Source of the DNA: Polytrichum commune
Taxonomy: Eukaryota; Streptophyta; Polytrichopsida; Polytrichales; Polytrichaceae
Length of the DNA stretch: 64,000 nt
Reading direction: 5' to 3'
Assembly: GCA_950295325.1 (NCBI GenBank)
Contig: OX485803.1
Location: 26,226,001 to 26,290,000 of the forward strand
Shown: piece after piece, positions 1 to 64,000 of the stretch
Position numbering within the stretch: the stretch's first letter is position 1
How the letters are laid out: every line of letters starts with the position of its first letter
The notes under the pieces: model-generated
The model's input: only the letters and a program-made list of their open reading frames with translations
What the model was told of the DNA's origin: nothing
Databases searched by the model: none
Made by a program: the position numbers and the translations under genes

Positions 1-1260
1 ATGGTGTTGCTTCATTTTCAAGTTGGTCTAAGTCTATCATAACATTATTCAGATCTATAACAATGTTTTGTGGGAATGATAGTATTACATAGAATATTCC
101 ACAATATTCCCCCGTTCATACCGAATGTGGGAAATATCAGGGAATATTTTGTAGAGTACTATTAGTCCCACAAAACATTGTTATGGATCTTAATAATGTT
201 TAGACACGTAAGTTCAAAACATGCATTTATGTGAATTAGAGGGCCCTTGAAGACTATTGTCTCGTTTCGAAGGTGAACACCTTGAACGGGGTGGACAAGC
301 TGGGCGACACCTATCTCCCCCAAGGGCAAGCCCCTAGGTTCCCACATGGTTGGTTGAAAGTATATGGGTCACTTGGGTACCTCCCACTATGATTGGGTGG
401 ACCATAAGGTATCGAGGCCTTGAAAGTAACACAATTCCAATAATGACACCTACTTTGGGTCTCTAACCTGAACCTAACTAGCATGTTCACTGCATGCCTT
501 CAACCTACTTGAAGGTGCCTGAGTGGCTAGAGTACAAGACCCATGTTTAGCATTGCAAGGCTCAAATAAAAAATAGCCATTTTGATTTTGCTCCGGACTC
601 ATACAAACCTTGTTTGTGCTAAATTAAGCTATTGTAATCCGACTTGTGTTCACTAATCTACAATATTTATTTGCAATTATTTGGACACTTTAAACAATAC
701 AAAATTTGCAAAAAAATAAATCTAAAAGTGACACTTTATTGCTTCAATACCTAAGGTGGTAGAGTGCATTGGAATTAAAGTGATAGGAAGGTCACCAATT
801 TGAGTACTATTATGACCCTAGGTGTCCATTTTGGATGTCCCATGGCATCTGGGTTATGACCTTGGGTCTAGCACTTGTAAGCCTCACGTAAAATATCCAT
901 GAAGAGTATCTATGAATACCAACTCGTCATTAAATGTTGATCACTTGCATTTTAAGATGGTGTAAACGGTCCACTCATGGGCAAAAGTGTTATGGATGAA
1001 ATGTTTCGGGGGTGGATAGAAAGGGACATGGAAGTTCTTCCAAACATTGAATGGTGGGTTATAGACATTCAATTTATAAACAAATTCCTCTAGCATGTCC
1101 ACCATGAAATTTCTAATGGATATGATTTCAAAATCAAACCTTTGTTTTCCTCTATTAAGTGGCATGAACATGACCAAGTAGGGCAGGGTGAGAGTTTGTG
1201 ATGGCATACCCGGTATGCTCATGGATAGAAATTGGAGGTTATGAATTCCTTAAGACAAAA
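1..1260. other. AT-rich intergenic DNA, no gene seen
   Basis: No reading frame here resembles a known protein. The sequence is AT-rich, and a few phrases (for example around 60-170 and 780-860) look like decayed interspersed repeats. Confidence 0.4.
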
Positions 1261-2610
1261 AAGCACATGAAACTCCTATAAATATTGCTCACTTGAATGA
1301 GCAACCAATTTATTTTTCAACATGAATAGAAAAACACATGGGAGTTGTTAAAAGTAATATGCACTTGGATGAGCAACCAATTATGGTTGGAAGTTTTCCA
1401 AGTGGGTTAAAAACACTTTAACATGCTCCTTCAAATGCACTAGGAATACTCCCCACTTTGATATGCAACCATTTATATGGGTGAAGTAATTTTCATGTGG
1501 ATAAAAATGCATAGGGGAGTTGGTAGAAACTTGCTATCCACCCGGTGGGTGATCGATTTATGGATGAAATGATTCCTATATAAATAGAAAAGAAAAACAT
1601 AGTTGCCACAAGGATCGCTCTCCATTTGGACAAACAAAACCATGAACATTTGACCCAAAACAAAGTTGCCCTGGGTGTCCACCTTTTGTTGTATGGCCTG
1701 GACCTTCAAATAGGTCTACATGTTTGGAATTTTCAAGGAGCAAGATTTATGATTCAACTCATCACTTGCTCCCACTTTTGATGAGCGGTTGAGTATGGAT
1801 GAAATATTTTATACATGGATATAAAAGAAATAGGGGTGCTAAAAGTACTCCCTACTTGGACGAGTAAAGAGAAGGCCATAATAAATAGCTCATCTAAGAG
1901 TATAAGGATAATTCAAACTCATAACTTTTTTCATCCATGTCAACACAATATCATCCATATTTCTCAAATTTTGTCCTTGAGTTGATTGGTTATGTCCGAA
2001 AACCAACTCAAGTAGACGGATGACTTGCAACTCCCACGGCTCATCATCCACCCTCCTCTTGTTGGTTATCTAGTCCATGAACAATTGACGTAAAAACAAA
2101 AAACTCATCTCGGGTGTCCACCTTCTGCTACATGGCATGAACTTTCAAATAGGCCCGCACCTTTGAAACTTCCAAGGAGCAAGATTCCTAATTCAACCCT
2201 GACTTGCCACTCTCCACTTTGGTGAGCGACCAAATATGGACCAGTATACCAATCAGAGGAAAGTGGATGACGAGCTCGTGGACAAATATGGAGATTATGA
2301 ATTATATCACACCTGCATGGATAAAAAACTATACCAAGAGACGATAACATTTTCTTCTTCTTCTTTTTTCTTTTGGATGAACGATTGGTTATAGGATGAA
2401 TTGTTCTCTACGTGGATAGAAAAGCAAAAGGGAGTTGCTAGAAGCGCCGCCCTCCACTCGGATGAGCAAAGCAAAGCAAAGCAAAATCCATGAACACTTT
2501 GACCCAAAAACAAAGTCATCTCGGGTGTCCACCTTTTGATGCACGGCTCGGACCTCCAAAATAGGCCTACTATACTCATGGACTCATTTGCAAGGAGCAG
2601 ATTTCAATCT
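1260..2610 (+). repeat. Degenerate ~420-bp tandem array upstream of the TRB gene
   Basis: A phrase that begins 'ccatgaaca-ttgaccc', continues 'gggtgtccacctt' and ends near 'gagcaagatt' occurs at about 1637, 2072 and 2485, giving spacings of roughly 435 and 413 bases. A second phrase (gatgagcaaccaattta ... ggatagaaaagcacatgggagttg) alternates with it near 1295, 1360, 1550, 1780 and 2365. Copies differ by many substitutions and small indels. The array stops about 1.2 kb before the TRB start codon. Confidence 0.6.
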
Positions 2611-3864
2611 TATTATTCAACCCATTCCCTTTTTTAAATTTAATCCGGGTGGCGTCATAGTCGGGCAGATTCGGGCAGGGGGGGGGGAACTTTCTCCCTT
2701 ACTTACCGGCATCTTTTTCATCTGCCCGGAGCCCCGGGCAGCGGGGCTTCCAACTGTTCCACAGTGCAGAGTCCGCGAGAAGCGATGAGGGTGCCCCCCC
2801 CGGTCCGCTCTCTTCTCGCTTCTCTCTCTACTCTTCGTTAGGGTAGGGACTCCTCCTCGCCATCGCAAATCGTCAATTCTCGCACCACATTGCGCGATCA
2901 CGGCTCCGGCCACGACACTATGTAGATCGCCGACGTAACAGCAACTTATCGACACCACTCGCGCTGCGAGCACCGCAAATTTGAGCAACTTCTGACCCCT
3001 TAGGGTTTGGTGCACATTTGTGCTCACCTTGTTTCTTGTTCGTCGAACTTCTGGGATGGCACCCTCTGTGTCATCCGCTATGCATCCCGGCGTATGTTTT
3101 CTCATGCCTGCCCCGCTTTAGTTCTCACCTTAACAAATCTCTCTCTCTTTCGCTCTCTCTCTCTCTCTCTTAACTTGTCTAATTTCCGCAACTAGGGTTT
3201 CACAGAGAGGAGGAGGAGTTTCCATCTTACGGTCGCCTTGGTATTTCTCCTTCCGAATCTGGTGCCTACAGTTCACTACAAGACATGATGATATCTCTGT
3301 ATTAGGTCTTAGCGTTTCTTGTTCTGTTTTCTTGGTGTTGTCGTAACAGGGATAGGGTTCTTTCCTGGCTCCGATGTGTCGGGTGTTAGTGGTGTCTTGG
3401 CGTTTCTTAGGTTCTCGCGAGTAATGTGATCTCAGAATTATCAACGTTTGGCCTTAAATTTAGTGCTTAGTGTTTAGTTCATAATCGCTTGGAACTTTCC
3501 CCCCTTCATATTAAGTAGTGTGTATATTGTAGCCATTGCTACAGGTTTGTGAGTTCGTTCATTCTTTAGGGTTGGTGATCCGAATTTCTGACACTTCAGG
3601 AGTTTTTATATAACCCTACCTTGGTTAGTGTACCTATCATTCTGAGCTCATGCGGTTTTACACGAGTTTTTCTTTCGTGACCTGCCTCACGTAGGATGAT
3701 TGAGCGTGTAGTGGGGATGTTGGTATGAGTTGTGGCGAGGTTGTTGTAATGAGAGGGAAGAGGGGGAAATAGGTCACTAGGCCTTGCAGGAAAATCTGGT
3801 TGGTAGGGAGGAAGGAGCTTTTTATTAAGCAGGAGGATTGGATTACAACGAGAAAAAGAGAGCA
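2611..3864 (+). promoter_or_regulatory. Probable promoter and 5' leader of the TRB gene
   Basis: Base composition changes at about 2650 to a more GC-rich, C- and CT-rich sequence, including a CT tract at 3139-3171 and 'agggttt'-type motifs at 3001-3006 and 3194-3199. This is typical of plant core promoters and leaders. A 5' UTR intron is possible, for example a gtatgtt donor at 3092 and acceptors near 3789 or 3832, but this cannot be fixed from sequence. Local reading frames match nothing known. Confidence 0.35.
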
Positions 3865-6817
3865 ATGGGTGCTCCTAAGCAGAAGTGGACGGCTGAAGAG
3901 GAGGCTGCTCTTCGGGCAGGAGTGGAGAAGTACGGACCTGGGAAATGGAGGGCAATTCAAAAGGATTCCAAGTTCGGTCCCTGTTTGACATCCAGATCGA
4001 ATGTCGACCTCAAGGTACGTAACTCCCTATGAAAATGTAACAGCAACAGCAGCAGGGTTGTCTTTTGTTTTAAGCGCAGTCCGTTGAAGTCAATTGGCAC
4101 AGTCTGCAGTTTCTTTGCTATTACCCTAGTAGTACCGGCAGTTACGGGATAGCAAAAGGATTACAGAAAGCCTAAGAAGAAGAAGAAGACCGCGTCACAT
4201 GATGATGTGATGATACTCTTCATCTTCTATATTCTCTTCTTACTATTACTATGTTTGTCTCTTCCTCCCTTCCTCTGTAGTATATAGGTCGAGATCGTGG
4301 CAATGAGATGGAAGGCAGGAACGATTCTTTACATCCTTTAAATTAGACCTTGCCCTGTAGGAAGTTCATCAGCTCTCCATAATAGGTTGTAGCAAGGTGG
4401 AATCACTCTACGTTTTGGCTCTCTTTATACGGAGGAGGAACTGAGCTGATGTATCCTGCCTTTTCACGTGTAAAAGGATGGTTGGTTATACACAATCAGG
4501 AAAACACCAACACAGACCTTCCACAAGGTATAATGGAAGTTTGTCCAAGTTGTAGACCTTTTAGCACCATAAACTGGGTTGTGGAGAATGACAAGTTCCT
4601 GTGTGGTTGTTGGCCTTGGTAGGACAAATGGCGGAACATGAGTGTAAGTGCCAATGGTATGGGGTCAGCAAGGGAGCGAGTGAGGCCGCTTGCGCTTCCT
4701 GCGTCAGGGATGTTGACCTTGATGGAGGATGCAGTATCTGTTGATCCTTTGACAATAATGACACCAGGACATGCAGCGTTTGAGGGTAAAAGGGATGGGG
4801 CTGATACATCATCAGATCGCAAGTCACTTGGCTCAAGGTAGGTTATAGTCTCAAGAGGTGTAATTCAATAAACTCCTGATGAAGAACTGTCCACCTTGTG
4901 TGACGGTTGCCTTTTTATGCGTAAAGCCCAAGAAGTGATATGCAAAGTATTTCCTTTCATTTAGGTCACAAAAAGGAAAGATGCAATTAAATCATGTAAT
5001 TTAATATATGGAGTTGCAAAATATGATAGTAGCATTGGCCAGTTGGTTATCTTAACCTGATTTTGGGTAAACAGCCAACCACAAATACATAATATGAGAT
5101 TGAGATGGAGTAGCAAAACATTTATTACATTATAGGCAACTATCGAAGAAGAATTTGGTAATTAAAGCAACTTTCTGTATTGTATAGCTTAAAATTCAAG
5201 TAATTCTTTTATGATTGACTCACAAGTTTATATGGCTTGACTTGAAAGCATTAGTGCCCTGCAAGTGGTGAAATCACATGCAGCTCCACATGTTGACAGT
5301 GTAGATGGGAATAATATTTGAGGAGTTTGAGGTTACATATCTTGCAGGGGAGTGAGTTTGACTTTGTGATGTGTTGTAGCAGGTATGATGACATGGTTTT
5401 GGAAGCTGTGGCGGGTTTGAAAGAACCTTATGGCTCTAGTACTGCCTCTATTGCCACCTACATTGAGGTATATAATTTTCTAATTTTTTTGGTAGTCTAT
5501 ACCAATTACCAACTGTCCAGGTTCTACTTCTTCCCCTCACGTGAGCCAGCCTTTCAAGAGTGTAAAACACTGATTTCTGGTAGAGTTAAATAATCATGAG
5601 GTCGGGATACAAGCGACTAAATCGGCATATGGGAAGGAATATCAAGATAAACATAACTTTAAATACATGAAGTCCTCACCGGATGGCTGACCAGTCATTT
5701 ATTGATTGTGATGCAGGAACGTCATCCGGTGCCCTCAAATTTTCGGAGGCTGTTGACCACTAAACTAAAGTCATTAGCTCTTTCAGGGAAATTAGTAAAG
5801 GTCAGTCTTGATAAAATTTTGAGTCCTAACCATACGAAAGGAGATTCACATCAAAATTTAAAATATAGCAGTTCTAGAGTGTCTTGTGAAAGAAGGACAA
5901 AATGGACAAACAACCGCTTTTCTGATTCATCTTGCAGAGTAGTTAAATAACACTTAATATCTTAAACATACTGAGCCAAGTTGTTGGTGGTTGTCCTTGC
6001 TTCTACATGGTGGATCAGTTTGTGAGTTTGCTCTCTTTTCTTTCCTTTTAAATCACATTTTTCTTCAACTAAGTGCTGTAAATTTCATCACAGGTTCGGC
6101 AAAACTACAAGATTAATGAAGGCAAGGAAAATCCACCAGCGGTAGTAGAGGAACCTGAAGAGAGGGAAAGGGAGTCTCCGGCTGTAGCCAGTGATGGCCG
6201 GCCACCAAAGGGATCCCGCCTAAGTCTCAGGCGGCATGAGGTTCACAGTGATGAAAGCAACAAACCACGCACGCCTCGCTTTCCACGGGATCCCCGAGAC
6301 CCTTCCAGGAAATTGAGGCCTGATGCGGTTCCTCATAAAAAGCCCAAAATGGACATTGAGCACATTGCTAAGGCCAGAGCCAAGACTGCTGAGGAGGCGG
6401 CTCGGGCAGCAGCTCGGGCAGCAGCTGTTGCTGTTGCAGAGGCTGAAGCTGCTGCTGCTGCAGCTGAAGCTGCAGCTCGCGAAGCAGAAGCTGCTGAAGC
6501 TGAGGCTGAAGCCCTGGAAGCTGCAGCTGAAGCAGCTGCAGCAGCAATCAGACCTCCAAAAAAATGTACTGAAATTCTTAGCACTACTGTCTTCTAACTA
6601 GAAGACACATTCAGTCCTTTGCAGTTTCTAGTAGGAGCAGCTATTGTTGGGTTTAGGGTGGTGCTGGGCAAGTCATTGCTTTTCTTGTTGTGAAGGTGGA
6701 TTTCCAAGAATATTTTCACCCTCATTTCTTAACTGCATGTTACTCATTAATTTTTGGTGTGGAATTGCAGCAGTAAGAACAGTGGCAATGGCGCACGAAG
6801 TTGCAGTAAACGGGTAG
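3865..6817 (+). CDS. TRB: Single-Myb-Histone / telomere repeat-binding factor (TRB/SMH), six exons
   Basis: Exons: 3865-4014, 4623-4837, 5383-5467, 5717-5800, 6094-6565, 6771-6817, with GT/AG borders and consistent phases, giving 1,053 nt and 350 residues. Start is the ATG of [13 protein letters not shown], the conserved TRB N terminus. Residues 5-57 form the telobox-type Myb domain with RSNVDLK and DKWRNM. Residues 123-180 form the H1/H5-like globular domain ([34 protein letters not shown]). Residues 268-332 are an extreme alanine/glutamate coiled-coil stretch encoded by GCA/GCT-rich DNA. TRB proteins bind telomeric repeats and telobox promoters in the nucleus and recruit Polycomb PRC2 and demethylase complexes in other plants. 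The last exon (15 residues) is the least certain part, supported only by phase and acceptor. If unspliced, the frame would run on to a stop at 6595-6597. Confidence 0.9.
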
Positions 6818-7869
6818 CATTTTTTTTGAACCTTGTAACATGCAAATGGGGAATAGGCAACAAACCCCCACCTCTCTTGAATAGTCTTGAAATCTGCTAT
6901 AGCTAGAAACTGCAAGTTCTTGACTTTCAAGTGACTGTATTGTAGACAACCCGACTTGTTTATATAGACAGCAATGCCTAGAAGTTTTTTCAGGGAAATT
7001 TGAGCTATGGACACCAGATTTGATATTTGTCAGCTCTAAGTTGTGCTCAGGGGTTATGACTATGGTGGCTTAGCATTTGTGTTTGCTATGGTTCGTGTAC
7101 TCTCTCATCGGTGAAGGCCGTAAACCGCATGTAAGATGCCCTCTTTGTGAAGTAAAATTCCCAATTCAAATCCTTTATAATGCTGTTGAGTTTTTCAACC
7201 ACGCTAAGGTTGATTCACCCTCTTGACTGTGCATAAGCAGCTTTGTGCTGAAACTGTTCCCAGTCTTTTCGTGTTTCTTGCATTGACATTGTGGGTTGTT
7301 ATTCTAGTATACTTCTCAATCACCTAGAAGGTGTTCCACATACTTAAACTGTTGACTCACATCATTGTGATTGGAAACATGAATGGCATTTGATTCTAAT
7401 ATTCTAATCACCAGATATTCAGCACCTAAACCTGACGTAACTTATATAATTCTATATCTGCTTACAAGGAAGCAGTTGGATGTAGACTTGTGTTGTGATG
7501 GGGAAATGCCAATCAAATATTTTTTGTATGCTTGTGATTAGTGTCTTGTTGTTGAACTGTCTGATAGCCCTACTGATTTATCCAGCCTCCTACAACTCAC
7601 GTTCTAGGCACCGAATCATTAGATGTCCATTTCTTGAGATTCACAAATACCTAACCTAAACGTTGTCTACAGGTAGGGACCCTTATCTATCTAACCCAGA
7701 TGTCATCACAGTCCTCAACCATCTGATACATGTTTGACATAATGACGTTCGCTAGTGCCCACCTGGTGATGGTAGCCCTCCTTTGGGCTTCTTCAATTGC
7801 AATTCTTCGCTCTAATTCTAAATAGCTCTACTGTTGCCTTCTTTTTGGGTTCTTCAACTGCACAATTCC
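6818..7869. other. 3' flank of TRB, no gene seen
   Basis: Probable 3' UTR and AT-rich spacer. I recognise no coding sequence, and reading frames are short on both strands. Confidence 0.4.
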
Positions 7870-8344
7870 CTCTATTTCTCAACAGCCCTACCATCGCCAG
7901 TCTTACTTTGGCTTCTTTGATTAGCTTTTTTGTAGCTTCCTTCTGTTGCAGCTTTACAACCCCCTCTCATCCACTTCTCCGAGCCTCTTGAATTCCTCAA
8001 CATTATCCTCTTGGCACTTTTTGAGAAGGGATTTTTCAACTGGATTTTTCTACTGTGGATGCAGTTACAGGGACTGAGGTTTTTCCCACCAGTTGCATGA
8101 GGATCATCATGAAGAGATACATTTGTAGCTTCTATTATTGTAGGTGGATTACTCTTGAATTGAGTAAATGCTTCCTCTGCTTTCTGTTCATCATGAACTT
8201 TCTTCATTGTGGCTTCATGGAGTCGACTGATGACCTCACAATATTGATTGTACGCATCATGGAGTTGATTGGAATCATGGGTTGTAGGGGTGGCTGTTTA
8301 GAATCCATGAGCTTCAACAACAGGAATTTCTCATGTAGCATTAT

Positions 8345-8745
8345 TTTCTAGTGTAGAAGGTTGGCCTTCATCTCTTTGCTGTGGGAGCTGTGTTGTGGAG
8401 GTATAAAGGACTTTGATCTACTCTTTGGGGACCCTATTTTCAGTGGTGCTTGTGCTAGCACCAATTTCACTTGCAGAAGATTGGTCTTCACCTCTGTGTT
8501 GTGAAGCTTTGGGTTGTGGAGGTACACATGGTTTTGACCTAATTCCCTTCAGGAATCCTATTCTTAGTGGTGCTTGTTGTAGCACTATTCTCTTGTGTAG
8601 AAGATTGGCCTTCGTCTTTTTGTCATGGAGGGACAAACGGTTTCGATCTACTCTTTGGGTTTCTGTTCTCCTTGGGGCTTGCTATTGCATTGTTTTCTTG
8701 TGCACAAGATTGGCCTTCATCTCTCTGCTGTGGAGCTTTGTGTTG
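8345..8745 (-). repeat. Imperfect ~105-122-bp tandem repeat inside the DnaJ pseudogene
   Basis: The plus-strand anchor 'gaagattggccttcatctct' or close variants recurs near 8356, 8478, 8600 and 8706. Minus-strand translation gives repeated SKPFVPPQ ... HR-EDQSSA ... ENR-PK phrases in shifting frames, so unit length has drifted out of multiples of three. Confidence 0.5.
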
Positions 8746-9179
8746 TGGAAGTATAAAGGGTTTCGAACTACTTGTATCCTCAGTACTTGTGGATTTATAA
8801 TTTTGGAATGTTGAAGATTGTGGTGGTAGCATTTTGGTACTTGGGATTCCTCTCTGGGCCACAACAGGTGCACTTCCTTTTGTTGTAATGTGTTGGGAAA
8901 ATTTAATGTCCACATGAGTGACACATAAACCTTAAACCTAAGTGGGTGTAGAGGATTTGATGTTGTGTGTCACAAGTTGGGCATGCAGTCCAGAAGTGTT
9001 GCCATGTAAAGGATGGCATCCATGTGGGACTTGTTCGATAGCTACACTAAATAGGATATTTAGTGTTTGATTATATTTAATCTTGTTATCACCCTACCCT
9101 GCTCAACACTAATTTTCAATTCCTTGACAATTAGTGTTAGGCATAAATGTGCCGCTACCTTCCACACTGCCACCTCCCT

Positions 9180-9208
9180 TTATTATTATTATTATTATTA
9201 TTATTATT
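9180..9208 (+). repeat. (TAT)n microsatellite
   Basis: Uninterrupted tat/att trinucleotide run of about 29 bases inside the DnaJ pseudogene region. Confidence 0.9.
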
Positions 9209-10100
9209 CCATATCCTTCCTAACACAAATTCAAACATGTAACTTCCACATATTACCATAGTTGATATTTAGTGTTTGAGTTTACATTTGATGTTGCTTA
9301 CTTTCATAGGGTTATTAACATTTAGTGTATGCATTCGTATTTAGTGTATTAAACACTAAATTATATCCTTTTGAGTGTAGTGTGTTGTTGCTTTTTGCTT
9401 CAAAATTCATCTCTTTGATGGTTGTTGCTAGCATAAGCTGTTGGTCTTGTTGTTGCATTTCTCTTTCTATCATGTATGCTTCTCTTTGTTCTGTCCGACA
9501 ACACACAATTTGCTCCTCCAACAAGTTTAAATGCTTCTTCTGCTCCTAATGACATTGTTCTTATGGGGATGTGGTAGCAGAGCAAGTTTGTGATATTGCT
9601 TCTTCATCAACTTCCCATCAGCAGTTTTTGTCCACTTGAATCAAAATCCGTACACAAGTTTGGATTTAGTACATGTACAAACAAATGTTGTTTGAACCAT
9701 AAGCCATATGTCTAATTAGCATTGAACATGTATTTAGCTATGAAGTTGGTGTATTACCATCGACTCATCAATAAAGATTGGTCACTTGCATTTTGTGACG
9801 TCACATAAATAATCAAAAAAAGGGGCAAAAATTCTAGTTAGATAGTTTTTTTCCAAGAAGATAGAATGGAGAAGGATTATACTTGGAGTATCCCATACCA
9901 ATCAATCTTGTTGCCCATTATTTTGTTTTGAGCAATTATATGAACATCTATCACAACAAGCATTTCAATAACACACCCTCTAGAGTAGGAAAAAGTTGTT
10001 GGGCTTTGAGAATGAACTTAGTAGCCACAAAATCATAGAGTTTAATGTTTTTCTTTGCTATCTCCCTTGCTTTAATCGCTTCATCCTTGTTAGTCTCCAT

Positions 10101-10980
10101 TTGTATCTCAAGAATGTGCGCATGCAATATGATGAAAGTGGTGACTCTATTTGAAGTCTTCCAAGATCTTATGTGAGTTTATTTGTGTAGTTTTAAGCTA
10201 GAGTCAATTTCATCCCAGAATCCTATGGGAATAAGGAGGCATTAACCAAATTAGATTGGAGTGGGATATTAAAATATTGAGATCTTTGAAATGAAAATAT
10301 TAAAAAATACATTCTTCCATGCTATTAACTGTATATCTATAAACTAGATTATTATTATTGATAATAATAATATTATTGATATTATTTTACTCTCTTTTAC
10401 TTCTCAAAAACTGAAATATTTGGTGACTTCAATTCAAGGGTGAATGACAATTTTTGACTACACTCCACTCTAAATCTCTATCCATGTTTATGACAATGAG
10501 AAGGTTCTCATCCTATCTACTCATTCACCTCGACTTTAAATAGTGGACACTCTTGAATGTTCACTATAAGTATTCTAAGAAGAACAATTCTACATATCTT
10601 CACATGATTGCAAAGTTAAATCTAATACATGTACTTTTCTTTCGATAAGTAACAAAGACATTATGTGTAAAGTGTGTTATCATGAGTTTTTGCTAAGGTA
10701 TGAACTACCCCTCCATGAGCAATTGGAGAGATTGAGCCACAAATCCTCACCAAGAAGGTGGGGATGGTCCCTCTTGTTCCTCACGACTCCTTGTTAATCT
10801 GTCCCCTCATGCCTTATCTTAAGAGTGAGAGTTACCTTAAGTTTCATATACTGTATATTAAGGTTCGATTGAGCACATGTTTGCCTTAATTTGATTTTCA
10901 TGTCATATTTTGAATGTTCCAACTATTTACATGATGACACGTGGTATTTTTTTGGGATCACAAATAATAAAATTACACCT
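10101..10980. other. AT-rich spacer, no gene seen
   Basis: No recognisable protein or RNA gene; short frames only. Confidence 0.4.
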
Positions 10981-10994
10981 AATTTAACGCCCAC

Positions 10995-11435
10995 ATAGGG
11001 TAGTTCTCTTGTGAACTAAATAGTCCTATAATTGTGGATTACCATTTGGAGTTACATGTTGAAATAATTATACATTGAGAAATTCAATTTCTATCAAGTG
11101 CATACTACACTTAATATAGTATTTAGTGTCACTTAATATTTGAAGTTACACAATGTTGTATATTTCTACTATTTATGTAATGTTTACCAAGTAAAGATGT
11201 TAATGTTCTATAATGTCCAAATAACCAATTTAACCTTTTTTGATAAAAAATGAGAAATACATTTTATAGTTATAACATTGCGTAATTCCTAATAGTAAGT
11301 GATACTAAATACAATGTTAAGTGCAGTTGTTTATCTTGTCTAAGTAAGAAAAATGAATATCTAAATATAAAGTTAGCAAAACAGTTAGCGACACTAATAG
11401 GACTATTTAGTGTAGTTCTTTACATGGATATCAAG
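10995..11435. mobile_element. Possible MITE with CTAAATAGTCCTAT ends
   Basis: 'gaactaaatagtcctata' near 11013 is matched in inverse by the complement of 'taataggactatttagtgtagttc' near 11395-11418. The arms share about 14-17 bases. No clear target duplication was found, so the limits are approximate. Confidence 0.35.
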
Positions 11436-12759
11436 TTAACTTTAGTTAACTTGGTCCTATTTGCATGAAACCCCACATGATGCATACCTTCCCCTTTTAC
11501 TTGAGTGTCTCTGCTCAAATTGGCTTTTGGATATTCAAAGTGGGATATAAAAGCCCTCTAGAATCTATAGGTAATCTTATTGAGAATACGAACATTAGAG
11601 ATGCCCTATTTTGTTATATGTTTTGGAATCATGTTGTTCCTATATTCTATGAGCACTTCTAAACTTAGTTTCTTTCTTTGGCTCTCATGAGAGTTATCAA
11701 GTTATAACACAACCAATAAGTACTGAGTTTGAGTGAGGATTGGTACTAAAAGCCAACATTGGATTTGTTGGACGAAGCAAACATTTGATTGGCTTAAAGG
11801 GGGGGGGGGGAGGGGATGTATTTTTGGCGGTTATGTGCTGTGGCAAGGGTACATTTGTGAAGACCTTGAAGTTTCATGGATTAGAAGGCAATATTACCAA
11901 GGCGAGGGACATCCTGCATACAAAAGAGAATAAATTATTGAGGCAAGGTGCAGGTTGTTGCTTATGTCTATGTCAATGTCTGCGTAAGGTACAAAGAATT
12001 GTATTTAAGTCTCTGCTAGGCGCCAAGGTTGTGATTTACATTGGTAGTTCTTCCCCATTCTTAATTCTCCAACCTACCATCACTGGGAAATTGGATATTG
12101 CAAGGAGTTAAGTTAGTTTGGTTGAAGAGTTGAGTTCTTGGTTACTTTTCATGTATATGTGGTTTGTAGCAAATTGAAATGTCTGTACAAGGCATGCTAG
12201 AAGTTTTTTTCTTATTTAAATATTTGGTGGTTGTTTGACAATGTGTGGTGTTTGTGTGCTTATGTGGAAAAATGTTGCTTTCTTTTGCCTCTGTTTGTTC
12301 TTTTTTGTTGGAGTTGTTGAAGGTGGTGGGTGTGGGGAGATGCCATAGCTATAAAGCTTGAGGGTTTTTTTTATGACAATTGGGGAGGCTTCAGTTTTGT
12401 GTCTCAAAACTTTCACAACACCAAAGTACTTGGTGTTGATGATGTGTCTCTATGTGCATTTTTCTTTCCTAAAATATTTACCAAGGGGGGTTGCTATATC
12501 AATAAAACGCCCAATAAGTAGTGTGTGCCATCTTGAAGTTAATAAGGTATCATTAACTTGAAGATTGGGTATGGCTGAAACTACATTGTGATAATCACCT
12601 TAAAAAGTGCCAAAAGTATAGTAAAAAACGAACATCAAGGTTGAAGGTACTCCTTGTCCTCAACACCAATCAAATGTTAGGTGTTGGCGAGGGGAAGACC
12701 GACTTCACCTACGCACAAAAAGGTGGGGGTTTAGCCCATTCCTTTGGGTTTACGAACTT

Positions 12760-12803
<44 letters not shown>

Positions 12804-14199
12804 ATTTTCATATTGTATTTTTAAATTTATAACTTTTTGGGTCGATTGGCACTAACATACAACTTCTAACAACATAATGAGGTTGGTTGTGTTAATTTAA
12901 CCTTGGGTAAATTGTTGAACTTACCATGCCGATATGACGTTTTTGGGTCCTGCATCATGGTGCCATCACAGGTCATACTCATGCTTGCGTGATGTGACAT
13001 GAAATCCTTGTAAGCAAGTGATATGTCCTTGATCTTCCCACAACTAACCAACATTCCTCTAACTTTCCCATTGCACAATACACTGAGTCTGTAGCTTTTG
13101 TTCTTGTCATCTGGATACGGTTTGCATTTTCTATGCAATTCCAAATTTCTGCTTCACAAGCCTGTGAAAAAGAAAACGAGATTCGCTCATTAGACCGCTT
13201 CCACTTAATCTGTTTAGTCCAATATAGATAAACGTCCAACAAAGAAAATGAATGCTCTATCATAAGGTGAAGAGGTGTTTGCCCCAATCATTTTGTGGAC
13301 ATGGTTGTCTTTCTGTGTTAAAGTGATGCCAAATTCGGAGAAACAAATGCTTCCACAATCACAAATCCTTTCCATGGATCCAGTTACTAGAGCAACAAAG
13401 TGATTCGCCCTTTGTTAATTCAGTACAAGTTACAACCAAATAGAGCAAAGCTTTGTAACCCTAACCTGGTAATATATAAGGTCGAGGCATTCATAGTCGA
13501 TCATGTCCAATTAACCGCTCATTAGGTTACATGTAATGTTGACATGGATGAAGTCTATATTTTTTAAGCCAACGGAGTTGAGGTTTATATCGTAGCGACT
13601 TGTGATTGATTACCCACATAACAGTTAACTTCACCGCTTCAAAATTTGTAACAATTTTTCGTATTCATGAATTCATTTATTTCTTTATTTATTTATTGCA
13701 TTCTCCTTAGAATCTGTTTCTCTCCACAAGAAAAATAATCTCCTTGCTATTTTCCTCCCTAAACAGATGTAAACTCTCTTATTCATCGGTTATATGATAA
13801 GCATTGCAAATGTAAATGATGGAAGTCAAGAAGTAGCGATGACACATTTGAGCTCCAAATTTTATATTGAACTGTCTTCACTGATGTCTTCACATATAGT
13901 GAGTGCTCTGTCCAATTAATCCAGAAAAATGGCCTCACTCATGGACATATCAATATTTTAATAAAATTTCGCACACACGAAACCGAAAGGTCAACTACTC
14001 CAGACAGAACTTCAAGTCTTGTGACATAAATATATATCAACCCAGAGTTTAACTATGCATTTCAAAGGTTACCAGCATAGTATTCATGGCATACACTAAG
14101 ATAGTAGAAGCTTCAACTGACATACAGTCGCATCTCGCAAAATTCAATGACTGTCAAAGCTTTGATATTCTATTGATAACTAGTATCATGTTTATTGTG
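11436..14199. other. Repeat-like spacer, no gene supported
   Basis: Contains a poly-G run (11799-11810) and an (AGT)n run (12760-12803). Frames of 123 residues (11740-12111, +) and about 100 residues (12866-13287, -) match nothing I know and lack coherent gene structure. Confidence 0.4.
12760..12803 (+). repeat. (AGT)n microsatellite
   Basis: About 14 uninterrupted agt units. Confidence 0.95.
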
Positions 14200-14323
14200 C
14201 ATAACATTACTTGGCTGATGAGTTGTGTTCAGTTTGAAGTAGTGGAATTCCAGCATCCGGAGTCTTTATCTCGAATCTACTGATGGGCATATGAACATGG
14301 TTCATCAGCTGAGTAATGTTATG
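14200..14323. mobile_element. ~124-bp MITE with ~22-bp terminal inverted repeats
   Basis: The left end 'cataacattacttggctgat' is the near-perfect reverse complement of the right end 'atcagctgagtaatgttatg'. The interior includes 'gagttgtgttcagtttgaag'. A second copy lies at 33617-33763. No target-site duplication could be fixed, so the superfamily is open. Confidence 0.6.
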
Positions 14324-17300
14324 TGATCAAAAAAATAAAAATCCTTAACATGACATGTACAAGGGAGAGGTTTCAATCATTTAGATTGATTGAAATGTTT
14401 GGATGAGGTGACTAATGAATAAGAACTGGGAACTCCTCCCCTGGTTTGTGAGATAACATGTCCTTCTCCTTCATTTTGTCTCTCCCCCAACATACATCAG
14501 TTTCCATGACAATCTAGAAAGGTAGTATAAGAGTAGTGAAGAATTGTAAGTACATCATGTGCAAACTTCCATTCTTAGGTTGCCAAGAGGGGTAGCCGAT
14601 GATCCACTAGAAAACATGGTGCAACAAATAATAGGGTCTCATTAGAATTTCAGAGCAAAAACTCCAAGAATATTAAAATTCATTTTGAAAAAAAAACATT
14701 ATAAATGTATTCCAAAAATACTCATTGAATACGCAAAATATCCCATGAAATTTTTACGTCACTTCATAACCCTCTTGTAAATATCATTATATTCAGTAAT
14801 CGGAGACTTTTTCATGATTTTGAGATTATTGAAGGACGTAGTTTTTCAAATAAAGAACAAGAAAAACACAAAAATATATTCAATGTGACTTAATAAAGTG
14901 ATTTGCATGGGCGGCACTAACCAATTTGGCACAAATACATGTCATCATAATAAGAAATTGAACTAGATATTAAATTATTTGCATTTATTTTGAGACTTTC
15001 CAAAGTCTCTAATTAACAAATATAGTGATAAATACACCATTATCACAAGTGACCCCATTAATCACACGGGAGTTATGGATATGGGATTGTTTCTATCAAC
15101 CAACACACACCGACAAGTTGTAGAAGCAAGATCGTGACAATCTTGATACCAATTCGCTTTCTATTCAATCATGTGTTACAAATTTAGTGGAACCAACACA
15201 CCCTCTTTTGATCCCATGCAAGCGGGAGAGATGTATGGAGGTGGTCACTTGCTTCATCATGTGCACTAGCAGGTTCAATTGGTGTAGGAACTTTGAGGTG
15301 TTGACGAGGATGCACAAGAATGGCTTAGCATATGGACAATTACACGAGGTAGACATGTGTTGTCCATATACTTTTTTCTTACACCCACTTCTCTTAATAT
15401 ACGAAACACGCCATTAGTACGAGATGGTTAGCAACTCCATATTTTGTCCATACAAATTTGCCTCATACTTTTTGGATCTCATATGAATATGTTTTTCATT
15501 ATCAAAGTGAAGATTCTTGTGCTCATTCAGTGGTCATATAGGTCCCCCCAATCATGTTGACTATTGCATCTAATATGAGTAGCATATTTTGAGCATGTAG
15601 TTTAATATGTTTTAAACACATGTTTGTTTGATGTTTGTTCTTAGATCCACACCTAACCACATACCACTCAAATATTGGTGTCCATACTTTTGCTATGTCG
15701 GAGTAAGGCACATCTACCTTAGTTACATATTTAACCTCTCGATTTGTAGCCCAAGAGAGTGGGAGGTAATTACATACATGAGGTTGCATTAAGTAGTTGG
15801 ATTAGAGAAGGCTTGTGTGAAGAAAAAGCTTTTGGAGATCATGTGAACAAGAATCATGGTGTGCATAACACTGGGTATGGTATCCTAGCCTATGACCAAG
15901 CGCTACATATTGGTGAATCATCACAATGACCTCTTCTATGGTATCAACGATTTTTATTTTATTTCATACAAAGTAAAATGAAATATTTGTCTATTTCAAA
16001 ATTTTGATTTCTAAACAAATTAATTTTGTATTAGATATGATCTTTTAAAGATGTTCCCTAGGATGTCTAATTATAGACATATGGATGCTTGATGTCAATG
16101 CCAATACAACTTCTGAGCATTCAATGATTGCCCACAAACAAGTAAGAAGTCGTAAACAATCCAACATTAGTAAGCCCAACAATGGACTTGACTTGTGAAA
16201 ATATAGATTTTGGGAGACAACAATACCACTAAAACCGTGTGAATAAACAACTAGTAGGGGACAATATTTTCATTGACATCATCCAATAATGCATGTATGA
16301 AATCATAATGTAGAGTTAAATAGTTGATTTAAATGAGACTCATGTCAATCATGTCAATGTTTTGTCCATGTCATTGATACATGTATCATATTATTAAACA
16401 TAGTGAGTGATTGTGCCTTGAACTAAGACCCCTCTTCCTTCCTCCCCCTTCTTCCTCCCTCTAGTTGCCCACTCATCTTCTTTCTGCCCCATGCTATAAT
16501 TGCTCTGCCACCCAACTAGTTTTTTTTATCCTTTCTTGTCGTATGTACCAAGGGTAAACTTGAATGAAATAAAATACAAATGTCACGCAAAATGGCACCA
16601 ATGTGAAGTATATAGCATTGTGTAAATCCAAATAGTAAGTGACACTAAATATCATATTTAGGGTGTAGACAACAAACAAGCACCAGTTCCCCCCTCCCCC
16701 CACATGGCACTCACTCATGCACTATACCCCTACCCTATATATAATCAGCCCTCCTTTCAAAAGAAAGGGCTCTACCTCGGGAGGTCACTAGCGAAAATTG
16801 TAGAAACAATGTGCGATAAAAAAATAGGGTCTAATATATTCATTGTGGATAAATTTTGCAAAAAATGTACATTTAATATAGGGGTTTTAAAAATAATGAA
16901 ACATGTATACATGTAAAATACCATCATATATAATGGCCTCTTTTATCTAGTCGGTGCATATAAAATAGCATGGAAACAATTATTAGGGGTGGCGGGTCTA
17001 GGGTAGGATTTGTGCTACTAGATGAAAAGAGGTAATTTTTTGTTGAAAAAGCTTGGATGGATGACTTTGCAGGCTGGCTGGCTTGAACGTTATTGAACCA
17101 ACGTATCTAATGTGGATTAATGTTCTCTACCTATGACCCGGATTGGAAAATTTCAGTGCGTTGTTTGAATTGCAAACTTCTTTCCAATTTTCTTTGGCAA
17201 TATAAGTAAAATAATCATTTTAAAATGATTCCCTCAAACTTTTTTAATTCCTGATAGGGTGTATTAAAATACTAGCATTTACCTTTATTTTGAAAAATAC

Positions 17301-19480
17301 CATACCTTATAATCTTTTCTACAAGCCCCCTGATAAATAAATCATGAGCGCATGTGTATGCATTAATATAAGAGGGAGTGACCTCCCCGAGGGCTCCACA
17401 CCTTACATTGCATCACAGGGAACCATGATCAACATAAGGTGAGCGGGTTCTCATTCACACCAAGTGGGGCGCAAGCACGGTCAAGTACACAACTCCATTA
17501 CCTTGCATAGATTTAAGTGAAAGTGATTCAGAATTATATACTAACTTTGAATTTTGTAAAGGAAAAAATCATAAACATTTGAAAAAAAACATTGATCTAC
17601 AAAACCAAGCAATTTATGTTGACAATTGTTTTTTCAAGAAAAGTCTACATATTTAAGAAGCCGGTGCAAGTAGGTACATTGAACGCGTCATTGTCTAAAT
17701 TTTTTGAATATGATAAAATTACATTAAAAAAAAATTCTACAAATTTTTATAATGGTGCCCTCAAATTTATAATGAATTCAAGGAATACAAACAAAATTTC
17801 CAACTTCAAAATATTTAAGGTCATGAAATCTATGTCCAAAACTAGATTTAGCCATTACCTTTTGAGTGGTACTTTTAATGATAAGTTCTGAAGATCTCAT
17901 CTTGATATTCTATATTTAAGTACCTAACAAAACAATAAATGACACCATGCAAAAAAAATTCAATTTAAACAACCCTTTGCTACTACTTCTAGATGTTTGA
18001 CCAAAAAAATTATGGTTTTTGTATACTAGAGCACTTTTTTGTATACTTGACCGTGCTTGCTCCTAGTGACAAAGCCACATCATTATTTATATTTTTATAT
18101 TTTTTTCCCTTTCTTGGGTTTCCTACACTAGTCGGCAAGGTGACTCAGTCCCAAGTCAACTTTTCACCAAATATTTGACCCTTATAAGGGATGTGGCCAT
18201 AATGTGGATACTTCCAACTCCCTAGGTATTTTTGGCTGTTGGATTGGATTTAGAATTGTCCCATGTGGTTAGCAAATTGCCGGCCATATTAATTGACATT
18301 TCAATTTTCAACATCAAATTTGAGATGCAAAAGTAATAACTTAGAGGTCTAAGTGAAGTTTCTCTTTGTGAGCGATCACATATGTTCTCCCAAATTGTGT
18401 TCGCTATTGAATCTAAAACGGTGTTTATATTTTGAGCACATATTGCAATGTCATTGTCACATGTGTCTTTTTGGTTTCCATTCTTAACTACGCACTTTGT
18501 CGTATGCCACTCATAGCATTCCTAAGCCTTAGGCTTCTTCACTCTTTTTGTAATGAAAGAGATGCCATAGTTTATGAAGACCTTGCCATGACACAAAAAC
18601 TTAGGCCATTGTTTTTTAGGTTCACATGTTTAATCTTGGCCCTTGGTTGTATTGTTCTTCTACAAAGGGGTAAGTGGCAAGTGAAGCTTAACAACGTTGT
18701 GTTAAGTCAAAGAAAAGTGTCCAATTAAGAAAAATGACCAAATAAGACCCACATACATTAGCCCTCACATTGTTTGGGCTAAATGTCTTTGATACGAACA
18801 AATAGGGCAATGTGGTCTTTGTGGGCACTTCCAACAACATATACATTTTTTTACTGTTAGGTCGGCTTGGGAATTGTCTCATCAAGTTAGCACTTGCGAA
18901 TCACAAAGATTACCAATTCAAGCATGAGGACTGTCTCACCCTAAACTTTCCATTTCCTTTTCACTCACTGTAGGCAAACAATATAGTTGCAATGTTGAAG
19001 AAATGCTACACTCAAGAGGAAGAAGTCTTTTTCAGGTGATTTGATTGCATATATTTATACAACAATGATCAATAGATGAAAGAGCCTAAGAGACTAAACA
19101 AAATAGGAATTGGCGATGGAAACCTAAGTAACTAAGTTACTGTAACGTGAAGTCACAGTTGCATGCATGAATGAATGAATGAATGAATGATGTCAATGGT
19201 ACGAGGTCATAGAGAGGGAGCATTTCCTTCAACATGCACTACGACAAATCAAAGCCTAATTTCAAATATCAGAATTGCAGATTCTGGGGATCCCACAGGA
19301 GACGAAGTATCTCCTTGGACATAACTTCTGACATAGGAGAAACTGGTGCTATTGCTGCTTGCTTCACAGGAATCTGTACAGGAATTTGCTCCTTTGTGTC
19401 TCTCTCGTGTTTCTCCATCTTTCCTTCAGGTAAGTTCAAGCAATCTTCTCCAAGACACTTGGAAGAGTAAAATGACCAGA
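14324..19480. other. AT-rich repeats, no gene supported
   Basis: Includes two copies of a dispersed repeat family (about 15520-15740 and 18370-18530; see findings) and an (ATGA)n run at 19163-19190. The 88-residue minus-strand frame at 15523-15789 lies in one of these copies and is not kept open in the others. Confidence 0.4.
19163..19190 (+). repeat. (ATGA)n microsatellite
   Basis: Six to seven atga units preceded by 'gcatgc'. Confidence 0.9.
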
Positions 19481-19559
19481 AAATGAAGGAATAAGCGAAA
19501 TAGATCGAGGCTGAGCAAATTTACTGTGTAAACAAGGAACAGTGTGGAAACAGTCTCAG

Positions 19560-19773
19560 CTAAGTGGGAACATCCTCCGAAGGATCTCTTCACCAGTTCC
19601 AGCCTTTTCACCTGCAGCTCCAGATACGATTTGTCAAGATTAAGAACTTCTGCAGAAGAGACTTGATGGCTTGGCCAACGTGCCAATTTCATTTCCTCGT
19701 CCAAAATGGAGTTTTATATTTTTTTCTCTGCTATCTCCCTTGCTTGAATTGCCTTGTCCTTGTTAACCTCCAT
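19560..19773 (-). pseudogene. N-terminal scrap of a second DnaJ/DUF3444-type gene
   Basis: From the ATG at 19771-19773 the minus strand reads MEVNKDKAIQAREIAEKKI, then a stop. This closely matches the N terminus of the DnaJ pseudogene that starts at 10100. After the stop the same frame gives a heptad-like stretch (DEEMKLARW ... YLELQVKRLELVKRS), which is not part of the J-domain family as far as I can tell. No J domain follows, so this is a fragment or chimera. Confidence 0.5.
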
Positions 19774-20284
19774 TGTATCTCCAGATCACACTCCTTATGC
19801 ATTTCCTACTCCTTTATTTTTTGGGTCAAGAATCGTTCCTTTCATACACAAAACCAGGTCATGTACATTTCTCGTGTGGTTTGTTAGAAAGTGTTTGGTT
19901 CTCATTTTTATACTGGAAGTTACAAGGGGATGATATGTTGTGAGATAGTGTGACCCAGTCGAAGATATTGTGAACATAGTTGCAGGTTTTAAAATTTTAC
20001 TGGTGTTGGAAACAGAAATACACATAAAGTGGAGTGTCTTTCAACGTCATATGTACTTGCAAAGTAGGGTCGTTTCACCTTACAAAGCTGCTAAATTTTT
20101 TGATCAAATCTAAGGTAAAGGGGGCAGGATTGAGGCAGCTAATCATATGCAGCAGTGGTGAATAGAGTTGACAAAATTGGCTTTTCCCTACGACTCCAAA
20201 AGAATTTGGTCATAATGTACACTAAACAATGCCTATGCCAGTGCTGAGATTAGCTGAACAGCAGGTCATTAATAAAAAATTTGA

Positions 20285-23200
20285 TCAATAAGCCATCCTT
20301 TTCCTCCAGCCGAGCGCTGAAATAGCCGCCTTGTGGACACTGTCACTTCCAGCGGCTACCACTCCAATACTGTGCTCCCCTGCAAGCCATATCCATGAAA
20401 TCATGTTGGTAGAGGACTCATAACTTAAACTTAGTAGGTGTTAAGCTTATCTTAACCGAACACCTATACTTGGGTGGTGTGTGGTTAGATGTGAATCTAA
20501 GAATGGGCACTAAAAAGACACATATTAAAGAGATTGGACTACATGCTCAAAATTTGTTAACCATTCTAGACTCAATAGTGAACAATTATTTTTTTGGGGA
20601 GGGGAGAACCTACACGACTATTTAATGAGAAAGAGAATATTCAGTTTGATAATGAATAAGATATTCATACGAGGTCCAAAAATTATAAGGAAAATGGCTA
20701 TGGCCTTGATTTTGGAGTCACTGATCAGCTCACAGTGCTTACTATCCTAAGAGAAATGGGCTAATTGGGAAAAGTAGCCATTCAAGACCCATCGACTTTA
20801 CCATCATGAACTGTGGGCAATTATGAGAAGCAAATTTAAAAGTTGACTTATATTCAAATTTTGATCTCAAATAAGCAAAACTGCAGATTGCATATGGAGA
20901 ACGAGATGAGGTTTTACCAATCTCTGGTACCCAGCGAAGACTTTCTCCACTCCAGTTTGTCATTACTCCACCAGCTCCCTCCACAATGGGCACAAGGGCC
21001 AAGTAGTCGTATGGCTGGTGTGAAAATAAAATACAATAATTAGCTTCTCTGGATCTAGGTTGTGGCAAAACAGCATTTTCCTCAGTTCACAAATTCTGGG
21101 CTTGAACCTTTGCAACCCCCCCCCCCCCCCCTGAAGCCACTCCTTTTCACGTTTCTTGCTACTAGAGATTAGGATCCAGGAGCAATGCAAATTGAATGTG
21201 ACGGAATCAAGCACATGGATTCCAACTGGAATTGCAAGTGATAGACATGCATTCTTCTAGTATCTTAATTTCATTTATGGGCGTTGTTGGAAAATAGCAA
21301 GGTGTACCTTCAGCCCAGTTTCAACGACCAGATCCACATGGCCTGCTGAGAGAAGTCCATAGGCATAGCAATCACAGCCATACAAGGGGATCTTCACCTG
21401 TGACACATAAAAGTTAATATTCATGAGTCCTGGTAAATGTTTTACGTAATACTATTACTCTATATAGAAAGCAGGAAAAAGAGAAATCTCTGTAACTGGA
21501 GGAAGTGAAAAGATGAAGATGAGCAATCATTGTGCAGATGAGAGGGAGAGAGAGAGAAAGACTAAGAGAAACAGAGTGTACATACCTTGTTTCGTATTCT
21601 TACGAAAGCATCCTCCGAGTCGCCTGAAAACAAATGAGGACTTGTTGTGTACCTGTATCCGGGATAAACAGGAAAGAATGATTTTGCGTAGTAGGAAGAG
21701 TACTGGACAACAATCAATGCATGCCTTAGGATATTTTAAAGGAATCAAATGACCCAGGTGGAAGAACATGGACAAGTATGATAGGTAGACCTTCTACAAA
21801 GGGTTAATGAAGACATGAAATGTTGTTGATTTCAGAGTTTCTTTTAAGCCAGGATCATAAGCAAAAAGGAATGTTGCTCACAAGTAAGCATTCTTGAGCA
21901 TGGTGGTTGCGGAGCGTGTAGCAATTTCATAGCCATTCAAGGTAGTGACTTGGCCTTGAACACCAAGCCACCTCTCTCCCATCACTGGCTGATCAATAAT
22001 ACCCATCACCTACAATCATCACACCAAGGTTCGAGGAAAACACTTAGGTCTACAATCTGCAAAAAGTAAGAACCAAAAGGGATAGTTAACCCAATTTTTT
22101 TAAAGTTCTACCATACTCAATACAAAATAATCACATGAACCAATCAGAAACTAGAATGAAATAGAAAGGAAATCACACGTGCAGCAATAGCCTAACGGTG
22201 GAAAAGCCATTTGGTTTCAAGAGGTAACAGGAAGCCCCAAGCAGATTGTTGTATAGCACGTGTTTACTATAGTGTACTAAGACCTCAATTTGCACAGAAG
22301 GAAACCAGGAGATAGGTCAACGAAACCCTGAAGTAGGAAAAACAAAAGCCCAAAGTCTGGTCTAATCTCAAAACGAATTTTAAATTTGCTAAATGGACAC
22401 TGAGGACATACCGGAGTACCCTTGTACACCAGAGAGATTAATGTGCCGAACACAGGCTTTCCTGCAAAGACAGTTCCCACACAGTCAGGATTACTAGTGC
22501 TTGCTAATCAAAGTGAATTGATTAATTCTTTCCCTTCATTATGCTCTTTTACATGCTTGGTGTGGCAGTATGACTTACGACATGCATCATGGAAGATGAG
22601 TGCCAGATGTTATTATTAAATGCATTCTTGGTTCATTTATGTTTTAGTGCAATGAATATGTATGAATATGTGTATGACTGTCTGATGGTATGTATGTGTG
22701 AACTATTATTTATTATATATTATTAAGCTGCCGGGAGCCTATGCACTAAAGTGCAACGAGGAAGGCAGGCAGGCATTGAATTAAATTAACAGAAATGTAG
22801 AAAGAATTGTAGTCACCAGTGATGAAGCTCTTAGTGCCATCAATGGGGTCTAACACCCAGACATAGTCAGAGCCTCCTTCAGGCATCGTCAAGCCTCCTT
22901 CCTCTCCATATCTGTCACACCTTGCTATTAGCCTCTAGCCTCCCCTCTCGGAAGAAAATAACAACTCTCTCTGCTATACCTCTAACCACATAGCTAATAC
23001 TAGTAGTAGTGGGTTATGATGTAATGAATATGTAGTGGCGGAGCGAAATGTATGCACAGGAATGGTTAGGCATCCAATTCTCATCACAATGTTTTAAAAT
23101 ATCAACAAATTCTCATAGATCGAAGGAACGGTAAATTCAATTCCTCTCAATAGATCGGAGGAAATTATAAAATAAACTCGTTAAGATAGGTAGGTTCAGA

Positions 23201-24676
23201 GGACATACATTGCGTGGTGTGGGAAGTGGTTTGAGATGATTGAGCACATGGCTGCCTCTGTTGCTTGGTCTGCAATTGTCACCGGACCTGTATAACAAAA
23301 AATTCCAGGGAATATTTCCACAAGATTTGGTTAACTGATGCAACAAATCCAAAGAATCGACTTAAGTTTCAACACACTGGAGACCAACCAAGAAGAAGCA
23401 TTCCACACAAACAAGAAATTTACAACTTTAATCTGGTCGCTTTGATCTTTATACAGTAGATGCACTCCACGAATTCGGTGGTAAATTAACACATCCCAAC
23501 AGCAAGTCCGAAGCGGACAAACTAATGCATGTCCGAGTCTCAGCTTGATTTTAGATCCAACAACATCATCACGTGTAAACAGACTTGATACCAACCGAAT
23601 GAAGCGTTCAACACACACATCACTACAACAATTAATTTTGCTCTCTTGCCAGATTTCGGTAAGAATAAGAACATCCCAACTTATGCATCAGGCTCGACTC
23701 GGATTCAACCACATCACAGGTAATTATACTTGAGACCAACAAAAGAAGCATTCCACACACACACAAGAAGTGCACAAATTTTATTTCGCTCTCGTGCAGG
23801 TGTTTGGTGAAAAATCCACACACCCCAACAACATCACAGGCACACATGCTCGAGACCAACCAAAAGAAGAAATCCACATAGACATGACTTACGCAAGTTT
23901 ACTGTGCTCTCTTGCTAGATTTTGGTGAAAAATCCACGCATCCCACCAAAAGTCCGCAGCGAACAAACTAATGCAACTCCCGAGTCTCAGATTGACCTCA
24001 GATTCAACAATATCACAGGTAAAACATACTTGACATCAACCAAAATTAGCATTCCGCACACACACATGAATTATACCAATTAATTTTGCTCTTGCCAGAT
24101 TTTGGTGAAAAATTAATACATCCCAACAGAACTCAGAGACCAAAAACGAATGCAACTCCGAGTCTCACCTTGACTTCAGATCCAACAACATCATATGTAA
24201 TCATACTTGGCACCAACCAAAAGAAGCATTCCATACACACACAAGAATTACACAAGTTTATTGTGCGCCTCTCTTGCAAGTTTTGGGTAGAAATCATTAA
24301 CATGTCCCAAGAAAAGTCCGAAGCAAACAATCAACCGATTCACCCCCCCAAAAAACAAAACAAAAAAAACAATACAGCTGAGGCCGACAACTTAGTTCGA
24401 CTTACTCTTGTCCTCCTTGTCGATGATTTGAAAGCCAGAGCGAAAGTACTTCATAATGATGCTCCTGGCAGCATCCGCCAGCTTGTGCCCAACATCGACA
24501 AACTCATCCATCCCACCATAATCAAGCTTCTCCTCCTCAACAGCCCCCGCCCCCGCCCCCGCACTACCACTCAACCCTCGAACTCCAAACCTCTCCTGCA
24601 CTGCTGCCACACTTCCAATTCCACTCCTCGCACTCCCCGCACTCCGCACAGCCGAAACCATGCGCCGAATCATCAT
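20285..24676 (-). CDS. HISN7: Histidinol-phosphate phosphatase, inositol-monophosphatase-like (HISN7/IMPL2), nine exons
   Basis: Exons in coding order: 24406-24676, 23209-23287, 22817-22911, 22412-22461, 21882-22009, 21586-21652, 21308-21397, 20918-21014, 20285-20379; all borders are GT/AG and phases agree, giving 972 nt and 323 residues. The enzyme dephosphorylates histidinol phosphate in plastidial histidine synthesis. Residues 1-45 are Ser/Ala/Gly/Arg-rich, as in a plastid transit peptide. Family motifs follow: FVDVGHKLADAAR, SPVTIADQ, IYGEE, the metal-binding DPIDGTKSF, GKPVFGTL, IIDQPVMGERW, YTTSPHLFSG, GCDCYAYGLLSAG, PYDYLALVPIVEGAGG and a terminal GVVAAGD. Order and spacing match Arabidopsis IMPL2 as I recall it. 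The start is the first ATG of two in tandem; a third lies five codons in. All catalytic motifs look intact. Intron 1 (1.1 kb) holds a tandem array. Confidence 0.93.
20440..20590 (-). repeat. Dispersed repeat copy, reverse orientation, just downstream of HISN7
   Basis: This is inside the gene span (final intron). The reverse complement carries the phrases 'tattgagtctagaatggtta' and 'tgtgtctttttagtgcccat' that recur at 36140 and 36785. Confidence 0.5.
21116..21131 (+). repeat. Poly-C run in HISN7 intron
   Basis: Sixteen consecutive C bases between exons at 20918-21014 and 21308-21397. Confidence 0.9.
23340..24330. repeat. Degenerate tandem array (~120-207-bp units) in HISN7 intron 1
   Basis: The phrase 'gaccaaccaaaagaagcatt' and variants recur at about 23383, 23590, 23735, 23855, 24035 and 24212. 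Around it recur 'ccacacacacacaagaa', 'gctctcttgccagattttgg', 'acatcccaaca' and 'acatcacaggtaa'. Six units fill nearly the whole intron between exon 2 and exon 1. Confidence 0.7.
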
Positions 24677-24795
24677 CCTTCGAGTACCTTGTATCTTCGG
24701 TCCACGGAGAGATTGCAACTGCAAATCCTTAGAACTCCACTACAAATCTCTGCCTCACTCACTCTCTCTCTCTCTGCAATTCTGTCTCAATAAAA

Positions 24796-24830
<35 letters not shown>

Positions 24831-25340
24831 CCTACCTGTGCATGTATTGTATGTACGTGTGTATGGGATGGAAGGATTAGCAAAAAATCTGTGGGACTTC
24901 CTCTCTCCTCTTGCAATCTTCCTTCCTTCCTTTCGCTCTCTCACTCTGCAATTCTGTCTCAACCTTTCTGTCTATCAATCTAGCTGTGCATGTATTGTAT
25001 GTGAGATATGTGTGTGTATGAGTTGTATGGGGTGGAAGAGCGAGGTGAATGAGATGAGATGAGATGAGAAGAGAAGAGATGATTGTGTGTGATGTTTGTG
25101 CTTTGAATCTTGCTCTGTGTGTGGGTGTGGGTGAGAGGATCTGGTGAAGTGGAGATGGGTTGTGGCGAGGGAGGGTTGGAGTGACAGTTAAAGGTCGAAG
25201 GCAGGGAGACAACTGTTGTGGGGCCTCTGCCATCGCTGCAGTTAAAAGGAAAGTAGGAAGAAAGAGAAGACACACACAGTGAGAGAGAGAGAGAAGAGAG
25301 AGAAGAGAGAGAAGGGAAGATACTCTCTGGCATATTCCTT
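24677..25340 (-). promoter_or_regulatory. Probable HISN7 promoter and leader
   Basis: On the minus strand this is CT-rich and low in coding potential, with TATC/GATA, TCTC and GAGAT runs (24797-24837, 25055-25080, 25278-25310). Such pyrimidine-rich DNA is common around plant transcription starts. No TATA box or start site could be fixed. Confidence 0.35.
24797..24837 (+). repeat. (TATC)n microsatellite in the HISN7 5' flank
   Basis: About nine tatc units followed by 'tacctacctg'. Confidence 0.9.
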
Positions 25341-27575
25341 AGTCCTCTTCCTGTGCTTGAATATTATTCCTTTTTTCTTCTTCTTAAGTTTGTTTTTCAA
25401 GTCAAGAGGTGGTGTGTGGCGGTGACTCCAATCCCACTCCCTCATGTGTTTTTTTGTCGGAATTACATCCTTCCTAGTATGCAGTTGGTGCAAAGACGAC
25501 CAAGGACTAAGGAACGTGCCGATGTAGCTTTCTCGCACGTATCTAAAATCTCATTTATTAGTGACTAGTACTCTTCTTCCAATATTCAATACAAACAAAC
25601 AAAGGTAGGTGTGTGCAGATTCAAGAGTCTGGAAGTCAAGCTTAGATCAAGGGTTGTTGGTTTTTGAAAAAAAAATTCTTTTTTGCTCTTGCAATTTATT
25701 TATTTTGTTTTTTAAGTTGTGAAACAGCTATGACATATGTACTCGATAGCATTCTGACATATTTTCGCGTGAAATCTTGACCTAGCATAGGATCAAATAT
25801 GCGATCGACAATTAAGGACAAAGGACCGGTAGTTTGGTCACACTTATTGAAACTTCATCCATTAGCAATTAGTACCCTTGTCCCATGATTAGAAAACACA
25901 AAAAAAACAAGATGTGTGCATCACAACCTTTGCAAATTAGTCTTAAATCAAGGGTCATTGGGATTTCTTAAGAATTCTTTAAATAAACAAATCTTACAAT
26001 TTTCTTTGCAAATTTGGCTGCAAAAGAAGTTATGACATAGGTGTTCCATAACATCACTTCAACATGTTATGCTCATCCAAGAAGTTTGACCCAGCATGGG
26101 ATCAAGTATGCACCCCACATGACAAATAATTGTGTACATTTATGGAATCTTCATTCATTAGCAGCCAACGCCTTTCTTGATCACCGTGACAAAATTACTA
26201 GATGTGGATGTCTCAACCTTTGCAAATCAAGCTAAGATTTGGAGTTGTTGATTTTTCTTGAAAGTTGCTATTGTTCTTACATTTCTCGCCACATATTCAT
26301 CATGAATGTATGAAACCTATTCAAATTGCATTCAACTTGAAAACAAACTCCACGTATTCAACACTCAATGACACATCAAGCCCGGCCTTGGATAAGGCAC
26401 CCAACTTGTGAATAGGGTGAACGTTCCGCCCACTCATAAACATTGTGAAAAAATTGTTATCCCACCACATGGTCCACATGCTAAAGAGAAGTCCTCTTAA
26501 AGAAGGTTGGTCTTTTTTTTGTGAACACACAAACCCCTTCCATTTCTCAAATATCTACTAAGTGTCACTACTACATAGTTCATTAAACATATGAACAAGA
26601 AAAGAAACACTATTTTGTCCGCTTCTATTGCCCCCCAACCCTAGTTTCATATTGCAAACCCCATCACATATCATCCATCTCAAAATTGAAATTGCAACAA
26701 ACAAATGGACCAAGAAACCAAGACTTTAACCCCCAAAGTTCCCAATCGGTCCGTATTGGGTCAATGGATGACTTTGATCCCTCACAATCCCTAATTGGTA
26801 CCTAGAATTACATCCATTTGAGCCACTTCGAGGATCTCCTAGCATGCTAGATGATTTTACACCAAGATCAATGAATGGCAAACCACAATGATGACCTTTA
26901 TAGGGTTTCTTTATAGAAAAAATCAAAATATTCTCTGAAGTAATTTGTGTTTTTGGTGGGGGCATTCTATCAACCCAATGGCAATGTGTCAAGAGATGAA
27001 TTGCAAAAATCCTACTAGTTTTTTTTAAAACCATTGGCATGAGTATGTTCAATAATGTCATAATGTGTATGCACATGTCATAAAATGATCTACAAGTTGA
27101 CTAAAGTGTACACAAATGACAGTTGGCATTAGTATGCTCAAGAATATATTTCTCTTGCATTCTAAAATGTAAACACATGACACTTGCCATTAATATGTTT
27201 AGATGTATCTTCCCCTTCCATACTAAAACATAAAACTACTGTCCCAAGTATCCCAATGTACTAGGCTAAATGTCACAAGTCAATATTTTTCATTTCTTAA
27301 AACTTCTTATGTTGACGAATACTATCAAATTGGCAATTAGTAGATGTGACACTTTGAGTCTAAGTGTCCAGTTTAGCCCTTTGCAAATAGTGTACGTGAC
27401 ACTTAATACCATAAACAATGTAGTATGACTATGGGAGTAGTATGACATTGTTAACTACTAATGCCTTGTTGTCACGTCATAGAAGTGAATGAAACTTTTG
27501 TGGACCAAACATATTGTTATGCGGATCATGTTCTTTTTTTATAAAAAAAATTATGCTTTAGTGTCATAGCATTAC
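25341..27575. other. AT-rich spacer, no gene seen
   Basis: Short frames only on both strands; nothing recognisable. Confidence 0.4.
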
Positions 27576-27578
27576 TAA

Positions 27579-28144
27579 GGGGTTGTTTACACCATGGACC
27601 ATGAAGTCGTCCCAAGGACCTGTAAAATGTGTAATTGGTTGTTGATCTTGTCCCAGGACCACTTCACTTTACACCAAGGAAAAAATGTCAAAGTGACCAT
27701 GGAGTTTGAGGTCCCCAGAAGACATAGTTTAAGGCCTACATTATCCACTAACATTGTCCAATGAGTTTTTGCGGGGGAAAGACAAAATAGTGTTTTGGTA
27801 GAAAAAGGCAGGGGCCCATGGCAGAGAAATGTTGGTATAATAAGTCTTTAATGAAATGGTTTGTGAGTAGTGAAGACAAGAGAAGACAAGAGAATAGTCA
27901 AACTTGATTTTTTCTTTCAAAACTACCCTTTTTGGGCATATGTTTAAAAATTCAACACATTCACTTTTTGGTGCATAGTCATTCCTCTTGGTTCACATTT
28001 GGTTTACACCTAGTGAGGGGCCCAAAGGCTTTGTAAATTGATTTTTTAAGAAATCGGACCATGGAAGTTGAACCATCAAATTGGACCATGAAAAAAAGCC
28101 ATATTGCATGGTCCGACTTGATGGTCCATGGTGTAAACTAGCCC
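27579..28144. mobile_element. Tourist-like (PIF/Harbinger) MITE, 566 bp, TAA target duplication
   Basis: The left end 'ggggttgtttacaccatgga' and the reverse complement of the right end 'gggctagtttacaccatgga' pair for about 30 bases, extending through ccat(g/c)aagtcg. The element is flanked by TAA at 27576-27578 and 28145-28147. The GGGGTTGTTT-type end and the 3-bp TAA duplication are hallmarks of PIF/Harbinger MITEs. The interior has repeated 'ggaccatg' phrases and no transposase. Confidence 0.8.
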
Positions 28145-31100
28145 TAATAAGCTGCTAGCAATTGCTCTTTTATTGAATCCAAAGAAGTGACGTCATGATG
28201 ACACTTGGGGGGAGGTGCCCAATAAAGTATGTAAAGTGAAGCCAAGAAGCTCTTTATTGCTCCGAATGGAGCCGGCATTAATATCTATCTATCTATCCAT
28301 CCATGAAAAGAACCACTCTTTGATAGTTTTTTGGATATCCATATTATTTCATTCGGAGACAAAGCTCTTTCCCAACTCCTAGATGCAACTTTAATTCAAA
28401 GGATCGTAATAGTATTTGGCTTCACTATGGGCACTTTCAACTCCACAAACATATATAACGGCTGGATATGTTTAGGGATTGTCTCATATGATTAGCAAAT
28501 GTGGATCGTGAAGATTTTCTTTCTCTTTAAACGAACCATAGGTCCTCCTATTCTTCACTATTGTACTTTGAATGATTAAGGTTTTGGGCACAAAGTCCAA
28601 TTTCATTGTAAGATGTGTCTTTTTGTTGTTTATATTTAACTATAAGGCTAAGTCATATACCACACAAATATAGGTGTCCATCCAAGAAGAGAAAGCATGT
28701 AAGGTTGATGTGCCATATTGTGGATTGGTGTCTTTCTGCAACAAGGATGTATGTCTGATATATCACTATGAGAGTTACGAGATCTTATCATCATAGTACT
28801 TATGGTGAATACTATGGACATATATATGATGTGACTTGCCCTACATAACCCTAAAATGTGGCCCACATTATACACCACACATGCAAGAAAATAGTTTGCA
28901 ACCCTAAATGCACTTGTCACGTCCCTGTGATATACTCACCTCATTCCCCTACCTTGGAAGCCTTTCAAATGCACATTATTTTCAGCCCAATAGAAATTTT
29001 GTGACCATACAACACGGACCTTTGATGTTAAATCTTGAGATTTGGTAAATAGTTAGCACCCACATACTATCCCCCATATGTTTAGTATGAAAATAAGCTC
29101 AGTACACGCAATTTACCACAATCAGTGCAATTATCTTTCACTATATGATAATCGAAACAAATCCCCCTAAGGGTTGAATTTCAATTCATTTAAATTGAAT
29201 CCCAATATAATAATTTAGTATTCTTGATGTCATTTTTTAAGTCAAACAATTCAAAATTATGAATCTATTGTTCTCAAGTTATACAAATAATTCCATGCAT
29301 TTTCAAAGCCAATGTGGATCCAATCATAGCACTCACTTTGAATGCTACAAATCGTCATGGTACTATCATCTCCATGCCTAATGTAGTTCTATATATATTG
29401 TTTATTGGAAACAATCACCAGGTAGTAGAAAACATGATCTCAAAAAACACGGTTCCAAACAACATGCATGTAGAATCGGCCCAATCAATCTATGAGAGGT
29501 TTAGATTGGACACATCAATGCAACAATACAATTATTTGAAGCGGCTTGAAATTGCATCTCCACTAACTCCAAAAGGTCTACTACATTGAGCATCGATTTA
29601 ACAAAACAATTGTTTGATTGAAACTTGGGACCACGTTTTCAACTAGTGAATGTTCGAAAGACAACATAACCTAATATTTATAAGTGCCCATTTTGACCAC
29701 ATTTGTAGATTCTCGCTCCGAAATGTCCATCCTTGTGCAAGGGCCAAAAAGAAGGGCGTGTCGTATAATATATCACCTCCCACCAAGTCAACATAAAGGT
29801 TTGGGAAGTTACTTACCAACCGCTTTGCCCTAGGGTCAACTTGAATAGTTGGGCCATTGCAATTTCCATCGGGTGATATTTGGATAATGATCATGTGTGT
29901 AATCTAATCCACCCGCATGACGACACCTTCAAAAGGTTAGTGGCACACTACAATCTAGTAGGAAATTTGGCTACACACAAAACCTTTACTTCTTTTGCCA
30001 CACAAAATTGTGCTATAAGTCATTCCGTGAATAACATCACACGCCAAAAATTGGTATTAAGTGATTTGCACTCATGGATTTGCCTCATCTTCTAAGAAAG
30101 TGTTTTGAACTCATATTTAAGTGAAATTGGACCAACGTCCAGTCTAGAATCATAACTACATTCTATGCCTAATTTAGTGTGACTCGGAATATCAATCATG
30201 AAACTTGCGTAACGCGTCTTGTAATCACTTGATGACAATCATAGAAAATGTTGTTTTGGAAAAATTGTTACTATAAGATAAGTAATGGAGACCACTCTAA
30301 TGAAAATGGGCCACAATGCATCAATTTTAATGTTAGAAATTATATATATATAGATAGATAAGCTTGAGTTTATACATGAATCTACTACCAATATGGTTGA
30401 ACATGTGGGTATAATTCTATCAATAGTATAACAAAAGTCTTGATTAGATTCTCATAATCTACCAATTGATTACATATGTTTGACTCAAGTAAGATTATAA
30501 AGTATTTATGTACTAAAACATTTTTTAATATCAAGATTATAACCTTCAGGTAAGCACCAAGGGTTTACGCATCTCTCATAAAACTTAAAGTCCCAATTTG
30601 ACAAATTGAAAGAGTATCGGTAGAAAGTGTGTGTCATTTACAAATCGTAAAGTAAAATTCTCAAGCCTTCCCAAGAGAAAAGGAAGTCATGTGTGTGTTT
30701 GTGCACATAAGTGCCAAGTCACCATCCAACACCTCGCGTCTCTTGAGTGAGGTGTAGTTTTGCTCACATGTGCACGACCTCGTGCTTGATTATGTATGCA
30801 AGATTTTGAGGAATGAAATGTGTGAACAAAGTTAGAAAGACATTGCAATTTAAAACACCTCTAACTCACATGTTATCAATGGTACACCTTTTCATACTAT
30901 TTCCACTATAAACTTGACATACCACAATAACTTTGGTCAATGTAAGTTTTCTAGACCTATGTCATTTTTTAGCCCACAATATCATATGATCATAACTAGG
31001 ATTATGAAAGCCATTATTTTTGCATGAACTTGAATTCATGTGGGTTGAAAAGTACAATATCAATATTGTACAAACCAAAAATATAAATATTTTAAAATTT

Positions 31101-31389
31101 TACATTTGACATGTCAATATTTTATCGATTTATAAGCCACTTTTAGTTTCAACCCACATAGTTAACACAAGTGGGCCATGGTATTTCTACCCTCGCTTTT
31201 AACACGTAGTAATGGGTGTGAAAGGTGTAGCTATGTGGACCATGCTATGGTAACTCATAATGTTAAGGTATCTTTTTGACTACCTATCAATTTTTATCTC
31301 AGTTGCATATTACACCATTTTCAGATTTGGGGCATTTACATAGTGCCATTACAATTATTTGTTGTATAGGTCAATTTTTGACTAACGAA
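28145..31389. other. Decayed dispersed repeats, no gene supported
   Basis: Segment 28380-28760 belongs to the dispersed family also at 36140 and 36785. Segment 28840-29060 resembles 33955-34155 ('gtccctgtgatat', 'acctttgatgtt'). Segment 30910-31260 resembles 34205-34640. No intact frame is preserved between copies. Confidence 0.45.
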
Positions 31390-31398
31390 GATCAAATA

Positions 31399-31754
31399 AC
31401 CCCGGGCTAAATCACACCTTTGTTCAGTTGGGGCCCGCCCCTCCCCCACCTCCTTCGCTGCCCAGTCTTCCTGCCTGCACCTGCATGGAAACTCTTCCAC
31501 ATTGGGAACCAATGTAACAATAACCGGTCACTTACGCCATTAAGCTCCTTTAGCATGTGAAGGAACCCCATCAATTAACTCGGGAATAAAGAAAGTGATG
31601 TGAACTTGAATATTTGTAATTTTGACCGGGGATCGTCACATTGGTTCCCAACAAGGAAGAGTTCCCACACATGTGCGGGCACGAAGACCGGGCAGTGAAA
31701 GAAGTGTGGGAGGGGCAGAGCCCAACCGAACAAAGATGTGATCTAGCCCAGGGC
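31399..31754. mobile_element. Mutator-like foldback MITE, 356 bp, 9-bp target duplication
   Basis: Two arms of about 125 bases are inverse copies: the left runs from 'ccccgggctaaatcac' to 'ttgggaaccaatgt' (31400-31524), the right is its complement at 31631-31753. The element is flanked by perfect 9-bp repeats GATCAAATA at 31390-31398 and 31755-31763. Long inverted repeats with a 9-bp duplication are characteristic of Mutator-like elements. The arms are far more GC-rich than the surroundings. There is no coding sequence. Confidence 0.85.
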
Positions 31755-31763
31755 GATCAAATA

Positions 31764-33616
31764 GGGTGTTTGGACATTATAAACATAAATGACTATAATG
31801 AGTAGAAACATAACATTGTGTAACTTCAAAGAGCAAGTGTCACAAAATACCAAGTATACCATTAACATTGTATGCTAAACTTGGGACATATAATTGTGAT
31901 GAGGTACACTATAAGTACAGGAATCATTGTGACTATGCTAAATTAATGCCACTTCTGAATAGAAGGACGATTGGTACGATGTTTACAGTGATTTTTTTTT
32001 TTCAGCTTTTTAAGACAGGATCACTGGCTACATTGATTGGAGTGATGAAGCCACACATGGATGATGGTACAAAAGTTCATCCAAACATGTACATATTCAT
32101 CCCACGTTTCTCGCAACGTCGTCCAATTTCTACGACTTTTAGGGACTCTTTTGACGATTTCGTTCATGGAGAAACATGAAAATCCAAAATATATCGTATT
32201 TCTTATTTATAGAATCGCAAACATGTGAATTTCTAGTTTAAAAATCGTTGGATGTTTAGATAACATTCGGCACACGTTTCAATCCAAGCACGACAACTTC
32301 AAACACTTGTATCCTACTCATAAGATATTGATTTCTCTCAATGATTTTGCTATGTGTCATTTCCGTCATTGGTTGGGTCTCCCTAAATCCCACCCGAAAA
32401 TAGTGCATATTGACCCTAACGAATCAAAGAGCATGGTATGCTATTTACATCCTTGCAATAGTTGAGATGTATATAATTTATAACACTTGTAGATTGGGGG
32501 TGGAGAGATTGAAGGTGGATGAAATTAGTTCAATTAGTTTCATCCAATATCTTTGAACTGATTGCAGTTGCTAGCATCCGCTAATTAAGGCATGCCAAGT
32601 TCAATAGAGTCTAACCCCGATAATATGACACTTGATAATATGACACCTCAATGATACAACACATTTTCAGTCGACTGATAGGGTGCCTCTTTACCCATTC
32701 ACATTGCTTTGGGTCAAAAATCAAATCACAAAAACTCACAACTTTGTTTATTTATTTGTATCCCCAATCACAAAATGAATAATAAAAGATAAAATCTATG
32801 TTGTTATTGTGGTTAGAAATGCTCAAAATAGTGTGGAATGTCAATAAATTAGCACGGGGTGATCTCTTTGCACATATTAATGTATCTTTTCAATATGCAT
32901 GGAAGAGATTTGTGTGATTCATATAGTTCACTGACGAATTTTCTTCAAAACAATCAACACTACACTAAACACTTGATTTGGAGTAGCCCACATTTTTCAT
33001 CACCAACTGTTGTGATACGTCTTGCAATCACTTGGTGGTACATGACGAGTCACAAGGACCAACTCTTATAAACATGGCACACCAATTTTAATGCCACACA
33101 AAATCATGTGTTTAGTGTATTGGAGATGGCCCGGTCTTAATAAGACAGGGCCTCCATTTTAATGGGCCTTTGTTTCAAAAATAAGATATGCATGTATGTG
33201 GCACTCTCATATTACAATGTAAATCTAAGCTTAGAAACCCTCCCACCCACCCCCACCACATTTATGATTGATGCATTTAAACTATATCTCATCATATTGG
33301 GAAATCTTATGCTAATTATCAGGTCAAATCAGTAGTTTTCATCCAGCAATCTATTGCTAATTTGCGATTCTAAAGATGGAGAATGAGATATTCTACATAT
33401 TTTCATGGACGAAATTGTCCCTTAAAACCATAGAAACTTGATAAAATCGCTGAAATTGAGCCATGAAAATGGCCAAATTTGGACGAAAATTTGTATTATC
33501 ATCCACATGTTGCTTCATCACTCCATTGGGTTTAGCCAATGATCTTATCTTGAAAGAAAATTTCAAGCTTTGAAAGGGTTCCAATGTTTCCACCTTCAAA
33601 AAGTTACAGGGGTTAT
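31764..33616. other. AT-rich spacer, no gene supported
   Basis: The 103-residue plus-strand frame at 31868-32179 does not resemble a known protein. Otherwise short frames only. Confidence 0.4.
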
Positions 33617-33763
33617 CTTAACATTACTCAAACCGATGAGTTGTGTTCAACTACCCTGACTTAAGATTCAGTTTGAAGCATTGGAATTATGGCATCCATA
33701 GTCTTTATTCTTGTAACTACTATTGGGGCCATGAACATAACTCAATAGCTGAGTAATGTTATG
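33617..33763. mobile_element. Second copy of the 14200-14323 MITE
   Basis: The ends 'taacattactca' and 'gctgagtaatgttatg' are inverse. The interior 'gatgagttgtgttca' and 'agtttgaagca-tggaatt' match the copy at 14200, with a ~20-bp insertion after 'gttca'. Confidence 0.6.
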
Positions 33764-36130
33764 ATCCAAAATTCTTGGTCCTAAGTTTCAATTTTTCTTT
33801 TTCAATACTAGAGAGGACGACTCACTTCTACGACCAAAAGACACTCATCATTTTTACAAAATTCATATTGTCGTGTGTCACTATTACATTGGTTGAGACC
33901 CACGTGCATACCATGTGGAAACCACATTGATTTTGAAAAATATTGTATAGTGTGACTTATCTTGGGTAACCCAATATTGTGACCTACAATATACAACATC
34001 AAGCATGAAAATAATGTGCAAACTCTAGTTAGATTTGTCATGTCCCTGTGATATCCTTACCTCTTTTTCCCTAGGTTTGAAGTCTTTCAAATGAACAACA
34101 TTTTCCATCCAATGTAATATTCTTCCCTACAACTTGGACCTTTGATGTTGGATAGGTACGATGAGTTCATAACTACACTGATATCACACATTATTGTGGC
34201 CCACTTTAATTTTGACAAACCATGAAGATTGTGGTCAATGTAATTTTCTTTGACCCACGCCATATTTAACACAAAATGTCACATGTTGCAAACTAGCAAT
34301 ATGAATTTCTTAAATTTACATTCACATACAATATTCTAGCACGACCAACATTTTTGTATGTAAGAAATTGCACCTCACTTATCATATTGATAGATTTTAG
34401 GGTCACCTCTTCCAAAACCTCACTACTTGTTTTTCCACATCAAATCATATGAGCAATCATGCAAAATTGTTCCAATCCGAAGAGAACACAAAACCCTAAG
34501 TCTCATATACTTGAGTTCAATTTTTTTTGTAGACGGCCTTGATTTCCAACCCACACATTACAATAGTGGATCATGATATTTTCAACCCATGCTAAACTTT
34601 TAGCCCACAATAAGAGGTGATATCGGTGTAGTGTGTATCCACAATATTATCCCCAATGTTTCTTGTGTGGAAATAAATGCACAATATCTACCAAAATAAA
34701 TGCAGTTGCTATTAAAGATGAAATAGAGCTCTAAAAGTTGGTAAACTTTGAGTTACCAAAACAAACCATACTTATTCATCAATCACTACAAGCATGTGAA
34801 TCCTAGGCAAGTGGCATGCATCACTAGGAATGCATCCTACTTCACTAGAAAGTCTACAAATCTACCACTACGGTAGAGTTGCATTGTTCTTTCACTAAAA
34901 CAAGATGATTACCTAAGACTCATATGCTGGTAGGATTCAATATTGTTGTTAAGTGTTATTATGTGTAAATAAACAAGAAGCAAATGGGAATTCTAATAGC
35001 ACCTACAAACATGAAGCAACTCATAGAGCAAGGCTATTACAACCTCAACCACGACCTAAATATCCCAATATTTGATGTCAATATGCGCTTTAATGTTGGG
35101 AAAAGTGTTTATGACACCCACCCTCACCTTCAAAATAAACATGAATCGACTAGACCAAAATATGTTGGGTGGACATACAACAACTACTAGGTATAGGAGA
35201 AAGCTAGTTCATCATGGGAATGACATAGTGTTTTAGTGCTTTAGATAAATTTTGTTTAAGGCTTACTTGAAAAAATTCAAGAAATTCAAATGTTCCATGG
35301 GAAATACATATACATATATTGTGGATACATACTATAATATATGGGGCAAAAGAATATAGATTCTTGAAAATGTATTGAAAATTCAACAATTTCCTATGAA
35401 TAAGTTGGAGATGGCATGTCATTGCACTTAGTTCTTTGCTCCTAGGCAAAGGACTAACATCCATTTTTTCAAGATTCAATATTTTATCATCATGGGTCTA
35501 AGATTTTTGAGTGTTCATTTATCTTTGAATTGCGGGGGTGCATTAGATTTCCATACTTGTAACATGTGGGTGAACAAAAGAGGTGTTAATTATGACTATG
35601 TGTTAAGAATGCACATGGATTAGGGTATTCTTTTGCCAATATATATATATATATATATATCTTCCCCATGGAACATTAAAACTCACATGTAAATTTACAA
35701 CATATGCATACATATATAGGAGGTTATAGCTATGATGAGTCATTGATATGTTTTTACTAATGAATATTGGACGCCTATTATTTGTACGTGGTTTTTCTCG
35801 TATAAAAAGCTTATGGTATCTCCTTTTCAGTTTATTCTTGTGTTGTATGTGTACTTCTTGCTATTCTTTAGCTATAGATTTGTATGTGCAAAAAATGTTT
35901 ATAGGGGTGTTAATTTGAAGGTGGCGCATGCACATGGCATATGTTTCTAATGAAGGGTGCACCCCCTTGGGGTTTACACTTAGGCACGCACATGGTGAGC
36001 ATGCCTTAAGCAAACACTTTTAGCTATGCACCTACTTCAGACATGTAGAACATGAAATATGCAATCAATGCAAAATGTTTAGTAAATCCAAATATTGCCC
36101 ATAGCCATTTTCCTCATTGTCAAATGAAGA
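33764..36130. other. Decayed repeats, no gene supported
   Basis: Shares segments with 28840-29060 and 30910-31260. Contains an (AT)n run at 35638-35660. Confidence 0.4.
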
Positions 36131-36139
36131 TTCTATTTT

Positions 36140-36990
36140 GTATTAAGTGATAGTAAAGGTCCCCCAATTATAGTTTGGACTATTGAGCCTAGAATGGTTA
36201 ACAAATGTCAAATACGGATTCCAATCTCTTTTCAAAACATGTGTTTTTTGATGTACATTCCCAAATCCACACATAACCACACACCACTCAATATTGGTGT
36301 ATGTTTAAGATGAGCAACTAAATTAGGCCCGCTTACCTTATAGTCAAGGCATGTTTGAGGATGGACCATGGCCACTACTACTTTCAAAATTCCCTCATTA
36401 AATAAGAATTGAGTGGCAGTTCCGCTTTGCTTTACATATGATCACCAAAAATAAGATTGACCATGTCATAGAATAGATGAGAAAGTGACATGGAATCTTG
36501 GATGTCCATAATTGGATAAATCTTTGGTGGTCACCCAAATTTTGTGACGAGACAACTCAAAGAGGTTGTCCAACAAAAATGAAAGTGATCGTCAAAAAAA
36601 GGAGATGATCCACTATAGTTCTTCTTATTATTATTGTTTATTTATAACAAACATGTTGTTAGTAAACCTTATTTTCATTATTCTAGACATTCATTGAAAA
36701 CACTATATTCCATCAAATTTTGTTTTTACACTATGTTTCAAAACCATTCAAATATCTTGTTCACCATTAAATTAAAGATTCCTTGTCCTCAATAAATGGT
36801 CATATGGGTCCCTCCAATCATGTTGACTGTTGAACTTAGAATGGTTAGCAGATTCTAAACACTCAATCCAATCTATTTCATTCGCATGTCTTTTTGGTGC
36901 CCGTTCTTAGATCCACACCTAAATCACATACTACTCAAATGTAGATGTCCAAATTATTGTTGTGTTTCGTTTTATAGGCATGTCTACCTT
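36140..36990 (+). repeat. Two copies of a dispersed repeat family, ~645 bp apart
   Basis: Copies at about 36140-36345 and 36785-36990 share 'tggttagca'-type, 'ggtcatatgggtccc', 'catgtctttttggtgcccg' and 'agatccacacctaa' phrases with each other and with copies near 15520, 18370, 20440 (reverse) and 28380. Confidence 0.55.
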
Positions 36991-38859
36991 ACAGTAATTG
37001 CGTGTCATTATTCTACTGTAGAGTTCTTCATTTTCATTTTCAACTGTCAGCTCATATCCTTCATTATTGAAGATCTAAGCATCTTTCCCAAATTTGCTCA
37101 GTCGTGGTACAAAAAATCAAAGGCTTTTTAATGTAAATGTCAACTCCTTCTATACGAAGAGTGGGTACGTGGAAGAAATGAGGGACACATTCCGGGAATA
37201 ATTAGAATATTCACTTGGCGTCATTCATGAGAGGGCTCCATTGGGCCTACTTGTGGCTCATGAGGCACATCATCTTGCCCGTTGACAAGAAAGAATGATG
37301 CCCCCGATTCCTCCAAACTCTAAGGTAGATGGGGTTAATGTGGACACCTCCAACTCCATGGAATCATCCAGTTGATGGATTCGAGCATTGAAAGCTAGTA
37401 CATGTTAGCAATTGTGAAGCAAGACCAAAGGATTTGAAATCGTTGAAATCGGAGTTGAGGAAGATGTTGACCTAGGCTCCATAATCAAAGATTCTCTACT
37501 TCTTAATCTGTTGTTATAGGGGGGAAGAAGAAGAATAGTAAACTAGGTGACAATTTTAGATGACTTGGGGATGGAAATGGCATCGAACACCCCAAATTGA
37601 TATAGTCTCCTGGGATTGGAGTTGGAATGTAACTAACTGCCTTCAACTTGTAGGGGACTTGTTTTCCTAGAACCCCTTCATCCACAATGGATGGGTTTAC
37701 ATGATGTTTACATAGGTGCCATGAACCCCAAGCCGTATTTCCCAATGACAAATTTAACTTTAAATAAGAACATCCATTGGACCCCAATATCTTGGAGTTA
37801 GATTACTAGAGTGCTTGAGTGATCAATGTGACATATGAGGTCAACTAGACTAATTGACGAATTTTCAATTTTCAATTTATTGAGCAAACTGACAAGTCGA
37901 GTAACAAGTCAACTGATCTAATAATGTGAAGCAATCTGATTGGTCAAATGTTTGCCCCTAAATGTTTTGTTTTTATCTTGCCATGGTGACATATATATGG
38001 ATGGGTGAGGGGATGACAACCCTTAAATGCTCATGCAACTCAAAATGGGTTGTCACCTAATATTGTGATGGGGTTGACGACTTACTAGGTGGCAGTCTAT
38101 GTGGATGGAAGGTATTTATTAGTGTAAGGTGGTGTCCAATATGATGTCCAATTGGGTGGGGTTTTTTTTCTTCCTTAGGACAAGGTGACGGGTTGTCCAT
38201 AACTTGACCGGATGAATTCCGGAAAAAAACTTAATGCACATTTTGCTGCTTGATAAAAAAGTTGAAATCTCCTTAAATGACCCTCATGTGGCCCCTCCAA
38301 CTTTGAGGATGATGGACTTTATCTAAATTTCATGAAATAAAACCCAATTTTTTGGAAGTGGCTCATTTGTCATTCACATAACATATTATGGCAAATTTCT
38401 AAAATTTGTCGGGTGACCAATAAGGTCATGAAACAAATAAAATTAGAGTTTTTTCTAGCTACCCCCCGAATGAAGGGCTTGCCCATATGTTAATCTAACC
38501 TAGCAAATGTGGTCTAATTGAGTTCAAAATTTCAGAGAAAGAATACATGTTCCTAGCCGTATTGCTGGGTTTCAAAACAACAGAGCCCATTTTGCTACAT
38601 AACAAAAAAAATTAGCACTTGTGTTGGAAATGCCTGAAAATGGAATGTGAAGGCTTGAGCGTTTAGGGGTTAAATAATGAAGAGTTCCAAATATTGCAAG
38701 TTTGAAATTTGGATCAAACTTTCAATAGTTAAAGCATTGGATAAAAGATTGTGAAATTCAATTTTCAAACTTCCAAAATGTGCAAGTTCAAGCATGTAAT
38801 TGAAGCTCAATAAAAACAACTATCCACACCCACACTTGTCATCATGTTACCATTTGGCA
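36991..38859. other. Spacer, no gene supported
   Basis: No recognisable coding sequence on either strand. Confidence 0.4.
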
Positions 38860-40940
38860 AACTTTATGGCTTTGTTTTGGCGGAAATAATTAGTCGATAA
38901 GAGGAATTGAAAGGTGTCGGAGTGAGAGGACAAGCAAGTTTCAAGGAAGGTAGATCCACTTTGGACCACGTCCTCACATTATGTACTTTAATCAACCAAG
39001 AAGTATATGCAGGTCAATGTCTCTATTCTTGTTTTGTTGATTCCAAAAAAAACTTTTGATAGAGTCCCATGTGAGAAGTTTTGGGCTCACCTCTAGCGAC
39101 TAGGTGTATCACCTCATCTAAAACATGTTATAACAACCATGTACACCCTAGTCTACACAAAAGTTCAAATAAATGATGACACACATGGTGAAGTAATGAC
39201 CGACATTGGTGTTAAACAAGGGTGTCCCCTCTCTCCCACACTAGAGTAGAGGCGCTCATAACCAATCATTTAAGAGATTATGCCCAAGATTTAGAGAAGC
39301 ACAAGGCGGTGCAAATTTTCCTTGTGTAGGAAGATAGAAATTAGGAGGATTGCAAATTTTTGGTAGTTTCATTCCTCAAATTAAAATTAATATGCAATTT
39401 TGAAGCCAAAAGTTGGGCCAAACATATTATCAATGTTTAGAGTATGAAATAACCACTCATTTTAACCGGTCATTCCTCCTCACTTTAGCACTCAAAACCA
39501 AGACATGTGTCATGACACTATTGGGTTCGGCCTGATCGAAATTTAATCCTAGCATGATTGAAATTCACTCGTAACATTATCAAAATTCTTGTATCCTATA
39601 GATTGTCAATGGGCTCCTAATTGGGAATAGGCAACTCTACTATATTTGGCTTGTACATTGATGAACTTGAAACATATTTTCACAAGATCCATGGGGATTC
39701 TCGGTGTTGTCATTTTTCTTTATGCTAACGATGTTGTTCTATTCTCTAAATCTGGAGCAAGCCTACAAAGACTTTTAGACAAGCTATATGAGTTTTAGTC
39801 TTTTTCTAGCCTTGAAGCCAATTTATCTAAGACTAAAATAATGATATGTGACTGCAACAAAAGAAAATCAAACCAAAAGGCATTTTACCTAGACAAGAAC
39901 CCAATTGAGATAACCCATCAATACAAATACCTTGGGATTGATTTTTATTCACATGAATAATTTGAGTTGTCTAGTAAAAGGTGAAGAATCATAGGTATAA
40001 AAAGCCTAATGGCCGCTTTAAGGAAAGAGGTAGTAGTCATAGTCACATGTTGAGAACTCAAATCCCATCTTCAAGGCTTTGGTGCTTCCAACTTTCACAT
40101 ATGGCACTGAAATTTGGGGAGGCAACTTGCAAAACTCTCATTTGAAGGTTTTTGAGAAGGGCATGAAGATTCATATGACGTCTCACATCAAAGTGCGTTT
40201 TTTGTCAACCTATCATGTTTTATTGGCCGAAATTTGGAGAACTTCCCATAGAATTATACGTTCTCAAGCTCCATGTAGGTTTTTAGCAACAACTCGCCCA
40301 CATATCCCCCTCTTGGTTAGTTAGTAAAGTAGCCTCACTATCCCATCACTTGGCCAAACATTAATTTAACACCTGGAAAACATCGACAACCATGTGGGAG
40401 ACATCATGGGATCTATCTCATTGGGACATGCATGACAACCCAATCACACCCAAAATAATATATGATGATATCAAGGAGGCCTTTCTTGCTAAAGAATGGA
40501 ACTCTTATCACCTCTCAACAAAGAAACTAGATTATTCTCCACCTTAAGGATTCTCTCATATACGAATGTGAATTGTACTTGAAGCAACCATCGACACCAC
40601 CACAATACATGATCCTTGCCGCTTACCACACATCAAACCATATATTAGCCATTGAAATTGGATGATGGTGGGACAATGGTCAACTATCCCTATCTCTAGA
40701 GCTAGGAGACTATGCCACTTTTACTCCTATAATGCAGTTGAAATGAGGCACATTTTGTGTTGGAATATCCCCTATATAAGCCCATTAGAGATAAGTTTCC
40801 ATCACTATTTGAGAATGTACTCCTAGGGAGTGTCGAGTCTTTCTTTCAATTGGACCACCTAGTTGACATTAGCCTCTATCTCATGGAGTCTACCACACTC
40901 CACCACTCTAGAGAATTACCTGGTTTCAAACCATCATAAT
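38860..40940 (+). pseudogene. LINE (non-LTR retrotransposon) reverse transcriptase remnant
   Basis: Plus-strand frames give, in order, LYGFVLAEIISR, GQASFKEGRSTLDHVLTL, FVDSKK with a one-base insertion before TFDRVP, GVKQGCPLSPTL, then after an insertion GLYIDELETYF, the catalytic box as ANDVVLFSKSG (family YADD), LSKTKIM, KYLGIDF, VLPTFTYGTEIWGG and a C-terminal LYKPIRDKFPSLF. This order is that of plant LINE reverse transcriptases through their C-terminal region. The endonuclease part is absent. Stops, frameshifts and the first Asp of the active box (AND for ADD) show it is dead. Confidence 0.8.
39244..39642. mobile_element. ~400-bp insertion inside the LINE, possibly a TA-target MITE
   Basis: The LINE frame breaks after PLSPTL and resumes at 39645 with FGLYIDEL. 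The ends 'agtagaggcgc' and the complement of the right end 'agtagagttgc' are weak inverted repeats, and TA flanks both sides (39242-39243 and 39643-39644). Assignment to Tc1/mariner-type MITEs is tentative. Confidence 0.5.
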
Positions 40941-41028
40941 GTACTTTCAAATTCATTAACCTTTTAGCTTCCTGGACTCTAAAATCAATTTCATTTCATT
41001 GGCAAACAACCAATCAACCACAATTATG

Positions 41029-41456
41029 TTGTCGTGTAAATAGCGATCGTGTGTTATTGCAACTCGAGTACCAACCACCACTAACAAACAACACTAAAAC
41101 ATAGCAAAGTCACACATAAACAACACACCTCGACAGAAAAGGAAGAGAGTCAAACACTCATAAAAGCTCTAATCTCTCTTCAAATGCACACAATGAGTCA
41201 AGCTATATCTCACTTCACCATGGGAAAATCCAAGAGTGTAAGAAAGGGGAAAGAACTCAAGATTTATTGCAAATACATGCAATCTTCACCTCACACAAGC
41301 TCTCTCCACACACTCATTCACAAGACTTGACTTGGCAAGAATGCCAAGACAAGGAGGAGGGAGCCTTCCTCTCCACAACTAAGATTCATCCATCCAAATC
41401 TAGATGGATGAAACCCAACGGATAAGGTGCAGCCGTTGACGCCGCATACCGTGACA
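41029..41456. mobile_element. Solo LTR (428 bp), relative of the methyltransferase retrotransposon
   Basis: It begins TGTCGTGTAAA and ends ACCGTGACA, with ATGT on both sides (41025-41028 and 41457-41460). It shares 'gagtcaagctat-tctcact', 'gaatccaagagtg', 'caagacttgacttg' and 'cttcctctccaca' phrases with the LTR at 46491-47031, but is clearly diverged and shorter. No internal region is attached, so it is most simply a recombined solo LTR. Confidence 0.75.
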
Positions 41457-41460
41457 ATGT

Positions 41461-44400
41461 TGATTGATTAAGTATGTTTTTAGGAATAAGTGTTATAGTT
41501 AGCAAAACTACTTATAGTGTTTCAATCTAAACCAATCTTGCACAATTTCCTTGCAATCATGTATCTATGCAAGGTCACTCCAAAGCCAAGGTCCACATCA
41601 AATTAACCCCTAAATGTTCTATGAGGATGTTTTTGTCCAAATGATAAATTTTGGAAGGGTGGTTGGATATGTAAACGAATTCACTTTGCTTCAAGTTTTT
41701 GTGGTGATTGAAAATTACCTAAAAATATCCTTAAGGAACTATCAATGTGCCCCAAGATAGATGCCTTGGGACTTCGTTATCTAGAGAAGTTTACGAACCA
41801 TCTCCGTTGAATAGTGTTTCATGATAGGTTGTGAGAGGAAGACATATACTGGAAATATTCTAATAATGTGTTTTGAATTTCTTTTGAAATGCCTTATAAC
41901 ACTTATAAACTTCTTCAACACATTGTTAAACACAAATTTCAAGATAATGTTTTCAATAAATCTTGAATTTTAGGGACCCTATATTTAAGTGTTCATGTTT
42001 ATGTAGTTTGCAATTATAATGACCACTCTAAGGATAATGTCATGCCTCTAATTGGAGTGACACATCATGACACTTGCCGGAATGGACCTTCGGGTGACAT
42101 TCAAGTCATGTTAGGCAATGAGATGATGGAAACCTACGTTGAGGGTGGCTAAGTGCATGCATGACGCTAAAGAGATGCTAAACGGACCATAATATGCCTT
42201 GTGAAGGCTGAGTGCAGGGGTTTTCTTGAGAAGAGTTGCAATCTGCTTCCTAAGGACAACAACCTTTTTTTAATCACCTCAAATCTAGATCTTAACTAAT
42301 TAGGGGTTTTTAAACTACAGTTAGAAAGGCCTTGTCAAGGGCTTCCCAACAATGTAAAGCACGTCCTAATCAAACAATGGATGTGGCTTGTTGATCCCAT
42401 AAAGTTTGCAATAGAGTTAGCCCCAAAAGTGGCAATTGGCCTCACTTTGAGGTGGACATTTCATTCTTTGACAGTGAGGTGGGCTCCTTACATGGAGGTC
42501 CATAAGTTTACATGAGTGGGGAAGGGTGTGGAAGTCACTAGGTTGTGTCGTGAGACTTCCCCCACTCCGGGGACTACACTAAATACTATATTTAGTGTTA
42601 CCAATTCTATTTGTCTTGCTTAAAACTAATTGTAAACCGCATGTGTAGTGTCACCACCACTAAATGTGAACCCAACATTATTTGTCATTCCTTTTAGAAA
42701 AAATTGGGCATTAGAACTATACAATGGTGCAAATATTGTCACTTACTAAGTGGGTTTTTAAAGTGGTAACATTAACTTGCAAGGAGTTAGAGGCATGTAC
42801 CTAGGACCATGAGTCAAGGTGGTTTCTGTCTCTGAACATCATTAGTATTGAGGTCCAGGGTATCTTGTACTAATGTGTTGCCTTTGCACTAAGTGTGGAT
42901 CTAGGTTGCGATAATAAACATGGATTCATGAGAGGTTGTCTAGAGCTTGCCTACAAATACATGAACTTCAGCTGATAGAAGGTGCCATATAAACATTAAT
43001 TTTTCAATGTGTGAGACCCCATCAACCCATCATGTTCCAGTCCGGCTTGGTTTTTAGATGCATGTCCACTCAATGGGATTATTACTACTCCTTAAAATAA
43101 CACATTTTTGTCTTGGGTTTTGATCATTATGGATTGTTGTCCATTAACATGTCAACAATAGGTATCCATTAGACAAGTAAAATGTTTGACAAAAAAGAAT
43201 GATAATTTGGCAACAAACGAAATAGAATAAAATGGATTTTTACACACACATATAGATATATAGATAGATATAAAACTCTTGTTGAACTAAATGTAAAATT
43301 GATCAACTCCAAAGGTAAGGATTTCTAAGTCCTAAGTTTTCAAGTGCTTGAAATTTGGGTCATTTGAGAGCAAGCTATGGAGACAAGATACCACATGGTT
43401 TTGGATGTTTTCAAAGATACCGCACTTCAAAAGCAACACAACCAACCTATGCACAAACAACCCTAGGAACAAGTAACATGACAAATGGGTGGTCATAATT
43501 AAAAAAGTGGGCTCATTATCATCAACTTCATGTGGATTCGGTGGGCCAAGGGTGTTGGTTGACACTATACTACAACTATGGGAGTACATTATTCCTCTAC
43601 TAGCACCCATGATGAGGGGATCAAAGTGGCAAATAAAGACATGTCTAGCTAGCCGATCTTTTCACAATTTCAAGGAGACATAAGTTAGGTCATACGATTT
43701 TGGCCATGCAAATGGCCATGGGAAGATGAGGCTACCGTTAGTCCATGAAGATATCTCACCTACGATTCCACACACCTACTACAACTACAACTATGTACTT
43801 ATGCCAATTAATGGCATCCTATTCGATGTGAATTTCTAGCTATAAAACTGCTCCACAATCAACAGTGAACATAATTGGGAGGACATATGTATTCTCTTCA
43901 GAAACCAGTAAACATGCACTTCAGATAATCGCAACTAAAATAAAGGAGGTCTGATTTTCAAACCGATTTCCGCTAATGTTTCGTCGTAGATTTACTGATG
44001 CAACTCATATTTTGTTGTGTAAACCTAACTGGTAGAAGTTGGAGAACATGAGAAACGAACTGAATAACACCCACATACCTTCAACGAAATCGATTTTACC
44101 TTTCAATAACTTGGAACCACGAGTCAACAAAGCGAGTCGAACCTATTCAAAAAGTCACACTAATGGGCCTACTACTCCTTTGTGTTAGCTAGTAGTGTCT
44201 TTGGTTTACGAAGTCAATTAGATACGGCCTACAACGGGTTGGTGTCTTTGTTCAAAATAGAAGGAATTTTGCACATCAACTTGGATTGTTTTGTTTGATT
44301 ATGCGGACACATGTGGTAGCCATGTGCAATTGTTTCAGATCACGAGAGCCGAGGCCCACAATTGTGCTGTAAGTAGCCAATGTTGCGGACGTAGGAGATT

Positions 44401-46486
44401 TGCTATCTAGAAAGTGAATGATAAACTAAGGAAAGTGGGATATGGATGTGCTCAAGCAAGTACCATTACACTAGCCAACATAGTCTACGTAAATTGCAGC
44501 AAGTGATCATCAGCACGGTGGCCTGAAGTGATGAGCTTTATTGGCTCTGTCTGTAGGACAGAGCCTATGCATCAACTTCTTCATTTCAAGAGCAAATTTC
44601 CTAACCACTTTGTGTTCACACTTGGACGTTACTTGTTCTTGTTATTTTTGGTCCATTTTATGTAATGTGGATGTTAACTATAGTTTATATATATATATAA
44701 GTGCTCCCTAAAATGCATTGAAAGAAATCTAGTTAACTATAATTATTTCGGTAGTTCTTGATTATTTATTTTAAAAAATTTGGGTGATAAATGAGTAGCT
44801 TCGATCCTCGACCTGTATTTGAGAAGAAGGTGCACAAAATCCAAGAAAGGTTTTGGTATAGTGAATAGCCATGAATTGGCATGAGCAAAGTGGACTACTA
44901 CAATTGTAGTCTTTCATAATAAAGGACAGAGCCTCACGGTTCTACCGTTTTCTTGTTAATTAGCACTAATGCAATAATAGTCCTAAGTACAAATTTAACG
45001 CACCAAGTTACATTTTCTGATGAGTTTGAGGACTTCCACAAGTTGTCTCATATCGATCTAAGTTATGCCAGTGCATAAAAAGGGTACTTGCCCTCAAAAA
45101 GTATCTCAATGGGGATATTTGGGTACATGGTCTGCAAGATCTTTTCTAACGTACGGTTTTCAGAGGGAATATGATAATAATGCAGCGTTGGGTTCCTACG
45201 CCGACAACAAGCCATAATTTAGGGCCACTTCACACATGAGACTGAGAGCCCGTGACCATTACACTTCAAGCACTCTCATTGGTGGAAGAGGCGGAGCCGG
45301 TCCAAGTTCGCTTCACACTAGGCTTGAGGGACCAACGGAGTAAGTGAATGCAAGACGGATGTAATGTCTACATGGATTCCTACATGGCATTGAATGGATC
45401 ACGTTTCATGGTCACTTGCATTATTTTCAAAAACCACCTCTTTGAGGTAGGTTTAACACAAAATTGGGAGACCATGGCATTCCAAATGCTCACAACCGTT
45501 GGTTTATTCTATTTTATCATGTGTGAGGACCCGCATGAATAGAAATTCATTGAAATAGCATTTGGTTGAGGGCCCGATCACATATGACTTCACATTACAC
45601 TTGAGGATCCATGACCACACTACATGATTTTGGAGGTGTCTTAAGATGGCCTTTGGACACTTTCTTTTGGGCTCTCACAATTTCATGGTCACGGCTCTTG
45701 GCTCAAGTCTGAAGTGGCCCTGGTTTTGAAAGAAAGCTTGAAGACTTGAGAGTTGCTTAAGAATGTTCAACTGACAGTGGAGGCTTAGTGATTCTATCAT
45801 ATTGGAACTCCAAATACTACATAGTTCCTTTGCAAGTGTAGGCCATGTTCGACCTCACTACATTGTTTATGGTATTTAGCATCATGTATATTATTTGCGA
45901 AGGGCTTAAACTAGATGCCTAGAGGTCTCATAGCATTGAAATGACTTAGAAAACTATATCAAATTATATAAAAATAAAAACAACCGAACATTTGGGTGAA
46001 GACCAAATTAAATAAAATGAAATGTAGGAAAAGTTGAGTTGCAAATTATTGTTAAAGATAACTTCACAATGTATATAATTTTTTTTGAAACGCCTATTTT
46101 TTAACCTTGTAGAGCATCTAATTTAAAAAGAATCATACGAGTAGATGCCTCCAAGTAAAATTAGAAGTCATTGGCAATTTTTTATTCATAATAAAAAATA
46201 TTGAAATATTATGAAAAAACTCAAAAAGTTGGGTAGTTTGGCCTATAGTACATGTATCAACAAAAATCATATAATTAAGCTATTATATGCTTCAAGGAAT
46301 ATTAATTTCTTATATATAATTACATTTTTGGATTCCTTGTTAGAAGGGCTACAAGAGTATCCTCCATTAAAACAAATTATATCACTAGATATTGGACTAA
46401 AATGCAAAATACGTGATTATAATTAGGGCCATATAATACGGGAGTTGCATACCCAAGGGATGATGTTGGTGGTTCTCATCTTCTTG
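41461..46486. other. Repeat-derived spacer, no gene supported
   Basis: Contains an ACACTAAATA/TATTTAGTGT palindrome near 42573-42600 and short AT runs. Frames are short and unrecognised. Confidence 0.4.
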
Positions 46487-46490
46487 ACAA

Positions 46491-47031
46491 TGTCGTGTAA
46501 ACTAAGATCGTTAAACACAACAGATCGAGTGTCGTCATCAACATCAATTAGCAAAATAAACATAGCAAACTAATATGCTAAACAACCACGTTGTCAAGTA
46601 TAAGGGTTTCTCTCTCCAAGCTCAAGAAACTAAGAAGTCTCCTTACAAAGCTTAAGAAACTCTAAAATTCACACACAAGAGTCAAGCTATCTCTCACTCT
46701 ACAAAGGGAGAATCCAAGAGTGCAAGTGATGGAGAAAGAATGCAAAGGCTTTACTCATGATCTACTACACCATAGCCATAAGATAGCAACAACAAGCTCT
46801 CTCTCTCTCAAAACACACTCACAAGACTTGACTTGACAACAATGGCAAGTCAAGATGCCTTCCTCTCCACATAACCCCAATCCTATGTGGATTTCATCCA
46901 TGGAGTGGATGAACAACTAACTAGGACTCCCAATGGAGTCCATAATCCATCCAAACACACATGGACTCCTAATGGAGTCCATTTACTCCTAATTTGACGT
47001 GACTTGGCCCCCGATGTCGCCTCACATGACA
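46491..47031 (-). repeat. Complete LTR (3' LTR in coding orientation), 541 bp
   Basis: Bounded by TGTCGTG and CATGACA. Positions 46590-47031 match 58664-59105 with three differences. Positions 46491-46589 match 47034-47132 exactly. Confidence 0.85.
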
Positions 47032-47033
47032 GC

Positions 47034-47132
47034 TGTCGTGTAAACTAAGATCGTTAAACACAACAGATCGAGTGTCGTCATCAACATCAATTAGCAAAAT
47101 AAACATAGCAAACTAATATGCTAAACAACCAC
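47034..47132 (-). repeat. Extra 99-bp copy of the LTR terminus, next to the complete LTR
   Basis: Identical over 99 bases to 46491-46589, and separated from the complete LTR only by the dinucleotide GC. The same 99 bases are missing from the right-hand LTR, whose remaining 442 bases begin at 58664. Confidence 0.9.
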
Positions 47133-47467
47133 CTCTTCAAGTGCCCCCCCCTAGCAGATAAGGAGCCCCTCCAATCGGCTAGGAACAAACACACTCATTG
47201 GTAGAGGTGTTGAACATGATGAAGTTGTTACTACATCTATACATATCCAATTGGATAGTGGTAATCTAAGGAATTAAATTCATGGTTGAGGAAGTAACCC
47301 AAGAACTGTAGGCTGGGTGCAATGTGAGCCCCATCTTTAATTGCCTTCAACAATTTATGTTGAATTCTTTGATAACTCTCCCAATGTGATTTTCAATCCC
47401 ATAAAACTTCCGACCAACTAGATAACAACTTCACCACTAAGACATGTGGCAAACATCCACAAAGTCC

Positions 47468-47938
47468 CTAATCATGACCATTAACGGCCATGGAGTGGGA
47501 GGCTTTCCGACAACGAAGACAAACCCAATTGCTAGAAGGAAGAGTAAAAAGGGGAGGTGTTAAACATGTCATGTGCCATCCACGTTGACAATGGTCGTAT
47601 AATAACATCGTTGCAGCTCCTTTATTCTCTCCACACACATAACAAGGCAGACCCTGTGGTACAATCGCCAACTCGGGATGTACAGAGCCGTCGATGGGAA
47701 GGTGACATGGAGCACAATTCTTTGAATGCTCACGACATTCCCGTCCATCCTTGCCTTCAAGCAATAATATACCACTTGGTAAAACATCTTTTACCCGCAA
47801 AATTGTGCACCCAGCCTTGACATCCAATGTCGTAGGCGCCTCCCGTTGCAAGTAAACATAATCCCCCTTAGAAAATCTACGAACCTGAGGTCGATAAGCT
47901 CCACTGCGGATCCGGGCATACCGTAATGTATCACGATG
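47468..47938 (-). pseudogene. Integrase C-terminal tail and PHD finger of the retroelement polyprotein
   Basis: After a short basic stretch (HRDTLRYARIRSGAYRPQ, just after the stop at 47939-47941) and a barrel-like segment (FSKGDYVYLQR ... ILRVKDVLPSGILLLEG), the tail encodes PCYVCGENKG, MLLYDHCQRGWHMTCLTPPL and WVCLRC. This is the Cys4-His-Cys3 pattern of a PHD finger, the fold that reads histone H3 tails. The third zinc-binding Cys of the usual LLCDxC is Tyr here. The final stop is the TAG at 47468-47470. Ty3 chromoviruses usually carry a chromodomain at this place; a PHD finger could play a similar targeting role, which is an inference. Confidence 0.75.
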
Positions 47939-48901
47939 TTAAGCTATGTTTAAGTTCTTCATGGCCATAGGCATGGCCTTTTGAAAGAATTCTGCTCGGT
48001 CATGAAGACATTGAGCCCAAACATCTGGATCATCCAAGTCTACTACAGGAGCCAATTTCTCTCGCACAGAGCTAGGTAAAATTGGTTCCCGTCCATACAA
48101 GAGTTGGTAAGGACTATAGGATGCCAAAGATGTTTGCCTGCTGAAACGGTAACCCATTGCTATCCATAGTAACATCAAGTCCCAATCGCGATGGTTGCCA
48201 TGAAACAACCCATACTTCCGCAAACCGCGCTTGACAATTTGAACAACTCGTTCAGCTAAGCCATCTGCCTCAGGGTGATCTCTGGAAGTTGTTCGATGAT
48301 CAATCAAAGCCTTAGTACACAAAGCCTCGAAAGATCCAAGAAATTCTCTCCCTTGATCCGTCAACACCTCTGCAGGTGTTCCAAACCGTGCCAAAACTCG
48401 ATCAAGAAATGCCATAGCCGCCAATTATGAGGAATTTTGGGGAAGAGCCACGAGTTCAATCCACTTACTAAAATGCTCCACCATCACAAGTACATACTTT
48501 GCCCCACGTGGAGTGATAGTAAGTGGTCCGGCAAAATCCAAAGACCAACGATATCCCAAACCCATAATAGGTAAAGGGTGAAGTTGAGGTGATAAACTAT
48601 TAAAACTTGACCTGACCCGGTCACATACTTCACACCTAGAAACATAAGTGGCAACCTGTTGATACATACCAGTCCACCAATATTAGTTGCGCAACATAGA
48701 GTGTGTCCTTCGCACTCCAAAATGTCCAAGCTCCTCGTGCACTTGCCGCACTAAAGAAGCTCTTTGATATGGCCTTAGAACGATGCGCCTCGTTCCGTTC
48801 GGCCACACATGAAATAACAAGCCGTTTGCCCAACGAAACCTTGTTATTCGATGGCTAACTCTATCTCGCTCCATAGCAGATAGTCCAAGAGGAAATATCC
48901 C
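47939..48901 (-). pseudogene. Integrase domain of the retroelement polyprotein
   Basis: An N-terminal zinc-binding HHCC module (HEELGHFG ... SRCEVCDR) is followed by the catalytic core: first Asp in WSLDFAGPL, second Asp in LTDQGREFLG, and Glu in HPEADGLAERVV. The spacing is that of Ty3/Gypsy integrases, which join element DNA to the host chromosome. In-frame stops lie at 48683-48685 (just before YWW), 48425-48427 and 47939-47941. The reading frame itself never shifts. The catalytic triad is intact. Confidence 0.85.
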
Positions 48902-49675
48902 TTATTGAAGTTTGTGCAAGACCGCATGGTCTTCCCATACATCACTAACAACGAGAGATTTATCAACCTCCTCATCTTGTTCTTCCACAATGATCTCAGT
49001 AGCCAATCCCGACATCATTGTAAGATATGTGGCAGCATGCCAACCCGGCACTGCCTCACGATCACAATCTCCATGCCACCTGGCTCCAGTTAAATCCTCA
49101 TTTGAAGGACTTGAATTGCGAGACAATCCGTCTGCATCCAATTTGGCAATTCCTGCTCGGTGAACAACTTCAAAGTCATATTCTTGAAGTAACAATGCCC
49201 ACCTAGCAAGTTTCCCGGTGAGTTTATCTGATTCCATAAGCCATTTTAAAGGCTGATGATCAGTCACCAAAGTAAATTTTTGCCCATACAAATAAGGTCG
49301 AAAATGTGCAATGGCCCAAACGGCCGCGAAGGCCTCGCCTTCATAAGAAGAATAATTAGATTCAGCATTATTATTGCTTCTAGATGCATAAACCACCACA
49401 TATTCCTTTCCCTCTTCATCTTTCTGTGTCAATACCGCTCCCAATCCCACTGCACTCCAATCCGTGTGCAATTGAAAAGCTCTAGACACATCCGGGCGTC
49501 GAAGCACTGGCGCTGAACCGAGCCTCTGCTTCAATGTATCAAATGCATGTTGTTGTTCCCGACTCCAAATCTATGGTTGGTATTTCCCCGTGAGAATGGT
49601 GAGAGGTTTGGCAATCAAACTAAAGTTTTTGACAAACCTTCTATAATAATTTGCCAATCCTAGAAATGCCCGAAG
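48902..49675 (-). pseudogene. RNase H domain of the retroelement polyprotein
   Basis: It begins with the RT-RNase H connection LRAFLGLANYYRRFVKNF. RNase H acidic residues are seen in FQLHTDWSAVGLGAVL, YEGEAFAAVWAI and LVTDHQPLKWLM, followed by LQEYDFEVVHRAG and ADGLSR. It would degrade the RNA strand during reverse transcription. In-frame stops are TAG at 49571-49573 (a Trp is expected here by family pattern, so TGG to TAG is plausible) and TAA at 48902-48904. Confidence 0.85.
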
Positions 49676-50611
49676 TCATGGTACATCACTAGGTGCGGGA
49701 ATTTTGTGCAAAGCATCCACCTTCGCCTGTTGCACACCAAGACCGCTAGGAACAATCATGTGGCCTAAATAGGGCAATCGATCATGGAAAAACTTACATT
49801 TGCCATGATGTAAACGGAGTCCCCACCGTTGTAGTCGTTCAAATACCGCTTGCAAATGTCTCACATGATCTTGTGGACTATTACTAAAGATGATAACATC
49901 ATCAATGTAACATCTAGCAAACGGTAAACCAGCCAATAATTGGTCCATCACCCGTTGAAATTCAGCTGGTGCATTCTTAAGACCGAATGGCAAAAATTTC
50001 CAATGATAAAGTTGATCCTTGCCATCTTTATCAATTGCCCAAAATACGGTCTTTACCCGATCACCCAACAACAAAGGTAATTGATGATAACCAGACCTCA
50101 AATCCAGAGTGCTGAAGATTCTAGCAAATCCCAGTGCATCAAACAACTCCTCTGGCATCGGCATTGGATATCGATCCGACTTGGTCTTGCGGTTGACTAG
50201 ACGATAATTACCACACATCCATTTTTCCGTCCAATTGCCAAAGATATATTTCTTTGAAGGCATAACCGTGGCACAAGCATACTCTCCATTGGAGAGTTCA
50301 ATCAATTCCGCTGCCAATAATTCTTGACATCGAGTTTGAACACCCAACCTTTCAGATGTACTAAGTCTGTACGGCCGTCTGAAAATATGATGGTCGTCCT
50401 CGAGTTGAATACGAACAGGTTTACCTTTATATCCTTCAAGATCATGAAGACTAAAGGCAAAACAATTACGGTAAGAGCGAATAAATGCCCGTACCTTTCG
50501 TGCTTCGACACCAGTAAGTTTTGGCCCCACTTCAATTGGCCAATCGTCAAACTCCGTAGTTTCCTTCTTCATAGAAGGATTGCCAGTTGGTGCCAGCACA
50601 ACTTGTGATTG
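49676..50611 (-). pseudogene. Reverse transcriptase domain of the retroelement polyprotein
   Basis: A 307-residue open stretch contains YRLSTSERLGVQ, the substrate loop of CGNYRLVNRKTKSDRYPMP, LDLRSGYHQLPL, FGLKNAPAEFQRVMD, the catalytic box CYIDDVIIFS and the thumb phrase KCKFFHDRLPYLGH. All catalytic Asp residues are present. It lies between the methyltransferase and RNase H in the same frame. Stops at 50612-50614 (TAG) and 49676-49678 (TGA) bound it. It is less damaged than its neighbours. Confidence 0.9.
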
Positions 50612-52092
50612 CTAGTCCGTGGAGAGGGCAACACCTTTGCCCCCATCATCTGTACTTGAATCCAAATGCGTATCCTCTCCACTACAATCAGTTTGTGTAG
50701 CTAAATAGCTACTCACATATGAAGTGTCACCAAGAAATAGAAGTGGAAACATTTTATGGGCCTCCAACTTCCCAAAATCTTGGGCCAAAGCTGAAAAAAC
50801 ACGTTGGGCTCGAAACTCTTCCGCAACCTGTTATTTCAAAGAAAATAATCCCTCGGTGTCATTGACCACCATGTGATCCTTGGATTGCGGCTCCATTATC
50901 CCCTGACCATTGTTCTCTGCCCTCAGAGGAAGCAATTGGTCATCCATACGTTGTTGAGCAGCAAGACAAATTCCAATTATCCCCACAATGCTATTGAGAT
51001 CCATAGCTTGTCCCAATAGGAAACGTCTCTGACCTTCCTGAAGCCCATGAACAGCCATGGTACCTGTAGGAAAACCCATGGCTCGTTCCCGCTCATCTGC
51101 CGTAGGCTCATCATGAATTTGGAATTTTGAATCCCAAACCATGCCTGGTCCACGAGATCGAAATGCAAAAGACTGTGGATATGTCACAAAAGTAGGTAGT
51201 GCACCTCTAGGAATTCCCACTTTGTTAATTAATGCAAATGACAAGGTGTCATCCTTAGTAACTGCCAAAGAAACACGATGAGCATCTAAAATGTTATTCA
51301 CCTTGCGATTCATAAGGCGGGGAATGCGGGCGATCGCCGCTGAAAGCACCTGAGGTGATACCAAATTGGTCCAAAACCAACGAGGCCGATGAGCAAAGGA
51401 TCCCAATGATGTAACATCCAGAAATGTTGGAGTACCCAGAATTTGGTTAATGTACTCACCATCCTTCACCACTTTGTGCCGTGTATCACCTAATAATGGC
51501 ACATTTTAAAAAATGTACCCTGGCGGAGTTGATTGGTGGGTAAACCACCATTGTGTTAATCGCCTCAAATCCGCGAACAAACTAGACCTAGGATCATCCA
51601 AACCCTGGCCAGTTCCTGCCTGTGAATGGCCTTGACAAGGCCATCCTGCAATAATTAAATCCACGTGGCCCAATCTTCTCAAATCCTCATCACTAATCAT
51701 AGTGACATCTTGAGGAAGTTGACCACAACATCAAATAATGGCAGAGGCTGACAATTCTGCGGGGTACCTCAACAACAATTATTGAATGTGGTGTCGGACG
51801 GCTCTGTTGGCTGCATATCCATTATCCACATGAATATATCGCCTAACTGTAATCCCAGCCTCCAACACTGCCGCCAAACCTGTGCCAATGCCCCCAAAGA
51901 TTTCTACAAGGACAATACCTTCAGGTGGTGGTTGCCAACGGAAGGGTTGAGCAAAAGAAACTGAGGATGACGTTGGAGGCGTCTCTCCAAGCCCCAAATC
52001 CGGTACAATATGTCGACAATGGTCGGATAACTTCTTAGGAGTACGCCATGGTGGATGTGAACCCTTTGAGTGGTCCACCACTCTGCGGGATC
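50612..52092 (-). pseudogene. C5 cytosine DNA methyltransferase domain (DNMT3-like) of the retroelement polyprotein
   Basis: One frame without shifts carries the C5-methyltransferase motifs in order: motif I LVEIFGGIGTGL (S-adenosylmethionine binding, 51880 region), motif IV VDLIIAGWPCQGHS with the catalytic Cys (51640 region), a stop at 51506-51508 exactly where motif VI ENV is expected (it reads stop-NVP), then ADERERAMGFPTGTM and motif X LLGQAMDLN (51000 region). The enzyme would methylate cytosine in DNA. The motif order, the short motif IV-VI spacing and the RERAMGFP phrase resemble DNMT3-type enzymes. Further stops are at 51779-51781, 51731-51733 and 50831-50833. The segment 50612-50830 links to RT. 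Start is not defined because the insertion abuts it. Confidence 0.88.
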
Positions 52093-52232
52093 ACTTTTAG
52101 TTAGAATGTTAGCATTAAAAGTTAGAATTGATAGGGAATTTAGGAAAAATTAGTTCATTTAGCATTTAGCCTAGAAGAAGGAAGGTCAAAATGAAACTAA
52201 GTAATGCTAGAAGATAGCAAAGTAGAAAAAAT

Positions 52233-52390
52233 ATGCTAGCTAGTAAAAACAACTAGCTAAGCAAATATTAGTAGATGCTAGCTATAAAGCAAATGTTAGT
52301 AGATGCTAGCTATTAAGCAAATGTTAGTAGATGCTAGCTATTAAGCAAATGTTAGTAAATGCTAGCTAAGCAAGTGTTAGTTTATTAGTT
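52233..52390 (+). repeat. 28-bp tandem repeat
   Basis: The unit 'gcaaatgttagtagatgcta' plus 'gctattaa' starts at 52261, 52289, 52317 and 52345, with partial units on both sides. Few differences between units. Confidence 0.85.
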
Positions 52391-52959
52391 AGTGTGAGGC
52401 ACACAAGACTATTGGAGGTGTTTTACGTAAGAAGATAAAATCGGCTTGAAGACTTTTGAAGACAAAAAAGAAAGAGAGCAAGGGGGCTACTTGCCCACTT
52501 GCCCCCTTGCCAACTCGATGGCGGAAAAATTAGAAAGATTTCTAAAGGTTTTTTGTCGGAGCCACCTCGGCGAGAGGGTGGCAACCTCAACCGGGAAAAC
52601 CCCCGAGCCAAAATTTCGGGAAAGGGTTTGAAAAATGGATCCGGTGGAGGAGGGGTCCAACCCTTTTGTGAGAGGGTTTAAAAACCCCTCCTTCCACCTT
52701 GTAGCTCTCTTTCTTTCTCTAGTTTTTGGGCGAAGCCCTGCTTCAATGTAGTTAGGAAAAAATCCTTTAGCATGTATTCTCAATGGTCTAAAAGAAAGGC
52801 TTGAGAACCTCCTCTACTCTCTCTCTCCTAGTTAGGTTGTGTGTTTATTAACACACCAACAAAATTATTCCTTCTTTTGTAGAGGTAGGTTGGATGGTAG
52901 AGTTTTGAGTAGAGGCATTATAGACCTCATCTGCCAATGCCCTGAAGGCTTAGTTCAAA

Positions 52960-53700
52960 AGCTAGAACAAGATACTTATCATTTTTCTCTTAGAGAGATT
53001 TCATATAGCTATCCATAGCCGTTTCCCATTTGTGATTTGGTTGAGATGACAATTAGTTATGGATTTTCAAAGATGGAGTAGAAAAAACTGGGTGGTCTTG
53101 TGGGTAGCGGCTGCTGGATCAGACCTGCGAGCCCAATAGGAATTTTAATTCCAAGAAATTATATTTTTTCCAAGTAGAACTTTTGTGTAGCTTTCCAAAA
53201 TGGCTTAGAACATTTGATTTGAGCATGATTTGAATTAGATATGAATTGTGCAAGATGGGACACATAGTTTGAGAACTTTTGGTTGACTGCTGCATTACAG
53301 AGGACCTGCTGGGTTCACTTCGGCTTACCTTTCTAATCACATATTTTTATCAAATACATCTTTTTAATATCTCTCCAGGGTCATATAGAACGTTTGATTT
53401 GACTAAGATTTGAATTAGATATGAATTGTTGAAGGCGAGATACATAGTTTAAGCCTTCTTGATTGACTGCTGTGTTACAAGGAGTCCGCTGAATTTCTAT
53501 TAGCTTAACCTGCTGATGTCATAATTTTTTCTAGTTAGAGCTTGTTCATAGCTTTCCAATGGTATAAGGAAAGCCTAGATCCAAGTAGTAAGGAATGTGC
53601 TATGAATTTTTGAAGTTAGAAGGTAGATAGGTGGGTTGGAAGGGTCGGTTGAATCGACCTCACACTTCCAACCCTCATAACTTTTGCATTTCTTATCCGA
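52960..53700 (+). repeat. ~181-bp tandem repeat, four diverged copies
   Basis: The phrase 'aattagatatgaattgt-gaag' or variants occurs at about 53051, 53233, 53413 and 53594, with spacings of 182, 180 and 181. Each unit also has a 'ctttccaaaatgg'-like phrase and a 'gactgctg...acctgctg'-like phrase. Confidence 0.7.
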
Positions 53701-54917
53701 TTAGAGTGATTTTTAGATCATTGGAAAGATAATTTGGTGCACTAAGTATAAATATTATGCTTAGGATTAAATTACAGGGCAGAATAACACTTTATATTTT
53801 AATTGTTAACTAAGGTACGCTTACTACCAAACTAGTTACAAAGAAGGAGGCAAGGTCGACGCTCGGAAAGTGGAGCAAGGAAGGAGGTAGCGGCTCGGCC
53901 TACATCAAGCCCAAATCAACCGAGGAAAATTGAGGTAAATTAACTAACCTTAAGCCTTCCATTTAGGATTGGAGGGAGCACGGCTAAGGTACGCATTTCT
54001 AAACCCACTCACCTATCTCGTAAGGTCAAGTGGCTTGACCACTTGACCGCCAAGGGAGTACCCAATTCCATTGTTTTCGGGGCCCTTGGTATGTTTTGTG
54101 GTAGTAGCTTCATTTATTAGCAAGTTTCGTGTGTGGTAAGTCGGATTAATCACCGACACGACCACTCTGAATGTTGTTGGTGGAAAGGTGGGGTTAATGA
54201 CCCGCGAATCCACTATTATGTTGTTGGCCCCATAGATTGGGAGTAATGGCCACAATTTATGAAGATTGCGCAACAGGTTGAACCTACAGGTCGCCCGTCA
54301 CCCTGGTCCCATTGAGTTGCATTTCGTGGTCTATCCAGTATAAACACATTTAACAATCAAAACATACCAAATAAATCGTAAACCCTTGTTGGCAAGAGAC
54401 CCGAGGTAAGGGGTGATGCCTAATATGTTAATGTAGTAAGTTAGGACGTGCAAACAAAAGTAAGTAATTAAGAAGGAATTTGTGTGAAGGGTGGGACTTA
54501 GGCCAAGTTCCCCCGCTTAGAAAACTAAATAGAACTAAATAAAGAAATAGGAAGAATTGAATGGTCCATCAAATTGTCGTTATTCCGTTCGTTGAGTTAG
54601 GGTGGTATGAGTTACACCCGGTTGGGTGTATCAGAACCATCCCAATTCACAAATTAGGATTGCCTTGGTTTCAAGGCTGGTGCGTCTGCGCGTAGAATAG
54701 GTTGTAGGTTAAGGTTAGAACTAGATATGAAATTGGTTAGTGGAGTTTAAAGCCACACTAGTAAAAAACTAAGGCCTAACCTCCGGAGGTACTACGACGC
54801 ATATTTAATCTCCCTTAAAAATCTAACTACTCACGTTATACACCTATCATCCGGGTTCGGCTTGGGCGCCTGCAAATGCAGGCCACCTTCACCGAAGGGC
54901 TTGTGTGATACTTTTAG

Positions 54918-56010
54918 GCTCCCTCGAAAGGGGGTGGCCCAAAAGTACCACAGTGGAGGTGGATCCTTGAAATGTCGAGCATGAATTTGTAAAGTTGGCA
55001 AAATTTGTTATTCTGCTGCATTACAAGCGTAGTCCAATGTTTCCTCCAACAAAACTGGGGCACAAGGCAAATCCGCAACTGAACCGCTACAACCAAACAT
55101 TGTCTCCGCAACCATAGTCATAGAAGTAGCTGCAAATGCTACAGGAATAAATACCTTCCTGCCATCTCCAGAAGACCATCCCTGTCTAATCCATGCCTCT
55201 TCAGTCCAGTTATCCAAACCAAAGCCAAGTGGATAAAGAGCTTGCTGACCAACAAGTATATCATAGTTGGTAGCATTAGTAACAACACACTTCATTGACA
55301 AATGAGTGTAGGTGGGTCCTGCCCCCACATTAAAAATCAAACGTAGAGGTGCCTTGGTGTAACCTGTTGCACGTTCAGTGCCCCCTACTGAAGTCACAAT
55401 TGTGAATGGACAAGGATCTAAGTTTGTTGGCGTCAATCCAAGACTGTCAGCAAGTCCTTTGCTAATCATAACCGGTTGAGCACCGGAATCCATCATAACT
55501 CTCAGTGGTGTAGCACGAATAGTAGGCATATCCGTGCGTGAAACGACAAACAAAAATTTGTCGTTCATCAACCGTACAACTCCAGGTTGCAAATTATGCC
55601 GCTCGCGAGCAGGCCTTGCAGAAATATCTGCAAGATATGCCGCTCCCGCTGCATAATTCGAAAAGGACGTGTCCATTGCTGAAATTGTTGATGGAGGAAT
55701 ATCAGTGTGCTTACCAAAAGCAATGATCGCTGCATCCGCAAGGCTCGCTCGCAAATTGGCTAAGTCCTCCACCTCCGCAGCCACATGTACGTCAACAACA
55801 GCTTGGGATACTTGAAGGGATGGCAAATCCGCCTTACCTTCTAACATTCTCCCAGCTAAATGGAAAACTCCAGCAGGCTTGAAATCCGGAGTCATCAACT
55901 CCGAACCCGAGAAAATTGGCATATGGAGAATTTTATATGCCAATGTCTGCATAATATCCTTCGAGATGGAATCCCCATCTCTCAAAAGGTACAGGGTTTT
56001 TAGCCCCAAC
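54918..56010 (-). pseudogene. Retroelement aspartic protease region
   Basis: A 334-residue open stretch (55008-56012) contains the retropepsin active site as RVMMDSGAQPVMISKGLAD and the downstream NYDILVGQQALYPLGF, the flap and second conserved region of Ty3/Gypsy proteases. This enzyme would cut the polyprotein. It is joined to gag by a frameshift near 55985. After the TAA at 55008-55010 the same frame continues for about 30 codons up to the insertion edge. Confidence 0.8.
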
Positions 56011-57578
56011 AACAGTGGTGTTTACCAATCCAATTGAGAGAGGTAAACGTGCTTGACCAACTTGATCCGCTGGTCCGGCATGGCGAGGATGTGACACCTC
56101 GTTGCTACCACCACTTGTAGAAGCCACCGCATTTGCCAATGTTTGTGATCGCGTAGAAGCCGCAGCCACCATCTCTCCAGATGCCCCAAACATATATATG
56201 TTTGACCCCGAGGTGCCACCACCTGCATGCGGCTCAGAAATTTGAGCAAAAGATGCAGAAGATTTGAGCTTTTGCTCAAGCTCTGCCACCTTAGCCTCAA
56301 GACTCTGCTCCCTTGGAGATTTTCCAGTGACATAACTGGCAGGCCGCATCTCAGGATGAAGTTGGAAACAATGATCCACATCGTGATTAGTGCCACCACA
56401 ATGGTTACATTTCAATTGTCTCTTCTTAGAATTGTCCCCTGCCTTTACTGGTTCTATCTTTTGTTTTAATTTTCCCAAAGGCTGAGTTTTCTTCTTCTTA
56501 GGACAATTGGGATCATTCTTCGAATGACCAGCTTCTCCACAACCCCAACAATGCAAAATCTTTTGTTCCTTAACGGGTTGAGTCTCAGCTAAACTACTAG
56601 TAGCTGTGACAATTCTTCTTGATTTCGTACTCTCTATCATCCAAGATACTATGTCTGTGACAGAGAGCCCGATCACATCTCTCAACCACGGCAAACGCTT
56701 GTGCAAGCGTAGCTCTGCCTTCGTAGTCGAGGATAATCCGAGGTGATGCCAACTCAAGTAGCCGCTTGTCAATCTTAGACAAAAAGATTTTGACAAGCTG
56801 ACTCTCAGCAAAAACACCTCCCGACTCAACAGCAAGACGTGCGAGTCGCGTATACATGGTCCGTGGAGTGTCATCCTTCTCTCGGCGGAAATCCTGAATG
56901 CGCTGCATCTGGTCTCGCCGAAATCCACCATACTCCACCTCCAAATGTGCGACAAATTCAGCAAGGGGATTAAATGGAGGTGGTGGACCAACAGCCGTCA
57001 ATGCTGCCTGTGTAGCACGTGCTACTGCCAGCCACTATTGGCCCAAGTGCCAGTTCTTTGTCCTTAGACTCCTCCGGCGATTCCTCCTCCTTTAAGGTGG
57101 GTGGAGCTAAGGTAGCAACCGCCCCATCTTTAAGGGCTGAAATAAGCTCAACCCGAGCCTCCCAATATTGCTCCACCTCCCGAAGTTGTCACTGATGACC
57201 CTCTGTCCAGCGTTCATAAGTTTGGAGTGCCTCATACTCCAAATGCTGAGGTAGAAGTTCAAAGGCATACCAATCATTGAAATTGGAAGACCTTTGACGT
57301 TTCTCCTTAATCCAGGTACGAAACCGGAGTTTCCAATCGGGCAAGTAAATGCCCCCGGCTTGACCTGAAAACCGATCACGCACTGAATTGTGGCGATCGT
57401 CCTCTATTTCGTCGAACGTGCCGACACTCCAAATCCGAAGCCTACTAGTAGTGTCCAACGCCGAAATAGGCTCAAAAGCCTCGTTGGTATCTACCTCTGG
57501 CTCAAGATTTGTGGTATGCACGTCCTCCAAGTAATCTGGTGATGGAGATCGATAATATCGGCTCCTAGTTTGCACCAT
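55985..57578 (-). pseudogene. Retroelement gag, broken by frameshifts
   Basis: The ATG at 57576-57578 opens MVQTRSRYYRSPSPDY, and the capsid-like core has WKLRFRTWIKEKRQR and WYAFELLPQHLEYEAL. A TGA at 57189-57191 follows, then QYWEARVELI. A frameshift near 57045 leads to PPFNPLAEFVAHLEVEYGG and YTRLARLAVESGG, the classic gag core. A second shift near 56620 leads to two zinc knuckles, CWGCGEAGHSKNDPNC and CNHCGGTNHDVDHC, that bind element RNA. A coiled segment (QSLEAKVAELEQKLKSS) follows. The start codon choice rests on the family-like N terminus. Confidence 0.8.
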
Positions 57579-58663
57579 AAAATAATCACTTGAGTTCCTG
57601 CAACTACCTACAAGGTAATGGCAACCTGCACCTGTTGCGGGCTATCTAAATGGCAATCCCTTGCCAAATGCCAAGTGTTTATTTATGCCCCCAGAATTCC
57701 AAAATTGTGCAAAGGTTTCGAGATTGGTAATTAAAATTAAAAAATCGGCGTTGAAAATGCTAATTTCCAAGGTAATTATGGACTCCAATCAACAAACTAA
57801 TTGCACCAATGGACTCCTAGGAAGATTTCACACAAATTAGGCTCAAATTTCACTCCGTTCGGAGTTAATTTGCTCCCAAAAACAAAAATCAGCGTTGAAA
57901 TTGCTAATTTCAGCAATGATTTTGAATTCCAATCAACAATCCAATTACACCATTGGATTCCTTGGCAAATTTCACACAAGATAGGCTCAAATTTCACTCC
58001 AATCGGAGCTAGTATGCCCCCAAATTTGAACCTCAAAGTTTGTGAGAAGTGAATGCCAAGTTTGAACGGTGAAAGTAAAAAAAAATTAAGTAAAAAATAA
58101 ATTAAAAAAATTAAAAAACCAAAACAAAAACCAAAAACCAAAAATTTAAAAAAAATCAAAAAATCAAAAGAAATGGGAGGGCTTACCTAGCCTGCCTGGC
58201 GCCCGCCCGCCCCCGTGGGCCCGGCATGCGCCCGCCCGCCCATGGGGCCCGGCCTACGCACGCCCGCCCGGCCCGGCTTGCGACCCGCCGCCCCTTGCAG
58301 AACCGGAGCTCCAGGAGGGTCCGGAGCTCAACAATTAAAAACAATTCGGATTTTTATTTTATTGTTGTTTTATTTTATTGTTATGTTTGTTTTAAAAGAA
58401 CAAAAATTAAACTTTGCTTCCACAATTTGCAAGCAAGAAAGATGTGACTTGAGATTCCATTTGGTCTCAAGATTCAACCATCAACAATTCAAGAAAACAC
58501 AAAGAGACACCAAAAGAGAAATGTGAAGATTTTTCTCAAAATCTTCTTGAGGGTTGCAAGGAATTGCAAACTAAGCTTTCATACACTTGTATCACTCATT
58601 TGCCCCCACTACTGGGCCCTTTTAGCTCAGAAATACAACCAAAAATGAAAAATAAGTGCCATT
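57579..58663 (-). other. Untranslated leader of the retroelement
   Basis: About 1.1 kb without a coherent frame lies between the right LTR and gag. It holds a two-copy 144-bp tandem repeat (57748-58022) and a very GC-rich island (58190-58330). No primer-binding site complementary to a common tRNA 3' end is evident next to the LTR. Confidence 0.6.
57748..58022 (-). repeat. 144-bp tandem duplication in the retroelement leader
   Basis: The phrases 'gcgttgaaa-tgctaattt', 'actccaatcaacaa', 'gatttcacacaaattaggct' and 'caaatttcactcc' occur twice, with units starting at 57748 and 57892. Confidence 0.8.
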
Positions 58664-59105
58664 GTTGTCAAGTATGAGGGTTTCTCTCTCCAAGCTCAAG
58701 AAACTAAGAAGTCTCCTTACAAAGCTTAAGAAACTCTAAAATTCACACACAAGAGTCAAGCTATCTCTCACTCCACAAAGGGAGAATCCAAGAGTGCAAG
58801 TGATGGAGAAAGAATGCAAAGGCTTTACTCATGATCTACTACACCATAGCCATAAGATAGCAACAACAAGCTCTCTCTCTCTCAAAACACACTCACAAGA
58901 CTTGACTTGACAACAATGGCAAGTCAAGATGCCTTCCTCTCCACATAACCCCAATCCTATGTGGATTTCATCCATGGAGTGGATGAACAACTAACTAGGA
59001 CTCCCAATGGAGTCCATAATCCATCCAAACACACATGGACTCCTAATGGAGTCCATTTACTCCTAATTTGACGTGACTTGGCCCCCGATGTCGCCTCACG
59101 TGACA
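58664..59105 (-). repeat. Truncated LTR (5' LTR in coding orientation), 442 bp
   Basis: Matches 46590-47031 except at 58676, 58774 and 59100. It lacks the first 99 bases of the complete LTR, which would adjoin the leader. It ends TGACA followed by ACAA. Confidence 0.85.
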
Positions 59106-59109
59106 ACAA

Positions 59110-60099
59110 TGTTTGGAGTACCTAACCTACAAGGAGATTATCAAGAAAGTTCCATCTCCCTGGATTTGCAAGCTTAAGAGATTTTACAACCATAGATGCT
59201 ACCAACATGCTACAAGGAAGTCAACACTTGGGAGTGGTGAGTCCACAAGCTCCTAGATTTACAAGCAATTCTTAGCCATATGTGGGTCCATATAAATTTA
59301 CGTTGATTTTTTTTTTGTTTATTCTTTGCTTGCTAGGATAAGAGGTTGTGGCATCAACAAGCTTGGGTAGCCTAGTATGCTCTTGGTTGTACCCCCAAGT
59401 TATATGCATTTCTCAATCTAAAGGAATTGAGTTCAATATGTCCGATGAGTATAAAGGTGCTCTCAAATGCGGAAATGGGTACCTAGATTTTGCTGTGGGC
59501 CTAGCAACCATGTAGGCTTTGTTGTGGATGCTTTAAGTCAGTGTAGTTTGTCTTTGAGGCATCGCTTTGTAGACAATTAGAAGCCCATGTTGGTTTAGAG
59601 AATCCCCTCGGGTGGGAGGGTTTTCTATACTTTGATCCATGACCTCGTTTAACAAGTGAAAAAATATGGCTATGCATGTGGTAGGTTTGGACATAGACAA
59701 AGTGGTGGAGCGCTAGAAGGTGGTAGGAGATAGGGGATTTGTATGGCCAAGGTACAAGGCCATCAATTGCTTCATTGGAAGTTATCTCAACCACCCTTGG
59801 GTGGCTCAAGGAATGATGTAAAACCTCTAATTAAGGTGGCACATGCACAGAGCTTGCCAGGGTGACCCCATCATCCCCAACTACACAATTTGGAGTGAAA
59901 TTGGCGGAGCCAACTCCGCATTCATGGCAACCCAAAGTGGAGTTCACGACAAGGATACGGAAAAATGGCAATTGGAGTGATGTGCAACTTAAAGGTGCAT
60001 TGTGAGGGATAGATGTGGGTTCAAGAGTTTTGACGGCCTCAAGAGAGTTTGCATTTTGGTTCCTACATTGAGGAATCACCTCTTTGGCACCACCATAGG
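59110..60099. other. Spacer and possible 5' part of transposase remnant
   Basis: No reliable coding similarity; probably includes the decayed upstream part of the transposase that becomes recognisable at 60118. Confidence 0.35.
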
Positions 60100-61530
60100 G
60101 AGGAAGAGAGGGAAAGAAATGTGTGCTCACAACAAATGAGGAAGTGGACATTGTGAATTTTGTGGAGAAGATGTTAAGCATCGGCCATCCAATGTACTTG
60201 GCTCAACTCTAGATCAAAGTAGCAGAAATCACTCAAGAACGTCTAACACCATGGGTAGGATGGTTTCGCATCCTACCCATCCAAATGTCTCACTTCGTGT
60301 GGCTTAAGAATTGGAGATGGGTAGAGGCAAGAGGCTTGTGTCCGGAGAATGTGCAATCTCTCTATCACAACCCTATGGTGATGGATGGGAAGCACGATTA
60401 TCCACCATCTCAAATATAAAATGTAGATGAATTTGGAGCCCAAGTGGGTCAGAATAGAGGAGCATTTGTTCTTGCTTGATTTGGTGTGAGGGAAGTGCAC
60501 ACCCAATGAGCAAGAACATCTTTCAATGCTAAGTTGTATCAATGCAGTTGGGGAGAGCATCCCCAAATTTTAAATCTTTTAAGGGCAAGCAATTTAGATG
60601 CAATTACATCAAACATTGTGAGACCAGAGCTTGCATGACTATGCAACCAAAGGCATGGATGACATCATTTCTTTTCTCGAAGTGGATGTCACACTAAAAT
60701 GTCACAATCCAACCATCATCTTCTCATCACGGATGGCCACAATTTGCATATGATCATGGAGGTTGTGGATTTAGACTTGGTCACTCTTCCTTCCCATACT
60801 TCATATGCCCTTTAACCATTGGATGTGGCATGCTTTTAAGCTTTTCAAATCGGCTTTCTGGGCATGCATGGACATTTGGTCATTGGCCAACAAAGGCAAG
60901 GGAGCAAAGAAGGAGGATTTGGTGAGGTGTGTGTCATGGAGATTGAAGAATGCATTGACACACAACAACATTACAAAGGGCTTCATGACAAGCATGATAT
61001 CACCTCTCAACCCATCGGCCATGGACGGGAAGATGCAACCTAGTGAATCATATGCACATGTGGAGGAAGAGATTCGGAGCCAAGAGGTTGAGGTGGAAGA
61101 GCTACTTAATGTTTCACTTGAAGATAAAGGTATTGCATCAAACACATGTCATCATTTTGTCAATGTCGATGAGGAAGATAACCATAGAAGAGGCATAACC
61201 CATGAGGACGATGATGTGGAAGAATGTGGTAGAGACGGAAGTTCATCATGATTCACCACAAGAGGTTGAGATAAGCAACATTCACAAATTTCTCACATTA
61301 CCAATGATACCTACTCCCACTGTGCAAAGGCAAAACACATCCACACCCATCATAGATCACTTGAAGTCTTGGATCATGACAAGTGATGAATACTTAAAGT
61401 GAAAGGCAAGGTTGAAGGATGAGGTGGAGGCGGAGAGAGTTGCAAAGAAGGAGGAGATGGAGAGGTGCAAGCTCAATAGACAAGTGGGAAATCTTGAAAA
61501 AGAGAAGGAAAAAAAAAACAAAGAATGTTG
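60100..61530 (+). pseudogene. pogo/CENP-B-type DDE transposase pseudogene
   Basis: Plus-strand frames give, in order, a CENP-B-like helix-turn-helix segment (TTNEEVDIVNFVEKMLSIGH), ARGLCPENVQSLYHN, the first catalytic region NVDEFGAQVGQNRGA, VRPELA, the second catalytic region LITDGHNLHM, then LPSYTSYAL and the conserved tail PLDVACFKLFKSAFWA plus NKGKGAKKEDLVRCVSW. This is the DDE_1 superfamily core of plant pogo-like elements. A charged coiled-coil tail (RLKDEVEAERVAKKEEMER) follows near 61405-61500. Multiple stops interrupt every frame, so the gene is dead. The longest intact piece is 60805-61251. Confidence 0.75.
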
Positions 61531-64000
61531 AATCACTAAGCAAAGAAGATGTTTGATGAGGCATGGATGGTGAAAAGGTACAAAGGAGGTTGGAGAAGCT
61601 CTCCACAAGGCAATTAGGGAAATTCAAAGCGGCCAAGTACCCATATTGTGGATTCATGCCTTCTATTTGCAAACGCAATATGAAAGTGGCCATTGCAAAG
61701 AGGAAGATGCAGAAGGTAGGGTTGGCAAGTGATGGATGCCAAGTAATGGAGGTTAGTTGGGGATACAAGGCCCATCCACGAAGACATTGTCCCACTTCAT
61801 GTTATGTGAGGTAGAGCTGGCATGGAGTACATAGCCTATTCATGTCAAATACCAGTGTATGATCGCCACCACTTGTGTACTCATGAAGCTTGTGATGTGC
61901 AAGCTTATTTGATTAGAGGTCACTGTCTCCATGACCTAGGATGAGATATTTATAGTTAAATTTTGATTTTTATCACAATTCATGTTTATAGCATGAAGAT
62001 GCTTGATTTATGAATCTTTAGTTGGTGGTTTGAGTTCAACATGAACGCCAAAAGTGAGCTTGCTTGTGTGCTGAAGTAGAGGGCTGCAGACAAAGGCATT
62101 GTCGCAATTAGCCTCAATCGGCCACAAACAACCAATGGTGGCCATGTGGAGCTGCAGATGGCATGTGTTGATTGTTAGGGGCACATTGTACTGGTCACAA
62201 TTAAACCTGATTGGACAAGCAAGCAACTACTTTGGCCATGCATCTGACTTTATTGAAGCGGTTTCTTCTTCTTCTTCTTCTTCTTAAATTTTATTTAAAT
62301 TTTATTCCTTCACCAACACTGGAACTACCAACTTGGAACTACCAACTTCCAAGTCACTTTTGTATGCATGTGGGATAGCCATTTAAGGCTCCAGGTAGCT
62401 TTATATAAGAGACACACTACCCCAAAGTTTAGAAAGAGAAGTAATGTTTATGAGGGGGTCTAAGACCTTGTTTACAGAGCCGGATGTCAGAGACTTCAAT
62501 AAATCCTAATGAATACAGGAAAAATGATATGATTAATTCGAAATTTGTTGCTGCTTAATTTGCCCTCTCAGATTTGCTAACCTTGTGTGGTTGTTATTTC
62601 CGAAATCCATCGTCAGGAAGATAGATAGTGAGCAGTGAATAGTGTCCGGTCAACACCCGCTTACCTTCCAATTAAGTTGCAATTGCTGTTAGGCATAAAG
62701 CTTAAGGTTGGGTATGGAAACTCCACATGTACAAGTTGGGGCAGTCTGAATGCAATTCATGACAAGAAGCACCAAGACAAACTAAATTTATAGGCAGACA
62801 ACTTTGTATGCGAATCTGGTTGACATATCTTCTCCACAAGAACAACGATGCATGCCACAGTACTTTGCGGTAATTGAGAACGCAACCACGCATGTTTTCT
62901 AGATTTCCAAAACATTCATTTCTATTTGAATCTTTATCAGAAGTTAGACGAGGTTGTAAGCCCTGTTCTCCGAGGCTCATGCCTTTCCACTTCTCATAAA
63001 GATCTTTTAGCTAAACGGACCAACTTGCATGAACATCAACTCACACTGTTGAGTGTCCACATACATAAGTATAATATGAAAACCCAGTTTGGAAATCCTA
63101 CTAAGAACCCAGAGCTGCAGACTCAGTTCTGAGCACATTTATCCATATATTTGATTTGCAAATTGTGTCAATTATGCGGTCATCAACATGTGGCATTGAC
63201 TAATGGAATGACTTCGTGATCCTTCTCATGTTTCCAAAGTGGATTTGTTTCGATACAGCGTGAGGCTGTCATGCACCCAATCATCGAACATTCAAACTCT
63301 CAGAAGAACATATGAATCCGCCACAACACTGTGGGGTTGAAGCTCGCAAAACCTTCGTCCCAATATCCAGTGACAGTGATTCTAGGCTCACCACCACAAA
63401 TAAGGTATCCACTCACTTATAATATTGACGCGTTTCAGGTGCTAGACCCCCAGTCAAGATACTTCCATTCTCGATGTCGAAATATCCAACATCGTACGTG
63501 GTCGCGATTGTTTCAACCAACATTTTCCTGATGAACGTGAGCTTGGGGCTGCGGCTACGTCTGTCGTCTTCGTTTCTGGCCGGTTTGCAATACCCAAAAA
63601 ACTTGAATAATCTAAACAACCGCCTCACTGCTACTAAACTATATACTAGCCAGCCAGGCTCTTTGAATTAAAAAGTGCTACAACGTCAAATTGTATTATC
63701 CAGTTTTTGGCAGCCGATCGAATCTCGGTCGCTGTGTCACGGGTCTTGTGGCGTGCCTCCTCGTGCCTTGTGCCTTGCAGCAAGTGGCAAGTGGCATGCA
63801 CCTTGTCCCCCCGCTTGTCACATAACGTAAGCTTAAGTTATGCACTCTACCCTCCCTAATATCACGCTTTTGGCACCCAATGTGCACACGATAGGAAGGA
63901 GGTCTGTAGTGTTAACATGGATGCTTGATGAGAGAGAATTAGTGTAGTGTGACATTCTCGAATAACGCAAAGTCAACATTGCAATAATGACAATAATTGC
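61531..64000. other. Unassigned region, no gene recognised
   Basis: Contains a (TTC)n run at 62263-62285. Minus-strand frames at 62702-62980 (92 residues) and 63413-63628 (71 residues, GTG-initiated as drawn) have slightly coding-like composition but match no family I know. From about 63500 the sequence becomes more GC-rich, so an exon or promoter of a gene beyond the window is possible. Confidence 0.35.

Follow-up and report, generated by a model that had tools for sequence, protein, structure and literature searches.

A moss family of Ty3/gypsy-type retrotransposons with a predicted DNMT3-type methyltransferase, a PHD finger, a candidate leaky stop and split terminal repeats

Within a 64,000-nucleotide stretch of the Polytrichum commune genome (contig OX485803.1, positions 26,226,001 to 26,290,000; hereafter the window), we find what is, by its sequence, a decayed Ty3/gypsy-type element encoding a DNMT3-like cytosine methyltransferase and an integrase-linked PHD finger (Table 1). 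The element belongs to a large family, with at least 123 methyltransferase matches and at least 127 reverse transcriptase (RT) matches (127 scored of 1587 candidates). A moss-like host is also supported by the plastid genes psaA and psaB of the assembly, for which Physcomitrium patens entries rank highest in the PDB. The account that best explains the whole, and that we favor with moderate confidence, is that of a recently active moss family of Ty3/gypsy-type LTR retrotransposons that would make its methyltransferase at the level of Gag, prime its own reverse transcription, integrate from a circle and use its PHD finger for targeting. The most unusual features of the family are the candidate leaky stop, the split repeats and the putative self-primer, all of which an earlier note on this DNA had missed.

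The limits previously proposed for the element, 46491 and 59105, proved exact. The earlier note had also described a single minus-strand frame from 52092 to 47468; matches to the methylase, RVT_1, RNase H, integrase core and PHD do lie in this order in one coding phase (52090-47468), but the frame is not open, and its 11 internal stops indicate that the window copy is dead. Profile searches of the kind the note proposed recovered both the DNA methylase and the PHD, the window methyltransferase being scored against PF00145 with its stops replaced by X. For the window protease, PF13650 scored above the Pfam cut-off and PF13975 below it. The window integrase core lies below the cut-off in a broken piece; in copy L021, H2C2 and rve (1.4e-13) both lie above it, and the PHD matches PF00628 at 2.4e-10. 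No Pfam Gag family matched the window element or the ORFs of the copy read. A segment of approximately 2.9 kb that separates the frame for protease from that for methyltransferase is missing in the single copy read across this region, and is probably a nested insertion. Rfam and tRNA scans of the 64-kb window returned no matches.

Table 1 Predicted features of the window element (positions within the window).
Feature	Position	Strand	Basis or remark
Integrated unit A1-int-B1-A2-B2	46491..59105	-	TGTC at 59105, GACA ending at 46491, TTGT flanking both
Target site duplication, 5' side	59106..59109		TTGT on minus strand
Target site duplication, 3' side	46487..46490		TTGT on minus strand
Repeat A1, 432 bp up to primer site	58674..59105	-	442-bp match to A2, 99.3%
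Putative self-primer segment in A1, likely mRNA 5' end	58905..58921	-	17-nt perfect complement of primer site
Primer binding site	58657..58673	-	directly 3' of A1
Gag region, CCHC-type knuckles, frame broken here	56022..57578 (approximate)	-	ORF pieces; open homologue in L094
Open frame with aspartic protease	55008..56021	-	PF13650 1.8e-5, PF13975 1.3e-5
Putative nested insertion, protease to methyltransferase frames	52091..55007 (ends approximate)		~2.9 kb, no strand; without counterpart in one copy read
28-bp tandem repeats	52230-52368		inside putative nested insertion
DNMT3-type cytosine methyltransferase, end of Gag-Pro-methyltransferase frame	50615..52090	-	PF00145 1.6e-10; four decay stops
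Conserved TAG-CAATCA (TAG-CARYYA, TMV-type leaky stop)	50606..50614	-	TAG itself at 50614-50612
Reverse transcriptase	49676..50611	-	PF00078 (RVT_1) 9.2e-30
RNase H	48902..49570	-	PF17917 9.8e-39
Integrase, zinc-binding part and core, stop-broken	47939..48901	-	rve 2.5e-5
PHD finger, integrase C-terminus	47510..47644	-	PF00628 5.5e-8
G-run, likely polypurine tract	47144..47151	-	same place in both subfamilies
Repeat B1	47034..47141	-	
Palindromic B1/A2 junction GACA-GC-TGTC	47028..47037	-	each half is one end of the integrated element
Repeat A2	46600..47031	-	
A2/B2 joint, imprecise	46589..46599	-	first 10 of 11 bases are the start of the primer site adjoining A1
Repeat B2	46491..46588	-	

Copies of the family have the repeat order A-int-B-A-B (long form) or, more rarely, A-int-B (short form). 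Target duplications of 4 bp flank all 20 readable copies (22 were tried; 17 long, 3 short), and short forms with such duplications occur in both subfamilies. No complete, identical LTR lies at both ends of the unit: A is common to both ends and B is found at the 3' side only. A canonical LTR pair consisting of A alone was rejected because B2 lies inside the target duplications. Of the 16 long copies of subfamily I, 13 have an A2/B2 joint identical to the pair of cDNA ends expected; the joint is imprecise in the window copy and in L027, L065 and L023, the extra bases of the window copy being primer-site bases. B2 could alternatively persist by templating in a DIRS-like copying scheme.

Within A lies a segment complementary to the primer site, over 13-17 nt in all 10 copies whose primer site could be read; in 2000 base shuffles of one copy, the longest complement was 12 nt, reached once. 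This pairing, together with two compensatory changes in it between the subfamilies, suggests that the element primes its own reverse transcription. In particular, the 5' end of the mRNA would fold onto the primer site and reverse transcription would begin there, as in Tf1/sushi elements.

The layout of the repeats suggests, in addition, that the element may insert itself from a circle. Linear cDNA would have B-A at each end, the joining of these ends would produce the A2/B2 joint, and integrase would cut whichever palindromic B/A junction lies closest to the joint to give A-int-B-A-B, while a one-LTR circle would give the short form. Such a model also predicts a mirror form, A-B-A-int-B, found in none of the 20 readable copies, so that an extra assumption (the cut nearest the joint) is needed. 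A fuller proposal, which we put forward only tentatively, is that circular DNA is the normal route of integration: the ends of the linear cDNA would be passed over and an att-like palindromic junction within the terminal repeat cut, the Gag-level DNMT3 would methylate the newly made DNA while it is still inside the particle and not yet integrated, and the PHD finger would pick the target chromatin. For retroviruses, integration from circular cDNA has long counted as a dead end; should the circle model be correct here, the split repeats with their exact 4-bp duplications, the short forms and the A/B junctions made by end joining would together represent a natural case of it.

It is possible, if doubtful, that the long form is instead copied in the manner of DIRS/PAT elements, with B2 templated from RNA, the cDNA ends left unjoined and the integrase using the outer TGTC and GACA. 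Such copying would be in keeping with a repeat order identical to that of DIRS/PAT, with a long form that occurs in one orientation only and with a joint that is usually identical. It is harder to reconcile with the four imprecise joints (that of the window built from primer-site bases), with target-duplicated short forms in both subfamilies, and with a DDE-type integrase, a tyrosine recombinase having no match in the two ORFs scanned.

Between the methyltransferase and the polymerase, all 21 copies examined carry TAG-CARYYA, which reads CAATCA after the TAG in subfamily I and CAATTA or CAGTTA in subfamily II, so that the variants remain within the CARYYA motif. Because TAG stands at this point in every copy examined, the TAG at 50614-50612, one of the 11 internal stops of the window frame, is not a product of decay, and a single continuous ORF for the methyltransferase and RT was rejected. 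In one copy (L094/L021), a single ORF of 1365 codons spans Gag, protease and methyltransferase; it contains CCHC and DSG motifs and is in phase with the methyltransferase stop. Frames of similar length occur in many other listed copies. On the reading of that copy, the predicted methyltransferase closes the Gag-Pro ORF, and RT, RNase H, integrase and PHD make up a second predicted ORF after the stop. A UAG-CARYYA leaky stop is the readthrough signature of tobacco mosaic virus (TMV) and of SIRE1. The moss element has it in common with both, conserved between two in-phase ORFs (a TMV-type assignment by motif), but here it separates Gag-Pro-methyltransferase from Pol. Most ribosomes would end after the methyltransferase, with polymerase arising from occasional readthrough; the methyltransferase would thus be as abundant as Gag and enter every particle. 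The layout suggests an enzyme made together with the particle proteins.

The earlier note had placed the methyltransferase in one polyprotein with RT, integrase and PHD, and had inferred that methyltransferase and PHD finger could act as a writer-reader pair on the chromatin around the insertion. We consider this model unlikely: both domains are present, retained and, as set out below, under purifying selection between subfamilies, and a readthrough product would still hold the two, but the leaky stop assigns them to different ORFs and so to different proteins, presumably in different amounts, the methyltransferase with Gag and the PHD finger with integrase.

In a profile search against the PDB, the 29 best matches to the methyltransferase were all DNMT3A, DNMT3B or DNMT3C, followed by DRM at 1e-6. 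Six aligned open frames have the linear motif order I-IV-VI-VIII-X, as expected of DNMT3, and lack the rearranged order of DRM. The sole NCBIfam match was to the superfamily model TIGR00675 and scored under the cut-off, and an AlphaFold model of the methyltransferase was unusable (pLDDT 33.6). According to PMC6453930, plant DNMT3 has a C-terminal DUF3444; this domain had no match in the methyltransferase regions scanned. Of 20 copies, 18 contain GWPCQGHS and 19 contain FENVP, and the catalytic motifs PCQ and ENV are invariant in the six aligned open frames, a sample of 6 of 20 copies that leaves out L016, L018 and L012 and is biased to intact copies. Between subfamilies, and with synonymous sites near or at saturation, dN/dS is 0.16-0.21 for the methyltransferase, 0.08-0.09 for the PHD-containing tail and 0.05-0.07 for RT, values that place the methyltransferase and PHD under purifying selection.

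Both domains are also widely retained. For at least 51 of the 127 listed RT matches, a methyltransferase match lies as far away as expected; when 20 of the remaining 76 were sampled evenly, 19 carried the methyltransferase (L082 only partly), which was not found in L079. The PHD region is present in 18 of 20 copies (not found in L010 and L012). The first 20 copies examined were the best methyltransferase matches and hence a biased sample, which the even sample of RT matches offsets. Among the copies examined, those lacking either domain, which by the earlier note would have told against the arrangement, are thus the exception.

This retention, the invariant catalytic motifs and the between-subfamily dN/dS argue against the improbable case that the methyltransferase is a captured passenger, without a present role and kept solely by being in frame with Gag-Pro. 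Some observations do fit a passenger: RT evolves about three times more slowly than the methyltransferase, the dN/dS of the latter within subfamilies is 0.24-0.70, and CpG is not depleted (observed/expected 0.68 in the element versus 0.41 in the rest of the window, coding and non-coding DNA not being strictly comparable), which gives no support to heavy self-methylation. On our favored account, the most likely substrate of the enzyme would be the cDNA or circle inside the particle, or else the newly inserted copy, and the PHD finger, in the place of the chromovirus chromodomain, would guide integrase towards chromatin whose H3 tail is in a particular state, probably unmodified.

That assembly, or one chance insertion, joined a host methyltransferase or PHD gene to a retrotransposon is so improbable that we reject it, since dispersed copies on seven large contigs, in two diverged subfamilies, share one domain order, a recurrence beyond chance. 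Gag-Pro is followed by RT, RNase H and integrase, and the Ty3/gypsy class is assigned by this order. The identity of A1 and A2 is 97.5-100% in eight copies. No relatives were confirmed in IMG/VR.

We propose that a type of enzyme used by the host for silencing serves here as a near-structural particle protein. Why a transposon would methylate itself becomes a testable question in a plant whose cultivation may be simple.

Literature searches on PHD fingers in LTR elements, split repeats in Gypsy elements, readthrough and mosses found nothing on this combination. The statement in the earlier note that methyltransferase-carrying retroelements are reported from dinoflagellates and charophytes was correct (PMC5890265), and the present family is a new variant, a Gypsy-Dnmt3 element with DIRS-like repeats being known earlier from Klebsormidium (PMC5890265). 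As described there, KnitGypsy-Dnmt3 of Klebsormidium nitens is an LTR Gypsy element whose methyltransferase is of the Dnmt3 type, unrearranged and subject to purifying selection (de Mendoza et al. 2018, PMC5890265), and the Fig. 4 legend gives its repeats as DIRS-arranged and its domains as Gypsy. By these descriptions, both elements have Dnmt3 inside a Gypsy-type coding region and a DIRS-like repeat order. However, Dnmt3 of KnitGypsy-Dnmt3 is reported as part of the Pol ORF, whereas that of the moss element lies at the end of the Gag-Pro ORF, before the leaky stop; the hosts are a charophyte alga and a moss, respectively; and the term PHD is absent from the main text of that paper. The likeness raises the question of whether streptophytes have long carried elements of this kind. 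The same source describes SymbioDIRS-Dnmt3 and SymbioLINE-Dnmt of Symbiodinium as retroelements with cytosine methyltransferases (PMC5890265); these are a DIRS with tyrosine recombinase and a LINE, and, unlike the moss element, are without a DDE integrase.

Tf1/sushi and the plant Tcn1 lineage, the latter in mosses and club-mosses, are self-priming Ty3/gypsy elements according to a survey (PMC6317226) whose main text contains neither "methyltransferase" nor "PHD". Both belong to the chromovirus lineage, and the moss element, with its primer-site complement in A, may resemble them in self-priming. Like chromoviruses, the moss element has a chromatin-reader domain at the integrase C-terminus; in contrast to them, this is a PHD finger, a chromodomain having no match at E 0.01 in copy L021. 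With DIRS/PAT the moss element shares the split order A-int-B-A-B, but DIRS elements have a tyrosine recombinase and no target duplication, whereas the moss element has a DDE-type integrase (rve, with no recombinase match, in one copy) and, in all 20 copies that could be read, target duplications of 4 bp.

Both the DNA methylase and the PHD domain of the retrotransposon in the window were recovered by Pfam profiles, run piecewise over the minus-strand phase 52090-47468, and the limits of the element that the earlier note had drawn, 46491-59105, proved to be the ends of the inserted unit. The further proposal that methyltransferase (MT), RT, RNase H, integrase and PHD finger share one minus-strand frame held in that all five lie in a single phase of 1541 codons with no frameshift, but 11 internal stops interrupt it. 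We also noted 28-bp tandem repeats at 52230-52368, inside a stretch of ~2.9 kb that is probably a nested insertion, as well as several diverged, overlapping direct repeats (75-82%) at 23467-24330 and, at 6082-6597 on the plus strand, an Ala/Glu-rich open frame of 171 residues that may be a host-gene exon.

Features of the window copy of the element
Feature	Position	Strand	E value or identity
DNA_methylase	within 52090-47468	minus	1.6e-10
RVT_1	within 52090-47468	minus	9.2e-30
RNase H	within 52090-47468	minus	9.8e-39
rve	within 52090-47468	minus	2.5e-5
PHD	within 52090-47468	minus	5.5e-8
Protease	55008-56021		
Repeat A	58664-59105 = 46590-47031		99.3%
Repeat B	47027-47142 = 46485-46599		95.7%

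Other copies, on which the earlier note had made its reading depend, are numerous in the assembly (407,808,757 bases in 64 contigs, 7 of them large), in which the window occupies G000:C1:26226001-26290000. A genome search with PF00145 returned 353 candidates and at least 123 matches, all 123 scored lying above the cut-off and on contigs C1-C7; with the RT of the window as query there were 1587 candidates, the best 127 of which were scored, at 84% identity or more. Among these 127 listed RT matches, 25 lie in stop-free frames of 1047-1048 codons, and at least 51 have an MT match 0.6-1.6 kb upstream. The MT was found at that place in 19 of 20 copies sampled from the other 76, in pieces read to about residue 320; L082 in this sample has residues 181-320 only, and L079 showed no MT at the expected place. 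Contig C8 (146,561 bp) bears plastid genes, and the best PDB matches of its psaB were 8htu, 6l35/7xqp and 7ksq/7kux (1704.7-1700.6 bits), which we take to be Physcomitrium patens, followed by 9lut (1667.2 bits) and 7wfd (1630.3 bits), the last presumably Arabidopsis; psaA gave the identical ranking. The host is thus likely to be a moss. Slices from the small contigs C10 and C11 (loci L042 and L043) showed 62-64% GC, perhaps a sign of bacterial contamination in the assembly.

Read around the polymerase, the 20 copies with the best PF00145 matches (L009-L028) split into two subfamilies: I, to which the window copy also belongs, with 11 of them, and II, with the other 9. Compared with the window, subfamily II is ~83% identical in the RT and ~55% in the MT, which is thus far more diverged between subfamilies. 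One subfamily II copy, L019 (G000:C1:26299417-26299650), lies near the window copy, ~9 kb past the window end, and L023 (subfamily II) and L027 (subfamily I) stand head to head (G000:C2:55.017-55.033 Mb).

The best PDB matches of the METHYLTRANSFERASE profile, made from six open copies, were 29 DNMT3A/B/C chains (1.1e-12 to 5.5e-10), ahead of a DRM at 1e-6 and then bacterial enzymes; the motif order is linear, unlike that of DRM. GWPCQGHS is present in 18 of the 20 copies and FENVP in 19. Between subfamilies, dN/dS was 0.16-0.21 for the MT, 0.05-0.07 for the RT and 0.08-0.09 for the PHD-containing tail, ratios that are rough because synonymous divergence is high (1.5-2.3) or, for RNase H and integrase, saturated (infinite); inside subfamilies the MT gave 0.24-0.70. 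CpG observed/expected, 0.68 in the window pol and 0.60-0.73 in ten copies versus 0.41 in window positions 1-46000, showed no sign of extra deamination.

The PHD finger is present in 18 of the 20 copies (L010 and L012 are without it); the zinc-ligand pattern is complete in 13, two of them with an internal stop. With an acidic residue in LLCDQC and no tryptophan where the H3K4me3 cage would be, the finger may, by the general properties of this domain type, recognise unmodified H3K4.

In the window and in 20 loci alike, the RT is preceded by a TAG stop with CARYYA directly downstream of it (CAATCA in subfamily I; CAATTA or CAGTTA in subfamily II), and UAG-CARYYA is the readthrough context of tobacco mosaic virus. 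At the copy L094/L021, a first ORF, 1365 codons long, begins at ATG, encodes CCHC-type knuckles, a DSG protease site and the MT, and ends at the conserved TAG; Pfam placed its protease just below the cut-off (7.8e-5) and matched no Gag family. RT, RNase H, integrase (H2C2 and core) and PHD (2.4e-10) are encoded by a second ORF of 1047 codons, which gave no chromodomain match at E 0.01. With Gag, protease and MT in one ORF ended by TAG and the remainder in a second, the MT falls on the Gag side, and we infer from this layout that it would be produced at the Gag level.

The terminal repeat is split into two parts, A and B, which flank the internal region (int) in the order A-int-B-A-B in the window. 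B-A-B is found at the 3' end of 7 of 11 subfamily I and 6 of 9 subfamily II copies; this end stops at B1 in L018 and L021 and is an inverted A in L014, while four of the 20 (L009, L010, L012, L019) showed no 3' repeats. In L014, a partial A and an inverted A ending TGACA occupy B2's place (5899-6263, oriented), possibly by aberrant integration. When both ends were sought in 22 copies including the window, the 5' end fell outside the stretch in L011 and L071; all 20 remaining copies, read by eye, have a perfect 4-bp duplication outside TGTC (A1) and GACA (B). Seventeen are A-int-B-A-B, three (L018, L021, L067) are A-int-B, and none is the mirror form A-B-A-int-B. Most copies have GACA-GC-TGTC at their inner B/A junction, and L015 departs from it by one change; the two ends of the element are thus halves of its own inner palindrome. 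Bases 58739-58814 of A1 also match 41182-41255, 17 kb away (76 bp, 83%), possibly an old fragment or simple sequence.

Directly 3' of A1 lies the primer site, ACTTGACAACAAT in subfamily I and ACTTGGCAAGAATGC in subfamily II, which in all 10 copies whose site could be read is a perfect complement, 13-17 nt long, of a stretch within A (position 185-190; 124 in subfamily II); L036, which ends before the site, and the unusable L038 were left out of this count. Two primer-site positions differ between subfamilies, with a compensatory change at both, and in 2000 simple base shuffles of A from one copy the longest complement was 12, reached once. The A2/B2 joint reads exactly ...CCCTCAT/CTTGAAGAGG... 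in 13 of 16 long copies of subfamily I, joining the base that precedes the primer site to the base that follows the G-run; L027, L065 and the window deviate, the window copy retaining bases identical to the primer site. In subfamily II, 6 of 7 copies share one joint, and L023 deviates. L055 carries a 130-bp duplication of the A2 end ahead of an exact joint.

In the simplest reading of these repeat forms, an mRNA running from inside A1 to inside A2 would be self-primed to give a linear cDNA, B-A-int-B-A, whose joined ends would form the A/B joint of a two-LTR circle; a cut at the B/A junction that lies 110 bp away from this joint would yield A-int-B-A-B, and a cut one-LTR circle A-int-B. The missing mirror form (17 to 0), which argues against a free choice between two B/A junctions, is the weak point of this route. 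Alternatively, a DIRS-like copying scheme may yield the long form.

Our search of open-licence papers found no land-plant case and no combination of PHD finger and methyltransferase. Methyltransferase-bearing transposons of this kind are stated to be missing from land plants (PMC6338049), and streptophytes and dinoflagellates are again named as hosts (PMC12344493). Self-priming is reported in Tcn1 and TAR (PMC6317226), and KnitGypsy-Dnmt3 of a charophyte alga is described with DIRS-like repeats (de Mendoza et al. 2018, PMC5890265).
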